Positions 1-64,000 of a DNA stretch of 64,000 nucleotides are shown piece by piece. How positions within the stretch are numbered: the stretch's first letter is position 1; each line of letters begins with the position of its first letter. Location: NCBI GenBank assembly GCA_027065235.1, contig JAMOOR010000330.1, positions 1-64,000 of the forward strand, written 5' to 3'. The stretch is from Thermotogaceae bacterium (GTDB lineage Bacteria; Thermotogota; Thermotogae; Thermotogales; Thermotogaceae). The notes beneath the pieces are model-generated. The model was not told the DNA's origin, made no database searches, and worked only from the letters and a program-made list of their open reading frames with translations. The position numbers were made by a program, and so were the translations under genes.

Positions 1-2
1 AG

Positions 3-308
3 AAAAAGGAACAAGAAAAAGAAGGATTCGCAATCCTGCTTCAACAGAGTGAGGTAGAAGGGACAGGAGATGACCGAAAGGTCCTGAACACAACTAAAAT
101 CAATGTCCCTATATCAAAAGATGAAATCCTCTTCCTTGCGGACCTACTCCAGCATCTTGCTATGGAGCAAAGCTGGTTTACGTCCGTTAGGGAAGAGGTA
201 GAAGAACAAGAGGTAGAAACTGAAACCCCATCTTCCTCCCCAGACGGTTCGGTAGAAGAGGTGGACGACCTGGAAGAAGTAGATGAAGTAGAGGACATAG
301 ACTTCTAA
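3..308 (+). CDS. 5'-truncated acidic-tailed protein
   Basis: Open from the left edge to TAA at 306-308, so only the C-terminal 101 residues are seen. There is a mixed segment (around FAILLQQSEVEG), a short predicted helix (DEILFLADLLQHLAMEQ) and a very acidic tail of Glu/Asp-Val repeats ending EDIDF. Acidic tails of this kind are common in single-stranded DNA binding or other protein-docking proteins, but I do not recognise the family. A shadow frame on the opposite strand was discarded because its serine-rich translation is just the antisense of the acidic tail. Confidence 0.6.
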   Translation, partial: KKEQEKEGFAILLQQSEVEGTGDDRKVLNTTKINVPISKDEILFLADLLQHLAMEQSWFTSVREEVEEQEVETETPSSSPDGSVEEVDDLEEVDEVEDIDF

Positions 309-377
309 GTCGTTTCCGGGTCGTCTGCAAGGGGAGCTTGTCTCCCCCAACTACCGAACCAGACAGAGGAGGAGAAG

Positions 378-431
378 ATGGGAACGTTATTAATACTTTT
401 GCTTCTAATTTTAGGAGCGAGAGTAAACTGA
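378..431 (+). CDS. possible 17-residue hydrophobic peptide
   Basis: ATG at 378 follows a strong purine-rich site (GAGGAGGAGAAG) and a diverged copy of the leader used by neighbouring genes. It encodes MGTLLILLLLILGARVN and stops at 429-431, 29 bases before the next gene. It resembles a single membrane-spanning micropeptide. With only 17 codons it could be chance, although the ribosome site is better than a random one. Confidence 0.25.
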   Translation: MGTLLILLLLILGARVN

Positions 432-460
432 AGAATAAACTAACTTTAGGGAGGGATAAG

Positions 461-829
461 ATGAAAAGCTTAGACGAGAGATTGAAAATTGCAGAAGAGA
501 ACGGAATAAGAATTAAAGCTGTTGTAGGAGGAGATTATTTTAAAGAGCTTCTTCTGGAAAAGTTTGAAAGTGAAAGTGTTGTATATGTACCTAACTTCGG
601 TTTTCTCAGTAAAGACCAAGAGGGAGTTTACTCAGTAATTGTGGACCCAGAGCTTGAAAAACAGATACTTAAAGAGTACTTGATAAAGAAGTATAATGGA
701 AGGAAGGGAGTTTTTGCTGCTTTAGAAATGGTTGTAAAACTTCCACTGATGCTCACAAAGATTGTGATGGAGCAGCAGGAAAAAATAGAAGATGAAGAGG
801 TTCTGAAGGTATACCAAGCAATTAAGTAG
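461..829 (+). CDS. hypothetical protein, 122 aa
   Basis: I chose ATG 461 over an in-frame TTG 123 bases upstream. It follows a leader copy (CTAACTTTAGGGAGGG at 438-453) with normal spacing, and the extra upstream residues look like non-coding translation. The protein is soluble, with a short beta-rich middle (VVYVPNFGFL) and a helical, charged C-terminus (MEQQEKIEDEEVLKVYQ). No family recognised. It is followed by two hairpins, so it is probably its own transcription unit. Confidence 0.75.
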   Translation: MKSLDERLKIAEENGIRIKAVVGGDYFKELLLEKFESESVVYVPNFGFLSKDQEGVYSVIVDPELEKQILKEYLIKKYNGRKGVFAALEMVVKLPLMLTKIVMEQQEKIEDEEVLKVYQAIK

Positions 830-833
830 AACT

Positions 834-857
834 ATGAGGGGGAGTTTCTCCCCTCAT
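834..857 (+). terminator. stem-loop after first accessory gene
   Basis: TGAGGGG and CCCCTCA pair around a short loop 5 bases after the stop codon. There is no clear T-run, so it may be an RNA-stabilising hairpin or a weak terminator. Confidence 0.45.
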
Positions 858-898
858 CCTATATTAACTCAAACTTTACCAAAAAATATGAAACTTAT

Positions 899-920
899 AG
901 CGGGGGTTTAAACCCCCGCT
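899..920 (+). terminator. intrinsic terminator
   Basis: A perfect 22-base palindrome (AGCGGGGG TTTAAA CCCCCGCT) is followed by TTTAGTTTTT. This is a strong intrinsic terminator between the genes ending at 829 and starting at 959, and it could work on both strands. Confidence 0.8.
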
Positions 921-958
921 TTTAGTTTTTATCAAACCAACTTATGGGAGGTAGAAGA

Positions 959-1375
959 ATGAAACTTAGTGAAAGAATTGAAAAACTAATTGAAGAAAGA
1001 GCAAAAAAAGTAGCTAAGAGATGTAACTATTCTGAAACTTGCTGGGAATGGTTGACGGAGGACAAACTTAATCAGTATTACAACTACATTCGTTGCAATG
1101 ATGTAATAGCACCAGTTATTCTTGAGCTGATAGAAGAAGAAATTCTACATCCAACCTGTTACACGTATACTGATGACGAAAGTGTTCAATTCTTCTTCCT
1201 TGCAACTTATGCAACTGTTTTAAGCAATAAGGGAAACAGAAGATTAGAAGTTGTTTTGTTCAGGGACAGAATTCCAATAAAGAAAATCTTTGCAAGTAGA
1301 GAAGACATTATAAAGTTTGTAGAAGACACAGTAAAGGAAATTTTGGAAACTTGGAAGGACTTTAAAAGCGTGTAG
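959..1375 (+). CDS. hypothetical protein, paralogue of the gene at 2255
   Basis: ATG 959 was preferred to the in-frame ATG 944, which lies inside the ribosome site of the leader AAACCAACTTATGGGAGGT (934-952). The 138-residue protein shares a pattern with the product at 2255-2641: a helical start with ER/EE, a WEWL segment, YNYIRC/FNYLRC followed by an IA..I helix, then LEVVLFR and a C-terminal RFVE/KFVE helix. The pair is therefore a duplicated accessory family in the same cassette row. Its function is unknown; size and acidity would suit a small regulator or anti-defence protein, which is only a guess. Confidence 0.8.
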   Translation: MKLSERIEKLIEERAKKVAKRCNYSETCWEWLTEDKLNQYYNYIRCNDVIAPVILELIEEEILHPTCYTYTDDESVQFFFLATYATVLSNKGNRRLEVVLFRDRIPIKKIFASREDIIKFVEDTVKEILETWKDFKSV

Positions 1376-1457
1376 ACTGGGAGCGGGACTTCCATGCTCT
1401 CTAAACTAATCCTTTACGCTTTCCTAAATCCTGAAACCAACTTGTGGGAGGTGAAAG

Positions 1458-1760
1458 ATGCTATCTGAAACCCTTATTGAATCTATTCTTGCTTCCCTCG
1501 GACGGGAAGCAGGAAGGAAAACCAACTCCAATGTCTCCGTCCTTGTAGAAGTGGACGGAGACGAATTTAGGTGTCTCTACCTTATTAATCGTAGAGACAC
1601 CTATGCAGTAGTAAAAAGCTGGGGAAAAGTGGACTTGTTCAAAAGTCCGCAACTTCTCCAGCAATACAAAGAAGAGCTGTTCCAGCAAGTAGAAAAAAAG
1701 CTGGAACAGAAAGAGACGGTAGCTGGATTTGCTACTGTAGTGGAACTGTGTTTAAACTAA
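1458..1760 (+). CDS. hypothetical protein, 100 aa
   Basis: ATG 1458 follows the leader AAACCAACTTGTGGGAGGT (1434-1452). The protein has an N-terminal helix, three predicted beta strands (VSVLVEVDGDEFRCLYLI) and a C-terminal charged helix (QQYKEELFQQVEKKLEQ), like a small alpha/beta accessory protein. No family recognised. It sits in a row of leader-headed single genes with 20-80 base gaps. Confidence 0.75.
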   Translation: MLSETLIESILASLGREAGRKTNSNVSVLVEVDGDEFRCLYLINRRDTYAVVKSWGKVDLFKSPQLLQQYKEELFQQVEKKLEQKETVAGFATVVELCLN

Positions 1761-1781
1761 ACCAACTGGAGGAGGTAGAAG

Positions 1782-2174
1782 ATGGTAGAAACAAGAAAAT
1801 TGGAAGAGATAACAGAAAGGAAAGTAAGAGAAAAAGCTAAAGAATTATTTGAACTTGAGGGAGAGATTGAAGAGTTAGTAGAGGGAATTCTCTCTCCCGA
1901 TAGAGAAGGTTATAGTTGTACTTGGAGTGAGCTTGTCGAAGAGGTTATAAAAGAAGTCGTAGGGGAAGAAGAACTTACGTTCTTCCCACTCGCAGAGTGT
2001 TGGGATTTACTTGTAGTATTAGAAGGAAGAATTGTTTTAGGGATAGCTATTTCTCCAAAAGCTCCCCTCGGATGGTCGGAGCTTATTGAATCTCTTGAAG
2101 AAATAGAAAAACAGGTTAGGAAGCTTCTGGAAATAGAATTTTTGAGAAGAAAAGTAAGGAAGGAACATATCTAA
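1782..2174 (+). CDS. hypothetical acidic protein, 130 aa
   Basis: ATG 1782 follows leader AAACCAACTGGAGGAGGT (1759-1776). The N-terminal 50 residues form a long Glu/Lys/Arg helix (possible coiled coil). A short hydrophobic beta segment (WDLLVVLEGRIVLGIAI) follows, then another charged helix. It ends before a good terminator. No family recognised. Confidence 0.75.
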   Translation: MVETRKLEEITERKVREKAKELFELEGEIEELVEGILSPDREGYSCTWSELVEEVIKEVVGEEELTFFPLAECWDLLVVLEGRIVLGIAISPKAPLGWSELIESLEEIEKQVRKLLEIEFLRRKVRKEHI

Positions 2175-2192
2175 CTTGGTTAGGTAACCGTA

Positions 2193-2220
2193 AGAAGCGG
2201 GAACGAAAGCTCCCGCTTCT
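2193..2220 (+). terminator. intrinsic terminator
   Basis: AGAAGCGGGA (2193-2202) pairs perfectly with TCCCGCTTCT (2211-2220) around an 8-base loop. It follows the gene ending at 2174. Confidence 0.75.
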
Positions 2221-2254
2221 TGTTATGTTTAAACTAACTAACTGGAGGGAAAAG

Positions 2255-2641
2255 ATGAAAAGTGTAGAATGGATTATGAAAAGTATTGAAGAGAGAGCTT
2301 TAGAGGAAAGTGGTTGGGAGTCTCCCGAAGATGCTTGGGAGTGGTTGTGTGAGATGGAACGCGACATAACATTTAACTATCTAAGATGCGAAATTATAGC
2401 TGATAGTATCAAGGAAGCTTTAAAGGACACAGTTACGGATGTTATGGTTCACATTGATGAAGAAGGAGAATACGCTTGGTTTTACTTCTTCGGAAAACTT
2501 AACGACCTTGAGGTCGTTTTGTTCCGTGGATTAATTGACATTAATAGTAGTCTTTTTAACTCTCCCAAGAGTGTAAGAAGGTTTGTAGAAAGAGTAGTAG
2601 AAGTAATTAAACAGACTGAACTTGCAGTAAGCTTGCTTTAA
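2255..2641 (+). CDS. hypothetical protein, paralogue of the gene at 959
   Basis: ATG 2255 follows a leader variant (CTAACTAACTGGAGGGA, 2234-2250); an in-frame ATG at 2225 lacks a ribosome site. The 128-residue product matches the 959 product at EWL, NYLRC, the IAxxI helix, LEVVLFR and the C-terminal RRFVERVVEVI helix. Overall identity is low, so the duplication is old. Function unknown. Confidence 0.8.
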   Translation: MKSVEWIMKSIEERALEESGWESPEDAWEWLCEMERDITFNYLRCEIIADSIKEALKDTVTDVMVHIDEEGEYAWFYFFGKLNDLEVVLFRGLIDINSSLFNSPKSVRRFVERVVEVIKQTELAVSLL

Positions 2642-2650
2642 CCAACCGGT

Positions 2651-2679
2651 GGGAACTAAGGGATTCTCCCTTAGTTCCC
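2651..2679. terminator. bidirectional terminator
   Basis: GGGAACTAAGGG (2651-2662) and CCCTTAGTTCCC (2668-2679) form a 12-pair stem with a 5-base loop between two converging genes. The left side contains an ACCAACCGGTGGGA string resembling a decayed leader copy. Confidence 0.8.
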
Positions 2680-2689
2680 GCTTTCGCTG

Positions 2690-3454
2690 TTATCGTTCAA
2701 TTATTTTAAGTCTTCTTGCATATTCAATCCAGAAGTTATCTCCGTATTTCAATCCTTCAGTCAGACTAATGAAGAATCTGACTACATCTTCTCTCTTGAC
2801 TTCAACCTTCTCCCACTCTGGAGAGTTCAGCTCAAACCATTCGCAAGTCTTAACTCCTTCTGGTATCCAGCTGGTTCCCAAACAGATAGGATAGAAGTGA
2901 GGGTAAATCTGTTCCCCCCAGAAGGAGGAACAAGCTTTGACAATCTCTTCTGCTACTTCTTTGTGTTCTCCTTTGTAAGCTCTCCTCATTAGTTTCATAA
3001 AGAGTCTTATACCTGCTTCGGGAATGCTGTATCTTCCTTTCACTCCTAACCAGAAAAGGATTTCCCCTCCTCCGTAGGTGGAACTCCAGAAGCTGTCCAC
3101 TTCTCCGAAGTGAACGTGTCCTACCTCGTGAACGAGAACAAACTTATCCGGAACTTCTTGTCTGAAAGCTACTTCTTTCGTTTCTATGAAAGCTACTCCT
3201 ACCGTCTTTGAAGCCGGCGGGAGTTTGCGAATCTGTCTTTCCCACTCCTCCTTCGTAATCAGACCGCTGTCAAGAAGTGTATTCCAGAACATTACCTCAT
3301 CTATCACTTCCGGATTTCTGTCTGTTACTGCAAACTCCTCTTTCCAGTCTATGACTTCCGTTTCGGAAGCAGTCTTCAGAAAGTCGGGGTAACGCTTCTG
3401 CAACTTCTCCGTCAGCTTCGGGTAGTAAGCGGTAAAGATGTCAATCGCTTTCAA
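2690..3454 (-). CDS. zincin-like (HExxH) protein, 254 aa
   Basis: The protein contains FVLVHEVGHVHFGE around residues 120-135, an HExxH zinc-protease motif inside a hydrophobic helix. This places it with ImmA/IrrE-like or other M78-type small metallopeptidases by motif only. A plausible third ligand (Glu in the helix after GGGEILFW) cannot be fixed by eye. The start is TTG 3454 with GGGGG 8 bases upstream; no better ATG exists. It is transcribed towards the terminator at 2651 and away from the origin. In mobile elements such proteases often cleave repressors, but no partner repressor is adjacent. Confidence 0.6.
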   Translation of the reverse strand: MKAIDIFTAYYPKLTEKLQKRYPDFLKTASETEVIDWKEEFAVTDRNPEVIDEVMFWNTLLDSGLITKEEWERQIRKLPPASKTVGVAFIETKEVAFRQEVPDKFVLVHEVGHVHFGEVDSFWSSTYGGGEILFWLGVKGRYSIPEAGIRLFMKLMRRAYKGEHKEVAEEIVKACSSFWGEQIYPHFYPICLGTSWIPEGVKTCEWFELNSPEWEKVEVKREDVVRFFISLTEGLKYGDNFWIEYARRLKIIER

Positions 3455-3531
3455 AGTGTCCCCCTAACAGTTGAGTTCGCAAAAGTATACCGCAACCTGC
3501 AAATCTCAAGTGAGCAAAACGACCTCTCCTG

Positions 3532-4132
3532 TGTCCCATTTTCTCAAAATACGCTGTAAAAAAGTGGGACACTATGAAGAATAAGTAACACAATACTTTT
3601 AATATTAGTGTCCCAAGTGTCCCACTTTTATATTTTTATAGTGGGACACTATATAGCTTTTGCTACACAACACTTTCCGATTAGTGTCCCACTTTCTTAC
3701 AGATTCTCCCCAAAAATTTTTTCTTTATTTTTTTCGCATTCCTACCTGAGATAGTGTTAGATATTTCTAATATTGAGACATTATGTAATTAGAGAGACGC
3801 TCAGGTAGTCGTGAGAATTTTTCAAAAAATTTTTCTCTATATATACCTGCTTGTTTCTGTAAAAAAGTGGGACAGTAAAGAGATAAGCGTTGGGAGACAA
3901 TAGTTATCTTCCGTCCCACTTGATTTTTTAAAAGTGGGACACGTGGGACACTGCTTTTTTCAGTCTTCTCAAGCTGTTGTAAATCAAGGAGTTATGGAAG
4001 TAGTTTAGTGTCCCACTTTTTACATATTGCAGGACAATAGCTTTAGAAAATAGAGTTTTGTAAGTTGTTGGTTTTCAAGGGATTGCTACTGTCCCACTTT
4101 TTGGGACACTTTTTGGGACAGTAGTGGGACAG
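3532..4132. other. iteron-type replication origin (candidate)
   Basis: This gene-free stretch carries about 15 copies of an 8-9 base unit, GTGGGACA or its complement TGTCCCAC. Copies start near 3532, 3564, 3608, 3617, 3641, 3684, 3867, 3913, 3934, 3943, 4008, 4090, 4102, 4114 and 4124, in both orientations, several extended to AGTGTCCCACTTTT. Between the clusters lie A/T-rich tracts (3710-3735, 3818-3845) and an inverted repeat. The region abuts the 3' end of a primase-helicase gene. Clustered iterons, A/T-rich DNA and a replication gene are the classic layout of an iteron-controlled plasmid origin. Confidence 0.75.
3742..3808. repeat. inverted repeat inside origin region
   Basis: CTACCTGAG (3742-3750) and CTCAGGTAG (3800-3808) are perfect inverted repeats 49 bases apart, enclosing A/T-rich DNA and flanked by A/T-runs on both sides. 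This iteron-free island could be the melting site or a primase-loading hairpin. Confidence 0.55.
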
Positions 4133-4152
4133 TAGCAGGGGTAGGAGGGAAG

Positions 4153-6840
4153 TTAGAGTTCAATTTCGTCTATTTCTTCCTCTATCCTTGTGCTGATGTT
4201 GAGAGGGTAGAGGTAGAATCTCTTACCGAAGCACAGGACTGTAAGCTTTTCCCTATCTCCTAAAAGCTCAGCTTGTTTAAGTTTCTGAGTAAGGAGTCTC
4301 CTTCCCATTCCGAACTTCTTAGCAAGCTCAGACAGACCGGTAGAGGTAATATAGAGGGAAGAGGAGATAATCTCTGAATTCTCCCTCTCCACTCTGCTGT
4401 AGAGGAGAAAGTCTCTTTTGCTCTCCCTCAAAGTAAGAACAGGTTTCCCGTCCTCTTCCTGTTCTACTAAAAGACCTGTAGGAGCTACTTCCTCTATGAA
4501 CTCTTCCAACCTCTCTTTAAAGCTCTCCTCATCTCCCAGTATATACTCCCTGTATAGCTTTTCGTTAAAGCTACCGATTTCTTCTAAAGCGTCCCAGAGA
4601 ACAGATGTATCTATCCCGTAGAGTTTACCTACTTCTTCCATAACAACGCTTGCTAAAGCTAAAAAGCGTCTTACTTTAGCGTCAAGCTTGTAGCTTTCTG
4701 AAAAGTCTGCGTCCCTTTCCCTGAAACTCCTCTCTATCTCATCCCTGTTCTCCTCAAAGTATCTAATCCAGTCTGCAAGCAGATTTCCGTAATTCTCAGA
4801 GAAAACTGTTAGGAGCTTTCCTAACCTCTCTCCACCAAAAGTCTCTTTCTTTGCGTTGACTACTAAAACTCTCCTGAAGATTCCCTCAAAGTATGCGTCT
4901 CCTGAGTAGGAGAGTATTTCGTCTATTCCCATCTCACTTGAAGTTAGTATCAGTCCTCTGTAAGTAGCAGTAGAACGCAGAGTTAGGTCTATCTTCATTC
5001 TTGTTCTTCCCATTCCTTCTACAAACTTGTAAACAAAGTCTGTAAACTTTTCTGCTCTCCTCTGCGGGTTTTTGTCAAGTTGCTTAACTTCCTCTAAGTG
5101 GATAGGAAAGTCCTTTAAAGAGGATAAAAATCCTTCAAATCCCCCTTCGCTGAAGTTAAAGGACTTTTTCAAAGAGGGAGAACCGAAAAAGCTAACTGCT
5201 CCCTTAACTGCTGTTGTTTTTCCTGTTCCGGTCTCTCCCTGAACAAAAACTACCAAGTTGCAGTCATCTCCAAGTATCGGATAGAGAACGCTTGACGTTA
5301 TGCCGAATATCCACAAAACAGCAGAGTGAGGAAAGTTTAAAATCCACTCCTTTACAGCATCAAGCTCAACCTCTCTCTTTCCTCTCTTCCCTAACTTCTC
5401 CTCTATCTCACTCCCTACCTGCAGAGCTACGTCTGCTGTAAGAGGATGGATGTAGGTAAGCTTATCCCCTACCTTGTTCCACCCCGTCCTGCTTGAGTAG
5501 TAGCTCCTCTTTATCCTGCTCTTGTTCTTCCTTATGAATTTTGTAAAGTAGTTCTGAATCTTCCTGCTTTCGCTTTCTGATACCACAACTTTCCTCTTGT
5601 GCAGGTAGCTTGTAAAGAGCTTTGCAGAAGACGCTACAGAGCTTGATACTTTTATCTCCCTTTCTCCCATAAAGTTTAAGGTAGCTAAGTATCCTCCGTC
5701 TATTTCGTCTATGTTCTCTGCTATTTCGGAGACTACAAAAGCTTCGCAGACGTCCTCACTACCGTAGTAGAGGAGTCCGTCTTTTATGCTGAATCCCTCC
5801 GGTAGCTCAGGGATAAAGTCAATCCCGAAGAGCTTTTTATAGACGTTTAAAAGTTCCCTTTCTGCTTCTCGCTTCAGCTTCTCCTCAAGCTTCTTCCTCT
5901 TCTGCTCTACAAGACCGAAAAACTTTCTCTTTATCTCTCTCTTCCCGACTTTGTAGTGTTTCTTTACTTCCTCTGCTACTGCCGGGGGAAGCTCCCGTAA
6001 GTAGTCTGCTAACCGGTAAAGGAGTCTGTCTAAGGAGAGGGTTTCCCGATACTTCTCAATCGGAGAGACCGCAGTCTCCATCAAGTTTTCTAAGATTTTT
6101 TCCGGAGACTCTCCCTCTCTTTCTTTTGCTGTTAAGTAGTCGTCTATTCCCTTTTCCTCTTCCGGGTTCCAGTTAAGACTCTTAACTGATACTACTCCTT
6201 CAGAGAGCAGGTAAGAGTAAAGACTTATTTCCGCTTCTGCTACGTTCGGATTAAACTTACCGTCTGCATCAAAGCAGATAAAAACTTTCCTGTTTTGAAA
6301 AGTTGCTCCTACTTCTTTGAAGACTTCTCCGTTCCAGTTCCAGACTCCACCGAGTCCCAAAACTGCAAACTTCTGGTAGTCCGTAGAGAGCTTGTCTAAC
6401 TCTTGCTGGAGTTTAGCTGTTTTCTTTTCTCCTTCTGTTATAAAGTAAACAGACTTTGGAGACGATAAAGAAACTTCTGGTAAGAAGTAAACGTGAACAG
6501 TTTTTTCAACGTGAGCAGAAGATGGTTGCAAATACTTCGGTAAGTTTTCTTTATTCTGCTGATAGTAAGCGCTGCTTTCGTTCCATTTCACGACTTTGAC
6601 TCTACCGAAAGCAGGTGTAACGTGGTGGTAAGGAATAACGTATCCGTCTTCTGCTATCCTGCTACCCGTTGCTTTTTCTACAAGCGACCTGTGGACATAG
6701 TGCTTGAAGTTTTCCTCTGTTAACGGAAGCAGATGCATTCTGCAAACTGTTTCTAAACTGAGTCCACTTTTTTCAAGGTCTCTAATAGCTTCTTCAGAAA
6801 ATCCTTGACTCAGAAGCTCTTTGAGACTATAATTGCTCAT
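4153..6840 (-). CDS. plasmid primase-helicase (TOPRIM/DUF3854 + DUF927)
   Basis: The 895-residue protein has two readable parts. Residues about 130-240 resemble a DUF3854/TOPRIM-like primase fold, with TEGEKK at 135-140, FDADG at 190-194 and a GIDDYL end. Residues about 450-760 resemble a DUF927 helicase-type ATPase, with a Walker A P-loop GETGTGKTT at 535-543 and arginine-rich sensor segments (FEGIFRRVLVV). The C-terminus looks like a winged helix (KFGMGRRLLTQKLKQAELLG). Such fusions replicate plasmids and prophages. Its 3' end abuts the iteron field, so it probably initiates there. ATG 6840 has GGGGAGG five bases upstream. A tnpB element begins just upstream and may have displaced its promoter. 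Confidence 0.8.
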   Translation of the reverse strand: MSNYSLKELLSQGFSEEAIRDLEKSGLSLETVCRMHLLPLTEENFKHYVHRSLVEKATGSRIAEDGYVIPYHHVTPAFGRVKVVKWNESSAYYQQNKENLPKYLQPSSAHVEKTVHVYFLPEVSLSSPKSVYFITEGEKKTAKLQQELDKLSTDYQKFAVLGLGGVWNWNGEVFKEVGATFQNRKVFICFDADGKFNPNVAEAEISLYSYLLSEGVVSVKSLNWNPEEEKGIDDYLTAKEREGESPEKILENLMETAVSPIEKYRETLSLDRLLYRLADYLRELPPAVAEEVKKHYKVGKREIKRKFFGLVEQKRKKLEEKLKREAERELLNVYKKLFGIDFIPELPEGFSIKDGLLYYGSEDVCEAFVVSEIAENIDEIDGGYLATLNFMGEREIKVSSSVASSAKLFTSYLHKRKVVVSESESRKIQNYFTKFIRKNKSRIKRSYYSSRTGWNKVGDKLTYIHPLTADVALQVGSEIEEKLGKRGKREVELDAVKEWILNFPHSAVLWIFGITSSVLYPILGDDCNLVVFVQGETGTGKTTAVKGAVSFFGSPSLKKSFNFSEGGFEGFLSSLKDFPIHLEEVKQLDKNPQRRAEKFTDFVYKFVEGMGRTRMKIDLTLRSTATYRGLILTSSEMGIDEILSYSGDAYFEGIFRRVLVVNAKKETFGGERLGKLLTVFSENYGNLLADWIRYFEENRDEIERSFRERDADFSESYKLDAKVRRFLALASVVMEEVGKLYGIDTSVLWDALEEIGSFNEKLYREYILGDEESFKERLEEFIEEVAPTGLLVEQEEDGKPVLTLRESKRDFLLYSRVERENSEIISSSLYITSTGLSELAKKFGMGRRLLTQKLKQAELLGDREKLTVLCFGKRFYLYPLNISTRIEEEIDEIEL

Positions 6841-6925
6841 AGAAACCTCCCCAGCGGTCAGAAACCCTGCTTTTTAAAGCAGGGAGGAGACCGTACTTGA
6901 AATTTTGCAAGTATTGATGTAGTAT

Positions 6926-8119
6926 ATGAATATGAAACTGCAACGGACTATTGAACTTGTTCTTAAACCTACCGAAGAACAGAAACAGATACTCCTTGAA
7001 ACCTTTGAGCAGTATAAGTTTGCTTACAACTACACCTGCAAAATCGGCTGGGAAGCTGAAATTTGGAACGGAGTTGAACTTCACAAGCTTACTTACTGCA
7101 CCGTTAGAAACAAAACCTCTCTTCCTTCCCAGCTCGTAATCTCTGCAAGAGTGGTAGTTACTGAAAGTCTCAAGTCTGCAATTAAGAGAAAAAAGAAAGG
7201 TCTCAAAAGCAGATGTCCAGAGAGCAATAATCCTGCTATTCGCTACGATAAGCGTTCTTATACCGTTTGGCTCAATAGAGGAGAAGTCTCCCTTGCCACC
7301 GTTAGCGGGAGACAGAAGTTTAAGATAAAAGTTCCTGAGTATTTCAAGCAATATTTGGACTGGAAGATTACCTCTGCTAACCTCAAATACGATAAAAGAC
7401 TCAAAAAGTTTTTCCTCAACATAACCGTTGAAAAAGACTTTCCAGATGTAGAACCCATTGACTTTTACGTCGGAGTAGATTTGGGACTCCGAAAACTTGC
7501 AGTAGTTTCTACTCCCGACGGGAAAATTAATAAGTTCTTTGACGGTGGACACATTAGAGCAGTATCTGAAAGGTATTATGCACTTCGCAAGAGGTTGCAG
7601 TCCAAAGACACTCCTTCTGCGAAGAGACATCTCAAAAAACTCTCTCAGAAGGAGAAACGGTTTAGGACTGCTATTAACCACAAGATAGCTAAGGAGATAG
7701 TTAACCTTGTTCCTGCTGGTGGAGTAATTGTCCTTGAAAAACTTAAAGGAATCAGGAAGAGGGTTAAAGCTAATAAGCAGAATAGACGCTGGATACACAG
7801 CTGGAACTTTGCACAGCTCCAGCAGTTTATAGAGTATAAAGCACAAAGCAAGGGAATTAGGGTTGTCTATGTAGATGCACGCTACACCTCTCAAAAGTGT
7901 AGTAGGTGCGGACACATTTCCCGTTCTAACCGAATTGACCAGTCTCACTTCGTTTGTAAGCATTGTGGTTACTCCCTCAACGCTGACCTTAACGCCAGCA
8001 GGAACATAGTTAAGAACTATCTGGCTTCTCTCGCTAAGGGAGAAGCCGGGGCTGGGAGCGGTATATCCCTCCCAGTGGGGCGTCGTCAACCGTCCCAATG
8101 TAGCGGTGCTACCTGTTAG
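6926..8119 (+). CDS. tnpB: TnpB RNA-guided nuclease (IS605 OrfB)
   Basis: A full-length 397-residue TnpB. The N-terminal WED/REC-like part starts MKLQRTIELVLKPTEEQ. The RuvC-like active site is complete: Asp185 in GVDLG, Glu271 in VLEKLKG and Asp354 in DLNASRN. A four-Cys zinc finger sits between the last two (Cys325, 328, 344, 347). TnpB proteins are RNA-guided DNA endonucleases that help the element persist; their guide RNA comes from the 3' end of the gene. ATG 6926 or 6932 could both be used. All catalytic residues are intact, so it is probably active. Confidence 0.92.
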   Translation: MNMKLQRTIELVLKPTEEQKQILLETFEQYKFAYNYTCKIGWEAEIWNGVELHKLTYCTVRNKTSLPSQLVISARVVVTESLKSAIKRKKKGLKSRCPESNNPAIRYDKRSYTVWLNRGEVSLATVSGRQKFKIKVPEYFKQYLDWKITSANLKYDKRLKKFFLNITVEKDFPDVEPIDFYVGVDLGLRKLAVVSTPDGKINKFFDGGHIRAVSERYYALRKRLQSKDTPSAKRHLKKLSQKEKRFRTAINHKIAKEIVNLVPAGGVIVLEKLKGIRKRVKANKQNRRWIHSWNFAQLQQFIEYKAQSKGIRVVYVDARYTSQKCSRCGHISRSNRIDQSHFVCKHCGYSLNADLNASRNIVKNYLASLAKGEAGAGSGISLPVGRRQPSQCSGATC

Positions 8120-8160
8120 CATCAGCTACAAGCCTCCGACTTTAGTCGGGGGTAGTTGAC
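8040..8160 (+). ncRNA. putative TnpB guide RNA (omega/reRNA) scaffold
   Basis: The 3' end of tnpB and the following bases hold consecutive stems: CTGGGAG/CTCCCAG at about 8052-8077 and CCCCCGACTTTAGTCGGGGG-type pairing just before the right end. This is where the guide-RNA scaffold of IS605 elements is encoded, overlapping the nuclease gene. The guide would be the host DNA just beyond the right end. Strand and location are inferred from the family. Confidence 0.55.
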
Positions 8161-8192
8161 AGAAACCTCCGATTCGCTGCTGTTGTTCCTCA

Positions 8193-8211
8193 AAGAGGGG
8201 ATTTCCCCTCT
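8193..8211 (-). terminator. stem-loop after small HTH gene
   Basis: AGAGGGG (8194-8200) and CCCCTCT (8205-8211) pair around ATTT, directly beyond the stop of the leftward gene at 8213. Confidence 0.6.
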
Positions 8212-8212
8212 C

Positions 8213-8446
8213 TTACTTCTTTTCTTTCCACTTTTCCACTTCTTCAGAGAAGACTTTCACGAACTTTTCTTTGTCTGTTACTTTCCAGAACTTGTAAACC
8301 AGCTTGTTTTCTACTTTTAAAACTCCTCTTTCTACGAGGACGGGAAAGAGTCTCTTTATCCACTTTTTAACGGTTAACGGGTGGACTCCGTAACGCTTCG
8401 GAAGTTCCTTAGTCAAAAACTTGTCAAATCTTACCGTTCCGTTCAT
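8213..8446 (-). CDS. small HTH-like DNA-binding protein
   Basis: The 77-residue basic protein contains a helix-turn-helix-like stretch (KRYGVHPLTVKKWIKRL, residues about 17-33) followed by a short beta/hairpin and charged helix, resembling a winged helix. ATG 8446 follows AGGAGGT. A TGTTATAAT extended -10 lies about 25 bases upstream on the same strand, divergent from the nuclease operon, so it may regulate that operon and itself. Confidence 0.6.
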   Translation of the reverse strand: MNGTVRFDKFLTKELPKRYGVHPLTVKKWIKRLFPVLVERGVLKVENKLVYKFWKVTDKEKFVKVFSEEVEKWKEKK

Positions 8447-8470
8447 GGGGACCTCCTAAATTTCGTTTGT

Positions 8471-8479
8471 ATTATAACA
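8471..8479 (-). promoter_or_regulatory. extended -10 promoter element
   Basis: On the minus strand this reads TGTTATAAT, the extended -10 seen at many intergenic regions here, 25 bases upstream of the small HTH gene. A separate TTGACT near 8502 with GATAAT downstream may drive the rightward operon. Confidence 0.5.
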
Positions 8480-8556
8480 ATATAGCATCAAAATTATTAC
8501 TTGACTACTAACGATAAAGATAATAGCTTTATAACAAACGGAACAGGAGAATAAAA

Positions 8557-9669
8557 ATGAACTTTGAAAAGCTTGTGAAAGAGGTTAACAGGATAGGAAG
8601 AGAACTTCCTGCTGTTCTTCATCAGCTTCCCGTCTTACCAGAAAGGGAGCTGGAATATAGAGAGGGAGCGTATGGGATAACGGAGCTTCTTTCCTGTCCG
8701 ATAAAAGCTGAAATTAGACGGAAACTCCAGAAAGCCGGAATTGAACTTCCTGTGGAAGCTCAAGAAATAGAAGACGGATTTTTATACGAAAATCTCGTCA
8801 AGCTTGCACTTGCTTCACTTTACGGAGAAAAGTTTACTCCCGAAAAGCTTCTTTCCTACGACCTGGAAGTAGACGGAGAAGTTTTCAAGATAGACGGACA
8901 TTTAGACTGTTTCTTGGAGTTTGACGACAAAGTGGTAGGAATAGAGCTGAAACATACCAACCTCAACTTTGACAACGAACTAACAGATAAACCACCCCAA
9001 CTAATAATCTTACCACCCAACGACAGAAGCAGGATAAACCTGAACTACCGTTACTTCTTGCAGGTAAAGATACAGAGATACCTGCTTGAGAAACTTTATC
9101 CCCATAAGAAAGTAGAAACCTACCTTATGGTCAAAACCCAGCTCAGGACGAAATACAAGCTGGGAAAAACGACGGTAATCCTACCCGTAACCGAATCCGT
9201 TACAGAAGAAGAGCTTAAAAACTTATGCAGACTTTTTAGAACCGAAAAGAAACCGAGAGCAAAGTGGGAGTGCAAGCTCTGTTCTTATAGGGAACACGGA
9301 TACTGTTCCGGACACGAAGAAACAGTAGAAGCAGAAGAGCTGACGGAAGATAGAAGTGAACTTGTTACTTCCCTACTTTCCCGTAGGAAAGAACTTCTTG
9401 CAGAACTAAAAATGATTGAAGACCAGCTGAAAAAACTCATTTCTGGAAGCGTTACGTGGAACGGACAGCAGATAGGTTGGGTAGAAAAAGTTTCCTACAC
9501 CTACGACTTACCAGCTTTATCAAAACTATTAAAAGCAAAAGGACTCAAAGCAGCAGACTACTTCCAAGTAAAGACAGCAAAAATCAAAGAGATTGAAAGA
9601 CTGTTAGGAAGCGAAATAGAAACTGTTAGGAAAAAAGAAGTAAAGAAAAGATTTGTGCTACCGCGGTAG
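8557..9669 (+). CDS. Cas4/RecB-like PD-(D/E)XK nuclease with Fe-S cysteines
   Basis: The 370-residue protein starts with GITELLSCPIKAEIRRKL (Cys47), like Cas4 and related Fe-S exonucleases. The nuclease core is visible: a conserved Glu in FLYENLVK, Asp117 in DGHLDCFL, Glu130-Leu-Lys132, then the QVKIQRY helix (Gln169-Tyr175). Three Cys (239, 242, 250) complete the usual four-Cys cluster. A further ~110 residues with a coiled helix and small domain extend beyond Cas4 length. It heads an operon of about 14 genes with gaps of 0-17 bases. No cas1, cas2 or CRISPR repeats are nearby, so a role in element recombination or end processing is more likely than adaptation. Confidence 0.8.
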   Translation: MNFEKLVKEVNRIGRELPAVLHQLPVLPERELEYREGAYGITELLSCPIKAEIRRKLQKAGIELPVEAQEIEDGFLYENLVKLALASLYGEKFTPEKLLSYDLEVDGEVFKIDGHLDCFLEFDDKVVGIELKHTNLNFDNELTDKPPQLIILPPNDRSRINLNYRYFLQVKIQRYLLEKLYPHKKVETYLMVKTQLRTKYKLGKTTVILPVTESVTEEELKNLCRLFRTEKKPRAKWECKLCSYREHGYCSGHEETVEAEELTEDRSELVTSLLSRRKELLAELKMIEDQLKKLISGSVTWNGQQIGWVEKVSYTYDLPALSKLLKAKGLKAADYFQVKTAKIKEIERLLGSEIETVRKKEVKKRFVLPR

Positions 9670-9679
9670 GAGGTAAGAA

Positions 9680-9919
9680 GTGAAAGTTGACCGTTACGAT
9701 ACTCTCATTCTCTACAAACGTTGTCCTTACTGCTGTGGAACAGGAAGACATTTGGAAGGAAAAAGGTTTGATGAAAACGGTAACCTTGAATACTACGAAG
9801 ATGACTTGGGGGAATGTCCTCACTGTAACGGTAGAGGATACCTTTGTGCCGAAAGAGTAACCGTAGAGGAACTCTTTGAATTTTTCAGAAAAGAACTGAA
9901 GAAAATTTTGGAGGAGTGA
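9680..9919 (+). CDS. DnaJ-type zinc-ribbon protein, 79 aa
   Basis: GTG 9680 follows TAGGAGGT. The sequence has two CxxCxGxG-like knuckles, CPYCCGTG (around residue 15) and CPHCNGRG (around 46), as in the zinc domain of DnaJ and small chaperone-like ribbons. The C-terminus is a charged helix. It lies 10 bases after the nuclease gene and one base before the next, so it is co-expressed. Likely a zinc-binding adaptor; partner unknown. Confidence 0.7.
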   Translation: MKVDRYDTLILYKRCPYCCGTGRHLEGKRFDENGNLEYYEDDLGECPHCNGRGYLCAERVTVEELFEFFRKELKKILEE

Positions 9920-9920
9920 G

Positions 9921-10361
9921 ATGTCTCCGTTAACATTTGCTCTGCTTTCTGCTTTCATTTGGGGAATTTTTCTTATAGCACTTTTGTTTTTGTCTGACAT
10001 TAGAAGCTGGAAAGATATAGAAGAACTAATAAAGGAACTTCGGGGAGTTGATATTATCTGGAACGGGAAGTATGTGGTCAAAAGTGGGAAAACATTTGAT
10101 AAGAAATCATTTATCAATCTTCTGGATACTTACGGAGACAAAGAAGTTATAAGTTGGGTTAAGGGAGAAAAAAATCCTCCACCAGAAGTAAAAGTAATTT
10201 TCAGTTATAAGAATTTTCTTTACTATTTTCTTCTTATTATTGCTGGAGTAATAGGTCTTTACCTACTGGGAGCTTTGCTTTCTCCAATCGGGAGAGCAGT
10301 TGTTCTCATTTTAGAAGTAGTTGCTTGTCCTATTCTCATAAAGAATTTGAAAGAAGAATAA
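9921..10361 (+). CDS. membrane protein, 146 aa
   Basis: The N-terminus is a membrane segment (residues about 3-27). A soluble stretch of about 70 residues follows, with a small beta unit (VDIIWNGKYVV). Two closely spaced hydrophobic segments (about 98-138) precede a short charged end. It begins one base after the preceding stop, so translation is coupled. No family recognised. Confidence 0.65.
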   Translation: MSPLTFALLSAFIWGIFLIALLFLSDIRSWKDIEELIKELRGVDIIWNGKYVVKSGKTFDKKSFINLLDTYGDKEVISWVKGEKNPPPEVKVIFSYKNFLYYFLLIIAGVIGLYLLGALLSPIGRAVVLILEVVACPILIKNLKEE

Positions 10362-10376
10362 ATCAAGGGGGGAGTT

Positions 10377-10946
10377 ATGTTTGCAGACTACCTATTTCCC
10401 AGAAATCCCGAAACGGTTAGGGAACACATAAGAGACACTAAAAAGCTGATAAAACTTGCTTTGACTTTAACCAAAAAATATCCTACTGATAAGGTTGTAG
10501 CTTTAACTCTTGAACAGTGTCTCTTCATTCTCAGGAATCTTGCTGAGGAATATAAACTTTCTCTTGCGTTTGAGAAAGCTGTAAGAGAAGAGGGAAGAAT
10601 CACCTACCACTTTACAGACCCTCTTCCCTTGAAAGAGTTAGCCAGCATTCTTGAGGAACTTGACAAACTCTTTCCTTATAAAAAGTCCCTTGACTGCTAT
10701 ACCGCTGGAGCTGTTATCCATACAGGAGAACAGGTAATTGCATCTGTAACCTGCATAGCAAACGAAAAACAGTTTTGCAGACTGCAAGTAGAAGCAGATG
10801 GAAAATCTTTAACGGTAGTCCCGCAGTTAGGAGACTGCACGGTAAACTGCATCTCAAATGTCCTGCTGGAGATAGTATCAGAAATAGGAATGAGAGACAA
10901 AGTAGAAAAGATAACCGTCAACGGAGAAATCGTTTGGAAGAGGTAA
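10377..10946 (+). CDS. hypothetical protein, 189 aa
   Basis: ATG 10377 follows AAGGGGGGAG. The N-terminal half is helical; the C-terminal half is predicted beta-rich with five or six Cys (LDCYTAG, TCIANEKQFC, GDCTVNCIS), a high count for a cytoplasmic thermophile protein. The Cys might bind metal. Unknown family, part of the Cas4-like nuclease operon. Confidence 0.65.
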   Translation: MFADYLFPRNPETVREHIRDTKKLIKLALTLTKKYPTDKVVALTLEQCLFILRNLAEEYKLSLAFEKAVREEGRITYHFTDPLPLKELASILEELDKLFPYKKSLDCYTAGAVIHTGEQVIASVTCIANEKQFCRLQVEADGKSLTVVPQLGDCTVNCISNVLLEIVSEIGMRDKVEKITVNGEIVWKR

Positions 10947-10949
10947 GCT

Positions 10950-12203
10950 ATGGAAAAGGGGAAATCTCCTTGTGGAATACTTATTCCCAGCAAAATCAAC
11001 CACTTTCCTGCTGGAATAGTAGGGAACAGGGAATATCTGCTCGCTCTCAAAGAAGTTATTGAAGAAGCATTAAATGAGGGAATAGGTTGTGCAGACGTCT
11101 TTGCTCCCGACGGAGAGGGACACTATTTGTTTGTAAAGCTGGAAGAGGACAGAGATAAGATTCCCGTTCTCTATGCAGACTTCTGGGGAACGAAAGAGAT
11201 AGACGGAGACACTTATGCATCAACTGGATATGCTTTCTATCCAGAAGAGTGGTCAAAAGCAGTCAACCTGCTTGACGATTTAGAAAAATTCTATTTTGCG
11301 TGGAAAAGGATTTATGAGAACTTAAACGAATTCCTCTTTTACATCTTCTTTGAAAAGTGCTTTAAAGAATTTGAAAAGAAAAATAAATCTCCTGTGGTCT
11401 GCGTCCGTCTTTACCATCGCTTTTTAAAACTTGCTAACAGACTTCTTTACGACGAAGAAGGACACAGGAAATATCCTACTTTAGCAGAATGGAGACGCTT
11501 TTTTGATAAGCTCTGGAGAGTAAAAGTCCCTGATTACTGTCTCCGAACGATTATCTTCGGCGGCAGAAAGGAAGTAAGAATCTGTGCAGACTTATCTATA
11601 AAACTTGCTAAAAACGGACTTCCTAACGGAGCTTTAGAGGGAGTAGGACTTATCAGCAAGAAGGACTATCCTAATCTTCCCGACGGTGAATACTTCCTCT
11701 TCCTAAAGAAAGCGTCTTTTGCTGGAAAAGTTAACTTTGATGGAGTGATAGAGGACGGGAAAAGAGTTTTTATACCTGTCAACAGTGAAGAATACTGCGT
11801 AAAAGTTAGGGTAGAGAAATTTAGGGAAGAAAATGGAGAATTTTCAGTCGGTTTTATAGCAGATAGGGAGAGGAAAGAATACTGCATCTTCCCTCTATCT
11901 TCCCACAACTTAGCTGGACACCTACGGGAAGTAACCAACCTGCTTGCTGGAAGAAGGGGAACTCTCTACTTCCTACCGTCTCTGCAAAGAGAGAAGTTTA
12001 TAAAAGTCAGCTTTGAGCATTGCAATGACATTCCTAAAAAGCTGATTAACGGAGACGAAGTAAACTTTTCCGAACTTCCCGAAAGAATACGCAGAAATGT
12101 GTCTTTCCTCTTAAGAGGAGAGAAAGAGAGGTTGTTCAGCGAACTTCTACCGTCTGAAAGGGAGAGAGTTAAAAGACTGATAAAGGAGGCAAAAGATGAA
12201 TAA
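10950..12203 (+). CDS. hypothetical protein, 417 aa
   Basis: The largest unknown of this operon starts 3 bases after the previous stop. It has mixed alpha/beta character and several YxFPEEW/VPDYC-like aromatic patches. Repeated small beta units (GEFSVGFIADRERKEYCIF) and a Lys/Arg/Glu-rich helical end follow. No nucleotide-binding or catalytic motif is visible. It overlaps the next start by 8 bases. Confidence 0.7.
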   Translation: MEKGKSPCGILIPSKINHFPAGIVGNREYLLALKEVIEEALNEGIGCADVFAPDGEGHYLFVKLEEDRDKIPVLYADFWGTKEIDGDTYASTGYAFYPEEWSKAVNLLDDLEKFYFAWKRIYENLNEFLFYIFFEKCFKEFEKKNKSPVVCVRLYHRFLKLANRLLYDEEGHRKYPTLAEWRRFFDKLWRVKVPDYCLRTIIFGGRKEVRICADLSIKLAKNGLPNGALEGVGLISKKDYPNLPDGEYFLFLKKASFAGKVNFDGVIEDGKRVFIPVNSEEYCVKVRVEKFREENGEFSVGFIADRERKEYCIFPLSSHNLAGHLREVTNLLAGRRGTLYFLPSLQREKFIKVSFEHCNDIPKKLINGDEVNFSELPERIRRNVSFLLRGEKERLFSELLPSERERVKRLIKEAKDE

Positions 12204-12492
12204 AGAAAACCTTAAGGAGTTCTTCTCCTTCCTTCACGAACATTTGAAAATTGATGTTGATGCCGTCAAAATCCTCATAGGAGAAGATGGAACTGTCTAT
12301 ATCCCGAAAGAAGAAACAAAACTTCCCCCAGAAGTTGCCGTATGGTGTGAAGTAAAGAGTGTTTTGGTAGAGGAGGAAAGTGAGGAAGAGCTGAACTTCA
12401 TTCCCCACCTTGCACTCTCTCCCAAAAGAGGAACGCTGATTGAAAAAAGATGGAAAGAGTTGTGGAATTCTTTAAAAGGAGGTGAAAGATGA
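12196..12492 (+). CDS. hypothetical protein, 98 aa
   Basis: ATG 12196 overlaps the upstream gene by 8 bases with its ribosome site (AAAGGAGGC) inside that gene, so translation is coupled. A helical start, a three-strand beta core (VKILIGEDGTVYIP) and an acidic patch (VEEESEEEL) are visible. Unknown family. Confidence 0.65.
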   Translation: MNKENLKEFFSFLHEHLKIDVDAVKILIGEDGTVYIPKEETKLPPEVAVWCEVKSVLVEEESEEELNFIPHLALSPKRGTLIEKRWKELWNSLKGGER

Positions 12493-12746
12493 AACAGTAT
12501 GACTTGCCGATTGACCCGAAAGCAGATTCAAACTTTGCCGTTAAAGTTGTTGCAGTTGCATTTAACAACGCACAGATACCCGAAAAAGCAATGGAAGAAC
12601 TCACTTTTGTAGCAGAAAAGAACGGAAAGAAGTTAGCACTCACTCCCGACAGGCACTTTGTAATCGTAGAGGGAAACAGGTGTTTGGGGGCTGTGTCTGG
12701 AGAAGAAGTTTTCAGAATGGTTATGGAGCTCTTTAAAAGGAGGTAG
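12489..12746 (+). CDS. hypothetical protein with PIDPKAD N-terminus
   Basis: The 85-residue product begins with LPIDPKADSNFAVK. The same opening (PIDPKADGKFAEK) heads the gene at 14417, so the two share an N-terminal segment but differ afterwards. Such a shared short head could be a docking or localisation tag. The ATGA overlap with the previous gene indicates translational coupling. Confidence 0.65.
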   Translation: MKQYDLPIDPKADSNFAVKVVAVAFNNAQIPEKAMEELTFVAEKNGKKLALTPDRHFVIVEGNRCLGAVSGEEVFRMVMELFKRR

Positions 12747-12749
12747 GCT

Positions 12750-13154
12750 GTGAGCATCATCGTTAAGCTAACCGACGACAGAGGTCTTATCCTTGAAAGG
12801 AAAAACTTTGTTCTGGTTCACTCTCCAAAAGACGACAAAGGAAACTCCCGCATAGTTCCGATAAAGTTAAGAGAAGGGATTTCTATTCCAGAGGAAACAT
12901 CTACTCCACAGGAAGTTTGGGTTTGTTACGAAGGAGATTGCGATATTATCCGTCCTAAAGAGGGAGAATCTTTATCTGACTACACCGAAAAAGCTTTTGA
13001 TTCCGCTAAAGAAGCGGTGGAAAGTTTGACGGATAGTAGTTGCTGGAGAATCTACCACATCTACCATCCCCTATACGAGACAGAGAAAGAGGTAGTCTGG
13101 TTAGGTGCAAGGTATGAAGCGAAGGAAACAAAGATTCAGCCACAAGGGAGGTAA
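12750..13154 (+). CDS. hypothetical protein, 134 aa
   Basis: GTG 12750 follows AAAAGGAGGTAGGCT, the reason for choosing this start. The N-terminal half is beta-rich (IIVKLTDDRGLILERKNFVLVHS); then an acidic helix and a final strand pair (WRIYHIYHPLYE). No family recognised. Confidence 0.6.
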   Translation: MSIIVKLTDDRGLILERKNFVLVHSPKDDKGNSRIVPIKLREGISIPEETSTPQEVWVCYEGDCDIIRPKEGESLSDYTEKAFDSAKEAVESLTDSSCWRIYHIYHPLYETEKEVVWLGARYEAKETKIQPQGR

Positions 13155-13157
13155 GCG

Positions 13158-13373
13158 ATGGGTAACAACCCACCGAAAGGAAGAAAGTTTCTGGAAACAA
13201 TCTCTTCTGCACATATTGTTTTCGGAAAGCAGAGAGAAGGAATGTCATTCTTTTTTTCTCCTCTTGTAGCTTTTAAGTTTCCCAAACTGAAAGGAAAAGG
13301 AAAAGAAAGAGAAGAAGCTTTCAAAGAAGCTTTGAAAGTGATTGTAGGAGATAGCGATGCCCACCAAAATTGA
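13158..13373 (+). CDS. hypothetical protein, 71 aa
   Basis: ATG 13158 follows AGGGAGGTAAGCG and the frame overlaps the DUF5131 gene by 17 bases. The protein is small and basic, with an FPKLKGKGKEREEAFKEALK helix. Operon position and ribosome site support it; composition is unremarkable. Confidence 0.5.
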   Translation: MGNNPPKGRKFLETISSAHIVFGKQREGMSFFFSPLVAFKFPKLKGKGKEREEAFKEALKVIVGDSDAHQN

Positions 13374-14091
13374 CTGGTGCGATACAGTTTGGAATCCCGT
13401 CTGGGGATGTCTCCATAACTGTCCATTCTGCTATGCAAGAAGATTTGCAGGTAGGTTTTACAGAACGGTTGCAAGAAAAAACAATCTTTCTCTGGAAGAG
13501 ACTGAAAAACTCCGTCTCTTCCAACCTGTCTTCCTTCCTGCAAACTACAGCAGGAAGTTTGGAAAGCGAGAGAAGATAATTTTTGTCAATTCAATGTCCG
13601 ACCCTACTTTTTGGAAACAGGAGTGGATAGAGAAAGTCTTTGAGAGAATAGTGAGGGAAAAGGACAGGTTTTTTCTCTTTCTAACAAAATCTCCCTCTGC
13701 TTACAGGAAGTTTCCTGCTCCTCTTCCATCTAATGTGTGGTTGGGAGTAAGTGCTACTGATACTGTCTCCCTTATAGAAAGAGCAAAGGAACTTTTTGGA
13801 AGATACGACACACTTCCTACTTGGAATCTCTTTGTTTCTCTTGAACCTATCCACGAAGATATAGTTACTCCTGAAACTGTTCCTTTTCTTGAAAAGTTCG
13901 GTTGGGTAATTGTAGGACCCGAAACTGGAAGTTTGAGAAAGAAACTCCGAGAAAGTTATCTTCAGAACCTAAAAAAGTGGGTAAGCAGTTTAAAAGACTT
14001 CTGTTCCCGCTCTGGAATTCCACTTTTTACCAAAGAAGCGTGTGTAAGCTACGGAGTAAAACTCCACCAGGAGTTCCCACTGTGGAGGTGA
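13357..14091 (+). CDS. DUF5131/phage Gp37-like protein with CxxxCxxC cluster
   Basis: The protein opens with KIDWCDTVWNPVWGC and continues HNCPFCYARRF, the WNP-x2-GC-x3-C-x2-C signature of the DUF5131 (phage Gp37/Gp68) family. Cys18, 22 and 25 are placed like the 4Fe-4S ligands of radical-SAM enzymes. It is 244 residues, the usual length. WLGVSATD and WVIVGPETG fit the barrel strands of the family. The reaction is not established. The gene is often seen in phages and plasmids. Confidence 0.85.
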   Translation: MPTKIDWCDTVWNPVWGCLHNCPFCYARRFAGRFYRTVARKNNLSLEETEKLRLFQPVFLPANYSRKFGKREKIIFVNSMSDPTFWKQEWIEKVFERIVREKDRFFLFLTKSPSAYRKFPAPLPSNVWLGVSATDTVSLIERAKELFGRYDTLPTWNLFVSLEPIHEDIVTPETVPFLEKFGWVIVGPETGSLRKKLRESYLQNLKKWVSSLKDFCSRSGIPLFTKEACVSYGVKLHQEFPLWR

Positions 14092-14093
14092 AG

Positions 14094-14414
14094 ATGGGGG
14101 AGCTTTTTAACCTTCTTATGCACTACTGGAAGCTTGTTCTTTTTCACCCAAAGTGGAATATTTCTTTCGGAATGCTTCTGGTAACAGTTTCTTTCTATCT
14201 CTTTTTCAGGATAGTTAACATCAAGAATACTGCACATTTTGCTTACAGACCGCTGACTGCCGAAGAAGAAAAGCGGGTAAAGAAGCTCAATCTTCTGTTG
14301 ACGGTTGTAGTTTTCTTCTCGGTAGCTCTTTTCCTCTTTGTCTTTGGGACACCTGTAGTGTATGCGTTGGTTAACAAGAGCAGTAATCAGCTTCCGCAGT
14401 TAATTAGGGGGTAG
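14094..14414 (+). CDS. two-helix membrane protein, 106 aa
   Basis: ATG 14094 lies 3 bases after the previous stop and follows GGAGGTGAAG; the longer in-frame upstream extension overlaps the DUF5131 gene and is discarded. Two hydrophobic segments (residues about 17-38 and 66-90) flank a charged cytoplasmic loop (RPLTAEEEKRVKK). Unknown function. Confidence 0.65.
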   Translation: MGELFNLLMHYWKLVLFHPKWNISFGMLLVTVSFYLFFRIVNIKNTAHFAYRPLTAEEEKRVKKLNLLLTVVVFFSVALFLFVFGTPVVYALVNKSSNQLPQLIRG

Positions 14415-14416
14415 AA

Positions 14417-14665
14417 ATGAAAAAGAGACCGATTGACCCGAAAGCGGATGGTAAGTTTGCAGAAAAGTTTCTTAACTCCGACTACCACTTTGTAGCAGGT
14501 TCTTTCAAAAGGAGAGCATCTTTTGCTTGTCATCGTTTCATCCTGGGAGGGACAGGAGCAGGAATGACCTGCTGGTCGTTGTGGGAGGTCACGGCAGTAA
14601 AGCTTGCGAAAATTCTTGAAAAGATAGTAATCTACTTAAAAGAAGACAGCGGAGGAGTTCTGTGA
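14417..14665 (+). CDS. hypothetical protein sharing PIDPKAD head
   Basis: It starts two bases after the upstream stop. MKKRPIDPKADGKFAEK repeats the N-terminal head of the protein at 12489. The middle holds a GGTGAGM loop that resembles a P-loop but lacks the Lys-Ser/Thr, so it is not a credible ATP site. 82 residues; unknown. Confidence 0.6.
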   Translation: MKKRPIDPKADGKFAEKFLNSDYHFVAGSFKRRASFACHRFILGGTGAGMTCWSLWEVTAVKLAKILEKIVIYLKEDSGGVL

Positions 14666-14991
14666 GACATACTTCCAACTACTGCATCTTTAACTTAACA
14701 GGAAGAGATATCGTTGTTGTTAACGAAAACGGGGCAATTTCGGATATTCCTAACGACGGTAACTTCAGTATTGTCAAAAAGGAAGAGGAAGTTCAAGCCG
14801 ACTGGATTCCTGCTGTTTCTTTGAAACTAAAACCGCTTGTCAGGGTGACGATTCCAGAACTGAAAATAGACGAAAAGGTTGATTTTCCGGACATTGAAAA
14901 CTACTTCTACTCTATCTGGAACAAGAAAGCTGTAGTAATAGTTCCACAATGGGAGTTCTGTGTTTTAAGTCGGGGAAGCTCTTGTTTCTAA
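14662..14991 (+). CDS. small protein of the 'NLT' type, paralogue of the gene at 15626
   Basis: GTG 14662 overlaps the preceding stop and follows AGCGGAGGAG. IFNLTGRDIVVVNENG followed by IPNDG matches FVNLTPHNVTVLTENG and IPSAG of the divergent neighbour at 15626-16006. Both then have a charged EE patch, an L.P strand pair and a V-rich strand near the end. Small NLTPH-type proteins are scattered in phages and plasmids without a known role. Confidence 0.65.
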   Translation: MRHTSNYCIFNLTGRDIVVVNENGAISDIPNDGNFSIVKKEEEVQADWIPAVSLKLKPLVRVTIPELKIDEKVDFPDIENYFYSIWNKKAVVIVPQWEFCVLSRGSSCF

Positions 14992-15080
14992 CTCCCTACA
15001 AGTTTACAGTGAAAGGAAACAGATTGATAGTCAAAAAGTTTAAGATTGAAGAAATGTTTGTTTTTCCTTGGAGCTTTTGA
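14949..15080 (+). CDS. possible 43-residue basic protein
   Basis: ATG 14949 lies inside the previous gene in another frame and runs to TGA 15078-15080. The product (MGVLCFKSGKLLFL...) is basic and strand-rich. It extends the operon right up to the RNA region. The overlap of 43 bases and weak ribosome site lower confidence; it might also be a frameshifted tail of the previous gene. Confidence 0.35.
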   Translation: MGVLCFKSGKLLFLTPYKFTVKGNRLIVKKFKIEEMFVFPWSF

Positions 15081-15121
15081 GTTCAGTTTCTGAGCTTTGC
15101 AAATAATCAAAACAAAAGAAT

Positions 15122-15138
15122 ACCTCCCTTAGTTGGTT
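15122..15138 (-). promoter_or_regulatory. orphan leader copy (no gene follows)
   Basis: On the minus strand this reads AACCAACTAAGGGAGGT, identical in core to functional leaders, but no convincing gene starts behind it. It sits right after the structured RNA and, with the copy at 16012-16027, brackets the RNA plus the gene at 15626 as direct repeats. Confidence 0.7.
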
Positions 15139-15143
15139 AATAT

Positions 15144-15620
15144 GTGGGGATGCCGACCGGATGAGGGTCTGGAGCAACCCTCTCGGCACACCCACACTTA
15201 CTCGTTCCACTCCTGCGCAAAGGACTGCTTCCTACTCCGGCTTCGGAAGCAATCCCGGGACTGCGTAAGGTGTCGGTCCCTGGGGAATCCTTTTCCCCGA
15301 CACCTTCAGTCCAGTCCACGCGCTTCTCCTCGTTCTCATACTGGCGGACCCCAGGACTTGTCCGGGGTGATTTCTCGGTAGGGGGACCGCCCGGACCCGG
15401 CAGCACCGCTTCATCACCCGCAGACCAAGCTCCAGCTTGTCGTCTGCTGGGGTGGTGCGGTTCTTACCCCCCTTACTACCCAGCATCCTTTTTCCGTCCC
15501 CACCGGTCGCCAGCCGGTCGCGGGACTTCGGTTCGGATGCGACCCTCACAGGGTGGCGCCGCCACGCTTTCACCCTGACCCAGACCCTTTATGTCTGGGA
15601 TTTTACGGGGAGCTATTGCT
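15144..15620 (-). ncRNA. large structured non-coding RNA (candidate, unknown class)
   Basis: About 475 bases, visibly far richer in G+C than every neighbour and with no sensible protein in any frame. Perfect or near-perfect stems follow each other: 15152-15187 (GCCGA/TCGGC outside GAGGGT/ACCCTC), 15227-15250, 15267-15306 (AAGGTGTCGG/CCGACACCTT enclosing GGGGAA/TTCCCC), 15349-15367, 15420-15447 (GCAGAC-CAAGCT/AGCTTG-GTCTGC), 15516-15544, 15549-15577 and 15579-15599. Unpaired bases are A-rich purines (GAAA, GUAAGAA) on the minus strand, so that strand is probably transcribed, downstream of the gene at 15626. In A/T-rich hyperthermophiles, GC-rich islands mark structural RNAs. It shows no RNase P, tmRNA, rRNA or SRP signature that I can see. 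Confidence 0.75.
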
Positions 15621-15625
15621 GGACG

Positions 15626-16006
15626 CTACTCAAGCGAACCAGCAACGAGGACAAGGGAGCGGACTCCCTTAATCCTCCCTTGTTCGTCCCTCACTGCTCC
15701 GTTAGGAGTAGGACCAGTGTTGGGAACGAGCACCGACTTTGCTCCTCTTGCGAGGAGCTTGTCGGCAGCTCCCTGAGCGACAAGCTGGGAAACAATGATA
15801 TGTTTCCCAGTGATGTCTACTCCCTCAGGGAGCTGAAGCTCCCCATACTGGGTGCGGACAACTGGGATTTCTCCCAGCTGTCCGCATACTTCCTCCTTCT
15901 GCTGGAGTCTTGCAACTCCAGCAGAAGGGATATTCATTTCACCGTTCTCTGTAAGAACGGTAACATTATGTGGTGTCAAGTTAACGAATAAGTTAACGAA
16001 CTCCAT
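15626..16006 (-). CDS. NLTPH-type small protein, 126 aa
   Basis: ATG 16006 follows a leader (AAACCAACTAAGGGAGG, 16012-16027 minus strand) and a TGTTATAAT promoter element at 16039-16047. The product begins VNLFVNLTPHNVTVL, then TENG, a strand-turn-strand and a C-terminal NTGPTPNGAVRDEQGR loop. It resembles the gene at 14662 in its first 60 residues. Its stop lies 6 bases before the structured RNA, so RNA and mRNA may be one transcript. The gene is also GC-richer towards its 3' end, as if acquired together with the RNA. Confidence 0.8.
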   Translation of the reverse strand: MEFVNLFVNLTPHNVTVLTENGEMNIPSAGVARLQQKEEVCGQLGEIPVVRTQYGELQLPEGVDITGKHIIVSQLVAQGAADKLLARGAKSVLVPNTGPTPNGAVRDEQGRIKGVRSLVLVAGSLE

Positions 16007-16038
16007 TACTTCCTCCCTTAGTTGGTTTGTCTACTATT

Positions 16039-16047
16039 ATTATAACA
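16039..16047 (-). promoter_or_regulatory. extended -10 element
   Basis: Reads TGTTATAAT on the minus strand, 33 bases upstream of the gene at 15626-16006. A separate CTATAATAA near 16088 faces the opposite way towards the gene at 16127. Confidence 0.5.
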
Positions 16048-16126
16048 CTTGGTTACTAAACAGTCAATTATCGGATTAGGTAGTCTGCTATAATAAAACT
16101 AAACAAACCAACTTAGGGAGGTGAAG

Positions 16127-17131
16127 ATGCTTACTTTAAAATTCAGAAGAAAAGGACAATGGATAGAATCTATCGTAGATGAGATTGAATTCAGAGATAA
16201 CGGTCTTGTATACAAGACCGTTGATACGACTTTTAAACTTCCCAGAGTCATTCTGGGAAGCAGCAGAAAAGCAGACAAATTATTGGAGCAGTTTGACTGT
16301 TCCGACCACAATCTCCTCATTATCTATTGGGGAGACATAGCTGATTACCACGTTCTCTACGTTACGGAGCAAGGGCTCCGTAGCGTAGGAGTGGAAGTAA
16401 GAAGGAAGGTAAGGGTTAGAAAAGTTGTTGATGAAAAAACCCTCACCGTTACCGAAGTAGAGGAAGAACTCCTCTACTTCAACGATGTCCTCGTGGGATA
16501 TAGGACTCTATCTAAAGTATCCCACGAAGAGCTGGAAGTAGAGGTAATTGCTTCCAGCTTTAAGACAGATATAGACTTAGTATGGTATGCTACTGCTGAA
16601 AGGAGGGGGGAAGTCATAGTTAGAAACAAAGACTTCCCCGAGGTTAAAAACAAAGTTAGTGTTTCTATAGGATTAAACGGAAACGCTTATGTATCCTGTT
16701 CTGTAGAAGAAGACGTCAAGAAACTACTCCCTGAAAGTTTCATTAGGGAGCAACAGGAACAGCTCCAGAAAGACTTCCAAGAGTGGAAGTCTAAAGTCAG
16801 CTCCATTTTCGGAGTTGATGTTTCTGGAGCTAAAACCGTAGAGGGAGTGTATGAGCTGGTTAAAGAAAGATACCCAGCTCTCACTCCAATAGCGTTTGAG
16901 AAAGTTCTGGATGGGAAGCTTTCTGTTTCTCAAATCCCGTCCAGAGAAGAAGCGAAAGAAGTTAAAAAGCACATCACTAAGGGGGGATACTGGGAAGATG
17001 ACGACACTGCAGTCGTTGACCTTTCCGGTGTCCCTGAAGAACTCTTTCCTGCTGCACACTTCGTAGTAGAAAGTGAGTTCCTATTTGTTGAATGGGAAAC
17101 TCCCACCAGAGCAAGGTGTTACAGCGAATAG
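16127..17131 (+). CDS. hypothetical protein, 334 aa
   Basis: ATG 16127 follows the textbook leader AAACCAACTTAGGGAGGT (16105-16122). The protein is beta-rich for the first 200 residues (alternating strands such as YKTVDTTFKLPRVILG), then has a helical segment (REQQEQLQKDFQEWKSKVSS) and an acidic C-terminal strand region. No family recognised. A second leader copy lies 22 bases after its stop, so the gene is bracketed by direct repeats. Confidence 0.75.
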   Translation: MLTLKFRRKGQWIESIVDEIEFRDNGLVYKTVDTTFKLPRVILGSSRKADKLLEQFDCSDHNLLIIYWGDIADYHVLYVTEQGLRSVGVEVRRKVRVRKVVDEKTLTVTEVEEELLYFNDVLVGYRTLSKVSHEELEVEVIASSFKTDIDLVWYATAERRGEVIVRNKDFPEVKNKVSVSIGLNGNAYVSCSVEEDVKKLLPESFIREQQEQLQKDFQEWKSKVSSIFGVDVSGAKTVEGVYELVKERYPALTPIAFEKVLDGKLSVSQIPSREEAKEVKKHITKGGYWEDDDTAVVDLSGVPEELFPAAHFVVESEFLFVEWETPTRARCYSE

Positions 17132-17153
17132 GTGGGGGTTCTCCCCTTTCTTA

Positions 17154-17169
17154 CCTAACTTAGGGAGGT
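17154..17169 (+). promoter_or_regulatory. orphan leader copy
   Basis: CCTAACTTAGGGAGGT on the plus strand. The DNA beyond it is the antisense of topB and holds no plus-strand gene, so the copy is orphaned, like the one at 15122-15138. Confidence 0.65.
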
Positions 17170-17175
17170 GTGTTT

Positions 17176-19356
17176 CTATCCGAACTCTACCTTTACTCCC
17201 TCATCAGTCAGCTTCAAGTAAGCTGAAAACTTCTTACCTTTTTTGCTTACAAGTCCCTTGACGAAAACTTTCTTTCCCTTAAACAGTTTTTCAGCTTGCT
17301 TTTCAGTCAAGTATTTTCCGAAAACTCGTTTCCAAACCACTTTTCCGCACTTTTCACACTTCCAACCCTTACTTCCGAGCGGAATCACTTTCCCACCACA
17401 GGTGCAGGTGCAAATTCCGTTTTCCTGCTTTTGCTTAACTTCTTTTAAAGCAGAGTCAATGAAGCTTTTAACGGTTTCAAAGTCAGTAGATGGTAACTTC
17501 CTACCTACCTGTTTTGAAAGTTTCCGTGCAAATTGAAGCATCTTCTTTGTAGCTTGAGGTTTGGAGTCTATCTTCTTCTGCTTCAGATTCTCTACCTCTT
17601 CTCTGACGAAAGAGCAGACGTCGGAATAGAAGTTCCTGTATCCGTTTCTTCCCAAGTTCTGAGTGTAGATAGCATCAAGCTGTTTTTCCCACTCTCCCGT
17701 CATTTCGGGAGAGGAAACTTTTGAGTCTCTTAAAGTCTCAATCAGCTTGAAAGCTTTCTCTGTCGGTATCAAAGATTTCTTTGAGACAAAAATGTAGTTT
17801 CTTTCTTTGAGCGTTTCTATGATGGAAGCTCTTGTAGCGGGAGTTCCCAGGTTGAGCTTCTTCATCGTATCTATCAAGCTCCCTTCGCTGTATCTGGGTG
17901 GAGGTTTAGTTTGTTTCTCTTCCAGAGACAGTTTCCTGATAGATACCATTTCTCCCTCTACAAGTTCCGGTAGGGGAGTAAAGTTACTTGAATAGAGAAC
18001 TTTCCAACCCGGAGATACCACGTTCTTTCCCTGAGAGATGAAGAGGTAGTCTCCGAGCTTCAGTTCTGCTTTGACTTCATCGTAAACGAAATAGTCAAGA
18101 AAAGCTCCCACGAAACGACGCAGAATAAGTGAGTAAATTCTCTTTTCTACTTCTCCTGCTTCTTTAGGAAGTACTCCCAGCGGGATAACAGCGTGGTGGT
18201 CTGTAAGTTTAGAGTCGTCAAAGACTCTTTTCCCGACTCTATTGACTGCATCTAAAACAGCAGGAGAAAGAGCGTCAGCAACTTTTCCTGCTATTGACGT
18301 AAGCTTGCTGAAAGCTTCTTTGGAAGATAGAAGTTTCTCCAACACCGACTTAACCAAACTTCTGTTAGCAGTTCCCAAGTAGTTTGAATCCGTTCTGGGG
18401 TAGCTGATGACTTTGTAGTCTTCGTAAAGCTTTTGTGCTGTTTTCAGAACCCTGTCTGCTGAATATCCCCACAGCTTGTTAGCTTCTTTCTGCAAGCTGG
18501 TAAGGGAGTGAAGAAGCGGTGGAGGTTCTTTTTTTCTCTTTCTCTTTACGGAAACTACAACAGCTTCTTTTACGTTCTTGAGAGAGGAAAGTATCTCTTT
18601 TGCTTTTTCTTTCTTCAGAAGTTCTCCCTCTTTCAGCTTACCTTTCTCTACAAGGAAGTCGTAAGATAAATAGCTTGGAAATTGACTACCGTCTTTTTCA
18701 AGCTGTGCTGAAACTACTGTATAGTCTTCAGGTTTGAAGTTCTTTCTCTCAATCTCCCTGTCAACTATCAGCTTCAGAACCGGAGTTTGGACTCTTCCTA
18801 CGCTCCATACAGACCTGTCGGACGCTAATAAAGTAACCAATCTGGTAAGGTTGATTCCAACTATCCAGTCAGCGTGCTGTCTCGCAAGTGCTGAGTAGTA
18901 GAGACTGTCAAACTGAGAAGCGGGTTTGAGGTTTTGAAGCTCTTTCTTTACAACTGCTGGAGTTAAAGAAAGAGAAGTCCAGAAACGCTTAACCTTGTTC
19001 CAGTCGTTAACTCCTGCGTACTGAAGAACGAGTCTTGCGAGGAGTTCTCCTTCTCTGCCGGCATCTCCGAAGTTGTAGATTTCCTCAGCTTCCTTGACCA
19101 GCTTCTTAATCGTCTCTAACTGTTTTTTCCTGTTTTTAATCGGACGGTAGCTGAACTTCTGCGGAATTATTGGTAGAGACTCCACTTCCCACTTGTTGGG
19201 AGCAATGCTGTCGTCTATTTCAAGCAGGTGTCCGTAACACCAAGTTATACAGTAGTCTCCGACTTTTAGGTATCCGTCTTTCTTTTCTATCTTTCCACCT
19301 ATTCCCTTAGCTACATCAAAAGCTACTGAGGGTTTTTCGGTAATGATGAGTTTCAA
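17176..19356 (-). CDS. topB: DNA topoisomerase III (type IA)
   Basis: The first residues MKLIITEKPSVA are the start of the TOPRIM domain (Glu7); GDAGREGE at about 97-104 gives the metal-binding acidic residues; the strand-passage tyrosine lies in VISYPRTDSNYL (about Tyr319). A four-Cys zinc ribbon (CTCGGK...CEKCGK) and a short OB-like tail end the protein. TTG 19356 is preferred because GGTAGGGGAACG precedes it and MKLIITEKPS is the family start. Plasmid topoisomerase III resolves replication and transfer intermediates. It follows several small genes of the leftward pilus operon. Confidence 0.92.
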   Translation of the reverse strand: MKLIITEKPSVAFDVAKGIGGKIEKKDGYLKVGDYCITWCYGHLLEIDDSIAPNKWEVESLPIIPQKFSYRPIKNRKKQLETIKKLVKEAEEIYNFGDAGREGELLARLVLQYAGVNDWNKVKRFWTSLSLTPAVVKKELQNLKPASQFDSLYYSALARQHADWIVGINLTRLVTLLASDRSVWSVGRVQTPVLKLIVDREIERKNFKPEDYTVVSAQLEKDGSQFPSYLSYDFLVEKGKLKEGELLKKEKAKEILSSLKNVKEAVVVSVKRKRKKEPPPLLHSLTSLQKEANKLWGYSADRVLKTAQKLYEDYKVISYPRTDSNYLGTANRSLVKSVLEKLLSSKEAFSKLTSIAGKVADALSPAVLDAVNRVGKRVFDDSKLTDHHAVIPLGVLPKEAGEVEKRIYSLILRRFVGAFLDYFVYDEVKAELKLGDYLFISQGKNVVSPGWKVLYSSNFTPLPELVEGEMVSIRKLSLEEKQTKPPPRYSEGSLIDTMKKLNLGTPATRASIIETLKERNYIFVSKKSLIPTEKAFKLIETLRDSKVSSPEMTGEWEKQLDAIYTQNLGRNGYRNFYSDVCSFVREEVENLKQKKIDSKPQATKKMLQFARKLSKQVGRKLPSTDFETVKSFIDSALKEVKQKQENGICTCTCGGKVIPLGSKGWKCEKCGKVVWKRVFGKYLTEKQAEKLFKGKKVFVKGLVSKKGKKFSAYLKLTDEGVKVEFG

Positions 19357-19386
19357 TCGTTCCCCTACCAGCAAAACAACAGAAAC

Positions 19387-19557
19387 TTAATCTGCATTCA
19401 CTACCCACAGAACGATTATGCAGTTTGCAGTAGTTTTCACGATGGGAGTCTTTCCCAACTTGTAGAGCTGTTCAAACAAACTGTTAAGCTGAGCTTCTAC
19501 TTCTTTTGGAGTCTCTCCTGTAGAACTTGAAATCGGGAAAATCCTGCACCTGAACAC
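19387..19557 (-). CDS. small protein, 56 aa
   Basis: GTG 19557 follows AGGAGGTAACAGCT, an excellent ribosome site. It ends 31 bases before topB. The sequence contains a helix (TPKEVEAQLNSLFEQLYKLG) and a final strand (TTANCIIVLWVV). It overlaps the gene at 19484-19642 in another frame. Unknown. Confidence 0.5.
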   Translation of the reverse strand: MFRCRIFPISSSTGETPKEVEAQLNSLFEQLYKLGKTPIVKTTANCIIVLWVVNAD

Positions 19558-19642
19558 AGCTGTTACCTCCTGAACACAACGTCATCTTGTAGAGCTGTGT
19601 GTCGGAAATTTCTACTCCTGCAAACAGGTCAAAGAACCGCAT
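19484..19642 (-). CDS. small protein, 52 aa
   Basis: ATG 19642 starts one base after the stop of the lipoprotein gene. MRFFDLFAGVEISDTQ and a Cys pair (TLCSGGNSC) are seen; the tail (RRDSKRSRSSA) lies in the overlap with the next gene and looks random, so this could be the first half of a programmed or accidental frameshift into that gene. Confidence 0.4.
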   Translation of the reverse strand: MRFFDLFAGVEISDTQLYKMTLCSGGNSCVQVQDFPDFKFYRRDSKRSRSSA

Positions 19643-19643
19643 T

Positions 19644-19928
19644 TTAGAAGCTTGCTTTTAGTTGTTCGTTTCTAATCTTGACATACATAAACGCTCCCTT
19701 AACTACATTTCCTTTTCCGTCCGTATAGGAACAGCGGTAGACTCTTATGAACTTTGCAGGAACGTAGTCAGGACTTTTGCTTACTTTCAGCTTGGGAACT
19801 ACAAAGCTTTGCTGTATTTCAGTAAGTGGAGTAACAGTTGGATTAACTGATACTTTATGTTGAGCTGTCGTTCCACAAGAAGCAAGAACTACAGTTCCTA
19901 AAAATAGCAAGAACAGTTTTTTATACAT
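19644..19928 (-). CDS. TraV-like lipoprotein of the conjugation machine
   Basis: The 94-residue product has a lipoprotein signal (hydrophobic LFLLFLGTVVLASC, lipobox LASC, Cys18). A short periplasmic domain with strands (YVPAKFIRVYRCSY) follows. In F-type secretion systems TraV is the small outer-membrane lipoprotein of the core complex with TraB and TraK. Position just after a TraL-like gene (overlap 8 bases) supports this; the sequence itself is too short to prove it. Confidence 0.5.
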   Translation of the reverse strand: MYKKLFLLFLGTVVLASCGTTAQHKVSVNPTVTPLTEIQQSFVVPKLKVSKSPDYVPAKFIRVYRCSYTDGKGNVVKGAFMYVKIRNEQLKASF

Positions 19929-20196
19929 ACCAGATTCTCCTACCCATTATTTTCTCAAGGAGCTTCCTAACGAAACGTCCCCTAACATTGTCCTTGCTCT
20001 TTCGGTTCTTATAAAAAAGCAAAGCAAACAACCACGCTAAAGGAGCAGGTAGAAAGAAGAAGTAGTTAACAAAGAGCAGAGGAAAGAAACCACCAAACAC
20101 CACGATAGTTACTATTAGTATTTCGTCCTGTTCCAGTCCCCAGATTTCGTACTCTCTATCGATGAGGTGAAAATTTTCTGTTTGTTTAACTTTCAA
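19921..20196 (-). CDS. traL: TraL/VirB3-like inner-membrane protein
   Basis: The 91-residue protein has a short N-terminal segment ending YEIWGLEQDEIL, two adjacent membrane segments (about 25-60) and a basic tail (KNRKSKDNVRGRF). Size, topology and position between the pilin gene and the lipoprotein gene match TraL of F-type systems (VirB3 counterpart). Confidence 0.6.
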   Translation of the reverse strand: MKVKQTENFHLIDREYEIWGLEQDEILIVTIVVFGGFFPLLFVNYFFFLPAPLAWLFALLFYKNRKSKDNVRGRFVRKLLEKIMGRRIWYV

Positions 20197-20199
20197 CGG

Positions 20200-20556
20200 T
20201 TAGTCTCCGCTGTCAGGAGTGATTATTTCGTCAGACAAGTTTCCTGCGCTTTCAGCAAACTTCTTGATTACCGGTCTTGCTTTCTCCATAGCAAAGTAGG
20301 TTACTCCTGCTGCAGACAAACCGAAGACAAAAGCTATTGCTGCTGCTGCAAAACTTCCCCTTTCTTTAATGAAACCAAACCCGACACCTGCACCCAGCAC
20401 TAAAAATACAGCTGGAATTGTAAATTCCAGCGCAGTCCAAAAGTTTGCTAAGAAGTAAAAAATCGGTCTAACTGCATCTAAAAAACCACCAGCAAAAGCC
20501 GGAACGGGAACTAACAGAAGTCCGAGGAACATTAAAGCAAGGTTTCTGCTTCTCAT
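20200..20556 (-). CDS. conjugative pilin precursor (TraA/VirB2-like)
   Basis: A signal peptide ending VPAFAGG (cleavage after Ala-Phe-Ala) precedes about 95 residues. These hold two long hydrophobic segments separated by a short Gly/Lys loop, the layout of TraA/VirB2/TrbC pilins. It is first in a leftward operon with TraL-like and TraV-like genes. ATG 20556 follows TAGGAGGAAGAG and a TGTTATAAT element. Confidence 0.65.
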   Translation of the reverse strand: MRSRNLALMFLGLLLVPVPAFAGGFLDAVRPIFYFLANFWTALEFTIPAVFLVLGAGVGFGFIKERGSFAAAAIAFVFGLSAAGVTYFAMEKARPVIKKFAESAGNLSDEIITPDSGD

Positions 20557-20585
20557 CTCTTCCTCCTATGCTGTTTCTGTGGTAT

Positions 20586-20594
20586 ATTATAACA
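20586..20594 (-). promoter_or_regulatory. extended -10 between divergent transfer genes
   Basis: TGTTATAAT on the minus strand, 30 bases upstream of the pilin gene. TATATTAT on the plus strand overlaps it and may serve the gene at 20639. Confidence 0.5.
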
Positions 20595-20638
20595 CGAAAG
20601 CAACAAAATCAATAACACTAAAGTAACAGGAGAAGCGA

Positions 20639-21106
20639 ATGAAACAAGCAAAAAGAAACAGACTTGCAGTTTGGTTGGATGCAAGCGACGAAACAGTCAG
20701 ATGGTTGAAGTATGAAGTTCCTCCAAAAGAAAGAGGAAGAGTAATCAGAAAAGCTTTAGAGCTTTACTTAAAGTTTTCTTTTGTAGAAGAAAACAAGATA
20801 AGCAATCTTTCTGCTGATAAGGAAAGGAAAGAAAAAATCAGCTACTACAAAGCGTTAGCTAAGAGACTGACGAAAAAAGTGAAGAAACTTGAAGAAAAGA
20901 TAAAGAAAGAAAAGCAAGCTCTTGTAGTTGACGAAAATGCTGTAATTATCGGAGAAGCTGTTTTGTCTCAAATTCAGCTTGCTTTTCCAGACAGGGACAT
21001 AAGCGACGACCTCATACAGACAATTCTCGTCCGTGGTATCAGGGACTTAAAGAAGGAAGAAGCAGAAATGGAAAAAAGAGAACTTTTAGGTCTGGAGAAG
21101 CTGTGA
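20639..21106 (+). CDS. ribbon-helix-helix-type protein
   Basis: Residues 7-45 (LAVWLDASDETVRWLKYEV then GRVIRKALELYLKF) match a ribbon-helix-helix layout. A long Lys/Glu coiled coil (about 75-100) and a helical C-terminus follow. RHH proteins in conjugative systems are often relaxosome accessories (TraY-like) or operon repressors. It heads the rightward transfer operon, divergent from the pilin operon, so autoregulation of both is plausible. Confidence 0.6.
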   Translation: MKQAKRNRLAVWLDASDETVRWLKYEVPPKERGRVIRKALELYLKFSFVEENKISNLSADKERKEKISYYKALAKRLTKKVKKLEEKIKKEKQALVVDENAVIIGEAVLSQIQLAFPDRDISDDLIQTILVRGIRDLKKEEAEMEKRELLGLEKL

Positions 21107-21387
21107 AACGGGGATTGATAATTCCTCTGCTTGCAGGAGCTGTTTTCTGTTTCCTGCTTCTTTTGATGGTGGGATACAAAGTTATCGTCGTATCTCCCGA
21201 CGGTAGGAAGTATGTAGTAGGAAGTGGTAATTGGAAAGTAAAAAACTTTTACGAGGAGGTTTTCAATGAAGCACTTGAACAAGCTGATAGCAGGAACGTT
21301 ACTTCTGTCGTTCGTCGGTGGAACAGCTTACGGATTGACGCAACAGAAAGAAAAACTTCCACCGAACTTACACAAAGTAGAAACTAA
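21103..21387 (+). CDS. small membrane-anchored protein overlapping the next gene
   Basis: GTG 21103 overlaps the previous stop (GTGA). A strong N-terminal membrane segment (LIIPLLAGAVFCFLLLLMVGY) and a short strand pair follow. From about residue 55 the frame lies wholly inside the next gene (120-base overlap) and its residues look random. Either the overlap is genuine or a stop has been lost; the gene probably functioned with about 55 residues. Confidence 0.45.
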   Translation: MKRGLIIPLLAGAVFCFLLLLMVGYKVIVVSPDGRKYVVGSGNWKVKNFYEEVFNEALEQADSRNVTSVVRRWNSLRIDATERKTSTELTQSRN

Positions 21388-22045
21388 AACCGAAACTGTT
21401 ACCTACTACATTTACAAGGTCAGAAAAGACGGAACGGAAGTGGAATTTCCGATAGTTAAAGTCGGAGATTACTACTACGGATTGAAGATGAAGTTGGTTA
21501 ACGGACTGTTTAAGAGAGTAGAACCGAAAACAAGATTGGTTCCTGTAGACGCTTCATTCTTGAAAGATGCAGAAAAGAAACTTTCGGGTTATTCATTTAC
21601 CATAAAAGGAAGCGGTAAAGGTAAGCTTTACGTTGTATTTGATTCGCTGTGTCCTTTCTGTATGAGACTTGTGCAAAGCGGAAAAGTAGACGAAAAATTA
21701 AACGAATTCAAGAAGAAGTATGCTGAAGTTGTTTTTCTCCCGCTTGTTGTCCACGGAGATGCTTCTATTCAAGGACTTGCTTGCATCTACGACAAGTCAA
21801 AGAAAGAAGGAATAGAAAAAGCAATTAAGGAAGTATTCAGTTGGAAGAAAGGTAAAAGCTGGGAAGAATATGTCAACAAGCTTAATTCCTGCAAAGTATC
21901 TCCGAAAACAAAAGAAAAGATAAAGGAAGTTTCAAAACTGCTCGTCAAGAACGGAGTTTATGCAACTCCGACGTTCTTCTACTTCAACGGTAAGAACTAC
22001 TACAAGAGTGTCGGTATCCCAAACTTTAAGGGAGTAGAGAAGTGA
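21266..22045 (+). CDS. DsbC-like periplasmic thiol-disulfide protein
   Basis: A signal peptide (LIAGTLLLSFVGGTAYG) precedes an N-terminal beta dimerisation-like part. A thioredoxin fold follows with the active site CPFC (about residue 130) and the cis-Pro strand VYATPTFFYF near 235. F-type systems commonly carry DsbC/TrbB-like isomerases to mature Cys-rich TraU, TraH and TraN. Here TraU- and TraH-like proteins with many Cys are encoded just downstream. ATG 21266 follows ACGAGGAGG. Confidence 0.75.
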   Translation: MKHLNKLIAGTLLLSFVGGTAYGLTQQKEKLPPNLHKVETKTETVTYYIYKVRKDGTEVEFPIVKVGDYYYGLKMKLVNGLFKRVEPKTRLVPVDASFLKDAEKKLSGYSFTIKGSGKGKLYVVFDSLCPFCMRLVQSGKVDEKLNEFKKKYAEVVFLPLVVHGDASIQGLACIYDKSKKEGIEKAIKEVFSWKKGKSWEEYVNKLNSCKVSPKTKEKIKEVSKLLVKNGVYATPTFFYFNGKNYYKSVGIPNFKGVEK

Positions 22046-22509
22046 GAATTCTTGAGTTTAAAGATTACTGTTCTGGATTAGTTTTGAGGAACAGGATTTA
22101 CTTGGGAGTTATGTTCTTGCTTTTTTTAGCTCTGCTTTACACGACTGTTACTCCGAAGATTTATGAAGCGCCGGGAACGAAGTACCTGCTTTTTGCTGTC
22201 TACAAGTACAACTATACACCGGAAGATTACAGAAAAACATTTTTGAAGTGGGAACTTCAGTCTCCTCTTCTTGACAAGGAGAAGCTGATAAAACAGGTAG
22301 AAGAAAACAGAATCTACTCTTACTTCCGTCCCAAGCGTGTTAGGAAACTAAAGAACGAAAAGGGTGCGTGGTTAGTCTGCGGAAAGAGGGTAGTTTTTAC
22401 AGACAGTCCGCAGTTTCAGAAATTAAAGCAGGGATACTTCTGTGCGAGAATCAAAAACGTCGGTGGGAAATTTTTCGTAGAGGAGGAAAAGTGGTTAAGC
22501 GTTCGCTAA
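22042..22509 (+). CDS. TraE/VirB8-like membrane protein (probable)
   Basis: GTG 22042 overlaps the previous stop. One membrane segment (about 18-38), then a soluble periplasmic domain of about 115 residues ending in strands WLVCGKRVVFTD and GYFCARIKNVGGKFFVEEEKW. This matches the single-span plus small alpha/beta domain plan of TraE/VirB8. Identification rests on topology, length and position. Confidence 0.45.
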   Translation: MRILEFKDYCSGLVLRNRIYLGVMFLLFLALLYTTVTPKIYEAPGTKYLLFAVYKYNYTPEDYRKTFLKWELQSPLLDKEKLIKQVEENRIYSYFRPKRVRKLKNEKGAWLVCGKRVVFTDSPQFQKLKQGYFCARIKNVGGKFFVEEEKWLSVR

Positions 22510-23204
22510 TAGTTAGCTTGCTTTTAGTTTCTTCTGCTTCTGCTTCTTCCTGCATTGATTTTTGGGGGACGGGGTGTCCCGTCCAGCAGAAGCAGGTTAA
22601 AAAGCAGAAGCAGGAGAAGCAGAAAAAACTGACGAAAGAGCAAGTTCTTTTAAAGCTCTACAATCAGTCTTTAAGCTGGACTCCCGACAACTTGTCTCCG
22701 ATTGAAAAGTATGTAGCACTACATCCTGAAGATGAAGAAGCTGTAAAGCTTCTGCGAAAGTATTTAGCAGTTAGACAGATAAGAGCTTGCTACTTGGAAA
22801 GAGGACTACTCGGGAAAGATTCTTCCTACTGTAGAAAGCTGGAAGAATCTTGGAAAAGCTGGTTACAGGGTTCTTCCACTTCCACTTCCACCTCTACTGT
22901 TTCGTTTTCTTCCAGCGGTTCCGATGTTGCTGATAAGCAGATTACGTATCTCTTCTTCTACTCTTTTTCTTGTCCGCGCTGCGAAAAAACGCTTCCTATT
23001 GTAGAAAGAGTTCTGGGAAGTAAAGTAAAGCTAATACCAGCAAGCAGTTTCACAGCAAATTACTTCAACGAGTGGAAAGTAACAACCGTTCCTACTCTCA
23101 TTGCAGTTAGAGGAAAGAAAGCTCTCCGCTTGACGGGAGAGTTTGACGAAAGCAAGCTGAAAGCTTTCTTAAAAATCGCAACAGCTAAACTTCTTCCAAA
23201 TTAA
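22491..23204 (+). CDS. traF: TraF-like thioredoxin-fold pilus assembly protein
   Basis: GTG 22491 follows AGAGGAGGAAAA; longer in-frame starts overlap the previous gene without a ribosome site. A signal peptide (SLIVSLLLVSSASAS) is followed by a Lys/Gln-rich linker and a helical domain (TPDNLSPIEKYVALHPED). A Ser/Thr spacer leads into a C-terminal thioredoxin fold with CPRC (YSFSCPRCEKTLPIVERV). TraF in F-type systems has this order and helps pilus assembly. The CxxC is intact, whereas many TraF proteins have lost it. Confidence 0.7.
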   Translation: MVKRSLIVSLLLVSSASASSCIDFWGTGCPVQQKQVKKQKQEKQKKLTKEQVLLKLYNQSLSWTPDNLSPIEKYVALHPEDEEAVKLLRKYLAVRQIRACYLERGLLGKDSSYCRKLEESWKSWLQGSSTSTSTSTVSFSSSGSDVADKQITYLFFYSFSCPRCEKTLPIVERVLGSKVKLIPASSFTANYFNEWKVTTVPTLIAVRGKKALRLTGEFDESKLKAFLKIATAKLLPN

Positions 23205-24350
23205 AAAGACAGCTCTTTTGGTTTCATCACCTTTCAAGGTAAACGGTAAGCTGTTGTCTCCGATGTAGAAGCAACCGGACTTTCTCGGGTAAACATATTG
23301 GAGCTTAATTGAGTGAACGTCCAAGTGAAGTATTGGAATAGTTGTTGAAAACAAGTGAAGGAATCTTGCTCCTGCTAAAGCTAAAGAAACGTGAGGATTG
23401 TCGTGTCTGACTACTCCTATTCTCGGATAACCGTGTCCCCAGTTTCCTACGCAGATGAAAGAAAAGTCTATTCCTCTTACATTAAGTTTTGCTGCTTTCT
23501 GTCTCAAAACTGTAGAAGAAATGTCGCAAGCTCCTTCCGTAACTATACCACCTGCTTCAACAGCAGCGTTGATAACGGGAACAATCGTATAAGCATCGGG
23601 AGATAGAACATCAACGTTCCAAATGGGACTTACCAGTTCCGAAAAGAAAACCGGACTTACGGAAGCTATCTCCATAGCTTGGAGATAAGCTTTCTTAACA
23701 GTATCAGCGTAGTCTTCGTCATCGTTACCGTTGCTGTTCTTAAGCTTGCTGATTTCTTTTTTCAAGTTATCCGGGACCAGCTTGTTTACTTTGTCTTTAA
23801 TAGCTTGCGTGTAAGCATTAACTTTCCCCTGCAAAGCTTCTACTGGAGCTAAAGCTTTATCTAAGTAGTTGGTGCAGGAAGTACAGATTGAAAGAGCATC
23901 GCTGATTGACAAGTCCAAGCAGGGAACGAAGTGAGACATCATAAGTGCTTGCTTGATAATCGGGTAGAAAACTCTGGGAATCATGTAAACGTGAACTTGA
24001 TAGTGTGCATAGGACTGATAAAGAGGAGAGGTTTGGTCTGCGGAAGACGAAACGTAAGGTAGGGTCTTACACAAAGTAGATAGGGGAGCTGAAAATTCGT
24101 TAAACGGAAAGATTCCTAAACTGAAATCACACGGATTGCTTGTAACTTCCATTATTCCTATCGGTAACCAGTAGGTAGTCTTAATTCCAAACTTAATGTG
24201 TCCGTGCTTTATCTTGATGCATCCTTTGGGTTTAATGTGAACATTAAAACAGGAAGAATTTATCCAGCTTAAAAACTCTTCTCCTCCTAAAGCAAAAGCA
24301 GACTTCGTTAGAAATAGAAACAGAGAAAGTAACAGAAAAATACGCTTCAT
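23169..24350 (-). CDS. traU: TraU-like mating-pair protein
   Basis: A signal peptide (IFLLLSLFLFLTKSAFA) leads into SSCFNVHIKPKGCIKIK and then a TTYWLPIGIMEVTSNPC segment, the Cys-rich TraU opening. Later CLDLSISDALSICTSC, GNWGHGYPRIGVV and a C-terminal CC motif fit the family; total 393 residues. TraU is a periplasmic protein needed for DNA transfer. ATG 24350 is preferred because AAGGAGAG lies 7 bases upstream. The gene points against its neighbours and overlaps the 3' end of traF by 36 bases. Confidence 0.75.
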   Translation of the reverse strand: MKRIFLLLSLFLFLTKSAFALGGEEFLSWINSSCFNVHIKPKGCIKIKHGHIKFGIKTTYWLPIGIMEVTSNPCDFSLGIFPFNEFSAPLSTLCKTLPYVSSSADQTSPLYQSYAHYQVHVYMIPRVFYPIIKQALMMSHFVPCLDLSISDALSICTSCTNYLDKALAPVEALQGKVNAYTQAIKDKVNKLVPDNLKKEISKLKNSNGNDDEDYADTVKKAYLQAMEIASVSPVFFSELVSPIWNVDVLSPDAYTIVPVINAAVEAGGIVTEGACDISSTVLRQKAAKLNVRGIDFSFICVGNWGHGYPRIGVVRHDNPHVSLALAGARFLHLFSTTIPILHLDVHSIKLQYVYPRKSGCFYIGDNSLPFTLKGDETKRAVFLIWKKFSCCDF

Positions 24351-24375
24351 CTTTCCACTCTCCTTCATAACAAGT

Positions 24376-24391
24376 TGTTATAATTTTAACA
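24376..24391. promoter_or_regulatory. palindromic bidirectional -10 element
   Basis: TGTTATAATTTTAACA sits between divergent traU and traH-like genes and offers TATAAT-like boxes on both strands. It is one of several near-identical palindromes in the window. Confidence 0.6.
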
Positions 24392-24414
24392 CGAAATTAT
24401 AACGGAGAGAAAAA

Positions 24415-25896
24415 GTGAGGAAGCTGATAGTTACTTTGTCTCTTTTCTTCTTGTCTACAACTGCTCTTGCGGATACATACCACGTAAAAAAGAAGTATTA
24501 CACGAGTAAAGGAATTGAAGTTGAAGATGTAGTCATTCCCAATACTACTGTTTTTGAGTATAAGGGGAAAAGCGGATACGATGTAAAGAATCAAGGTTGT
24601 TCTGCTATTGCTTCTCTTTATTCCCAGCTTGCACTGGAAAAGAACCTTGACGCTATTAAAAACGTTTTTGATAACTGGAAAAGCATAGCTTTACCGCTTA
24701 CCATTTACGCTATTGCTACTCAGTTTCCGATAGTCAAGGAAGCTTTGGTTTCGTCTCAGTTTATGTCCGATTTCTTAGCAAGCTTAGGTGGAACGTCCTG
24801 CGAAGAAGCAATGCAGTTTATCAACAGAATGAACGGAATCAGCAAGGAAGCTGTAACAGAGTGCATGAAAAAGTGGTCGGACACCTGCAACAAGAGTTCT
24901 GACCCGAACAAGTGTTTCCTTGAACACTGCGGAGTTCACAAGAGCTGGTATGAAATGATTACAGGTAAGACTTTTTCCGACCTGTTAAAAGACAATGAAG
25001 CATTGAAGAAGGTTTCTCAGGTTCTTGCTATGGTTAACCCCAAAACTGCAGTTGAGTGTGCAGTAGGAGTTCACGTGTCTACGAGCATGACTAAAGAACA
25101 GTTTGAGGAACAGGTAGCAAAGCTTGAAGAAGACGGAATGAACGAAGTTCAAGCTAAGACGCTTTTGTTTTTAATGTCAACAATACCGCAGGTAAAAATT
25201 AGCAGCAACGGTATGGGACTTGACATTCCTAAAATAGACGGCAAAGTAGTAACCATTACCAGCGGACTTAAAATGCTTCAGGAAGACCTCTTGAACGACC
25301 TTGACAACCTGCTGTCCTACATAGAAACAGCAAAGAACAGAGACGAAATAAAAGAAAAAGTTAAAGAGTTTGCTGCTAAATACGGAATTGAAATAGACTT
25401 GGACAACTACTTCGTTTTGATGCAGAAAGTAAAAGAAAAACTTCAAGAAGACTGTCCGACGACGCTTTCCGGAAGCGAAGTAATTCCGGAAAAAGAAGCA
25501 AAGAACGCTTGTCTTGTTAGAGTTCAAGCATTTGAACAAGCTAAAGAAAACTTTGTAAAGCTTCTTTCCTATCTGTATGCGGAAAGAATTAAAGATGCTG
25601 TTCTTCGCTACATAGACCAGACAAAACTTTACCTGCTTCAGAACAAGGGAAAAGGAGTTGCAGCTTGCGGTAAGCTGTCGGGAACGAAGATTGATTTCTC
25701 TCCTGATTCCGTGAAGTTCATGATTTCCCAGCTTGATACGATAAAAGACCAAGTTAAAACGGAAATTGACGACTATTTGAAAGCAAGTGGAATAAACGAT
25801 GTAAGCGAAGAAGAGCTGTCTATCGTCAGGTTGCTTGCAAAAGCGGTAGACGGGAAAGACCACGCAAAAGGTGAAAGAATTGAATTCAAACTTTAG
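24415..25896 (+). CDS. traH: TraH-like conjugative pilus assembly protein
   Basis: A signal peptide (LIVTLSLFFLSTTALA) is followed by about 470 residues, mostly helical, with scattered Cys (GCSAIAS, TSCEEAM, TECMKKW, NKCFLEHCG). This matches the size, export and Cys pattern of TraH. The next gene is TraG-like, the standard traH-traG order. Sequence identity cannot be judged by eye. GTG 24415 follows ACGGAGAGAAAA. Confidence 0.6.
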   Translation: MRKLIVTLSLFFLSTTALADTYHVKKKYYTSKGIEVEDVVIPNTTVFEYKGKSGYDVKNQGCSAIASLYSQLALEKNLDAIKNVFDNWKSIALPLTIYAIATQFPIVKEALVSSQFMSDFLASLGGTSCEEAMQFINRMNGISKEAVTECMKKWSDTCNKSSDPNKCFLEHCGVHKSWYEMITGKTFSDLLKDNEALKKVSQVLAMVNPKTAVECAVGVHVSTSMTKEQFEEQVAKLEEDGMNEVQAKTLLFLMSTIPQVKISSNGMGLDIPKIDGKVVTITSGLKMLQEDLLNDLDNLLSYIETAKNRDEIKEKVKEFAAKYGIEIDLDNYFVLMQKVKEKLQEDCPTTLSGSEVIPEKEAKNACLVRVQAFEQAKENFVKLLSYLYAERIKDAVLRYIDQTKLYLLQNKGKGVAACGKLSGTKIDFSPDSVKFMISQLDTIKDQVKTEIDDYLKASGINDVSEEELSIVRLLAKAVDGKDHAKGERIEFKL

Positions 25897-25904
25897 GAGA
25901 CGTT

Positions 25905-27245
25905 ATGGTAGCTTTCGGAGTAGGAGAGCTGACGGGGATTTTAGGTGGATTGTCCGTAGGAGCAACGTGGATAACGACGCTGAAAGTCGTTTTCGGTCTC
26001 ATAACAGCAGCAGTTCTGCTTTACGGAGTCTGGTATTGGAACGACAGGTTTGCAGATAAGAACTTAATAAGGTCATTCGCAGATTTCTTTAAGGTAGCTG
26101 TTTGGTTTATCTACACAATGGGAGTAGGATACTTGTTTTTTTCAACGGTAGACTTAAATGTTGACTTTTATCCTGCTTTCATAAACAAGGACATGTTTAC
26201 GAGAGGAATACAGGTAAGCGTTCCGGGTGGCTCTACTTCTATCATAAACGCAGACAAACCGTACTTATCCTTAACTGCACATAAAGTTCCGAAAGTCTAT
26301 TCTTTCTTGGAGTTTCCTGATGCTTTAGAGACTATGCTGATAACAAAGCTGACTCTATCTGCGGACAAGACAGGGTGGGATGGGTATTTCGCTAATAACG
26401 TGGACCCGACCAGATACTTTGAAAAGTGTGCTTTTAATGCTTTATCTCAGGTAAGTAGTGACGATGCTGTAACGTGGGTGTGCAGTTACGGAACTAAGTT
26501 CGGACTGTATGACTTCTTAAGGAACGCGACACCTATCGGGTTAATGAGGATGCTTCTTGAAGGAACAGGAGTTGTAGGAACGTCCGGTATTTGTTCGGGA
26601 ATCAGAACTGCAAATCCTAACACTGTTAGAGACAAAATCAACAGCAACATAAGCGTTTGCTTGTCTAAAGAGATGGATAAGCTGAACGACTACTTTTATA
26701 ACAAAATAAATGAGTTAGATAAACTCCATTCAGAGGGAAAAATACCAGACTCAGTTTATGACGAAAAGAGAAGTTCTCTGCTTGCTCTTAAAAGAAAGTG
26801 GGTTGATGTTTTTAACAACATTGTAACCAATCAGTCAAACTTTGATGTTTTTGCTACAGCTTATTCAAGAATGCTCATACAGGAAGCAAATAAAGCTCCT
26901 CTACCGTCTCATACGGTAGAGACTTCTGATACTACAGGTTTCTTCAAGACGATAGTAGAGTGGTTCGGTAAGTCTACTACGGAAGCTTTTGTTGGAGAGT
27001 ACCTGCTTTTGGACCTCTTTGAAGCGTTTCAGAAGTTTATGCTGATAGTGGAAATGGGATTTGTCTTACCGTTTTTGTTTATACTTTCAATGTTACCGGA
27101 ATACAATTCTCCAACAGGTAGCAAGATAGGATTTGCTTTAAAAGCTATCGGTATTTACTTCCTGATAAAATTAGCAAGAGTATTTGTCTTCTTGGTGTAT
27201 CTTATAGCGCACAACTACTTTGCTGCAAACGTTTTAGGAGCGTAA
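25905..27245 (+). CDS. traG: TraG-N-like inner-membrane protein
   Basis: Three hydrophobic segments near the N-terminus (about 5-20, 25-45, 60-85), a periplasmic domain of about 250 residues and two or three membrane segments at the end (FMLIVEMGFVLPFLFILSML, AIGIYFLIKLARVFVFLVYLIA). F-type TraG has this N-terminal topology followed by a long soluble part. Here the soluble C-terminal half (mating-pair stabilisation/entry exclusion) is missing and may be replaced by the following gene. Confidence 0.55.
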   Translation: MVAFGVGELTGILGGLSVGATWITTLKVVFGLITAAVLLYGVWYWNDRFADKNLIRSFADFFKVAVWFIYTMGVGYLFFSTVDLNVDFYPAFINKDMFTRGIQVSVPGGSTSIINADKPYLSLTAHKVPKVYSFLEFPDALETMLITKLTLSADKTGWDGYFANNVDPTRYFEKCAFNALSQVSSDDAVTWVCSYGTKFGLYDFLRNATPIGLMRMLLEGTGVVGTSGICSGIRTANPNTVRDKINSNISVCLSKEMDKLNDYFYNKINELDKLHSEGKIPDSVYDEKRSSLLALKRKWVDVFNNIVTNQSNFDVFATAYSRMLIQEANKAPLPSHTVETSDTTGFFKTIVEWFGKSTTEAFVGEYLLLDLFEAFQKFMLIVEMGFVLPFLFILSMLPEYNSPTGSKIGFALKAIGIYFLIKLARVFVFLVYLIAHNYFAANVLGA

Positions 27246-27247
27246 AA

Positions 27248-28363
27248 GTGAAAAAGCTGTTGTTTTTAAGCATTCTGTTCTTGCTTGACGTGCAGTTAGC
27301 AGAAGCAGCAGAAAAAGTGGTAACTACTACGTTTTCTGCTGGAGACGCTCGTCTTGCGTATACCATCATACAAGCGTCTAAGATTTCTGCAAAGATAGAG
27401 GAATACGGAGTAGGAGCAGTTTTGACTCTCTCCGGCGGAATTACGAGTTTTGCTATGGGGAAAGTGCTTGCATCCGCTTACAGGGAAACGAGGTCTCTTG
27501 CGGTAGATGCTATCGGTAGAATCACGAGAACTGCTGTTCTTGGTGGAGCCGGAGCGTTAGCTGGAGCAGGACTTGCTGAAGGGGTAGAAAAGTTAGCAGG
27601 TGGTATCGGAAAGGGAGCTGAAGCTGTCGGAAAAGGTATCAAGAAAGCAGTAGGTAAACTAAAACCTACGAAAAAGATTTCTCCTACAGACGTTAGAACT
27701 CCGTTTGACGGATTTTCCCCGCTGTCTACAGGTGGTGTGGGAGTGGGTAGAGCAGTTTCTCCGGCTGACGTAGTTAACGGTAAGATTGGTAGTTCTGCTA
27801 TCAACAAGCTTTCCTCTCCCGAAGGTGAGCTTGTTAGAAAAGAAGACAAGTGGTTTGACGTTAAGGGACAGGAAGTAACGCAGGATAAGCTGTCAGAATT
27901 CTTGTCTTCTTCTGCTCACCTGAAAGCAGAACTTGAAGACGGAACGACTTCTTACCTAACGAAGTCCGGGGACGTCTTCAGGGAGAGAGTGGGAACGGAC
28001 GTTCTGTCATCTCCTGAGAAACTTCAGCACAGACTCAGCAGGGACGAGGTGGTAGTTGACTACAACAAGCTTTCCGGGAAAGGAATCGCAGAAATAGTTA
28101 ACAGCTTACCGGAGGGAGCAAAAGTCAGCATCATAGGTCCTGTTGTTAAGAACGAAAAGGGAGTAATGGAGTATAAGAGATTAGCATTCAAGAAGACGGA
28201 AAACGGGTTCAAGCTCTACGACAACTTCGGAATAGGTAAAACAAAACAAGTACAAGACAGGTTCAAAGACCTCAACAGTAACAAGCAGTTCCAGCAAAGT
28301 AAAAAAGTTGATGCTGACTTCTTTAACGGTCTTTTCAACGACGAAGACGAAGATGTCAGGTAA
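27248..28363 (+). CDS. exported Gly-rich protein, possible TraG C-terminal counterpart
   Basis: GTG 27248 begins two bases after the TraG-like stop. A signal peptide ends AEAAE. A hydrophobic stretch at 55-75 and a Gly/Ala-rich zipper (GGAGALAGAGLAEG) around 100-130 follow, then a soluble 240-residue tail with KVGK-like repeats. The combination of TraG-like membrane part and separate soluble tail suggests the ancestral gene was split. Unproven. Confidence 0.5.
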   Translation: MKKLLFLSILFLLDVQLAEAAEKVVTTTFSAGDARLAYTIIQASKISAKIEEYGVGAVLTLSGGITSFAMGKVLASAYRETRSLAVDAIGRITRTAVLGGAGALAGAGLAEGVEKLAGGIGKGAEAVGKGIKKAVGKLKPTKKISPTDVRTPFDGFSPLSTGGVGVGRAVSPADVVNGKIGSSAINKLSSPEGELVRKEDKWFDVKGQEVTQDKLSEFLSSSAHLKAELEDGTTSYLTKSGDVFRERVGTDVLSSPEKLQHRLSRDEVVVDYNKLSGKGIAEIVNSLPEGAKVSIIGPVVKNEKGVMEYKRLAFKKTENGFKLYDNFGIGKTKQVQDRFKDLNSNKQFQQSKKVDADFFNGLFNDEDEDVR

Positions 28364-28465
28364 CCGGAAGCTTGACAACTGTATTCTATCGGTAATAACT
28401 TGAATAGTAGTATAGTAACAGTATTATAACACACAGTTATAACCTGGATGTCTATGAGGTGAGTG

Positions 28466-29704
28466 ATGGGTAACAGGATAATAAGCATAAGCGAGCTTAG
28501 ATACATGATAGCAGACGACTGGAATAAGAAACATTATCCACACCTATCCAAGTTCTATACGGAAAAGTTCCCCGAATCTGAGCTTGACAAAAACTTACAG
28601 GTCTGGAAGGAGTGGAGCAGTCAGGTTGACTTTCTGTATCCAGACGGATATGACCCGCACGAACATAGAGACAAGAATCCGACATTTTCTGTTTACAGCG
28701 AATCCGGAAAGTATTTTGGAGAAAAGAAGGTAACTGATGCTTTCACTGACGGTCTTCTCCTCTACATAGACAGGAACGACTTTTTTGATTTGAGACACAA
28801 CTTGATGGTAGAAAGCGACGCAGTAATTCACTTTCCCTACTACGAGTGGAAGGAGAACTGGTTTGCAAAGGACGTTGGTTTCAGCGAAGGTTGGTGCATC
28901 TGGGATAGAAGCGGTATGTTAACAGAGTTTTTCGGTAAAGCTCTCTGGTTCTTTATTCCCTACAAAGTTGGGAAAGATGGTGTAGTAGAAGTAGAGGGAA
29001 TTCTATACCCGATGGAGTGGAACGAAGAGCTTGAGGATATGGGAGTTGATGTTAATCTTACTTCCTACGGAATTATTTACCTTTACAGCAAGATACACGA
29101 GTACCTGATGTTCAACCGTTTCCAACTTCTTTTCTACACCGGAAGGATAAGCAGAGAAGAGTTTGTAAAAGCATACGAACACTTTCGTATGTGTTACGGA
29201 CTTCTCCGTCCTCAAGCACCCGTATACATCGGGAGGAAAGCGTTTGAGCTTCTCGTAACTAACGTTATCGTTCCTGCTAACGAACAGCTCAAGGAAAGCG
29301 GAACAGCAGAAATTGAGCTTGAGGATTTTCGGGATTTTGGATTGATTAGGGAGAAAGATAAGAAAGGTGATTTCTTTGACCTGACACGAGCTTCTTTCCC
29401 TCTCCGTGTTCGCATCTACGATTGGGAGAAAACGAAAATTCTTCCTCTTCCCACAAGAGCGGTAGTATGGAGCGAAGAGGTCCTACCGCTACCGGAAGAA
29501 GTGGAAGCTCTGTGTCTTGACTTAGCTCTGCACGAGCAGTGGACGGTAGAGGAAGTGGAAGCAGAAATGAAGCAGGGTAAGAAACTTTCTTCCGGTAGGT
29601 TGAACGTCTACGAACAGTCCAAGTCGATGTTAAAAGCTTACAGGAAGCTGCCGGAGTGGTACAGGGAGTTATGTCAACTACCCCCGACTAATCGGTTAGC
29701 ATAG
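28466..29704 (+). CDS. hypothetical protein, tandem paralogue A (412 aa)
   Basis: ATG 28466 follows GAGGTGAGTG. It is soluble, acidic and Trp/Tyr-rich (VWKEWSSQVDFLYPDGY). It aligns along its full length with the next gene: LEVWKKWK/LQVWKEWS, the aromatic YEWKExW block, IHEYLMFNRFQLL, and a near-identical 45-residue core around FGLIREKDKKGDFFDL. No catalytic motif is recognised. It has its own promoter region with ATTATAACA strings at about 28423. Confidence 0.7.
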   Translation: MGNRIISISELRYMIADDWNKKHYPHLSKFYTEKFPESELDKNLQVWKEWSSQVDFLYPDGYDPHEHRDKNPTFSVYSESGKYFGEKKVTDAFTDGLLLYIDRNDFFDLRHNLMVESDAVIHFPYYEWKENWFAKDVGFSEGWCIWDRSGMLTEFFGKALWFFIPYKVGKDGVVEVEGILYPMEWNEELEDMGVDVNLTSYGIIYLYSKIHEYLMFNRFQLLFYTGRISREEFVKAYEHFRMCYGLLRPQAPVYIGRKAFELLVTNVIVPANEQLKESGTAEIELEDFRDFGLIREKDKKGDFFDLTRASFPLRVRIYDWEKTKILPLPTRAVVWSEEVLPLPEEVEALCLDLALHEQWTVEEVEAEMKQGKKLSSGRLNVYEQSKSMLKAYRKLPEWYRELCQLPPTNRLA

Positions 29705-29716
29705 TGGAGTTGCAAG

Positions 29717-30964
29717 ATGAAGAACAGAGTGTTAACTGTAAGCGAACTTAAAGATAGAGTTGTAGAGGACTTTGATAGGGAAGAATTCCCCCACACCGTT
29801 GAGTTCTGGTTTAGCGGAAAATACGATGTGGATAAGGAACTTGATAGAAGTTTAGAAGTCTGGAAGAAGTGGAAAGAGCAGGTTTCTTTTCTTATTCCCG
29901 AAGGATATGTTCCCGAAAAGCACAAAGATACCGGCGGTAGGTTTCCCGTATACGATGAGGAAGGAAGGTTCTACGGAGTAGGAGGTTTAGATGACGCTTT
30001 CACTTCCGGTGTTTGTCTCTACAAGAGGAACGAAAACTTCGTCAACTTCAAGGAAAACTTAATGATAGACTCTTACGCTCTGCTGGATTTCCCCCCTTAT
30101 GAATGGAAAGAGAAGTGGTATTCGATAGACGTCGGATACAGCAGGGGTTGGTGTATCTGGGTGAAGAATGACGGTTTACCTGCTTTCACCGGAAAGTCTC
30201 TTCTCTTTTTCAATCCGTTCAAAGTTGCGAAAGACGGAGTTGTAGAAATAGATGCTGTTCTCTTTCCGCTGGTGTATGACGAGAACATAGAAAAGAGAGA
30301 AGACCGCATCGCTACTTTTGAAGCGATGCTTAAACTCTACTCAATGCTGATACACGAGTACTTGATGTTCAACCGCTTTCAGCTTCTCTGGAGAACGGGT
30401 AGGATAAGCGAAGAAGAATTTTTCAGGTTCTATGTGCATACATATTTGTGCTTTTCTCTTTTCTTCATTGACGCTCCGATACACATCGGTAAAAGAGCTT
30501 TCCAGCTTCTTGCAAGTAATGTTCTCATACCAGCTAACGAACAACTTATAAGAGATGGTAAAGCAGTTATTGAGCTTGAGGACTGGAGAGAGTTTGGGTT
30601 GATTAGGGAGAAAGACAAGAAAGGAGATTTCTTTGACCTAACACGAGCTTCTTTCCCTCTCCGTGTCCGCATCTGGGACTGGGAGAGGACCAAGGTGCTT
30701 CCTCTTCCGAGCAGGTCTGTGGTTTACGATGAAGCTGTTCTTCCGCTTCCGGAAGAAGTGGAAGCTTTCTGTATGGACAAAGCTTTACAGTCCAGAAGAG
30801 AAGTAGAAGAAATAGAAGAGGAAATTAAACAAGGTAAAGTTAAAAAAGGAAGCGGTAGGTGGAACGTTTACGAAACTTTCAAGAGAGATTTGCGTGCTTA
30901 TGCAGAACTGCTACCAGAGTGGTATAGGGAGCTGTATAAGGAAAAGCGTTTGGAAACGGACTGA
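29717..30964 (+). CDS. hypothetical protein, tandem paralogue B (415 aa)
   Basis: Starts 12 bases after paralogue A and is collinear with it. The core LIREKDKKGDFFDLTRASF and the following LPLP segments are almost the same at DNA level, whereas the rest has diverged strongly. This suggests local gene conversion or strong constraint on that core. Function unknown. Confidence 0.7.
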   Translation: MKNRVLTVSELKDRVVEDFDREEFPHTVEFWFSGKYDVDKELDRSLEVWKKWKEQVSFLIPEGYVPEKHKDTGGRFPVYDEEGRFYGVGGLDDAFTSGVCLYKRNENFVNFKENLMIDSYALLDFPPYEWKEKWYSIDVGYSRGWCIWVKNDGLPAFTGKSLLFFNPFKVAKDGVVEIDAVLFPLVYDENIEKREDRIATFEAMLKLYSMLIHEYLMFNRFQLLWRTGRISEEEFFRFYVHTYLCFSLFFIDAPIHIGKRAFQLLASNVLIPANEQLIRDGKAVIELEDWREFGLIREKDKKGDFFDLTRASFPLRVRIWDWERTKVLPLPSRSVVYDEAVLPLPEEVEAFCMDKALQSRREVEEIEEEIKQGKVKKGSGRWNVYETFKRDLRAYAELLPEWYRELYKEKRLETD

Positions 30965-31057
30965 AACTGGTAACTTTCTTTTTCTCAATTTTGGTAGAGC
31001 TTTCTTGGTATATTTCTTTCGTTAACCAAAAAGCTGAAAACTTGACAATTTTTTTCT

Positions 31058-31561
31058 TTGGTAAAATTTCCTAATAAACCAGATTTGGAAACAAACTTGA
31101 GGAAACTTGCAAAAGAAATTATAGAGTACATTTTGGAACTTAGTGGAGGAGCTGTATTCTCTAAAACCAAGCTTGTAAAGCTTTTATATTTACTTGACTA
31201 CAAGCTGTTCAGGGAGAAAGGAACTACTTTAACGGGGTTAAGATTTAAAAGCTACTTTTACGGTCCTTACACGGAGGAAATAGATAGTCTGTTAGATGAA
31301 CTTGTCAGAGAGGGAAAGATAAGGATAGAACAGAGAGAAGCGCTTTTTGAACCTGTTGTTTATTACGAGATACGGTTGCTGAAGAAACCTACTTACAGAA
31401 AGCTTACAGACGATTTGAGACAAGAAATAGAAAGGATTCTCCGTCCTTACATTCCACTAAGTCTGAGAGACATTCTTGATGAAGTTTACGAAACAGAACC
31501 GTTTATCAATACTGACTTTGGAGAGGAAATAAATTTTGCAAAAGTTTCCGTTCAGCGTTAA
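31058..31561 (+). CDS. Panacea (DUF4065)-type antitoxin
   Basis: Residues about 30-90 (FSKTKLVKLLYLLDYKLF, GLRFKSYFYGPYTEEIDSLLDEL) show the Panacea signature: a Lys-Leu-Leu-Tyr helix and the YGPY turn. Panacea antitoxins neutralise many unrelated toxins encoded next door. It overlaps the following gene by 26 bases, typical of a toxin-antitoxin pair. The start is uncertain: TTG 31058 is used, with later in-frame TTGs possible. TTGACA lies at 31042-31047. Confidence 0.75.
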   Translation: MVKFPNKPDLETNLRKLAKEIIEYILELSGGAVFSKTKLVKLLYLLDYKLFREKGTTLTGLRFKSYFYGPYTEEIDSLLDELVREGKIRIEQREALFEPVVYYEIRLLKKPTYRKLTDDLRQEIERILRPYIPLSLRDILDEVYETEPFINTDFGEEINFAKVSVQR

Positions 31562-32336
31562 GAAACGGAGACAGTTTGAAAGTCTATGGAGAAGACTATC
31601 CAAACAAAAGATTCTCTCTGTAGAGGATTGTGAGCGTGGAAGAAAAGTAAAGATTGTTGACAGAAACAAATTTTTAGATTTGACATCTGCGAGCGTTTTC
31701 CTTTTGTCTTCCATAAGTTCTCTCAAAAATGATATGAGTAACTTGGAAAAATTTGTTTTTCTTACATGGAACGGTAATGTTAAAAACGACATTGAATTCG
31801 TTCTCAAGATGATACCATCTGAAGAAGAAGCTCTATACAAGCGGGTAGAGGAACTTTTTAATAGCTTATTAGCTCTCTCTTTAGCTGAGGACTTTTGTTT
31901 TCACTTCCTATATCCCAATACTTACATAGAAGAGTTAGGTGGAAACTCCCATGAATTAGATATTGTTGGAGGATACTTCAAAGGAAAGATTCCTTATTGT
32001 TTACTAGTAGAAATTACTTCGGGTAAGTACCTCAAACGGTTCTCAAGAGATGTTGAGTTTTTTCCAGAAAGTGCATTACTACACTTTAAAAAAACAGTTT
32101 TCAAGAAGTGGATAATAGAAAGAAAGTTTGAGATTCAAACAAAGCTTGCTTATATAACCCTTTTTGAAAACTTTAATAAGGAAAAGAATGAGCTAATAAA
32201 AACAGTTTTTGAGGTAGATAACAGGATAAAATCATTCTGTCTTTATCCTGAAGAATTTGCGAATTTTTCTTACCAAAAATTGAGAACGAGTATTGAAAGA
32301 TTCTTAAAAGAAATAAAGTCTTTTGTGCGTCAATAA
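31536..32336 (+). CDS. putative toxin partner of Panacea antitoxin
   Basis: TTG 31536 lies within the antitoxin gene after GGAGAGG. The 266-residue protein is helical at first, then contains SHELDIVGGYFKGKIPYCLLVEITSGKYLK, with spacing like the D-(x)n-E-x-T/K core of PD-(D/E)XK nucleases (Asp near 143, Glu near 158). The exact ExK is ExT here, so activity is uncertain. No known Panacea-linked toxin fold is obvious. Its A/T-richer composition with ATA/TTT codons suggests separate acquisition. Confidence 0.55.
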   Translation: MQKFPFSVKKRRQFESLWRRLSKQKILSVEDCERGRKVKIVDRNKFLDLTSASVFLLSSISSLKNDMSNLEKFVFLTWNGNVKNDIEFVLKMIPSEEEALYKRVEELFNSLLALSLAEDFCFHFLYPNTYIEELGGNSHELDIVGGYFKGKIPYCLLVEITSGKYLKRFSRDVEFFPESALLHFKKTVFKKWIIERKFEIQTKLAYITLFENFNKEKNELIKTVFEVDNRIKSFCLYPEEFANFSYQKLRTSIERFLKEIKSFVRQ

Positions 32337-32567
32337 GAGAGGAACCATTTGAATGAGGACACAAAAAGTAGTTGATAGCGACTTTGGAGAACCGTAGTAC
32401 TCCACAAGCGTCTTAAGGTCCCAAGGAAGACTCTCTTTGTCGGGAACGAAGAACGGACATATGAGGTCAGAAAGAGAGTAGCTTTTTCCGTCTACAATTA
32501 GTTCCTCTCCGTTCTTCGTTACTACAAGTCGAATTCCGGGTTGTAATTCTGCTACTACTTCTTTCAT
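32304..32567 (-). CDS. small protein, 87 aa
   Basis: ATG 32567 follows GGAAGGAAGTACGTG and a leader copy (ACCAACTAAGGGAT, 32586-32601 minus strand). Strands IRLVVTKNGEELIVDGKSYSL are followed by a hydrophobic tail that overlaps the toxin gene's 3' end by 33 bases. The tail may be extended past the functional end. Unknown. Confidence 0.5.
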   Translation of the reverse strand: MKEVVAELQPGIRLVVTKNGEELIVDGKSYSLSDLICPFFVPDKESLPWDLKTLVEYYGSPKSLSTTFCVLIQMVPLLLTHKRLYFF

Positions 32568-32604
32568 CACGTACTTCCTTCCACCATCCCTTAGTTGGTT
32601 TATT

Positions 32605-32620
32605 TGTTATAATTATAACA
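32605..32620. promoter_or_regulatory. perfect palindromic -10 element
   Basis: TGTTATAATTATAACA is its own reverse complement and presents TGTTATAAT on both strands. It lies between two leader-headed divergent genes, 25 bases from each leader or less, so one element probably drives both. Confidence 0.7.
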
Positions 32621-32645
32621 CAATACTAACTTAGGGAGGTGTAAT

Positions 32646-33503
32646 ATGAAAAAGAAAAAGTTTCTTACTAAAGCACCTAATGTAGTCGGAACAATCTACG
32701 AAGATGTAGCAGATGTGTGTGTAATTGAAACTCAATTAGAAGTTCCCTCTATTGAGGGACAGTTACACACACCGTATAAGTTACTGATTGTAGAAAAAAA
32801 AGGAAAAGCAGTTAGTTGCTTCCCGGTATCAGAAAACTACCAACTTATTTTGCATCGGGAAGCACTGGAGTACGTAACAAAGAGACTGGACACTGAGTCT
32901 ATCCACTATGATGTTAAGTTTGCAAAAGACATCGGTAGTAACGCAAGAATGCTTGTTGTTACCGACCAGAAAGTAGATGAGAAAAGAATCAGTTTCTTGG
33001 TCGAAAACTCTTATAACACTACCAGTGCATTGAAAATCTATTTCTCACTGGTGGACAAAAACACACTCTACCCAATTTCCCTCCTGCTCCGTCGTGTCCA
33101 CCTTGAGGGACACATGACGGAAGTAGAGTGGGAGAAGGTAGTAGAAGAAATTCGTTATCTTCCCGCTCTGCTGGAAAAGCTGAAGTCTGTCAAGACTTCA
33201 ATTGATTTTATTGGTCGTATCAAAGATTTCAAAACCGTCTACCGTCGGAAAAACAAAGACGGTGAAACGGTTGAAGAAGTAGTAGAAATCGGACAGCAGA
33301 TATATCAGGAACTGCTGTCCGAACTGGGAGAACACCCGACGGTCTATGACCTGTGGATGAAGCTCTCCCAGAAGAACTATGAAAAGCGTCGGGGATTGAC
33401 GCTCGTAGTAAAGAGAAAAATTGAGCGTCAACTTCTCCGACTATTTGAAACTTACCGTAAACGTGTAGAGTTGGAAATTTTTCCTTCGTATCTAACTGTG
33501 TAA
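32646..33503 (+). CDS. DUF932-like protein
   Basis: ATG 32646 follows CTAACTTAGGGAGGT. SENYQLILHREALEYVTKRL near residue 62, a strand pair (RMLVVTDQK), ENSYNTTSALKIYF and NTLYP in the middle, and a PTVYDLWMKLSQ segment near the end follow the DUF932 plan (plasmid/phage proteins of about 280 residues). The usual arginine-Cys-asparagine 'RvvCxNt' is only partly kept (DKNTLYP). Role unknown. Confidence 0.5.
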   Translation: MKKKKFLTKAPNVVGTIYEDVADVCVIETQLEVPSIEGQLHTPYKLLIVEKKGKAVSCFPVSENYQLILHREALEYVTKRLDTESIHYDVKFAKDIGSNARMLVVTDQKVDEKRISFLVENSYNTTSALKIYFSLVDKNTLYPISLLLRRVHLEGHMTEVEWEKVVEEIRYLPALLEKLKSVKTSIDFIGRIKDFKTVYRRKNKDGETVEEVVEIGQQIYQELLSELGEHPTVYDLWMKLSQKNYEKRRGLTLVVKRKIERQLLRLFETYRKRVELEIFPSYLTV

Positions 33504-33563
33504 TCTTTCCTGAAGTCTCTAATCTCTTCCGTTTTCTTCAAACCAACTGCAGGGGGAAGAAAG

Positions 33564-33821
33564 ATGAATCTGTATTCACAAATTGAAGAACTTAAGGAGA
33601 CCATTTATTCCCGCGGACATGAATGGACGGAAGTAGTCGGGTTCTACGGTTCTGCTCCTGTTCAAGAGACATTTTGGGAACCTGAAACCGACGAAGATGC
33701 AGAAGCACTTGACCTGCTTGAAAGTGCAGAAAATCTGCTTAAAGAGGGAAAGAAGCAAGAAGCTCTTTCCCTCGTAAAAGAAGCAGAAAACCTACTAAAC
33801 CAACTGGAGGTGGAAATATGA
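33564..33821 (+). CDS. small acidic protein, 85 aa
   Basis: Leader AAACCAACTGCAGGGGGA (33540-33557) precedes ATG 33564. The C-terminal half is a predicted helical hairpin (LLESAENLLKEGKKQEALSLVKEAENLL) resembling a TPR-like or MIT-like pair. Its last codons include the leader of the next gene, which overlaps by 4 bases. Confidence 0.65.
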   Translation: MNLYSQIEELKETIYSRGHEWTEVVGFYGSAPVQETFWEPETDEDAEALDLLESAENLLKEGKKQEALSLVKEAENLLNQLEVEI

Positions 33822-34189
33822 GACTGGATACCATGTGCAGGATTGCAAATGCTTTTCCTTACTGTGATGATGAAATGTTAATAAGCTTTTTTAACTATGC
33901 AAGCGACAGACTTACGGACAAAGATTTAACTGACATTGAAAAAGTCAAGGAAGTTTACAGTGATTTCCTTGACTATGTAATCAATAGCTACAACTACTGT
34001 GAAATTATTGAGAAAGCTGGAGGACTAACAAAGTTTGTAGAAGCAGTATTGAACACTTCCACCTCCGACCCGTTTGCAACAGCGGGAGAGGTGGAAGCAG
34101 AAAGCTTGAGAGTGCTGGTAGCTTCTCTAATACCAGCACCGGAAGACATAGTCAACTTCTTGGTTGCAGAAGCAGCAGCGGGGGATTAA
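33818..34189 (+). CDS. hypothetical acidic helical protein, 123 aa
   Basis: ATG 33818 overlaps the previous stop, and its leader AAACCAACTGGAGGT lies inside the upstream coding region. All-helical, acidic; no family recognised. Its stop codon lies in the loop of the terminator hairpin. Confidence 0.7.
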   Translation: MRLDTMCRIANAFPYCDDEMLISFFNYASDRLTDKDLTDIEKVKEVYSDFLDYVINSYNYCEIIEKAGGLTKFVEAVLNTSTSDPFATAGEVEAESLRVLVASLIPAPEDIVNFLVAEAAAGD

Positions 34190-34205
34190 TCCCCCGCTTT
34201 TTTAA
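34177..34205 (+). terminator. intrinsic terminator enclosing a stop codon
   Basis: GCGGGGG (34178-34184) and CCCCCGC (34191-34197) pair around ATTAAT, followed by TTTTTT. The upstream gene's TAA is in the loop. Confidence 0.85.
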
Positions 34206-34235
34206 TTCTGCAAAACCAACTGCAGGGGGGTAGAT

Positions 34236-34559
34236 GTGTTCCTAATTGTAACAGAAAAAGAAAAACGAAAAAAAGACTTCACCATAGCTATTTGTGATAA
34301 CGGGAAGGAACTGGTATACAGAAAGGATTCCTTACCGGTTTCTGGATACGAAATAGACTTCCTGATACTCGGACCACAGTGGAAACTGAACCTATCAAGT
34401 ATCAGGAAGCTACCAGAAGAAAAAAGAAAGAAACTTCTAAAACTGCTGTCCCGTAGCGGGTTATTCGTCAAAACAACAACCCACTACTATCAGATAGCAG
34501 TGTACTTGGAAAAGAAACTTAATCAAAGAAAAAGCAAAACTGAAAAAGTTACAACGTAA
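34236..34559 (+). CDS. hypothetical basic protein, 107 aa
   Basis: GTG 34236 follows leader AAACCAACTGCAGGGGGGT (34213-34231). A strand-rich start (FLIVTEKEKRKKDFTIAICDNG) and a Lys/Arg-rich helical end are seen. Unknown. Confidence 0.65.
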   Translation: MFLIVTEKEKRKKDFTIAICDNGKELVYRKDSLPVSGYEIDFLILGPQWKLNLSSIRKLPEEKRKKLLKLLSRSGLFVKTTTHYYQIAVYLEKKLNQRKSKTEKVTT

Positions 34560-34580
34560 AAACGAAATACAAAATAGATA

Positions 34581-34606
34581 GCGGGAGCGTCTGCTCCCGC
34601 TTTTTT
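34581..34606. terminator. intrinsic terminator between convergent genes
   Basis: GCGGGAGC (34581-34588) pairs with GCTCCCGC (34593-34600) and is followed by TTTTTT. Confidence 0.85.
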
Positions 34607-34620
34607 CTTCTTTTTTCTTT

Positions 34621-34896
34621 TTACTTGATTCTTTCTTTGAGTCTTTTACCAGCTTTGAACTTGACCACTTTTCTTGCAGGAATCTTGATTTTCTTACCGG
34701 TTTGTGGATTTCTACCTACTCTTGCTGCTCTTTCTGCGACAGAAAAGACTCCGAATTCCGGAAGAAGCTTGACGTTTTCTCCGCTTTCAAGAGCTTCTGC
34801 TACCGTTTCAAGCACAGCGTTGACAACTTCCTTGACGACTTTTTTCGGTTGACCTGTAGTTTCAGCTACTTTTGCAACGAGTTCTGCTTTCGTCAT
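34621..34896 (-). CDS. HU-family nucleoid protein
   Basis: The 91-residue product, MTKAELVAKVAETTGQPKK, then FGVFSVAERAARVGRNPQTGKKIKIPARKVVKFKAGK, is a full HU/IHF-type protein with the RNPxTGK DNA-binding arm. ATG 34896 follows AAGGAGGTGTGTC; an upstream extension in frame is discarded. Plasmid-borne HU proteins assist iteron origins, att recombination and partition, all present in the window. Confidence 0.93.
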   Translation of the reverse strand: MTKAELVAKVAETTGQPKKVVKEVVNAVLETVAEALESGENVKLLPEFGVFSVAERAARVGRNPQTGKKIKIPARKVVKFKAGKRLKERIK

Positions 34897-34918
34897 GACA
34901 CACCTCCTTAAAGTGGTT

Positions 34919-35146
34919 TTATAGAACTCTGCATTCGTGTCCAAAGAACACTCTTAACATGTACTTCGGAAAAGAATCTTCCAACCTATAGACAAAACTT
35001 TCTTTTTTTCCTTTCCTCCTCACATCGTGTAGGATAGCTGTAAAAACTTTTTCTTCCTGCTTTTTCTGTCCGTCTTCTAATATTTCAACAAACGTTAGTC
35101 GTATTTCTTTCTTGCTTGAAAGGAAACATTCCGTATAGACAAGCAT
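34919..35146 (-). CDS. small basic protein, 75 aa
   Basis: ATG 35146 follows GGGGGTTAGA and overlaps the previous gene by 52 bases in another frame. MLVYTECFLSSKKEIRLTF, then a basic strand-rich tail ending FFGHECRVL. A much longer frame continuing upstream to 35443 is Arg/Ser-rich antisense-like noise and was rejected. Confidence 0.45.
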   Translation of the reverse strand: MLVYTECFLSSKKEIRLTFVEILEDGQKKQEEKVFTAILHDVRRKGKKESFVYRLEDSFPKYMLRVFFGHECRVL

Positions 35147-35295
35147 TCTAACCCCCGATAGCAGAGAATCTCTCCGTCGTATCCCAAACGTTTTAGTTCT
35201 TCTTCTATTTTCTTGAGGATAGGTGGAACAGACAGGTAGACGGAATAAACTCTTTTTTTCTTTCCGTCGTAAGTCCGCAAGACTACTTCCGTCAT
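35095..35295 (-). CDS. small protein, 66 aa
   Basis: ATG 35295 follows GGGAGGAAAA and overlaps the previous stop by 4 bases. Two strands (EVVLRTYDGKKKRVYSVYL) and a helix (PILKKIEEELKRLGYDG) form a compact alpha/beta unit. Unknown; near the end of the traB-parM operon. Confidence 0.55.
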   Translation of the reverse strand: MTEVVLRTYDGKKKRVYSVYLSVPPILKKIEEELKRLGYDGEILCYRGLECLSIRNVSFQARKKYD

Positions 35296-35501
35296 TTTTC
35301 CTCCCAGACACATATCCAACGCTTCTGCGCAGCATCAAGTCTTTCAACCCTGAGAGGAAGTTGTCTTTTCTGTTTACCGCTACCCGCAAACTGCTTGACA
35401 AGTCTGTACTTTTCTCCGTTCGTTTCCAACTCTCTAACTTCAAAGTAATCGGAAGAATAAGTAACAGATGAATTCTTGAGTTTCTCTAATAGTTCCTGCA
35501 T
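35292..35501 (-). CDS. small basic protein, 69 aa
   Basis: ATG 35501 overlaps the stop of the GreA-like gene, so it is coupled. Strands SDYFEVRELETNGEKYRLVK and a basic end (QKRQLPLRVERLDAAQKRW) suggest nucleic-acid contact, which is an inference. Unknown. Confidence 0.55.
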   Translation of the reverse strand: MQELLEKLKNSSVTYSSDYFEVRELETNGEKYRLVKQFAGSGKQKRQLPLRVERLDAAQKRWICVWEEK

Positions 35502-35986
35502 CAAACTACCCCCAATACGGTTACAGAACCGCTTTTTAAATTAACCGACTCTCCTTCTTTTAATCCTTCTATTGCTTGATAAAGAGGAGCTGAAGTAGTA
35601 AGTGTCTGTACTTCTTTTCCGTTTACTTCCAATATCTCAAAAGTAGAAAAAAACTCTGCGGGAAGTATGAGGAAATACTCTACTTCTCCTGCTAACTGCA
35701 AGCTAACAAGAGAGTAAGGAGAAACCCTCGTTTTCAACGACAAGTCTGCTTCCCGCTTAAGTATCTGTATTTGTCTTTTTATCCTGTTTTTTACTTCTGC
35801 TAAAGCAGAAACATTATGGAGAAAAGCAAACTTGTTAGCTGTATCAAAAGTGTCTCCTTCTCCGTCAAATTCTGCATCAGAAAAAACTGAAAGTGAATCT
35901 TCTAACTTTTCTATAAGCTTGTTGAAAGCTTTTTTCTTGTGTTCCAGAGTAAGAAAGTAGGAAGCATAAGCTACTTCCAGTCCCAT
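35501..35986 (-). CDS. GreA-like protein (distant)
   Basis: The 161-residue protein follows the GreA plan: an N-terminal coiled coil with an acidic EFDGEGDTFDTANKF turn in the place of GDLSENAEY, then a C-terminal FKBP-like half. The latter includes VNGKEVQTLTTSAPLYQAIEGLKEGESVNL, similar to the SP-x-A/L-x-G-x2-x-GD stretch of GreA. GreA relatives bind the RNA polymerase channel. If right, the operon carries its own transcription factor. Similarity is by eye only. Confidence 0.45.
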   Translation of the reverse strand: MGLEVAYASYFLTLEHKKKAFNKLIEKLEDSLSVFSDAEFDGEGDTFDTANKFAFLHNVSALAEVKNRIKRQIQILKREADLSLKTRVSPYSLVSLQLAGEVEYFLILPAEFFSTFEILEVNGKEVQTLTTSAPLYQAIEGLKEGESVNLKSGSVTVLGVV

Positions 35987-36147
35987 TTCTTTCTCCTTGT
36001 TTTGATTTTTTCTTCAACATAGCTAATTGCTGTTAAAAAAAGCAGGAAACAGAATCCCCACACCACCACGAAAAGAATGAGAGGAAAAAGAGAAACCGCT
36101 GTTAACGTAGCTAACAAAGCTGCTATAATTATGCTTATAAAGTTCAC
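35971..36147 (-). CDS. small two-span membrane protein, 58 aa
   Basis: GTG 36147 overlaps the ArsR-type gene's stop (GTGA). The product is almost entirely hydrophobic (MNFISIIIAALLATLTAV, then LILFVVVWGFCFLLFLTA) with a basic tail (KTRRKKWDWK). It overlaps the next gene by 16 bases. Tight coupling on both sides supports expression. Confidence 0.6.
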   Translation of the reverse strand: MNFISIIIAALLATLTAVSLFPLILFVVVWGFCFLLFLTAISYVEEKIKTRRKKWDWK

Positions 36148-36434
36148 TTTATCACCCCTGCAATTTCTTTAACGATGGAGACTATTCTTTTTCCTTCTCC
36201 TGTCAGGGAGTAGAGGATGTAGCTTCCTCTTCTCTCTGACTTTACTATTCGTTTCCACCTGAAAAGTTTAAGATGCTGGGAAACAGACGACTGACTTGCT
36301 CTTCCTCTAACTATTTCAGTAAGTTCTTTGACGCTCTTGCTTCCGTCGTCTAAAGCAAGCAGTATTTTAAGCTTTACTTCACTTGCAAGAAGATTAAATG
36401 TTTCCGCTAACGTTTCTAACTTTTTCTCCGTCAT
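36144..36434 (-). CDS. ArsR-type winged-helix regulator
   Basis: The 96-residue product has the ArsR/SmtB layout: SEVKLKILLALDDGSKSVKELTE, recognition helix SQSSVSQHLKLFRW and a wing (RIVKSERRGSYILYSL). No metal-binding Cys are seen. Lying just after parM, it is a candidate regulator of the operon or a centromere-binding partner. ATG 36434 follows AAGGAGGTAAG. Confidence 0.85.
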   Translation of the reverse strand: MTEKKLETLAETFNLLASEVKLKILLALDDGSKSVKELTEIVRGRASQSSVSQHLKLFRWKRIVKSERRGSYILYSLTGEGKRIVSIVKEIAGVIK

Positions 36435-36436
36435 TC

Positions 36437-37348
36437 TTACCTCCTTGCAACTTTACAGTCTCCGAATCCCAAGTCAACAGCAAACGGAAGCTCAGATAAA
36501 GACAGGAGTCCTAAAACGTTTAAGAACTCCCCACCTTCTTTCGGAATATACAGATTCTTGTTCGTTTCAAAGTCTTCAGGAGACAAGTAGTAGGAAAGTC
36601 CACCGATAAAGACTATCTGTTCGTAATCAACTCCCGCTCTCTTCAATTCTCCGACTATTCTATTGAAGAACCTGTTGAGATAACGAGAAACCGCTCTTTC
36701 TTTTTCGGGTCTTACATCCTCAACTTTAAGTCCGGTATCAACTTTTTCTTTAAGAAAAACTTCCTTGAGAACTACTAAGTTAGTGGAAACTGCCGGGAAA
36801 CGGTTGAGAAGTTCCTCACGGAAAAAGTCCTCTATGAGGTTTCTAATACCGATTTCGTCCGTGAACGTCTTGAAAAAGAGAACTTTAAGTTCAGGAGACA
36901 CAACTGCAACATTAACGGTGTTAAATCCACCGTCAACAAGCAGCGTATAATCATTACTGCTCACCTTGCTTTCGTCAATAAGATGTTGAAGTCCAGCAAT
37001 CCCCTGCGGATGAACAGAAACAGAAAATCCATACTTACTGCAGTTGTAAGATAACTTGTCAATAAGATTGTCAGCACCAACTTCTTTTTTCTCTTTCTCC
37101 AAGACGTAGACATCAAGCGGTAAAGAAACAGCTACTTGATTTTCTTCTACTTTTGCTTTCTTTTTAGCTTCTGCAAGGAAGAGAGGATAATAACGAACAA
37201 GTTCTTCAACATCTCTAATATACCTGCACGCTCTTTTGTGGGTAAGAGCATCTTCCCCGACTACCCACTTTTCTCCGTCAAAATCAAGAGCGTTTCTTTT
37301 TTCGTGTACTTGAGCTTCTCTGAAGACCGTCGGAAACTTGAAAACCAT
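36437..37348 (-). CDS. parM: ParM-like actin ATPase, apparently circularly permuted
   Basis: Canonical plasmid and archaeal actin-like proteins start with a phosphate-1 hairpin (DxGYGxxK). Here the protein starts MVFKFPTVFREAQ, the segment that normally follows it, then has HPQGIAGLQHL, the phosphate-2 loop VDGGFNTVNVAVV (about 138-150) and the adenosine motif IVFIGGLSYYL (about 245-255). Its C-terminus ends FAVDLGFGDCKVARR, a very good phosphate-1 motif. So the first hairpin has moved to the end. ATG 37348 has CGGAGG six bases upstream; no upstream phosphate-1 motif exists in frame. It probably segregates the plasmid with the ParR-like protein at 37620. Confidence 0.8.
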   Translation of the reverse strand: MVFKFPTVFREAQVHEKRNALDFDGEKWVVGEDALTHKRACRYIRDVEELVRYYPLFLAEAKKKAKVEENQVAVSLPLDVYVLEKEKKEVGADNLIDKLSYNCSKYGFSVSVHPQGIAGLQHLIDESKVSSNDYTLLVDGGFNTVNVAVVSPELKVLFFKTFTDEIGIRNLIEDFFREELLNRFPAVSTNLVVLKEVFLKEKVDTGLKVEDVRPEKERAVSRYLNRFFNRIVGELKRAGVDYEQIVFIGGLSYYLSPEDFETNKNLYIPKEGGEFLNVLGLLSLSELPFAVDLGFGDCKVARR

Positions 37349-37610
37349 GCTCATCCTCCGAAATTGATTTTGCAATTGCTTTTCCTACTTTTTGTAAGCA
37401 GGAAAAGAACTCTTTCTTGAAAGCATCAAGTTCTGCTTTTTCTATAACGACCCTTGCTACCTCTCCGGACGAATTAAGAACATCTCCGAAGCAGATGAGA
37501 GACACATAGTAGGAAGCTGGTTTTACGCTCTTCTTTTTCTCTTTCGTGGGAGAAACTTTCAGCTTGATGAAGCTTTTTCTGACCACTATGCAGACTTCAA
37601 CAAGTCCCAC
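37284..37610 (-). CDS. small protein between parR-like and parM, 108 aa
   Basis: GTG 37610 follows AGGAGACTATC. The product is basic: strands (EVCIVVRKSFIKLKVS, SYYVSLICFGDV) and a helix (ELDAFKKEFFSCLQKVGKAI). Its last 20 codons overlap parM by 65 bases. Could be a third partition component or a regulator; no family recognised. Confidence 0.55.
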   Translation of the reverse strand: MGLVEVCIVVRKSFIKLKVSPTKEKKKSVKPASYYVSLICFGDVLNSSGEVARVVIEKAELDAFKKEFFSCLQKVGKAIAKSISEDEHGFQVSDGLQRSSSTRKKKRS

Positions 37611-37619
37611 GATAGTCTC

Positions 37620-37844
37620 CTAAAAAGTAATCTTTCTTTTTTGAGACTGCGGTTGAGACTGCTGAGGTTCATCAGACGCTAAAAACTCCATCAAACCACC
37701 GTATCCAAGTCTTCTTTCTGCATCTTCCCAGACTTTCAACATAGCTTCAAGAGTTTCCGTAAACGTTCTAAAACGATACTTCTCTCTAACTTCTTTCAGC
37801 TTCTGTTTTACTTCGTCGGTCGTGTAAACATTTGCATATCCCAT
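37620..37844 (-). CDS. ribbon-helix-helix protein, ParR-like
   Basis: The first 45 residues (ANVYTTDEVKQKLKEVREKY, then FRTFTETLEAMLKVWEDAERRLG) are a strand followed by two helices, the RHH fold of ParR and CopG proteins. A Gln/Ser-rich tail ending KRKITF may contact the actin filament, as in ParR. It lies two genes upstream of parM. ATG 37844 follows GGAGGACAGTG and overlaps the previous stop. Confidence 0.65.
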   Translation of the reverse strand: MGYANVYTTDEVKQKLKEVREKYRFRTFTETLEAMLKVWEDAERRLGYGGLMEFLASDEPQQSQPQSQKRKITF

Positions 37845-38371
37845 CACTGTCCTCCTGCAATTTGCTTCATAACAGAAATATAACTGTTATGAAACAGATT
37901 GTCAACAGCTCGTTGCTTGTAAGCTATGAAAACAGCAACAGTAATTAAACTGATTGATAAGAACAGAACAACTACCGCTTCGCTGAGACTTCTGTTTTTG
38001 TAAAGCGTCCAGAGCTTGAATCGGGGATAGTAGGAAAGCTTTAGTGGAATTCCCGTCGGAGACATAGCGTCGCACAAGTCGTGAAATAGGACTCCTGCTG
38101 CAAAAGAAAGCAGGTAAAAAGCAAACTTTTTACCTGCTAAATAGAAAGCTACAGCAAGCAGCAGCAGGAAAACGGGGATAAGAAGCGAATGCGTTATTCC
38201 CCTGTGGGAATACCACTTTGTCTTGTAGTTTGAAAAGTCGTTCCAAAGAACGTCAATATCGGGAAAAGCGTTACCAACATAGAAAAAGAAAGAATATACA
38301 GGATTAACGGTTACGGACAGAATCAACAAGCTTCCGGAAACCCCCAAAAGCTGGTGGGAAAGCTTCGTCAA
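37844..38371 (-). CDS. DUF457/YdjM-like membrane metal-hydrolase-type protein
   Basis: Four or more membrane segments, with polar motifs typical of YdjM/DUF457: FPDIDVLW near 38, HRGITHSLL near 56 and FHDLCDAMSPTGIPL near 95. His and Asp residues could bind metal on the membrane face. Reaction unknown. It is fused into the operon by 4-base overlaps on both sides. Confidence 0.75.
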   Translation of the reverse strand: MTKLSHQLLGVSGSLLILSVTVNPVYSFFFYVGNAFPDIDVLWNDFSNYKTKWYSHRGITHSLLIPVFLLLLAVAFYLAGKKFAFYLLSFAAGVLFHDLCDAMSPTGIPLKLSYYPRFKLWTLYKNRSLSEAVVVLFLSISLITVAVFIAYKQRAVDNLFHNSYISVMKQIAGGQ

Positions 38372-38931
38372 GTTTTCTCCTGCAAAATCGGTTCTGGTTC
38401 GTGCAGTTCAAAACACTGAAACCAATCAGACGGATAGAAGTCAAAGTCGCAGCACTTTTCTGCTATTACTATCTGCGTTCCAAAATCTTCTTTTAGAGAT
38501 TCAACAACTTTGGGTGGAACTACTTCCGCGTTAACTTTTACTATCGGAAACGGTATGTCCCACAGAAGAGCAAAGTTCGTGTTTCCGTCGCCGAAGTCGT
38601 CCAGAGCAAACTTTATTCCCCACTCTATTAGTTCCCTAATGTAGTGTCTATATTTGTAAACGTCTTCTTCCAATACTTCTATGACTACATTTTTTTTAAC
38701 CAAAAGAGGAGCTGCTGTTTCCCAATCCACCAGCGGAATTGTTGACGGATAGAGGTTGACGTGTATGGGAACATTGAAAGTTATTTTCTCTTTTTTGAGT
38801 TTTTTCAGCAACTTTACAAACAAGTAGAGGTCTGTCCTTTCATTAACGGGATAATTTCTCGTAAAAATTTCAACTGCTGTCACGTTTTCACTTTCATCAA
38901 AAATCTTTTGATAGTAGAAAGTTGGACGCAT
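38368..38931 (-). CDS. EAL-type c-di-GMP phosphodiesterase-like domain
   Basis: The 187-residue single domain keeps most EAL landmarks in order: AVEIFTR in the EAL position, VPIHVNLYPSTI (Asn), VVIEVLEED (Glu), KFALDDFGDGNTNF (Asp-Asp) and PIVKVN (Lys). The first Glu is kept but EAL reads EIF, and the domain is shorter than the usual ~240 residues, lacking the last helices. It may hydrolyse or only bind c-di-GMP. ATG 38931 follows AAGGAGCAGTTG. Confidence 0.75.
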   Translation of the reverse strand: MRPTFYYQKIFDESENVTAVEIFTRNYPVNERTDLYLFVKLLKKLKKEKITFNVPIHVNLYPSTIPLVDWETAAPLLVKKNVVIEVLEEDVYKYRHYIRELIEWGIKFALDDFGDGNTNFALLWDIPFPIVKVNAEVVPPKVVESLKEDFGTQIVIAEKCCDFDFYPSDWFQCFELHEPEPILQEKT

Positions 38932-38946
38932 CAACTGCTCCTTTCT

Positions 38947-39582
38947 TTACAGAACCTTCAGAAGCGAAATGATTTCTCTCTGTCGCTTGCTGACGTATTG
39001 TGCGAGCAGGTCTCTCTCTTTTCTTGATAGGTCAAGAAAAAAAATCCCCACCTTCTGCTTACCGTCTGAAAGCAGTTCTTTTCTGACAACTTTTCCCTTC
39101 GTCACGATAGAGAAAGCTGCTTTACCCGTGCTTACTTCCAGCTTAATCCTTAACAGATTTCCCAGCAGGAAAGTATAGTCGCTTACAGAAGCTAAAACAC
39201 CTATTCCTAATTCGGAAACATCAAGAACCCGATAATGTTTCTCTTTTTCTTCAGACTTGTAGTAGAAGCTGATTTCAGCTGTCACGGGACAAGAAAGAGA
39301 CGTTGAAACTCTTACCACGCTGCGCTCAAATTTCGGTTCTATAACAGGTTTGAAAGCTGTAGTGTTAATAAAGTCTCCGTTTAAGAAAATTACATCTGCT
39401 CCGTAAATTCTGCTGTTCTTTTTGTAGTAAAGTCGCTTGGTAAAGTTCAAAGCTTTTAAAAAGTAAGAGTCCAAAACTTTCAATTCAGCAACTTTTCTGC
39501 TGGAAGAAAGAACTTCTGCTCTCCCTCTGATGGGAACTTCTTCAAAAAACGTGCAGAATTCAAGTACTTTCTCCTGACTCAT
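38947..39582 (-). CDS. PilZ-domain c-di-GMP receptor
   Basis: A 211-residue YcgR-like protein. An N-terminal beta domain of about 90 residues is followed by PilZ with both ligand motifs: RSVVR (RxxxR) near 90 and DVSELGIGVL (DxSxxG) near 123. It ends with an ER-x-x-L-x-QYV helix as in flagellar-brake YcgR. It lies between the GGDEF and EAL genes, overlapping the former by 4 bases, so synthesis, sensing and breakdown of c-di-GMP are co-translated. Confidence 0.85.
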   Translation of the reverse strand: MSQEKVLEFCTFFEEVPIRGRAEVLSSSRKVAELKVLDSYFLKALNFTKRLYYKKNSRIYGADVIFLNGDFINTTAFKPVIEPKFERSVVRVSTSLSCPVTAEISFYYKSEEKEKHYRVLDVSELGIGVLASVSDYTFLLGNLLRIKLEVSTGKAAFSIVTKGKVVRKELLSDGKQKVGIFFLDLSRKERDLLAQYVSKRQREIISLLKVL

Positions 39583-40310
39583 ACTCTCACCACCTCGACT
39601 TTTCCTGTTTCTTTTGACTGATACATTCCCGTATCAGCTCTTGAAAGAGCAGAATAGAGGTCGTCTTTAGCTACTACAGCAGTCAATCCGCAAGCAAAAG
39701 AAATTTTCTTTCCCCTGTAAACGGGAGCAGATTCAACAGCAAAGCAAAGTTTCTCTTTTTGCTTCTGTATCGGTTGAGCAGAAATGATTACAAATTCATC
39801 TCCACCATAGCGGGAAACAAAGTCGTCTGCAAAGTTCTCCCGCAGAAAGTCTGCAAAGACTTTTAAAAACCTATCTCCTTCTAAATGTCCAAACGTATCG
39901 TTGACCTTCTTAAAACCGTTGAGGTCCAGAAAAGCTAAACAGTAGAAACATTCAATTGCTTTTTTCTTAACTTCATTGTTGAAGTAGTAAGTAAGCGCTC
40001 TCCTGTTCCAAAGAAGAGTCAAGTCGTCTTTTAGGAACTGTTCGTTGAGGAAGTCTATCTGCTTCTGCAAAGATTCCAGCTTCTCTACTTGCGTCCTTGC
40101 TGTTTCTGCTATCGGCAGAGGAAGAGACGCTACTTCCTTTAAGAGGTCTCTCGTTTCAGACAGCAAGAAAACAATTTCAGAATCATCTCCAACTGCCGAA
40201 ACATAATACCTTCTATATACTTCTGGATACGGTATTTCTCCGTTTTTAAGAGCTTTTAGAAAAGCTTCAAGACACCTCAAAAGCTTTTTTCTTTCTGCTT
40301 GAAAGTCCAT
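39579..40310 (-). CDS. GGDEF diguanylate cyclase
   Basis: An N-terminal ~80-residue helical region and a coiled coil (about 75-92) lead into a GGDEF domain. It has DDLTLLWNRRAL, FLDLNGFKKVNDTFGHLEGD and the intact active-site RYGGDEF (about 167-173). No RxxD inhibitory site is visible upstream of GGDEF. There is no membrane segment; the sensory head is unknown. ATG 40310 is one base past the traB stop and has GGGGGATTTAAA; the longer TTG form is not needed. Confidence 0.92.
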   Translation of the reverse strand: MDFQAERKKLLRCLEAFLKALKNGEIPYPEVYRRYYVSAVGDDSEIVFLLSETRDLLKEVASLPLPIAETARTQVEKLESLQKQIDFLNEQFLKDDLTLLWNRRALTYYFNNEVKKKAIECFYCLAFLDLNGFKKVNDTFGHLEGDRFLKVFADFLRENFADDFVSRYGGDEFVIISAQPIQKQKEKLCFAVESAPVYRGKKISFACGLTAVVAKDDLYSALSRADTGMYQSKETGKVEVVRV

Positions 40311-40311
40311 T

Positions 40312-41574
40312 TTAAATCCCCCACTTTTCAAGCTCCTTATCCGTTACTCCCAAGTCCACACCGGACAAGAACACTACTTCAAGCTTTCTGTTTGCGGGAA
40401 CTAAAACGACAGGATAGATTTTTGAAAGTCTTTTCTCGTAAAACTTCGTAAACTTTTCCCAGCTCTTTGAAAGAGAAGAAAAGAGAGCATACTTAGCAGG
40501 TTTCGTTACCTTTTCGTAGGTGTATCCGTCTGCTGTTGTCGTAGTTTCCGTATAGCTCTTAGCAAGAGCCGACCAGAAAGAGGAAAGAGTGTTTACTGCT
40601 GTAAACCTTGCTATCTGTTCTCCCGAAATGTCCTGCTTCTTTCCTAAAAGTCCCTCAAGTCCTGTCTGCTTATCAACCACGTAAGCATTAATGTTCTTTT
40701 CAATCACCCTCCCATTTCCTAATACACAGACAAGTTTCGTAAGCTGGACTTCTGCTCTTGCATACTCCTTACCACCTATGAAGTTCCAGTCTCCCTGAGC
40801 TTTCCCTACCATGTAGCAGTCGTCAAGCGGGACCGAAAACCCGTTAGCTGTATAAGCGTCTCCCTCCAACTTGACTAAAACTGGTGGTAGCGGTAAAGCT
40901 CCCCTTTCAACTGGAGCAGGTATGACGTGCATCGTTTTACCTGCTACTACGCTACCTGTAGGGATATATACTCGGCGGAGAACAGTCTTTTTTTTTACGG
41001 AACGGGGTGCTTGTTTTTGGACGCTGACTGCTAACGTCACGTCGGGAGACTGTCTCTCCTTGTTAATCTCTTCTATGTACTGCTTTAGGAGCTGTTGCTG
41101 CAGCATGAACTCACGCTTTTGCTGAGCAAGAAGTTCTTTTTTTTCAATGGGAGAAAGCTTCTTGTAGCCGGAAGCAGAAATGTTTTCCTTTTTCCCTACT
41201 TGTTTCTGTTGTATCTGTTTTTGGAGCTTCTGCTGTTCCTTAACAGCAACGGTAAGCTGTTGTATTTGTTTTGCAAGCTGATTAACTATTTCCTGTGTTT
41301 GCTTTTGATTTTCGGAAACTATTTTCTTAACTACTGCATCAACATCAACATTGCTTGCTGTAGTCGGAGTCCTGTGTGAAAAAACGTAAAACACAGCTCC
41401 TACCACTATCAATCCGACTACAGCAGCAGCAGTTTTATTGATGTCAGGTAGTTTCAGTTTTTTTTCTTCTTTTTCTGCATCCTCAAAAAGTTCTTTTACA
41501 GCTTTGCTGGAAACTGCTTCTTTTTTCGTCTCTTTTTCGGGTTGCGGACAGTCGTTAACGTTTATTTCCATCAT
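40312..41574 (-). CDS. traB: TraB/VirB10-like core protein
   Basis: A cytoplasmic N-terminus, one membrane segment (about 48-65), and a Gln/Lys coiled coil (about 85-130) are followed by the conserved TraB domain. This includes YIPTGSVVAGKTMHVIPAP near 195, LDDCYMVGKAQGDWNF, LTKLVCVLGNGRVIEKNINAYVVD and GLEGLLGKK. VirB10/TraB spans both membranes and forms the secretion channel. It overlaps the upstream gene by 20 bases and is followed one base later by the GGDEF gene, an unusual coupling. Confidence 0.85.
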   Translation of the reverse strand: MMEINVNDCPQPEKETKKEAVSSKAVKELFEDAEKEEKKLKLPDINKTAAAVVGLIVVGAVFYVFSHRTPTTASNVDVDAVVKKIVSENQKQTQEIVNQLAKQIQQLTVAVKEQQKLQKQIQQKQVGKKENISASGYKKLSPIEKKELLAQQKREFMLQQQLLKQYIEEINKERQSPDVTLAVSVQKQAPRSVKKKTVLRRVYIPTGSVVAGKTMHVIPAPVERGALPLPPVLVKLEGDAYTANGFSVPLDDCYMVGKAQGDWNFIGGKEYARAEVQLTKLVCVLGNGRVIEKNINAYVVDKQTGLEGLLGKKQDISGEQIARFTAVNTLSSFWSALAKSYTETTTTADGYTYEKVTKPAKYALFSSLSKSWEKFTKFYEKRLSKIYPVVLVPANRKLEVVFLSGVDLGVTDKELEKWGI

Positions 41575-42043
41575 TCACCCCCAGTTTCTCAATCGTTTCT
41601 GGAAAGCTTCCGCAGGGAAGCAAGTAAAGCTTACTTCTCTTGTCGGGAACGGGTTTGAAACTTTCAGCTCCAAGCACCAGTCTCTTTCCGTTCCACCTGT
41701 AAACAATTACGAGCGGTGACTGTAAAACAGCTTTCTCAACAGTTAGGTAATTCCCAATACCAGCAAAAGAAGCTGAAACAGCTTCTTCTAACCACCTCCT
41801 TATGAAGCTTCCTTTATCAAGCAGGTCGGGAACGTTTCCGAAAAATTTTGCTATTTCTTCTTCCCACTTCAGCAAGCTCCTTTTCGTTAAAAAACGCGGA
41901 AGTGGAAAGTGACGATAAGAGAAAACCTCTTTCTTTCCGTTGACGTAAACTTCTTGCACGATACAGCTTTGTTTTTCGCAAAAAGCTCCTACAAACTTAT
42001 TGTTAACCAAAAACTTTTTTGATAAGTGGAACATTTCCATCAC
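41555..42043 (-). CDS. hypothetical first gene of traB operon, 162 aa
   Basis: ATG 42043 (or the next codon) lies just right of the promoter palindrome at 42062. The soluble protein has Cys near the front (AFCEKQSCIVQEV) and strands LVIVYRWNGKRLVL; no signal peptide, so it is not a typical TraK. It overlaps traB by 20 bases. Possibly a cytoplasmic factor for TraB expression. Unknown. Confidence 0.65.
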   Translation of the reverse strand: MMEMFHLSKKFLVNNKFVGAFCEKQSCIVQEVYVNGKKEVFSYRHFPLPRFLTKRSLLKWEEEIAKFFGNVPDLLDKGSFIRRWLEEAVSASFAGIGNYLTVEKAVLQSPLVIVYRWNGKRLVLGAESFKPVPDKRSKLYLLPCGSFPETIEKLGVNDGNKR

Positions 42044-42061
42044 TACCCAAAAGTAACTTTT

Positions 42062-42077
42062 TGTTATAATTTTAACA
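42062..42077. promoter_or_regulatory. palindromic bidirectional -10 element
   Basis: TGTTATAATTTTAACA, identical to the one at 24376, between the leftward traB-parM operon and rightward genes at 42111. Confidence 0.6.
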
Positions 42078-42110
42078 CAAAAGCAACAACGGAAAGCAAG
42101 CGGAGGAACG

Positions 42111-42665
42111 ATGGAAGAAGTGAAAGAAACCGGGGAAATAACCAGCAGAGACCTGCTTCTGCCGGTGCGGAAAGATTCTTTCGGAAAAGCTTACGTGAAG
42201 TTGTTTTCAACATTTCCCGAAGAATTTATCAGCGTGGAATACGGTGCACCTGTTCTATTTTTGGGAGCTTTCGGGGTTAAATTTGTAGGAGCAAATTATT
42301 CCGTTGAGGACTTAGCTGAAGACTTGTCTGAGCTTGTAGGTAAGGAGGTAGAAATACTGCTCAGGTTTAAGTCACTGAAACTGAGACGGGGACTAAAGGA
42401 AGTAGCACTAAGCGATGTCGTTCCCGAAGGAAGAAGCGGAGTTACGGTAGAAACAAGCGTTCTGCTCCCGCTTAATGCTTCCGGATTCGGAGACGTAACG
42501 GGAAAGTTAGAAGACGGAACACTGATTCTTCCTGACGGAAAAATTGTTTTTGACTTCAAGGTTCCCGTTAGAAACGGAGATGTGGTGTTCAGTTACGGAA
42601 TAAGCAAGTTTCAGGTAAGAGAAGTTAACAGTAAGGAAACTTTCAACTTGCTTGCGGTGTTTTAA
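42111..42665 (+). CDS. hypothetical beta-rich protein, 184 aa
   Basis: ATG 42111 follows GCGGAGGAACG. Mostly strands separated by turns (VEYGAPVLFLGAFGVKFVG, then GKLEDGTLILPDGKIVFDFKVPV). No membrane segment. Divergent from the traB operon. Unknown. Confidence 0.65.
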   Translation: MEEVKETGEITSRDLLLPVRKDSFGKAYVKLFSTFPEEFISVEYGAPVLFLGAFGVKFVGANYSVEDLAEDLSELVGKEVEILLRFKSLKLRRGLKEVALSDVVPEGRSGVTVETSVLLPLNASGFGDVTGKLEDGTLILPDGKIVFDFKVPVRNGDVVFSYGISKFQVREVNSKETFNLLAVF

Positions 42666-42687
42666 AAAACTGACTGGGAGGTAGGAG

Positions 42688-43470
42688 ATGAAAACGCAGG
42701 GATTACCGAAGATATTTGAAAGTCTTGAAACTTACGAATTTGCGGTTAAAAAGAACGGAACGGAAATAGCTCTGGGAGTAGACAGAGAAGCAGGAGATGT
42801 TTACCTCTACTGTCGGGGAAAGCACGAAAAGAGATACAAAATGTCTGTAGGAGGAAAAGACTACGAAGCAGAACCGTTTGAGGGAGTAGTAAAGCTGTCT
42901 CCGATAGCTTTTGGAGAACTTTACATGTCCGTAATGGGACTTGAAAAGCAGACAAAAGACTTGGGAACAGACCCGCTGGTAACTGTCAGGGGAAGCTACA
43001 AGGACGACACTCATACTCCCCACTTGGTTTTCAGCGATTACAGAAACAAGAGGAGAACGATAGTAGGATTCTTTCCTCCGAGAAATGCTTTTTTAAAAGC
43101 TGTTTTTGAAACGGTAAAAAACAGAGTTCCCGTTTTGCGCTTTTCTCATACAGAAGAAAGAAAAGAAAGAGTAAAAACTGTCATAGCTGAATACAATAGA
43201 GTAGACAAAGTTCTGCGTCTTTCCCACAACACGGGAGAGGTAGAAATAAGAGACAAGCAAATACCGTTTGTTAAGTTTCTCCTTGAACAGATAATCATAG
43301 AGGGAATACCTCTTCACAGGAGCTTTGACTTGAGAGGATTCAGAATTTATCCTGATGGAGTCTTATACATAGCTGGAGAATTTTTCGGAAACGAAAAAGT
43401 AAAAGCATTTCTGAACGGAGAAGAGGTAGAACTTCCAGCTTTTCCCCTGAAGCTGATAAGAGCGTTGTGA
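42688..43470 (+). CDS. hypothetical protein, 260 aa
   Basis: ATG 42688 follows GGGAGGTAGGAG, a leader-like site (ACTGACTGGGAGGT). The protein has beta hairpins (YEFAVKKNGTEIALGVD) and a basic central part (DYRNKRRTIVGFF, EERKERVKT). It ends directly at a transposon remnant, so its 3' end may have been trimmed or altered. Confidence 0.65.
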   Translation: MKTQGLPKIFESLETYEFAVKKNGTEIALGVDREAGDVYLYCRGKHEKRYKMSVGGKDYEAEPFEGVVKLSPIAFGELYMSVMGLEKQTKDLGTDPLVTVRGSYKDDTHTPHLVFSDYRNKRRTIVGFFPPRNAFLKAVFETVKNRVPVLRFSHTEERKERVKTVIAEYNRVDKVLRLSHNTGEVEIRDKQIPFVKFLLEQIIIEGIPLHRSFDLRGFRIYPDGVLYIAGEFFGNEKVKAFLNGEEVELPAFPLKLIRAL

Positions 43471-43640
43471 CTTCCTCCCCTCACTTTAGTGAGGGGCTTC
43501 CCGCTTCATCGTGGGACTATCTCCCACTCCACGGGCGTTACTTCCCCGCAGTCCACGGGTAGGGTTTTTAGGATAAATTTTGCGCTAATCCTCTCCTTTA
43601 AAAAGGAAAGGATTAACACAAAATTTATCGTAAAGGGAAG
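43471..43640 (-). pseudogene. tnpB remnant with IS605 right end
   Basis: Read on the minus strand, the segment encodes PVDCGEVTPVEWEIVPR and stop, the typical C-terminal tail of tnpB, followed by GTGGGA/TCCCAC and the right-end hairpin CCCCTCAC-TAAA-GTGAGGGG (43478-43497). No other tnpB sequence remains. An imperfect 57-base hairpin (43572-43629, arms GATAAATTTTG / CAAAATTTATC) caps the other side, so it may be a small non-autonomous element rather than a decayed copy. Confidence 0.7.
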
Positions 43641-43653
43641 TAGGGGATACCCC

Positions 43654-44595
43654 CTACTTCCTGATAGCTGCAAGAATTTTTTCCTCCGATGAGGTTATGA
43701 ACTGTGGGTCTTTTTCAAGCAGATAGTTGTGAAGGTTAGGGAACAGAGCTTCGTCAGTCATATCTTCTGTCAGTTTTAGTTCTTTTGCAAACTTTTTTGT
43801 TATCCACCTGAAGCGAACGAGATAGGAAGAGAATATTGTTCTTTTCCTGCGGAAAAGCTTGATAACTTGAATGTTATCCCTGTCGGGGTAGGGTATAGCA
43901 AATCCCTTGAACTTTTCTAAAATCCAGTTGATGTATTCTTCCAATACGGAAGTCATTTCTTCGTGGAGCAGTGGAAAGATAGAATCATTTGGGTTGATAA
44001 CTCTTCCGAAACCGATAGTATTGATAACATTTGTCACAAATTCTTTCTGCATCTTAGAAGACTTTCCTCTTTCTACGAGCGGAGTGTCAAGAATGTAGTA
44101 GTAGAAGAACGCTAAGAAAACGTTATTGTGCATCTTGCTGTTTTTGAACAGCGAGGAAAACGTCATAAACCTTTGAGGTAGCGTGGGGTCTCTTCTTATC
44201 CATCCTCTTATGTCGCTCCTATAGAACACGTCAGTATAAATCATAAATTCTGTAAGAATGTTAGTATATCTTTTCCTGTATTCTTTCTCCCTTAAAGCGT
44301 TATCCAAGAAGAACCTCATAAACGCTCCAAAAACTGCTCCCAAAATGTTATAGCTAAACTTTTCGTCAAATATTTTCGGAAGTTCATAGTCATACTTTTC
44401 ATACCACTTTTCTACTTCCTTTCTTTTAGTTTTTCCGTAGTAAGTTTCTATTCCCTCAAATACATCTTCCTTGTTTTCAACCAGAAATTCGTATACCGAA
44501 ACAGGTAGCTGTTTTACGCTTGCTCGCAGCTCAGCTAATTCAACAATCTTGTCAATATTATTCTTGAATTTTCTATCCATTACACTCTGCAACAT
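43654..44595 (-). CDS. hypothetical helical protein, 313 aa
   Basis: ATG 44595 follows AAGGAGGTGTAAG. All-helical, Phe/Tyr/Arg-rich, with repeated aromatic helices (GAVFGAFMRFFLDNALREKEYRKRY; NNVFLAFFYYYILDTPLV). No membrane topology fits well. No family recognised. Its stop lies 14 bases beyond the tnpB remnant. Confidence 0.7.
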   Translation of the reverse strand: MLQSVMDRKFKNNIDKIVELAELRASVKQLPVSVYEFLVENKEDVFEGIETYYGKTKRKEVEKWYEKYDYELPKIFDEKFSYNILGAVFGAFMRFFLDNALREKEYRKRYTNILTEFMIYTDVFYRSDIRGWIRRDPTLPQRFMTFSSLFKNSKMHNNVFLAFFYYYILDTPLVERGKSSKMQKEFVTNVINTIGFGRVINPNDSIFPLLHEEMTSVLEEYINWILEKFKGFAIPYPDRDNIQVIKLFRRKRTIFSSYLVRFRWITKKFAKELKLTEDMTDEALFPNLHNYLLEKDPQFITSSEEKILAAIRK

Positions 44596-44762
44596 CTTAC
44601 ACCTCCTTAAATGGTTTTATTAATTCACATTGTAACAATATATATGATGTTTTGCTACTATTCAAGCTGTTAACTTTACGTTATCAGTAACTTACTTGCA
44701 TATTTACTCAAATACTATATAATATCTGCAAAGTAACAAACACAAAACAAAAGGAGGAAAAA

Positions 44763-44984
44763 ATGAAAGTAGAGTTCTTCAGGGAAAGCTGGGATTCTGA
44801 ATTCGTTACTGTTCCTTCTGTTCCTGCAGATAAGATTAGAGAAATAACAGAAAAGTATGCAAAAGAGATAAAAGAAAACTCTGCTGTTTGGGGTGAAGTT
44901 CAATTTGTTTACGACGGAAAAACTGTTCACTTTTGGACTGCAGAAGAAAACTCTACCCCAACATCAACTTCCGATGCAAGATAG
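44763..44984 (+). CDS. small protein, 73 aa
   Basis: ATG 44763 follows AAAAGGAGGAAAAA, and a TATAAT box lies at about 44719. Strand-rich (KVEFFRESWDSEFVTVPS, WGEVQFVYDGKTVHFWTAEE) with a Ser/Thr tail. Followed by a terminator and the att site. Unknown. Confidence 0.6.
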   Translation: MKVEFFRESWDSEFVTVPSVPADKIREITEKYAKEIKENSAVWGEVQFVYDGKTVHFWTAEENSTPTSTSDAR

Positions 44985-44992
44985 CTGTCAAA

Positions 44993-45014
44993 AAGGGGGA
45001 ATACACTCCCCCTT
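44993..45014 (+). terminator. stem-loop before att site
   Basis: AAGGGGGA (44993-45000) and TCCCCCTT (45007-45014) pair around ATACAC. Confidence 0.65.
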
Positions 45015-45023
45015 CTGGTCCTC

Positions 45024-45265
45024 AACTGTTCGCAAACTGTTCGCAAATTTGCGTCCAGTTTTAAGCTGAAATTAACCGAAATTAACCGAAATGAACAGAG
45101 TAGGAAAAAAGCTGAAGCTGTTGTGGGAGTTAGAGAAACGTTGGTGCCCGGGGCGGGAATCGAACCCGCACGGGCTTGCGCCCAAGGGATTTTGAGTCCC
45201 CCAGACAACCATTTAAACATCAATACTTTCAATCCTGCTGGTCGCAAATTGGACGCAGGAAATCA
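45024..45265. other. attP-like recombination site with integrase arm repeats
   Basis: The core is a tRNA-Leu 3' half (45142-45200). On the left, two tandem AACTGTTCGCA units (45024-45045), TTTGCGTCCAG (45048-45058) and three GAAATTAACC-type units (from 45068) are present. On the right lies GCAAATTGGACGCAGG (45244-45259), an inverted match to TGCGTCCA. This is the core-plus-arms layout of a tyrosine-integrase attP, beside the integrase gene. Confidence 0.75.
45142..45200 (-). other. 3' half of tRNA-Leu(CAA), attachment core
   Basis: On the minus strand: an anticodon stem-loop (GGGGA CTCAAAA TCCCT, anticodon CAA), a long variable arm (TTGGGCGCAAGCCCG), a T-arm (GCGGGTTCGATTCCCGC) and CCCGGGCACCA. 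The acceptor's 5' strand and D-arm are absent; instead there is unrelated A/T-rich DNA. So this is not a working tRNA but the portion that would restore a host tRNA-Leu gene upon integration. Confidence 0.9.
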
Positions 45266-45361
45266 CAAGTGTAATCGCAGGAAGAAGTAAGAAAGCAACT
45301 TGTTCTTTAGGATAATCATTCCCCCATTCCCCTTTCCCAAAAGCAACCGTTAGCTGTTCCG

Positions 45362-46333
45362 TTAGAGTTTCCTAACTGCTTCTTTAAGGTGCAGAGGAGA
45401 CAAGTGTGCGTAGATTTCTGTAGTTTTATAGTCTTCGTGTCCCAAAAGTTCTTGAACCGTTCGTAGGTCAACCCCTTTCATAACCAGTAGTGAAGCAAAC
45501 GTGTGTCTCAAGTCGTGAATTCGGATGTGAGAATATCCCGCTTTCCTCAAGTACCTCTTAATTCCTGAAAGCGCATGGTAGGAGAAAGGAGAAACTTTCT
45601 TTCCCTTCCCGTATCTTTCTTTAAGTAAGAAGAAAAGTTTTTCGTGTATAGGGATTATTCTTGTTTTGTAGTTTTTAGACTTTTTAACGACAATTACTTC
45701 CCTGTCCAGGTCAACGTCTTCCCACCTCAAGGAAGCTATTTCTCCTCTTCTCATACCGGTATAAACAAAAAGTCTGAAAACAAACAACCAATCGGGATTG
45801 TCTATTACTTCTTCTACTTTCTCTATGTCTTCGGGAAGCAGAAAAGCAGGTGGTTTCTCCTGAACCTTCAACTGCTTGTATCCGCTGAACGGATTCTTTT
45901 CCAAGTATTCCCACTCTACAGCTTTGGAAAGAATTGACTTTAGCGTCCTAATGTGTATGTTTACGGTAGTTTTTGCATATCCCCTACTTACCATAAACGA
46001 AACGTATTCATCAAGGTGCTTGCGGGAAAGCAAGGAAAGTTTCAAATCCCCTACAACTTCAAGAAACATTTTGGTTACTTTCTCTGCTTTTACATAAGTT
46101 CCTTCTGCTCTTGCTTTTTCACACCAAGAGAGGTATTCATCAAAAAATTGAGAAAGCTTAACCTTGTCGCTTCTATTTCTAACGTGAACTTCTACATTAC
46201 CCTTCAGATACTCCCTCTGGAGCTTCTTGAAAAGTCTATAAGCTTCGTCTCTGTTTTTCGTCCGAAGACTTCTTCGGACATTTCTTTCAAACTCTACGTA
46301 CCAGATACCGTTTTCTCTTTTAAACAGTCGCAT
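45362..46333 (-). CDS. int: tyrosine recombinase (integrase)
   Basis: The 323-residue protein has an N-terminal arm-binding-like domain, a core-binding SAM-like domain (60-150) and a complete catalytic domain: Arg195 in TGMRRGE, Lys near 220, His273-x-x-Arg276 in HDLRHTFAS, His299 in GHEDYKTTEIY and nucleophile Tyr308. It lies 100 bases from the tRNA-Leu att core, so it should integrate the element there. Its TATAAT box is only 7 bases from the start codon, suggesting a leaderless mRNA. Confidence 0.95.
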   Translation of the reverse strand: MRLFKRENGIWYVEFERNVRRSLRTKNRDEAYRLFKKLQREYLKGNVEVHVRNRSDKVKLSQFFDEYLSWCEKARAEGTYVKAEKVTKMFLEVVGDLKLSLLSRKHLDEYVSFMVSRGYAKTTVNIHIRTLKSILSKAVEWEYLEKNPFSGYKQLKVQEKPPAFLLPEDIEKVEEVIDNPDWLFVFRLFVYTGMRRGEIASLRWEDVDLDREVIVVKKSKNYKTRIIPIHEKLFFLLKERYGKGKKVSPFSYHALSGIKRYLRKAGYSHIRIHDLRHTFASLLVMKGVDLRTVQELLGHEDYKTTEIYAHLSPLHLKEAVRKL

Positions 46334-46339
46334 GTAGAG

Positions 46340-46348
46340 ATTATAACA
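46340..46348 (-). promoter_or_regulatory. extended -10 for a probably leaderless integrase mRNA
   Basis: TGTTATAAT on the minus strand ends 6 bases before the integrase ATG, so transcription should start at or next to the start codon. It overlaps the end of the upstream excisionase-like gene. Confidence 0.5.
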
Positions 46349-46349
46349 T

Positions 46350-46562
46350 TCAGCGAAGCGATTCCAGTATTCTCTTGACTTTTCTGTCTTCGTCCGTTTC
46401 AGATTCTAAAAACTCGTCTATGCTGTATCTGTCCCAGAGAAGCTTTCTTCCTGCTTTTTTAGCTGTGATTTTTTCTTCTTTCAAAAGCTTGTAAAGAGTA
46501 TTTCTTGATAGAGACGTATACCAGCAAGCTTCTTTCGTTGACAACCAGCGTTTCTCAAGCAA
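46350..46562 (-). CDS. excisionase-like MerR-type HTH protein
   Basis: The 70-residue product (WLSTKEACWYTSLSRNTLYKLLKEEKITAKKAGRKLLWDRYSIDEFL) is a standard 'excisionase family' winged-HTH with the RKLLWDRYSIDEFL wing. It lies directly upstream of the integrase gene. TTG 46562 overlaps the previous stop and follows GGAGAGAGCAG. Likely steers integrase towards excision. Confidence 0.85.
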   Translation of the reverse strand: MLEKRWLSTKEACWYTSLSRNTLYKLLKEEKITAKKAGRKLLWDRYSIDEFLESETDEDRKVKRILESLR

Positions 46563-47307
46563 CTGCTCTCTCCTTTAGCTGGAGTAAGAAGTCTTCTAAA
46601 TGTTCTCTTTTTACGTTGTCTATTAGTTCTTCGGAATTTCCGTCAAAGTCGTAAACAGAAAAGCTGTTCTCTCCGACCACGAGAAGTGTTCTGTATTCTC
46701 TTGAAAGAAACTTGTATCCGACTCTTTCGTTGTAAGTTAAGAGGTCTCCCCGATAGAGAGCTTCCCTACCCGTTTTGTATTCAATCAAGTAAATGAAGTC
46801 TCTACCCCCTTTCTCAAGAAGAGCTACATCAACGTCAAAAAGATACGCATCGGCTTTTGCTTCCGTATGAAGAGAAGAGTAAAGTCTCTTTGCAACAAGC
46901 GGGTTGTAAACAGACGGATAGTAAGTTCCCATATTTCCTATCAGACAGACTTTTTTCTCCAAGACCTGCTTCAAGTATGCAGGAGAAAAGTCTGCATCTA
47001 TGAAATCCAAAAGTTCAGAACGCGTAATAACAGACTTTAAGACTTTTCCCTGCTTGTTCCTCGCTCCGAAGAGGAACGTTTCTTCGGACAGCGGTAAAAC
47101 TTCGTAAACGGGTGCAATGTTCGTCAGCTTGCAGGAAAAGATAAAGTCAGAAGGACGACCGGACGGAACGTAGATAAAAGCAGCAATCCTATCCTTTTCC
47201 CCTTTCCGAACTTCCACCCAGAGGGACTCCACTTTCAACGTTCTAAAGATAGACACGAATTTCAGCTCACTCCTGCTGAGCTTATAGCTTCTCAACTGAT
47301 ACCTCAC
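46555..47307 (-). CDS. PD-(D/E)XK-like protein, 250 aa
   Basis: The C-terminal third contains YLFDVDVALLEKGGRDFIYLIEYKTG (about 175-200). Its D-(x)n-E-x-K spacing is the restriction-nuclease-like core: Asp in DVD, then Glu-Tyr-Lys. A helix with Tyr/Arg follows (YRGDLLTYNERVGYKF). The N-terminal 130 residues are strand-rich and unfamiliar. It is co-transcribed with excisionase and integrase genes. Could be a defence nuclease or a recombination helper. Confidence 0.55.
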   Translation of the reverse strand: MRYQLRSYKLSRSELKFVSIFRTLKVESLWVEVRKGEKDRIAAFIYVPSGRPSDFIFSCKLTNIAPVYEVLPLSEETFLFGARNKQGKVLKSVITRSELLDFIDADFSPAYLKQVLEKKVCLIGNMGTYYPSVYNPLVAKRLYSSLHTEAKADAYLFDVDVALLEKGGRDFIYLIEYKTGREALYRGDLLTYNERVGYKFLSREYRTLLVVGENSFSVYDFDGNSEELIDNVKREHLEDFLLQLKERAVA

Positions 47308-47314
47308 AGTTTCT

Positions 47315-47330
47315 TGTTATAATTATAACA
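47315..47330. promoter_or_regulatory. perfect palindromic -10 element
   Basis: TGTTATAATTATAACA, 8 bases right of the leftward start at 47307 and 47 bases left of the lytic transglycosylase. The leftward mRNA would be nearly leaderless. Confidence 0.65.
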
Positions 47331-47376
47331 TCATAACTGACAAGTAACAGAACTTTGTCTGTCAGCAGGAGATAAA

Positions 47377-47928
47377 ATGAGATTGTTAACTGTTTTCCTG
47401 CTTGTGTTTCTATCTTTACCTGCTCTTGCAGACCCGTTTTCCCAAGCAAGCAAGGAAACAGGAGTTCCCGAAAACCTCCTCATAGCTGTTGCAAGAACAG
47501 AATCGGGACTTTCTCCCTATTCGTTTGCTGTTTGGAGCAAGAAAAAAGACGAAGTCCTTTCCCGCTACTGCAGAAGAGAACGAAAAATAAAAAGCAGGTT
47601 TGGAAGATACCTCTACAACAACTGTTACTTCAGAAGAAAAAAAGACGCAGAAATCTTCCTGTCTTACCTGCTTTCTTCTCCCACAATCAGCAACTTCTCC
47701 GTGGGACTGATGCAGATAAATAGTTCGTGGATTAAGTCTCTGAACGTCTCTCCCTACCTTCTCCTCGACCCAGACTTCAACGTTCTTCTGGGAGCTTTAA
47801 TCCTAAAGTTTTACTACGAGCTGGAAAACGACTGGATAAAAGCACTATCCCGTTACTACGGTAAAAAAACCGTAGCTTACAAGTATGTCAAGAAAGTCTT
47901 AAACAACCTACAACTTTCAGAAAGGTAG
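47377..47928 (+). CDS. VirB1-like lytic transglycosylase
   Basis: A signal peptide (LLTVFLLVFLSLPALA) precedes a goose-type SLT fold: catalytic Glu in AVARTESGLSPYSF (about 44-48), NFSVGLMQINSSW in the middle, and a C-terminal ALSRYYGKKTVAYKYVKKV. A Cys pair (RYCRRER, NNCYFRR) is inserted between. These enzymes open peptidoglycan for the conjugation channel. Confidence 0.88.
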   Translation: MRLLTVFLLVFLSLPALADPFSQASKETGVPENLLIAVARTESGLSPYSFAVWSKKKDEVLSRYCRRERKIKSRFGRYLYNNCYFRRKKDAEIFLSYLLSSPTISNFSVGLMQINSSWIKSLNVSPYLLLDPDFNVLLGALILKFYYELENDWIKALSRYYGKKTVAYKYVKKVLNNLQLSER

Positions 47929-48008
47929 CAGTTGACAAGCAGACTACTAACACATAAGTTCAAGAATAGAAACCAACTGATAACAGTAAACCAACTGTGG
48001 GGTGAGCT

Positions 48009-49247
48009 GTGAAGAAGAAAGCAGCTTATGCATTAGTATTTTTGACAGCTTTCCTTGCGTTAGCGGCTCAGTTAACGCAGAAAGTTTACTTTGAGGTAGC
48101 TGCAGCGGTCTGGGGATTGCTTTTAATAGCTTTTGTCGTCATTTACGTTCTGCGTCCCAGAAGGACGAAGGTAATAACAAAAGAAGAAAAGAAGCGTTTG
48201 AAGAAGAAATACAAAGAAGCTACCGGTCAGCTTAGAAACAGGACTGCAAGGAGGAGGGAACCCAAGCTTAACCCCAAGTATGCAGACCTTGCAAGACAGA
48301 TAATAGAAGACAGTTTTACTCCACCGCCGAGCATTAGGAGAATAGACCCCGACAAGGACCCGAACAGAAAAACCAGAACTCACAGAAACTACATTGAGAA
48401 CGAATACGTCGTTCCTCTCAAAAGAGAGCTTGACAAGATAGTCGGACAAGAGCTTGCGAAAAAGCTTCTTCTTTCAATCATTCCGAAGCTTGCAGAGGAA
48501 AGACTTCTTTCAAGCAAGCATCACAAACCGGTTTCTTTCCTGCTCGTGGGTAAGACCGGAGTTGGTAAGACGGAAACAGCTAAAAGAGTAGCGGAAGCTC
48601 TAAAGGGAGTAGGATACAGGTTCTTTAGAATAGACGCTAACCAGCTCAGAACTCCCGAATCCGTTCAGTCTCTCTTTGGTTCTCCGAGAGGATATGTCGG
48701 TTCTGACACCGTTCCTCTTTTCATTCAGGAAGCGGTAAAAAGCAGAGGTAAAATGGTGATTCTCATAGACGAAATAGAAAAAGCTCATCCCGACTTCATA
48801 CAAGCTTTCATGACGCTTCTTGACGAGGGAGAGGTAACTTTTACTACAACAGGAGAGAGAATAAAGCTTCAAGACAGCTTCATCTTTATCACCAGCAACC
48901 TGAAAGCTAACGAAATAGCAAGAGCAGTAGCAGTAGAAAAAAGCGACGTCAACAAGCTCTTGACTGCTAAAGAAATGCTCAAAGACTGCATGCTTCCAGA
49001 AGTATTGGGTAGAGTTAACTATGTAGTTCCGTTTGAAGATTTAAACAGAGAACAGTATGTGGAAATTATCCGCAGGAAACTTGCAGAAGTTAAGCTTCCT
49101 GCTGACTACTCTACTGCTGTTAAACTCTTTAGCTACTTCCAGCAAACGGGAGTCCTGAACAGAGGTGTCAGAGAAGTAATAAAAACCGTTGAAACCCTTT
49201 CTCTCTTTAGGGACGATTTTGAGAGGATTTTGCAAGAGCAAAGATAG
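48009..49247 (+). CDS. membrane-anchored Clp-like AAA+ ATPase
   Basis: Two N-terminal membrane segments (about 5-22 and 29-48) and a basic linker are followed by one AAA+ module of ClpA/ClpB second-domain type. It has Walker A GKTGVGKT (181-188), a GYVGSD pore-loop-like turn, Walker B VILIDEIEKAHPD (250-262), TTTGERIKLQDSFIFITSN (sensor 1) and a Clp small-domain end (GVREVIKTVETLSL). No N-domain, first ATPase module or ClpP loop is seen. GTG 48009 follows the leader AAACCAACTGTGGGGTGAG. Its 3' end overlaps traC by 41 bases. Confidence 0.85.
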   Translation: MKKKAAYALVFLTAFLALAAQLTQKVYFEVAAAVWGLLLIAFVVIYVLRPRRTKVITKEEKKRLKKKYKEATGQLRNRTARRREPKLNPKYADLARQIIEDSFTPPPSIRRIDPDKDPNRKTRTHRNYIENEYVVPLKRELDKIVGQELAKKLLLSIIPKLAEERLLSSKHHKPVSFLLVGKTGVGKTETAKRVAEALKGVGYRFFRIDANQLRTPESVQSLFGSPRGYVGSDTVPLFIQEAVKSRGKMVILIDEIEKAHPDFIQAFMTLLDEGEVTFTTTGERIKLQDSFIFITSNLKANEIARAVAVEKSDVNKLLTAKEMLKDCMLPEVLGRVNYVVPFEDLNREQYVEIIRRKLAEVKLPADYSTAVKLFSYFQQTGVLNRGVREVIKTVETLSLFRDDFERILQEQR

Positions 49248-51594
49248 CTTTCATCAAGTCTTTGTGTTCTGCTACTGCTCTGTCCCTCTTTATCTTGTCT
49301 TCGTCTTTCGTGGTAGCTATCCAGTAGTAGAAGTCCGGCAGAAACAGCATTGCAAGTCCTTTACCGATGCGTTTAGACGGAGAATAAACGAAAACGGGAG
49401 AGTACTTGTATCCGACGTCTTCGGGTTTTTGAAGTCTCAGTATTTCTTCTAAAGCGTCTTCTTCCAGACGGAAGTTGTCTATGAGAGCTTGCTTGTTGTC
49501 TATGAACTTGAAGTAGCGAATCATGGTTTGAGATATGAGCATCGGAGTAAAGTCAGACGGAAACTGGGATGCAAAGTCAATAGCTATCCCTTTCTTCCTG
49601 AACGTTCTCAAAGCTGAATCTAAAAAGTCGGAGAGATATTCGTTCTTAAAGACGGACCAACCCTCGTCTATGACGACTCTCCTGCTTTTCCCTCTCATTC
49701 TGGGATGGGAGTAAAGTTCCAAGATAAACCTCAAGATAGACAGCAGGACGGGATTGAGAAGCTCTTTAGAAAGAGTCCGAAGTTCAAAATAGAGGTTCTC
49801 GCAGCTATTGTCAAAGTCGCTCTCCCGGTCAAAAAAGCTTCCGTAAGACCCCTCCTTCGTAAACGGAAAGAGTCTCTGAGCTACTTTCTCTCCCAGTTCT
49901 CCCATCTTCAGAGCTTGATTGTAGAAGTCCGAAAGAACCACCTCTCTCTTACCATCGTGGTTGTCGTAAACGGTAGCTACAAGCTGCTGCAGGAACGAAG
50001 AGTATTCAACCGGAAGCTTGTCTTCATCTCCGGCACACATAGCTTTGAGAACGGAAACGATAAAACCCTGCTTCTCCTTATCTTTTTCTATTCCCACTTC
50101 TACTTCCGTCCACTTCCCTTCCAGTATCTTGTGGGAGAGGTATTCAGAAACTCCGAGTTCCTCAAAGAGGGAAGAAAGCTTCTTCCTCTCCACTTTGACT
50201 TTCTTTTCTCCCTCTATTAGGAACTGAGAAAGAGCTTCTTCAAGCTGAACGAGTTCGGGTTCTGAAAACATCCTGTAATCTATTCCGAGAGCTTTCAAAA
50301 AGCTGTAACCGGAAACCTTGTCAAGCGTCCTTCCGAACGGATTGACGGAAAACGGTCTGTCAAGAGAAATCGGAACGTATCCCTTCTCTCCTTCTACAAG
50401 CTGGAGGAACGTTTTGTAGGAACCGGTATCTTTCTCTATGTATTCGATGAACACCGTGCAGTCTTCAAAAAGAGCAGACCAAGTAATGTCAACAGACTTA
50501 CCTGCTCCCGTTCCACCCAAAGTCAGCTTGTGGACGGTAGGACGGTGGGGAGAGACGTAAACAGGTTCAAAACTGGGGTTAACGTAAACAGCTCCTACCC
50601 TGTCTTCTCTACCCGTGAAGTGCTTCAGAACGGGAAAGTAGTAGGAGAAGTTAGTAAGAGTCATTCTCCTCATTAACTTTCTTACTTTCAAGTCCGATTT
50701 CTTGAACTTAAAGTTAGCAGCAAAAACAGTAAGTCCGGTATCTTCCTGTTCAAAGTAAAGCTTGCTCGTGTTTGAAATTACTTTCTTCAATTCTTCGCAC
50801 TTCTTGTAAACTGTTTCGTCTCCGAAAACAACCAAGCAGGACGAATAGTAGTAGAGAAGTTCCTTTTCAAGGAGTATGTCGTTAAGAACAGCTTGCATCT
50901 GTGCTGCAACTTCTTCAGCGTAGTCAGCTTGCAGGTCCCTGTAACGGTCTCTGATTCTCGTTATTTCTGTCTCATACTCCGCAGGAAGAGGTCTGTAAAA
51001 GTTGAGAATAAACAAGAAGTCGGTGGGTAAATTAATCAAAACGTGAGCTATCCCGAACTGAACCGTTTCCATCGGTGCTTTATGCTCAAACAAGACATCA
51101 GCAAACTTGTTTCTCTCTTTTCCGACTATCTTGAATCCGGACTCGTATTTCTTCAAGGGATAAAACAGAGGTTCTTCTTTTACTCCTCCGAAAAAGTGAG
51201 CAAAGTCTGCAAACAGTTCTTCCTTAGCTTCTTTAACGTCTCTAAAACAACTCCTCAAAGACGACAAAACGCTCTCTTTCTTTTCGTCAAAACAGAGGTA
51301 GAAAGAAAGCTTCCTGAACGTTATCTTCTTTTGAAGTTCCCTAACTGCAAGCCGAGCAATTTCTTCTTTTCGCTTGTTGTGAAGTTCGGGAAGCGGAATC
51401 TCGGTAGGAACAGAAGTAATTATCAATTGATAATCCTGCACGGGAAGAGTCTTCAAGAAGTTGCTTACTTCTTCAAAACTCCTCTCAACATCACAGTCGT
51501 CGTAGTAGTAAGGAGTAAACCTGTACACGAACTTCCTTTCAAACTTCAGCTTCGGTTGCTTGTCAAGTATGCGATTGTAAGAAGAAACTAACAT
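49207..51594 (-). CDS. traC: TraC/VirB4 conjugation ATPase
   Basis: ATG 51594 is chosen because GGAGATGGAAG precedes it; the upstream 38 residues are translated promoter. Residues 1-330 are the TraC N-terminal domain. Walker A GGTGAGKS is at 360-367; RRVVIDEGWSVF (Walker B) near 625; RKKGIAIDFASQFPSDF follows. The 795-residue length is normal. It energises pilus assembly with TraB and TraL on the inner membrane. Confidence 0.92.
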   Translation of the reverse strand: MLVSSYNRILDKQPKLKFERKFVYRFTPYYYDDCDVERSFEEVSNFLKTLPVQDYQLIITSVPTEIPLPELHNKRKEEIARLAVRELQKKITFRKLSFYLCFDEKKESVLSSLRSCFRDVKEAKEELFADFAHFFGGVKEEPLFYPLKKYESGFKIVGKERNKFADVLFEHKAPMETVQFGIAHVLINLPTDFLFILNFYRPLPAEYETEITRIRDRYRDLQADYAEEVAAQMQAVLNDILLEKELLYYYSSCLVVFGDETVYKKCEELKKVISNTSKLYFEQEDTGLTVFAANFKFKKSDLKVRKLMRRMTLTNFSYYFPVLKHFTGREDRVGAVYVNPSFEPVYVSPHRPTVHKLTLGGTGAGKSVDITWSALFEDCTVFIEYIEKDTGSYKTFLQLVEGEKGYVPISLDRPFSVNPFGRTLDKVSGYSFLKALGIDYRMFSEPELVQLEEALSQFLIEGEKKVKVERKKLSSLFEELGVSEYLSHKILEGKWTEVEVGIEKDKEKQGFIVSVLKAMCAGDEDKLPVEYSSFLQQLVATVYDNHDGKREVVLSDFYNQALKMGELGEKVAQRLFPFTKEGSYGSFFDRESDFDNSCENLYFELRTLSKELLNPVLLSILRFILELYSHPRMRGKSRRVVIDEGWSVFKNEYLSDFLDSALRTFRKKGIAIDFASQFPSDFTPMLISQTMIRYFKFIDNKQALIDNFRLEEDALEEILRLQKPEDVGYKYSPVFVYSPSKRIGKGLAMLFLPDFYYWIATTKDEDKIKRDRAVAEHKDLMKAIFALAKSSQNRP

Positions 51595-51618
51595 CTTCCA
51601 TCTCCTGAAAATAGTAAC

Positions 51619-51634
51619 GGTTATAATTATAACA
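51619..51634. promoter_or_regulatory. palindromic bidirectional -10 element
   Basis: GGTTATAATTATAACA between divergent traC and the small membrane gene at 51694. A leader copy (AAACCAACTTAGGGAGAT, 51640-51657) follows on the plus strand, but the next gene has a second ribosome site closer in. Confidence 0.6.
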
Positions 51635-51693
51635 GTAATAAACCAACTTAGGGAGATAGTCAGCGGAAAGCGGGGGAAAAGCGGGAGGTGTTG

Positions 51694-51996
51694 ATGGATG
51701 AACTCCAACTTGAAAAACTCAAAATATTGAAAGACCTAAAGATAGAAGAATTAAAACACGATAGAGAAGTAGGATTGACAATCCTGAAGGGATTTAGCAA
51801 CTTAGCACTACTTACCGTTTCCGCAACTGTTGCAACTACATTTAAGTATGGATTTTCGTCTTGGACCATTATCGGAGGAATTGTTTTTTGCTCTCTCTTA
51901 TTTCCTCTTGCAATCGTAACTAACTTTTTGCTATCTTTAAAGAAAGAAGTAAAAAAAATTGCAAACCAACTGGAAGAGGTAAATGATGGTAAGTAA
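51694..51996 (+). CDS. small membrane protein, 100 aa
   Basis: ATG 51694 follows GCGGGAGGTGTTG. A charged helical head (about 1-28), two membrane segments (about 33-52 and 58-82) and a coiled tail (KKEVKKIANQLEEV). The last codons carry a leader copy for the next gene, which it overlaps by 11 bases. Confidence 0.65.
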   Translation: MDELQLEKLKILKDLKIEELKHDREVGLTILKGFSNLALLTVSATVATTFKYGFSSWTIIGGIVFCSLLFPLAIVTNFLLSLKKEVKKIANQLEEVNDGK

Positions 51997-52111
51997 AGAA
52001 CTTCTTGATAACATAATTGCACCGCTGTTCTTAGCAACTCTTATTTCAGCAGCAAGCATAGTCTTTGCTGTCATATTCTGGAAGCACGCAAAAGAAGAAA
52101 AGCTATGGTAA
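51986..52111 (+). CDS. small single-span protein, 41 aa
   Basis: ATG 51986 (or 51983) follows AAACCAACTGGAAGAGGT embedded in the upstream gene. MVSKELLDNIIAPLFLATLISAASIVFAVIF then KHAKEEKLW: one membrane segment with charged ends. Overlap and leader make expression credible. Confidence 0.55.
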   Translation: MVSKELLDNIIAPLFLATLISAASIVFAVIFWKHAKEEKLW

Positions 52112-52114
52112 ACG

Positions 52115-53980
52115 TCAACTACTACCCTCCCCCGTTTTCCGCTCCCTGCAGTTAAACACCTGCGGGTAACTTTCCCGTATCTCTTCAAAAACATCGTTCG
52201 GTAACCTGCACAAAAATGTTCCAGAAACTGGATTCTCCTTAACCACAGAAAGAGAAGTAACTTTTCCCACCAACTTTGCATTCTCCTTGTCTCCAGAAAA
52301 GTAGAGCTTGTTGAGTTCAAACAACTTAACTTCTACTACCAGAGACTTTTCAAACAACTTTCCGAACTTAACAAAATCCCCAACTTCCTGAAGTTTCACA
52401 GCTTTTTCCAGAAATTCAGCAGTTCGCTTTAACTTTTTCTTTCTTTCTATAACTATCTCATTCAACTTACTACTCCCGCTTGGTTTAACATTGTTGCTAA
52501 TCCGTTTACTACTACCTGCAACTTGTGAATTACAATTCCTACAACCCTGTAAACTACTTTGAAACTTATAGTAAGAAGTAGTTACTACTTTCTTCTTACT
52601 TCTTTGTTTCTTCTTCTTTTCTTCTTCTGCTTCCTGTAAAAGACTCCCCCCGTTAATTAGATTTTTTTCAGAAGAAAAAAATCGTTTAGCAGGAGAATAG
52701 TTTTTAACTGGGGTTCCTGCTATATCTTTAACTGTTTTTAACAGTTTTTGGGTGGTAGTGGTTAGATGGGAAGTGATTTTCTTGTATTCGGAATCAGATA
52801 TTGAAAAAAAGTATACGTGAGCTTTTCTACCTCTACCGGGTTTCAGCTTCTTTTTTTCCAGTCTGATTAGTTGAAGAGAAAAGAGTTTTTCAATTACTTC
52901 TTCTGCTAACCAGACTTGATTGAAGCAGAGTTTTACTACTTCTTGTCTTGTTACGAATCCGTTTCGTGCTATTTTGGAAACTACTTTGTTTGCAAGCTGT
53001 TCTTTGTCGGGGAATGGAAGATATTCAGCTTTCCGACAGTATCGTTTAGCTATTTTGAAGTCTTTTTGGTTTTTCTTTTTGTTTCTGTCTTTTAGAAGAC
53101 TGTTTAGTGTGTTTTCAACAGTTTTCCAGTCTATTCCCAAGACTTTTGCTGTTCCTACAGTAGGTAGGATTACTTTCTGGAAACGATTTTCCGAATACTT
53201 CTTTCTTAAACTGTTTGCGAAAATTTTCCAAGCTAAGCAGGAATGTTGAATTTTGTCTGAATTACCTGCTTTTCGTTTACTATTTCGTCCATTTTCGGAC
53301 TTTTGAAGCGGGGGTAAGTGTCTTTTACTTGACCCGCTTTTTTCGCTGTTTGTAGGGGAAATATTTTCACGTTCTGGAAACAGCTCTTCGTAGAGGGATA
53401 GAAAGTTAACTTTTTTTCCTTCTACTACCAGTTCTTCTCCTCTGTCAATCCAGATGGGGTGGTTGAGAGAAACACAGGTAGGGTCAAATTTCAGTCCGTT
53501 TTCTTGGAAGAACTTTCCTAACTTTCGGACTGTTTTTTTGACTTTGCTTGCAAGTTTTGGGTGTAGTGGGAATTCAAGTTCTATGACTACTCTTAGATTT
53601 CCGCTCTTCGTAATGTAAACATCTCCGGAAAGAGACCGATACTTCTTTTTCAGCTTTTCCCAAACAGGATAGGAAGAAGAAAACGGAGAATCTATGTCAA
53701 GAACAACTCTCTCTATCTGATAGATGTTCTTTTCTGTTAGGATACCGAACTTCTTGAAAACTTTAATTCTTTTTTTCCCGTTCTTTGCTTGTTTCAGTTC
53801 GTTCCAGAAACTTTTGGAAACTTTAACGGGATTCGGATAGAAAAGCTGGTGGTAGTTTTCTTTAATGTTTTCCTCTAACTGTTCCGAAAACGAGACTATT
53901 AGTGCGTTACTGGGAGACTTTTCTTTTGCACCTCTGGGAAACAGCAAAAGTGCATATCTGTTGGTGTTTAGCTTTTCCAC
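52115..53980 (-). CDS. AEP-primase-like plasmid replication protein
   Basis: The 621-residue protein has VVLDIDSPF (D-x-D, about 93-97), then DVYITKSGNLRVVIEL (the s-x-H-like strand, with Asn-Leu-Arg in place of His) and DPTCVSLNHPIW. This order is that of archaeo-eukaryotic primase/RepB'-like plasmid primases. The central part holds a helix-turn-helix (RNGFVTRQEVVKLCFNQVWLAEEVI); the rest is Lys/Ser-rich and low-complexity. It may prime replication together with the DUF927 helicase 46 kb away. The missing His is a caution. Confidence 0.5.
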   Translation of the reverse strand: MEKLNTNRYALLLFPRGAKEKSPSNALIVSFSEQLEENIKENYHQLFYPNPVKVSKSFWNELKQAKNGKKRIKVFKKFGILTEKNIYQIERVVLDIDSPFSSSYPVWEKLKKKYRSLSGDVYITKSGNLRVVIELEFPLHPKLASKVKKTVRKLGKFFQENGLKFDPTCVSLNHPIWIDRGEELVVEGKKVNFLSLYEELFPERENISPTNSEKSGSSKRHLPPLQKSENGRNSKRKAGNSDKIQHSCLAWKIFANSLRKKYSENRFQKVILPTVGTAKVLGIDWKTVENTLNSLLKDRNKKKNQKDFKIAKRYCRKAEYLPFPDKEQLANKVVSKIARNGFVTRQEVVKLCFNQVWLAEEVIEKLFSLQLIRLEKKKLKPGRGRKAHVYFFSISDSEYKKITSHLTTTTQKLLKTVKDIAGTPVKNYSPAKRFFSSEKNLINGGSLLQEAEEEKKKKQRSKKKVVTTSYYKFQSSLQGCRNCNSQVAGSSKRISNNVKPSGSSKLNEIVIERKKKLKRTAEFLEKAVKLQEVGDFVKFGKLFEKSLVVEVKLFELNKLYFSGDKENAKLVGKVTSLSVVKENPVSGTFLCRLPNDVFEEIRESYPQVFNCRERKTGEGSS

Positions 53981-54110
53981 GATTTCGTTACTATTCCGTT
54001 ATGAAGTAGTTACTTGAAAAGTAACTCAATTGTAACAAGCTGTCAAGAAGAGACAAGAAAGGTTTTGTGTAAAAATGGAACTGTTTGAAACGCTACAGGT
54101 TGGGGTAAAC

Positions 54111-54136
54111 TTAGCGGGAGCGTTTGCTCCCGCTAA
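54111..54136. terminator. strong bidirectional stem-loop
   Basis: TTAGCGGGAGC (54111-54121) pairs perfectly with GCTCCCGCTAA (54126-54136) around GTTT, beyond the leftward macro-domain gene. Confidence 0.75.
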
Positions 54137-54160
54137 ACTAATAGGGGAGCTGAAAAGAGT

Positions 54161-54745
54161 TCATACCTTTACTGTTCCGTTTCTTGTAAATACTACTACC
54201 TTGTTATAGTAGTTTCTTAAACGGAAAACATACTCCCGATATACTGGGAGTACATCTTCTTCATCCAATCCTCCAAGTCCTACTCCAACAAGAGGAAGAT
54301 AGAGTGTGTAACAAAAGAGGGGGTTTCTGCTTATCATTTTTAGCAACTCTTCAAAGCTTTGAATTATGAGGGATAAATCGCTTTTCAGCTTCCATCCCTC
54401 AATAAACTTTCTCTTGTAAAGTTCCCTTCTATACTTAGGAAGAACCTCTTCCGGAGAAATTTCTGAGGTTCTAACAAGTCCCTTCTTTGTAGGAAAAGAG
54501 ATAATTCCTACTTCAATCTGTTTATTTCTTGAACAAGCGAGGATAAAATAGGGTTTGTTACCGTAGTTGTTTACAAGTTCTCCTAAAACTTTATCAATCC
54601 TCTTTCCGGTTCCTACTTCAACGAAATTATCTCTTACAAATTTTGCTATTCCTCCACCCATCACCAAACTTCCGTCTTTCTTCACCACTCCGTTTGTGGG
54701 AACTATAAGGTGGTCTCTATCTTGTAAAGCTTTCAAAATATTCAT
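54161..54745 (-). CDS. macro-domain protein
   Basis: LIVPTNGVVKKDGSLVMGGGIAKFVRDNF at the front and YLPLVGVGLGGLDEEDV near the end are the two signature loops of macro domains that bind ADP-ribose. The protein is a single domain of about 194 residues. ISFPTKKGLV and the SDLSLIIQSFEELL helix fit ALC1/Poa1-like or phage-type macro proteins. It may remove ADP-ribose marks or process ADP-ribose-1''-phosphate. The leader (CTAACTTTGGGAGGT) precedes two ATGs; the second (54745) has better spacing. Confidence 0.85.
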   Translation of the reverse strand: MNILKALQDRDHLIVPTNGVVKKDGSLVMGGGIAKFVRDNFVEVGTGKRIDKVLGELVNNYGNKPYFILACSRNKQIEVGIISFPTKKGLVRTSEISPEEVLPKYRRELYKRKFIEGWKLKSDLSLIIQSFEELLKMISRNPLFCYTLYLPLVGVGLGGLDEEDVLPVYREYVFRLRNYYNKVVVFTRNGTVKV

Positions 54746-54770
54746 CATCCACCTCCCAAAGTTAGAGTTA

Positions 54771-54791
54771 GGGGAGCTGAAACCGCTCCCC
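54771..54791 (-). terminator. stem-loop between VWA and macro genes
   Basis: GGGGAGC (54771-54777) and GCTCCCC (54785-54791) pair around 7 bases, touching the stop codon of the VWA gene. Confidence 0.6.
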
Positions 54792-56341
54792 TACCTAAGT
54801 CTTCTTAGAAGCAGTCCCAGCTCTTGTGCTGCAAGTTCAATTGAATTCAAGACAATGTACCTTTCAGTTAGCTGCTGACAGGTTTCTCTGACTGTATTTA
54901 CGTAGTCGCTTCTGTTAGCAGTATAAACGAACACGAACTTATACTTGTGCTTGTTCAAAAACTCCCAGTCGTTTCTGCTAACCTGAGCGTCTGTAAAGAA
55001 CACTATGTAATCGTATTGCTTGAGGAGAGGTTCTACGATTCTCAGTCCCTCTCCCCAACTGTAGTAATACTTCCTGAGACTGTTAAAGTCTCTAATAAAA
55101 ATCGGTTTACTAACTGCATCGTTGCAGATACATACGTCTGCTCCTACTTCGTCTTTCATAGCTACTGCGAGGTGGGAAGCGTAGTAAAACGGACTGTAAA
55201 CTTCTTCAGGATACATGCTTCCGCTTCCGTCTATAACGAACAGGAGACGGAGTCGGGGAGATTCTTTTACTACTTCTCTGTCCACTTTGAGTATCTCCAG
55301 TTTTCTTTGTGCTATGCGTTTGGGAGATACTCTTTTACCGGACAGAGAGTAGTCTCTTACTATGTTTCTGCTTCTTACTCTCCACCTGCGGAGTCTGTCC
55401 CGTAAGGTGGATAGGAGTCTTTCGTCCCATTCCCAATGGTTATACTCAAAAAATTCTTTTGTTTCTGCTTCATATTCTGGATGGAAGAAACGACGAATGT
55501 CGTCGGACTCTTCGTCTCTTTCGGAGTCGGAGTTACTGCTGGAAGTAGCTTCTACCTCCTCCAGCTTCTCGTCCATTTCTTCTTCTGACAATTTCTCTTT
55601 GCGTTCACCTTCTTTCCAGAAGTCTGTTGGTCCAGTTTCCGTGTAAATTCGGTTTCCGCTCGGTAAGAAAAGCTGTTCCCACTTTTCGTAGAACGGTTTT
55701 ATAACTTCTACCAACTCCTGAGTAGAGGAACAAGTTAGAGACTTTTCTAAGTATTCCTGACAGTCTAACAAGTATTCTTTTAAAGACCTATCAGGATATT
55801 TAATCTGCAAAAACTTTTCTAATTGTTTATAAACGACTTCAAGTCTCTTCTTATACTCCTCTTCTACATACCTGCTCCACATACTCCAGCGTAATAGGAT
55901 AATCAAGTTAGCAAAGTTGTAGTAGTTTTCGTCTATTGTTTGATAGTAAGCGTCAAAACTGAGGGAATGAAGCTTGTCAAAATACTCACTCAGTTTCTTG
56001 ATTCCCGTTTGCTCCACTATCAGATGTTCTATACGAGCATCTTCAAAGATGTTAATAAGAGCAAACGGAATGTCTTCGTTCTCTACCCAGTTAGTATTGC
56101 GATAGTGGGAGATTTCGTGAGCTACTAATGCTTTCCCTACTTGCAGCAGCTCACTTTCATCTCCCACTCTATCAACAATTTCGGACAGTCCGATAAGAAT
56201 TCGTCTGTCCTTTGAGTAGTAACTTTCAGCAGACTTGAAGCTGACAAATATCTGATACTGTTCACCTACTCCAGCTATAAAGGTGGAAAACAGCTGGAGC
56301 TTGCGTTGTAAGTTTTGTTTGTCAAGTTCAGTAGCTATCAT
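54791..56341 (-). CDS. CobT-like VWA protein with HExxH domain
   Basis: ATG 56341 has GGGAGG six bases upstream, in a leader copy (AAACCAACTCCGGGAGG). Residues about 65-110 hold ALVAHEISHYRN (HExxH, His75/His79) and INIFEDARIEHL, as in CobT/VWA proteins with a zincin-like head. An acidic Ser/Glu linker (about 250-290) follows. The C-terminal VWA domain has the MIDAS DGSGSMYP near 370 and FFTDAQVS near 455. Such proteins work with MoxR AAA+ ATPases to load metal ions or remodel targets. A MoxR gene lies upstream in the same direction. Confidence 0.85.
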   Translation of the reverse strand: MIATELDKQNLQRKLQLFSTFIAGVGEQYQIFVSFKSAESYYSKDRRILIGLSEIVDRVGDESELLQVGKALVAHEISHYRNTNWVENEDIPFALINIFEDARIEHLIVEQTGIKKLSEYFDKLHSLSFDAYYQTIDENYYNFANLIILLRWSMWSRYVEEEYKKRLEVVYKQLEKFLQIKYPDRSLKEYLLDCQEYLEKSLTCSSTQELVEVIKPFYEKWEQLFLPSGNRIYTETGPTDFWKEGERKEKLSEEEMDEKLEEVEATSSSNSDSERDEESDDIRRFFHPEYEAETKEFFEYNHWEWDERLLSTLRDRLRRWRVRSRNIVRDYSLSGKRVSPKRIAQRKLEILKVDREVVKESPRLRLLFVIDGSGSMYPEEVYSPFYYASHLAVAMKDEVGADVCICNDAVSKPIFIRDFNSLRKYYYSWGEGLRIVEPLLKQYDYIVFFTDAQVSRNDWEFLNKHKYKFVFVYTANRSDYVNTVRETCQQLTERYIVLNSIELAAQELGLLLRRLR

Positions 56342-56370
56342 CTGCATCCTCCCGGAGTTGGTTTAGAAAA

Positions 56371-56392
56371 AGAGGGAGACTAAGCTCCCTCT
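56371..56392 (-). terminator. stem-loop with stop codon in loop
   Basis: AGAGGGAG and CTCCCTCT pair around ACTAAG; the TAG of the 58-residue gene is in the loop. A near copy lies at 56588-56607. Confidence 0.6.
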
Positions 56393-56556
56393 TCTAAGTT
56401 AGACAGTCTGTTTTCAATACTGCTTAGCTGTTCTTGAATACTCTCGTAGTCATAGGAATAGTCTTCTTTAAGTTCTTCCAACTCTTCTTTTAGTTCTTTA
56501 ACAGTTTGCTTTAGTTCTTCTATTTGTTCTCTTAACTCTGCAACTTCCCAACTCAT
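56380..56556 (-). CDS. coiled-coil microprotein, 58 aa
   Basis: ATG 56556 follows leader AAACCAACTTTTGAGAGGT. Almost the whole sequence is a heptad coiled coil (VAELREQIEELKQTVKEL, then NRLSNLEEGA). It starts MSW and ends EGA like its neighbour. Likely an adaptor for the MoxR-VWA pair. Confidence 0.6.
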   Translation of the reverse strand: MSWEVAELREQIEELKQTVKELKEELEELKEDYSYDYESIQEQLSSIENRLSNLEEGA

Positions 56557-56587
56557 CTTTTACCTCTCAAAAGTTGGTTTTCAAGAA

Positions 56588-56607
56588 GAGGGAGACTAAG
56601 CTCCCTC
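56588..56607 (-). terminator. stem-loop with stop codon in loop (second copy)
   Basis: GAGGGAG (56588-56594) and CTCCCTC (56601-56607) enclose the TAG of the next gene. The 22 bases match the copy at 56371-56392 except at the end. Confidence 0.6.
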
Positions 56608-56751
56608 GTTATGTTCGCTATGCGGTGGTGGTAATGGTGGTTCATCGTCTAAATCGTCTAAAATCTCTCTCCAATCTTCTGGGACTTCCTCTTCCCTACC
56701 AATGTTGATTAGATGCTGGTAATCGTCTAAAAAGTTGTCTATCCAGCTCAT
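56596..56751 (-). CDS. acidic microprotein, 51 aa
   Basis: ATG 56751 overlaps the stop of the gene before it (ATGA) and has a leader (CTAACTATAGGAGGT) embedded in that gene. MSWIDNFLDDYQ, an acidic middle (LDDLDDEPP) and a Pro-His tail. It shares MSW... and ...EGA ends with the coiled-coil microprotein. Confidence 0.55.
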   Translation of the reverse strand: MSWIDNFLDDYQHLINIGREEEVPEDWREILDDLDDEPPLPPPHSEHNEGA

Positions 56752-56858
56752 CTTTTACCTCCTATAGTTAGTTCAAGTTCTACTGGTTGCTGACCAGTAG
56801 CTTTAGCAACCTCTTCTACAACCTCTGCAAGAATCTCAATAAGTTCTCCTACTGTCAT
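56748..56858 (-). CDS. microprotein, 36 aa
   Basis: ATG 56858 follows the full leader AAACCAACTTAAGGGAGGT (56864-56882 minus strand). One helix (VGELIEILAEVVEEVAKATG) and a strand (QQPVELELTIGGKR). The end of its coding region doubles as the leader of the next gene. Strong leader and overlap support it despite the length. Confidence 0.5.
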   Translation of the reverse strand: MTVGELIEILAEVVEEVAKATGQQPVELELTIGGKR

Positions 56859-56919
56859 TTTCTACCTCCCTTAAGTTGGTTTGGTTGGTTTCCAAAAGCT
56901 GGAACAGAGTAGAAAACTT

Positions 56920-58218
56920 CTATTCCAGCGATAAGTCTTCCATTAACTCTTTTAAAGCTTGGACCTGCACCTCGTCGGGGAATCCTTGAGTGTCCCTGTC
57001 CACAATGCGGTAGAGACAGGTAAACTCAAAGGACTCCCACCAGCTCATACCGCTGCTTATCTTCAGCTCGACCCAGCTCCTGAATGTTCCCGTGTCTATC
57101 GGATACGGGAACTGTCCCCTACGGTAAGAATCTCTCTGGGACTGAACGAAACGCTGGAGCTTGTCTGCTTCAGCTTCATCCAGTCCCAGTTTGAGGAGTA
57201 TTTCCCTCTCTGTCGCTGTGTCGTAGTCCCAGAAGCGACAGATGAGGAAACGACGCATCAACGCTGGGTCAAGCTCTTCTGTCCCGGAGTAAGAAGCTCC
57301 CAAATTCGCTAAACCGATAAACTGGAGCTTCTTTTTCGGAACAGCTATTTCCTCTCCAGTAACAAAGTTTTGGAGTCGGTAACTCTTCCCTACTCCATCC
57401 ATAGCTTTGACAAGAATGTTGAGAGCTTTAGGAGTAGCTCTGGTAAGCTCTTCCAAGACTATTACGTAACGCTTTCCATCAGGAAGATTCTGAGCTTCCT
57501 TAAAAGCTCCCCACAGCTCTCCGTCACGAACTTCCCACTTTCCGTCGGAAGTGGGGACGAATTTTGCGAGTAGGTCCGTATCTTCCATACCGCTGGTAAA
57601 GTTGATAACACAAAACTCCAGCTCTCCTGCTTTCTGCTTTTGCAGGAGAACTTTTAATACCGTATGCGTCTTACCGCTGCCGGTTGGTCCTACTATGAGA
57701 GTAGGAAGACTGGTAGCAAGAATCTTTTCTACCTCTTCTGTTCTGCTGCTGGTTGTAGTAGCAGTAGGTTTTTGTTGGGAAAGGATGTCTATAAATTTTT
57801 CTACATCTTCTTTCCAAGAATCTCTTGGGATTCGTAAAGCTTCCCGTAGGAAATACAGGACCCATGCAGTATGCTTGCACTTCCTGTTGTTCTTCCAAAA
57901 GTTACAGTAATCACTTATTCCGAAACGCTCTTTCAGTTCCTTATCTCCGCACCAGATAGCAAACTTCCCGGTGCGGGGGTTTTGAGAGAGGGAGACGATA
58001 TGCTTTCTTCCTCTGTTTGTACTCTGAACTAAAAAGTAAAGGACAGGAACATTTGGAATTTTCTCTCCACTCTCAATATCCTTCCAGGTATAGTTGCTTA
58101 TTACTCCTTTCTCTTTTAAACAACACATGTAACGGAATTCACCTTCGTAGAACTCCTCGTGTCTTTGTATTTCCCTCTCTACAAACTTCTCAAGCTCTTT
58201 TAAAAGCTTCTTCTTCAT
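56920..58218 (-). CDS. MoxR-type AAA+ ATPase with SWIM-like head
   Basis: The N-terminal 160 residues contain CNFWKNNRKCKHTAWVLYFL (Cys105, Cys114, His116), like the second half of a SWIM zinc finger; Cys90 may be the first ligand. The AAA+ part has Walker A GPTGSGKT (177-184), Walker B VIVLEEL (Glu in place of the usual Asp) and NLGASYSGTEELDPALMRRF (sensor/arginine finger), as in MoxR/AAA_5 enzymes. Its partner should be the VWA protein at 54791. Leader AAACCAACTGGAGGAG precedes ATG 58218. Confidence 0.85.
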   Translation of the reverse strand: MKKKLLKELEKFVEREIQRHEEFYEGEFRYMCCLKEKGVISNYTWKDIESGEKIPNVPVLYFLVQSTNRGRKHIVSLSQNPRTGKFAIWCGDKELKERFGISDYCNFWKNNRKCKHTAWVLYFLREALRIPRDSWKEDVEKFIDILSQQKPTATTTSSRTEEVEKILATSLPTLIVGPTGSGKTHTVLKVLLQKQKAGELEFCVINFTSGMEDTDLLAKFVPTSDGKWEVRDGELWGAFKEAQNLPDGKRYVIVLEELTRATPKALNILVKAMDGVGKSYRLQNFVTGEEIAVPKKKLQFIGLANLGASYSGTEELDPALMRRFLICRFWDYDTATEREILLKLGLDEAEADKLQRFVQSQRDSYRRGQFPYPIDTGTFRSWVELKISSGMSWWESFEFTCLYRIVDRDTQGFPDEVQVQALKELMEDLSLE

Positions 58219-58262
58219 TTCTTATCTCCTCCAGTTGGTTTAGTTGACTGGTTTCTCTACAC

Positions 58263-58286
58263 CCGTTCCCCAAGAACGGGGAACGG
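58263..58286 (-). terminator. intrinsic-type stem-loop
   Basis: CCGTTCCCC (58263-58271) and GGGGAACGG (58278-58286) pair around 6 bases, just beyond the stop of the gene at 58295. Confidence 0.65.
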
Positions 58287-58294
58287 ACAGTTGG

Positions 58295-58627
58295 TTAGTG
58301 AAACTTCCTGCTTCTATTTCCTCTCCACTTCATAGAGGGAGAAAGGACGGTAACAACTACGAGATACACCTCTCCTTCTGGATAGCGGGGACATCTGCGT
58401 CCTTTACTGTCCATCTTTTCTAAAACAAGACGGTGTTCTCCTACTTTGACACAGAACTGTTCCGATAGTGGAGTAAGTTGGTAAAGACTCTCCAGAACTC
58501 TGATTCCCCCTACTTTTCTCAGGAAGTCCTTAAGAGACTCCCTAAACCTTGTCTTCAGCCGCTGCTGAGCGTGTTTCGTGATTAAGACGCGCTCAGACAG
58601 TTTTGCATACCGTTCAACTTCAACCAT
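58295..58627 (-). CDS. small basic protein, possible RelE/DUF4258-type
   Basis: ATG 58627 follows leader CTAACTTAGGGAGGT and a perfect palindromic promoter. VLITKHAQQRLKTRF (residues 14-28) recalls the HAxxR head of DUF4258 and some RelE-like toxins; strands YLVVVTVL and a basic C-terminus (KWRGNRSRKF) follow. No antitoxin gene is next to it, so a toxin label is not secure. Confidence 0.4.
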   Translation of the reverse strand: MVEVERYAKLSERVLITKHAQQRLKTRFRESLKDFLRKVGGIRVLESLYQLTPLSEQFCVKVGEHRLVLEKMDSKGRRCPRYPEGEVYLVVVTVLSPSMKWRGNRSRKFH

Positions 58628-58652
58628 CTTGCACCTCCCTAAGTTAGTTTTA

Positions 58653-58668
58653 TGTTATAATTATAACA
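58653..58668. promoter_or_regulatory. perfect palindromic -10 element
   Basis: TGTTATAATTATAACA between the leftward MoxR-VWA set and the rightward pilin set. The leftward leader begins 3 bases away, the best example of promoter plus leader. Confidence 0.7.
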
Positions 58669-58695
58669 TCAAATAGTAACTTGGAAGTAACAGAA

Positions 58696-59385
58696 ATGAG
58701 AAACGGAAAGACTGTAGTAGACGAATACCGAAAGCAGGAATATGAGGAGAGAAGAGGTCGGGGAATAATCAAGCTTCTTTCCGACCTGCAGTGGATTAGG
58801 AATGCTGAACTTGATAACGACAAACCGTATGAGGAAAAAAGAATACTCCCCAGAAAGCGGGTTTTTTTCTGGTTAACGGGTGCGGGACTTGCAGCTTCGC
58901 TTCACTTCGGACTATCGCTGGTATTTTTCTTGTTTTCAGTCTTGTTTGGAGTTCTGTCTCCTGTTGCAGGAGAAGTTTATGCGGTTTTTGCAGCAGTAGT
59001 AAAGATGTTTCTTTATGCTGCTTTTCCAGTTTGGTTAATCAATCGGTATCACATTTGGGACAGGGGAATAACGAAGTTGGTGTTGAGTGATGTCATCTTT
59101 TGGGGATACATACCGATGATGGTTGTTCTCTTGTTGATTTCGGGGATTGGTAACTTGATTCTGACTGTTATTCTGAATGGATTGCTTGCAGCGAAAAAAG
59201 CGTGGGTTGCACAGTTTTACAACCATTTACCGTTTCTGTTCAGTTACTGGAGTTTGTTGGAGTATCCGATAGAGCTTCTGTTGACAGTTGTCGTCCCTGT
59301 TTTCTGGATGAGGAAAAAAGATAGAGAAAATCGGTTTACCGTTAAACCATATACGCTTCTTGATGAGGTTCCAGCGGAAACTTAA
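58696..59385 (+). CDS. polytopic membrane protein, 229 aa
   Basis: ATG 58696 (TTG 58681 also in frame). A charged N-terminus of about 55 residues is followed by five or so membrane segments (around 60-100, 105-130, 140-165, 190-215). No transporter or peptidase motif is seen; the leader-peptidase Asp pair of PilD is absent. It heads the pilin set and may be an assembly platform or unrelated. Confidence 0.6.
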   Translation: MRNGKTVVDEYRKQEYEERRGRGIIKLLSDLQWIRNAELDNDKPYEEKRILPRKRVFFWLTGAGLAASLHFGLSLVFFLFSVLFGVLSPVAGEVYAVFAAVVKMFLYAAFPVWLINRYHIWDRGITKLVLSDVIFWGYIPMMVVLLLISGIGNLILTVILNGLLAAKKAWVAQFYNHLPFLFSYWSLLEYPIELLLTVVVPVFWMRKKDRENRFTVKPYTLLDEVPAET

Positions 59386-59423
59386 TCTGCTTGAAAATAA
59401 ACCATTTAAAAGGAGGTAGAGCA

Positions 59424-60002
59424 ATGCAGGTAAGAAAAGGGTTTTCTCTGCTGGAGGTTGTAGGAACGTTAGTGGTAGTAGGAATCTTGCTAACGTTAGC
59501 AGCTCCCAAAATCAAAGCGAAAATCTACGAAGCTAAGGTAACCAAGCTTGCAAACAACATAATTGCGTTAAAGGACGCGGAAAGTCAATTCAACTCAGAC
59601 ACGGGTTCTTACGCTTACGCTCCGAGATGTTTTGTAGACAAGAATTGGGGGTCTTACGACAAGGTGTGCGGAGACCCAGATAGGTTTGCAGGACCTTATG
59701 TTGACATGAGAGTTTCTGGGTGGGTTGACTGCACCCTTGACCCGACGGCTTCTCAGTCAGACAAAGCAGGATGTTTTGAACCTGATTACGGAGATACAGT
59801 AGAAATCACCGACACGAAAGGAACACACGGAGCTGTAGCTGTAACTGGACTTGACCAGCAAACCGCTTACGACGTTTACTCCGTCATCGTAGGTAAACCT
59901 ATCGGAACGAAGTATTCTTCCGACCCGTCTGACTCAACAACGGGAGCTTGGGTAGAAAAAGATGCTACCTCCGGCAAATACACTGTTTATGTAAGTTTCT
60001 AA
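59424..60002 (+). CDS. type IV prepilin-like protein
   Basis: ATG 59424 follows AAAAGGAGGTAGAGCA. MQVRKGFSLLEVVGTLVVVGILLTL is a classic prepilin head: short basic leader, Gly-Phe cleavage, Glu5 and a hydrophobic helix. A 165-residue globular part with Cys pairs (PRCFVDKNW, VDCTLDPT, AGCFEPDYG) follows. Conjugative plasmids such as R64 use type IVB pili for mating in liquid. The Asp/Gly-rich C-terminus resembles Ca-binding pseudopilin ends. Confidence 0.85.
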   Translation: MQVRKGFSLLEVVGTLVVVGILLTLAAPKIKAKIYEAKVTKLANNIIALKDAESQFNSDTGSYAYAPRCFVDKNWGSYDKVCGDPDRFAGPYVDMRVSGWVDCTLDPTASQSDKAGCFEPDYGDTVEITDTKGTHGAVAVTGLDQQTAYDVYSVIVGKPIGTKYSSDPSDSTTGAWVEKDATSGKYTVYVSF

Positions 60003-60011
60003 GGAGTTTTC

Positions 60012-61025
60012 ATGAACTTTTGGGAACTGATGGCTGTTATAACTGTTATAGGAGTTCTCACTTCGTATACAGCTCCTTCCCTGCTCCGTCAGCTGGAGCG
60101 GGGAAAGGAGCTTACTACGCTTTCCCGCGAACAGGAGCTTTCTTCTGCTGTTAGGGAGTGGTATGAGGAAAACGCTTACGTGATAGACTCTGCATCGGAC
60201 GGAAGCACGGTAGCAGTGAACGGAAAGAACCTCTACCTACCGAAAAATACAGACTCATTAAAAGACCACTACACTCCGATAACGAGGGACTTGATAACAG
60301 CAGTTTCCCTGCCGGCAGGAGAGAGCTTCTGTTTGGGGAGCGGGACTTTTCCTAAACTCACGCAGAAAACATCCTACACCTACCCGGACGGTTTTGGAGA
60401 CTGCTTCCTGCTCTATGCTACCGAACAGAAAACAGCTCCGGACGGAATCAAATACAGGGACTTCTACGTGGTCTCAGCAGGAAACAACAGGAAAGTTGAC
60501 TTTGACGGAAACGATACCAGAGACGACATAGTTAGACTGGTATCTGGATACGAGGTAGAGAAGTCCCTCTATGAAGAGACTCTGAAGAAGATGAAAGTTA
60601 TCAAGGATGCTCTTGAAAACTACTTCTACACTCTCTACCTCAACGACCCTACGAGGGATACTACAGTTGATTACTTCTTGAGAAGAAAGACTGACGGAAC
60701 GGAGATTACGAATGCTACCCTCATAGACAACTCCTGCACCGTAGCTGGAGAAGACCCTACCAAAGATGACTGTTTAGTTCCCATATCCCAGATAGCTTAC
60801 GATGCAGACGGGGACGGAAGTCCTGATAAGGATGAACTCCTCGATAGATTAGGACTAACAGAAAGCGACCTGAAAGATGCTTGGGGGAACGAGATACTCA
60901 TAGACACAGCAAGTTTCCACGTTAGGAGTCCTGAAACGGGAAAAGGAACTCCTTACACGGCAAGACTTGTAGCTAATACCCCTTGGGGGGATAAGATAGA
61001 AGTTATTGCAAGACAGAAATTTTAA
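60012..61025 (+). CDS. second pilin-like protein with large globular part
   Basis: MNFWELMAVITVIGVLTSYTAPSLL keeps the hydrophobic pilin helix and the Glu5-equivalent but lacks the cleavage Gly-Phe and a basic leader. It may be inserted without processing or be degenerate. About 310 further residues include VDFDGNDTRDD and AYDADGDGSPDKDELLDRLG, an EF-hand/dockerin-like calcium loop. Starts 10 bases after the first pilin gene. Likely a minor or tip pilin. Confidence 0.65.
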   Translation: MNFWELMAVITVIGVLTSYTAPSLLRQLERGKELTTLSREQELSSAVREWYEENAYVIDSASDGSTVAVNGKNLYLPKNTDSLKDHYTPITRDLITAVSLPAGESFCLGSGTFPKLTQKTSYTYPDGFGDCFLLYATEQKTAPDGIKYRDFYVVSAGNNRKVDFDGNDTRDDIVRLVSGYEVEKSLYEETLKKMKVIKDALENYFYTLYLNDPTRDTTVDYFLRRKTDGTEITNATLIDNSCTVAGEDPTKDDCLVPISQIAYDADGDGSPDKDELLDRLGLTESDLKDAWGNEILIDTASFHVRSPETGKGTPYTARLVANTPWGDKIEVIARQKF

Positions 61026-61044
61026 ACCCAATTAGGAGGTGAAA

Positions 61045-62622
61045 ATGAGAAAACTATTACGGATAACTATTGGACTTGCTATAGGTTTAATGTTAGTAGG
61101 TAGTAGTGCTAAAGCTGATACAACACTTATAACAGCCGATAATGGAACTACTGCTTTAACAGGTGGTGGAAATACTGTAGTAGGAGAGGGAAAGTATTGT
61201 ATAGGAGACGAACCTAATATTATGTATTGTGGAGAACATATTTTAAAAGTAAAAGATGATGGAACATTATTGAGAATAGATGATATTCCTGTTAATAATA
61301 TAATTACGAGTTTATCTTCCTCTTCCTCTTTAGTTACATCAATTCCTGGTGTTGCTGTTATTAAAGGAATTGAAATTAGAATAGCTCCAGTTTCAAGAGA
61401 CATAATGTATATTAACTGTGCCAATCCTTTTTTACCTCCAGGAAAGGGAGCAATTGATATGGGGGTTTCCTATGAAGATGGAAAGGTAGTAATACATAAT
61501 TTTCTTGTTGGTTCAGGATGGTTTCCTACAAGTTTTCCTGCTAATTTAAACCAAGACCAAGTGAGAAGGATAGTCGATTTGGAGTATCTCCCTAATTTGG
61601 GAGAGGGTGACCATATTTTCTCCTCTAATCCAGAAATTATAAGAACAAGTTTTATTAATTCCCTTGACAATGGTAAAGTTCATCCTTTTTATGTTCAATT
61701 TACCTTAAAAGATGGAAGAAAATTTAATTTACCTTGTTTTATAAGAGACTATTGGAGTAAAAATAACGGCTATATGAAAGTTCATAAGGATATAGATTTG
61801 ATTTTTCATTACATAATCAATGGTTCTCCTTATGATTTATATTATGGAAGTGAAGATTTTGTTTCTGTAGGAAATGTTCCGTTTCTGCAGAAAACAGCAG
61901 TTATTATTCCTCAAGAATACTTGGAAAACAAAGATGTTTACCAGTGGCATCATTGGTATTATTATATAGACGCTCCTTTTAAACTTCCTCTTACTATTAA
62001 AGTGTCTCCTTGTTTTGACCTAAGCAGAAAAGAACCTATTGATATTGATTTTTCCAATCCTGATAAATCAAGTGGAATAAAGCATATCCATATAGATTGT
62101 GTTAACAACCATGAAACTATTGAAACTACACTTGGGGAAAACAAGGACCTATTTTATCCTCAAAGTGCAACTATGTCTGGTACATTGTTTAGACTAATGG
62201 GAATAAGTCTTATGCAGTATTACTCTTGGGGTTATTGGTCTAATCATGAAAAATGGGTATTTAATGTTAATAAACCACAGGTTAAAGTTAAAGCTACATT
62301 TAACGTATTATTAGGAAAATATGAAGTAGATAGGGAAGTATCTATTGGGGGTAAAGTAGTTTACAAACAACATATTGGTAATGTTAGTTCAACTATTGAT
62401 ACTTCTGCTTTAAGTTCTCTCTTTAAAAAAGCTTTGCAAATTTGCAAAAAAGGTTCTGGAGCTTGTTCTACTTTATATCTTCTATTCAGTAACACAGATG
62501 ATAATAATATGATTGTTTCTGTTTATAATGCAAACAAAAAGTCAATAGGAACCTTTACTGTAGATGAAAAAGTTGATAATACTTTATCTTCTATTAGAAA
62601 AGAGTTAGCAGAGCTTTTCTAA
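61045..62622 (+). CDS. exported protein in A/T-rich island, 525 aa
   Basis: ATG 61045 follows TTAGGAGGTGAAA. A signal peptide (LLRITIGLAIGLMLVGSSAKA) is followed by a beta-rich, Cys-containing extracellular protein (KYCIGDEPNIMYCGE; CKKGSGACS). TTA, ATA, ATT and AAT codons are far commoner than in the neighbouring pilin genes, so it was probably acquired separately. Adhesin or pilus-tip function is likely by context only. Confidence 0.65.
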   Translation: MRKLLRITIGLAIGLMLVGSSAKADTTLITADNGTTALTGGGNTVVGEGKYCIGDEPNIMYCGEHILKVKDDGTLLRIDDIPVNNIITSLSSSSSLVTSIPGVAVIKGIEIRIAPVSRDIMYINCANPFLPPGKGAIDMGVSYEDGKVVIHNFLVGSGWFPTSFPANLNQDQVRRIVDLEYLPNLGEGDHIFSSNPEIIRTSFINSLDNGKVHPFYVQFTLKDGRKFNLPCFIRDYWSKNNGYMKVHKDIDLIFHYIINGSPYDLYYGSEDFVSVGNVPFLQKTAVIIPQEYLENKDVYQWHHWYYYIDAPFKLPLTIKVSPCFDLSRKEPIDIDFSNPDKSSGIKHIHIDCVNNHETIETTLGENKDLFYPQSATMSGTLFRLMGISLMQYYSWGYWSNHEKWVFNVNKPQVKVKATFNVLLGKYEVDREVSIGGKVVYKQHIGNVSSTIDTSALSSLFKKALQICKKGSGACSTLYLLFSNTDDNNMIVSVYNANKKSIGTFTVDEKVDNTLSSIRKELAELF

Positions 62623-62644
62623 GATAATTTGAGAGGTATTGGTT

Positions 62645-64000
62645 ATGTTGGTCAAGAATTATGTAGTTTTGGAAAGGTTGGAGCAGAAAATAGGTAATAG
62701 ATTAATGAAAATTTTTCTATCAAGTGTATCCTTCTTGTTGCTAACAAATGTTACTTCTGCTTCTGTTTTCTGTAATCCTGTCACTAATACTAACTGCAAA
62801 CCAGTTATAGAATACCTTCCTATCAAACAGAAAGATAATGCGACTACTGCTCTTCCAGTAGTTATAGCATACGTTCACGACTTTGCAAAAGAAATTTCTC
62901 TTAAAGACAACTATCTTCACATAGCAGACTTGGAGGATGACCTCGACGGTAAGGTTGTTAATATTTTTGCTGAATTTACTAAAGATGACAAATATTTGAA
63001 ATTTTTAAGAGAAACTGGAGAGGTAATAAATATACTTACTCTAAACTATAAAGTGCATTTGACTCGTAACTATACTTCTTTTCCCTACAATGATTTTACT
63101 TACATATACAAAGGATTAATACTTCCCTCTGGAAGTTTAATAGTTTTAAGAAGAGCAGAAACAACCGATTATGACTATCCTACTGTAAATATTTCTGATT
63201 TATCCCTTCCTAAAAGTTTAAGAATAAAAAAAGACACCTCAATAGTAGTAAAGAGAACAGGAGTTGATTTTTGGAAAGATTACCTATCTTATGTTAAATC
63301 TACATCAAATCCGTTACCTCCAGATGAATACTTCAAGAAAAAGTGGAAAAAACTTCCAAAAGTAATCAGAAATGTTTCCTTACCACCGATATATATCGTT
63401 AAAAACGGACAGCTCTTCGTTATGAGGGGGAAAACTGTTTACGAAAGCAAAGAACTAACAGATGACAAACTCTCCCGCTATAAGACGCTCAAAGACTATT
63501 CCCAGAAGATAGACGATAAGACCACACTGACGGTAAATAGGGGAACACCCCTTTCAACCGTCCATCAGAAAATACAGGAAGCTTTAGATAAAGCAGGTAA
63601 ATACGACGAAAAAGCTCTCTTCTACCTGAAGGTGTTAGCCGATACGCTCCTCTCTTACGATAAAAGAGCTACTCTTTTCTTTAACTTTGATGCAGGATAC
63701 GCATATGTCGTAGAGCCGGACGGGACGCACGCATACGCTATCGTTTACGCTGGGACTCCGAAAGTTCTCCAATATAAAGCAGAAAACGACCCTCACTATA
63801 CCCAATACGGTATGAACGACCCTACCAAAATCTACTGGAATGAACCTTTCAGGAACAGTGTAGTAGTTCCCGAAAGAATAGCTTGTCTCTACTACGCAGG
63901 AGAAAACTGTAAGAGGTTCAAGGTCTACAAACCTGCATCACAGCATCCTGCAAAAGATGAAACTCTCAGGTTCTACTATTGGAAGTGGAAAAAGAAAGTA
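62645..64000 (+). CDS. exported protein, 3'-truncated by window end
   Basis: The frame is open from ATG 62645 to the edge (452 codons). ATG 62705 may be the true start: it gives a clean signal peptide (IFLSSVSFLLLTNVTSASVFC). The first ~230 codons after it are A/T-rich like the previous gene; from about 63340 the composition returns to that of the rest, so the gene is a mosaic. Aromatic, Tyr-rich second half (YAYVVEPDGTHAYAIVY). Probably a partner of the preceding exported protein. Confidence 0.6.
   Translation, partial: MLVKNYVVLERLEQKIGNRLMKIFLSSVSFLLLTNVTSASVFCNPVTNTNCKPVIEYLPIKQKDNATTALPVVIAYVHDFAKEISLKDNYLHIADLEDDLDGKVVNIFAEFTKDDKYLKFLRETGEVINILTLNYKVHLTRNYTSFPYNDFTYIYKGLILPSGSLIVLRRAETTDYDYPTVNISDLSLPKSLRIKKDTSIVVKRTGVDFWKDYLSYVKSTSNPLPPDEYFKKKWKKLPKVIRNVSLPPIYIVKNGQLFVMRGKTVYESKELTDDKLSRYKTLKDYSQKIDDKTTLTVNRGTPLSTVHQKIQEALDKAGKYDEKALFYLKVLADTLLSYDKRATLFFNFDAGYAYVVEPDGTHAYAIVYAGTPKVLQYKAENDPHYTQYGMNDPTKIYWNEPFRNSVVVPERIACLYYAGENCKRFKVYKPASQHPAKDETLRFYYWKWKKKV

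Follow-up and report, generated by a model that had tools for sequence, protein, structure and literature searches.

A candidate structured RNA in a G+C-rich island of a conjugative plasmid, probably of a heat-loving bacterium

A G+C-rich stretch of about 480 nt on a conjugative plasmid stands an even chance, in our judgment, of being a genuine structured non-coding RNA (ncRNA) that is cotranscribed with a gene for a 126-aa protein, released from the mRNA and of help to the plasmid. For this stretch we computed composition, folding statistics, the absence of coding, a promoter-like site and the plasmid context. The window is the whole stretch of DNA analysed, 64,000 nt from the start of one contig; positions below refer to it unless they lie further along the same contig. 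The central features are these:

15144..15620, minus strand: G+C-rich, non-coding structured segment, the candidate ncRNA (by composition, folding z, predicted stability at 75 °C and coding tests)
15626..16006, minus strand: 126-aa gene of a phage/plasmid protein family (PHROG 30542/21731; PHROGs E 5e-17), with a hairpin-dense coding sequence
16012..16027, minus strand: extended Shine-Dalgarno leader AACCAACTAAGGGAGG of the 126-aa gene (by sequence)
15123..15138, minus strand: orphan leader, a second copy immediately 3′ of the RNA and followed by no gene (by sequence)
16039..16067, minus strand: sigma-70-like promoter, TTGACT-N17-TATAAT (11 of 12 consensus bases), with a TG ahead of the -10

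A G+C-rich island without a reading frame

The original prediction singled out 15144-15620 by its G+C content, and the composition bears this out. The stretch has 62.3% G+C, the plasmid mean being 40.6% (sd 0.041, in 477-nt windows), and the richest other 477-nt window on the 82-kb contig reaches 50.5%. The left edge of the island is abrupt, at about 15141, where G+C rises from 0.33 to 0.60. On the right side G+C stays at 0.53-0.58 across most of the 126-aa gene, until about 15920.

No protein-like frame had been seen in these bases, and none emerged. The longest open frame does not exceed shuffle length (p 0.34), two of its ORFs have zero matches in Pfam, and the period-3 power is weak (2.3 vs. 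5.7-13 for real genes) and nominally greater than that of shuffles (p 0.02). This weak periodicity would suit debris, that is, a decayed gene or mobile-element remnant lying between modules, whose folding comes from its composition and from the hairpin tendency of the plasmid. The orphan leader right after the stretch, which suggests a lost neighboring gene, would suit it as well. Decay, however, should return G+C towards 41%. The tested ORFs also belong to no protein family, no intron or other RNA model matches, and the stretch folds beyond what composition provides and is predicted to be stable at 75 °C. We consider an origin as debris improbable.

Functional ncRNAs of thermophiles are high in G+C and their mRNAs are not; the structure of hyperthermophile mRNAs is no different from that of random sequence (PMC5598986). 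As expected of a structural ncRNA that stands out as a G+C island in a thermophile, the stretch is at once high in G+C, non-coding and folded beyond shuffles. The G+C-island ncRNAs described by Klein, Misulovin and Eddy in 2002 reportedly came from archaeal genomes. The signal is the same in both cases, G+C that stands high within a thermophile genome richer in A+T, but their work supplies a detection principle rather than an RNA family, and 15144-15620 belongs to a bacterial plasmid.

Predicted folding

The predicted folding energy of 15135-15625 is -223.7 kcal/mol on the minus strand (z about -4.3 against dinucleotide shuffles) and -212.2 kcal/mol on the plus strand (z -4.7). On either strand none of 100 dinucleotide shuffles folds as well. 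Within 15144-15620 about 18 helices with a minimum length of 4 bp are predicted at a pair probability P > 0.5, and the dense stems described earlier for this stretch are essentially right, as are their coordinates. Individual elements are:

15615..15646, minus strand: hairpin that bridges the end of the 126-aa gene, stop codon included, and the first bases of the non-coding stretch (8 bp, P 0.96)
15483..15540, minus strand: GCATCC/GGATGC stem around the hairpin at 15496-15526 (P 0.97 and 0.91)
15420..15447, minus strand: bulged hairpin of 6+5 pairs with loop UGGA (P 0.98-0.99)
15267..15306, minus strand: double hairpin with a 10-bp perfect outer stem (P 0.90; perfect inverted repeat)
15221..15256, minus strand: 12-bp hairpin (P 0.98)
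15144..15195, minus strand: 3′-terminal hairpin, 12 bp then 7 bp, directly before the orphan leader (P 0.99)

The double hairpin had been described before and reappears here. The hairpin at 15420-15447 is present too, but the 12 pairs first counted in it are 11, with a 2-nt bulge. When G.U and A.C mismatches within the hairpins were compared for a sign of selection at the RNA level, no difference was seen.

The strand and the transcript

The minus strand is more likely the RNA strand. Its composition (A.23, C.27, G.35, U.16) is close to that of RNase P RNAs (RNA strand) from thermophile genomes that are relatives of the bin. Its z of about -4.15 is inside the range of these RNAs, -1.7 to -7.5, a range that is approximate because some of the loci are read on the opposite strand. 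The fold predicted for 75 °C retains -17 kcal/mol per 100 nt, with 56% of the bases paired; the RNase P RNAs have -19 to -22 kcal/mol per 100 nt with 57-59% paired, and ordinary plasmid genes have -2 to -5 kcal/mol per 100 nt. The coding sequence of the 126-aa gene is predicted to be as stable at this temperature as RNase P RNA. The minus-strand reading of the original prediction gains support from the composition, which matches that of structural RNAs in thermophiles. The stretches GAAA and GUAAGAA mentioned there were likewise found on this strand. A-rich unpaired positions show no excess over same-composition shuffles and were dropped as strand evidence, composition alone being used.

The stretch lies downstream of the gene at 15626, as had been said, on the same strand and 6 nt past the stop codon. 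The promoter-like site at 16067-16039 (minus) is upstream of this gene (15626-16006). No terminator-like sites were found on the minus strand from the promoter to the end of 15144-15620, and no intrinsic terminator was found at the 3′ end of the stretch. The simplest model is a single transcript with the gene first and the RNA second; by this model the predicted promoter should transcribe 15144-15620 behind the 126-aa gene. A single folded molecule made of gene and RNA was also considered and rejected: complementarity between the parts is no greater than in shuffles (fractions 0.13-0.66). A fold of the whole transcript contains two long-range helices of 11 bp each (P > 0.9), and ordinary genes yield similar ones.

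The 126-aa protein has relatives in Paenibacillus phages, Bacillota plasmids and archaeal viruses. The phage and plasmid gene tables of these relatives list no comparable RNA gene behind them. The orphan leader at 15123-15138 suggests that the RNA was formerly between two operon genes. Orphan leaders flank the 15.1-17.2 kb module on its two outer sides, at 15123-15138 (minus) and 17153-17168 (plus), as if recombination or gene loss had occurred at leader sequences. Nearby, at 14662-15083 (plus), a 109-aa ORF seems by eye to be continued in another frame to about 15083, which suggests a frameshift or a sequencing error.

The host plasmid and pTHEAM01

The contig is 82,015 nt long and its ends overlap by 127 nt; it is therefore most probably a plasmid that closes into a circle of 81,888 bp. 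It carries genes for a VirB4-type ATPase, a TraD-type coupling protein and a TrbI-like protein, and also encodes a pilus/type II secretion-like set, topoisomerase III and an integrase. The mobile element in which the RNA had been placed can now be described as a circular 81.9-kb conjugative plasmid. At 3454-4153, GTGGGACACT-like repeats in both orientations adjoin a DUF927/DUF3854 gene, and the region is a likely replication origin. The 3′ part of a tRNA-Leu-like sequence adjoins the integrase gene at 45140-45212 (minus) and is probably attP. No full-length counterpart of this half was found in the bin, and the contig may for this reason be mis-binned. By gene content and genome sizes the bin itself would seem to belong to Thermotogota. 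Plasmid proteins used as probes of viral contigs gave no matches.

Among plasmid records the best match to the coupling protein is on pTHEAM01 of Thermovibrio ammonificans (31% identity), and about 20 proteins of the plasmid have homologues there. Together these make an Aquificota host likely, and the Aquificota plasmid context suggested earlier is probable. The host is probably a heat-loving bacterium of deep-sea vents.

A hairpin of about 50 nt together with a shared Shine-Dalgarno leader precedes 11 operon genes of pTHEAM01 (NC_014917.1 about 69061-76402, minus strand), among them ssb, Rad52-type and MoxR-type genes. The operon genes with the shared leader are mostly hairpin-dense. An alignment of the 11 hairpin copies reveals covariation: at 11 of the 19 consensus pairs both partners change and pairing is preserved. 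Rfam matched no family on pTHEAM01 at threshold. A model of the 11 Thermovibrio leaders (R3) found 11 strong copies, which are the very sequences used to build it, and had no match in 15144-15620 or elsewhere in the 64-kb window.

The plasmid being conjugative and both strands of 15144-15620 folding equally well, the stretch might act as DNA, a hairpin-rich element that serves for instance as an oriT or as an origin or promoter of the single-strand type. Conjugative leading regions often carry ssb and Rad52-type genes, and the hairpin-dense operon of pTHEAM01 has both. The asymmetry of the minus strand (G > C, A > T) is nevertheless a signature of structural RNA, a hairpin DNA site does not require 62% G+C, and a repeat-rich, origin-like region is available elsewhere, at 3454-4153; the G.U and A.C mismatches are uninformative in this respect. 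A DNA-level element is in our view very unlikely.

Search for relatives and comparison with known large RNAs

The original prediction matched the stretch to no known RNA family, and this stands. In the whole 64-kb window, no Rfam 15 family was matched at curated thresholds, including ROOL, GOLLD, OLE and raiA, and a permissive cmscan of 15000-16120 returned only weak matches, all implausible. Identity with ROOL, GOLLD or OLE was rejected for want of a covariance-model match, a group I or group II intron for want of a core or domain V match, and RNase P RNA and tmRNA for want of a covariance-model or ARAGORN match, the likeness to RNase P being just one of composition and stability. A tRNA search of the 64-kb window found none. 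Single divergent sequences can escape covariance models, and the stretch could be such a sequence, a highly diverged member of a known family beyond the reach of the Rfam models. The permissive scan of the region gave no plausible match, and we take this origin to be highly improbable.

BLAST in the bin's order found no homologue of 15144-15620; a match of 18-21 nt in three relatives apparently lies within an oxidoreductase gene and was set aside as chance. A model of the 3′ 196 nt, a single-sequence model of little reach, found nothing in 103 genomes of the bin's phylum, and searches of phage and plasmid records yielded no relative of the stretch. Aquificota plasmids had been thought worth searching for homologues; on one of them, pTHEAM01, two models, each of a 196-nt part of the RNA, had no match. 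The stretch is a plausible candidate for a new RNA class, with no homologues found in these searches.

To our knowledge, the functions of the large mobile-element RNAs ROOL and GOLLD are still unknown. A 520-nt long non-coding RNA of a Lactobacillus salivarius megaplasmid is one that we take to be a ROOL RNA. Its deletion lowered the copy number of the plasmid (PMC5643018). ROOL and GOLLD occur in phages as well as prophages, and tRNA islands are often close by (PMC12286853). Like ROOL, the candidate is about 500 nt long, highly structured, non-protein and on a mobile replicon, but it has no Rfam match and no tRNA island in the window, and its plasmid is that of a thermophile. GOLLD is likewise a large structured RNA of mobile elements; the candidate is shorter, has no match to the model and lies away from tRNAs. 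With OLE it shares the size class, the extremophile source and an operon-like setting, but again not a model match, and OLE is an RNA of Gram-positive extremophiles and anaerobes (PMC9723947). Marks of ROOL, GOLLD and OLE are conserved, elaborate secondary structures supported by covariation, and homo-oligomeric RNA particles. By analogy the candidate may work like these RNAs; by the model tests it is outside their families.

Hairpin-dense genes and a shared leader

Hairpin density of genes was scored against shuffles that preserve the protein and codon usage. By this score seven genes far exceed the remainder of the plasmid's genes, and two sequence motifs recur on the plasmid:

1458-1760, the 126-aa and 335-aa genes (15626-17131), 32646-33503, 33818-34189, 54791-56341 and 56920-58218: hairpin-dense genes (by codon shuffles)
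936, 1436, 1761, 16012-16121, 32585-32639, 33542, 33799, 34215, 51642 and 56348-58649: AACYAACT-N2/3-GGGAGG leader sites
24376, 32605, 42062, 47315, 51619 and 58653, plus strand: palindrome TGTTATAATTATAACA (at most 1 mismatch), upstream of plasmid genes

The codon-shuffle z is about -9 to -10 for the 126-aa gene and about -12 for the divergent 335-aa gene, the lowest value among the genes being -12.5. All genes with z < -5 (7/7) are preceded by the extended Shine-Dalgarno leader AACYAACT...GGGAGG. The median excess is 10.1 kcal/mol per 100 nt in leader genes vs. 1.9 in the rest (13 vs. 69 genes, p 0.0036), and several leader genes are not hairpin-dense. Within the assembly the leader motif is confined to this contig, and as a probe for sister elements it gave only single matches, about the chance level. 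The palindrome TGTTATAATTATAACA includes a -10-like hexamer and recurs upstream of several modules; it is a likely, if putative, shared operator/promoter of a plasmid regulon. On pTHEAM01 the MoxR-type homologue (32% identity) is among the hairpin-dense genes, as is, to a weaker degree, the homologue of the gene at 54791.

By codon-preserving shuffles, the protein genes on either side of 15144-15620 are denser in hairpins than the RNA stretch itself, and the number of stems alone is therefore no marker of an RNA gene. The markers here are base composition, non-coding character and predicted stability at 75 °C. With z about -4, against -12 to -15 for the 126-aa coding sequence, and with a much higher G+C content, the stretch probably differs in kind from the coding hairpins and is unlikely to be just more of the same.

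These observations bear on whether the stretch is simply a structured 3′ UTR of the 126-aa mRNA, a tail that shields an unusually heat-stable, nuclease-resistant transcript, of a kind that the plasmid would make for one set of genes, and has no separate molecular function. Its place on the same strand 6 nt past the stop codon, the hairpin spanning that codon and the lack of an intervening terminator-like site would all be natural for a 3′ UTR, as would the RNase P-like stability of the coding part at 75 °C and the hairpin density of other genes of the regulon. A length of 480 nt, on the other hand, far exceeds the gaps of about 60-100 nt between other genes of these operons, the z of -4 at 62% G+C is unlike the -12 to -15 of coding hairpins, and in most records the relatives of the 126-aa gene have the next gene directly behind. 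A 3′ UTR appears to us rather unlikely, though it deserves to be taken seriously.

A wider scheme can be drawn, which we put forward tentatively and ourselves find doubtful. One set of plasmid genes, with a shared leader and often the palindromic operator, would have had its synonymous sites moulded so that dense, heat-stable hairpins form; the RNA would be the extreme member of this system, the 126-aa coding sequence and the RNA would act together as a single bifunctional structured RNA, and conjugative plasmids of the Desulfurobacteriaceae type would share the system.

A model for the RNA and its significance

In the reading that we prefer, an ncRNA of its own, a minus-strand transcript would start from the promoter at 16067-16039, and the RNA would be the 3′ part of this dicistronic transcript, behind the 126-aa phage-type gene. 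The predicted fold of the RNA is compact, with about 18 helices, and would be largely kept at 75 °C. Cleavage or 3′ trimming would then separate it from the mRNA, and the freed RNA would persist as a stable molecule, alone or with protein. Large ornate RNAs of phages and plasmids offer the analogy by which it might aid plasmid maintenance or expression. We infer the transcription of the stretch, its release from the mRNA, its intracellular stability and its role. Against an ncRNA stand the failure to find a homologue, the equal folding of the plus strand and the lack of an intrinsic terminator at the 3′ end. Further, hairpin density is a wider trait of the transcription unit, including its coding sequence, and pTHEAM01 has no detectable copy.

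If the ncRNA is real, a large thermostable RNA carried by a small vent plasmid would offer a new and tractable class. The gene set that surrounds the RNA may outweigh it in importance. Coding sequences whose synonymous sites are packed with hairpins, in two plasmids of only distant similarity, contradict the published view that the mRNAs of hyperthermophiles are in essence unstructured (PMC5598986).
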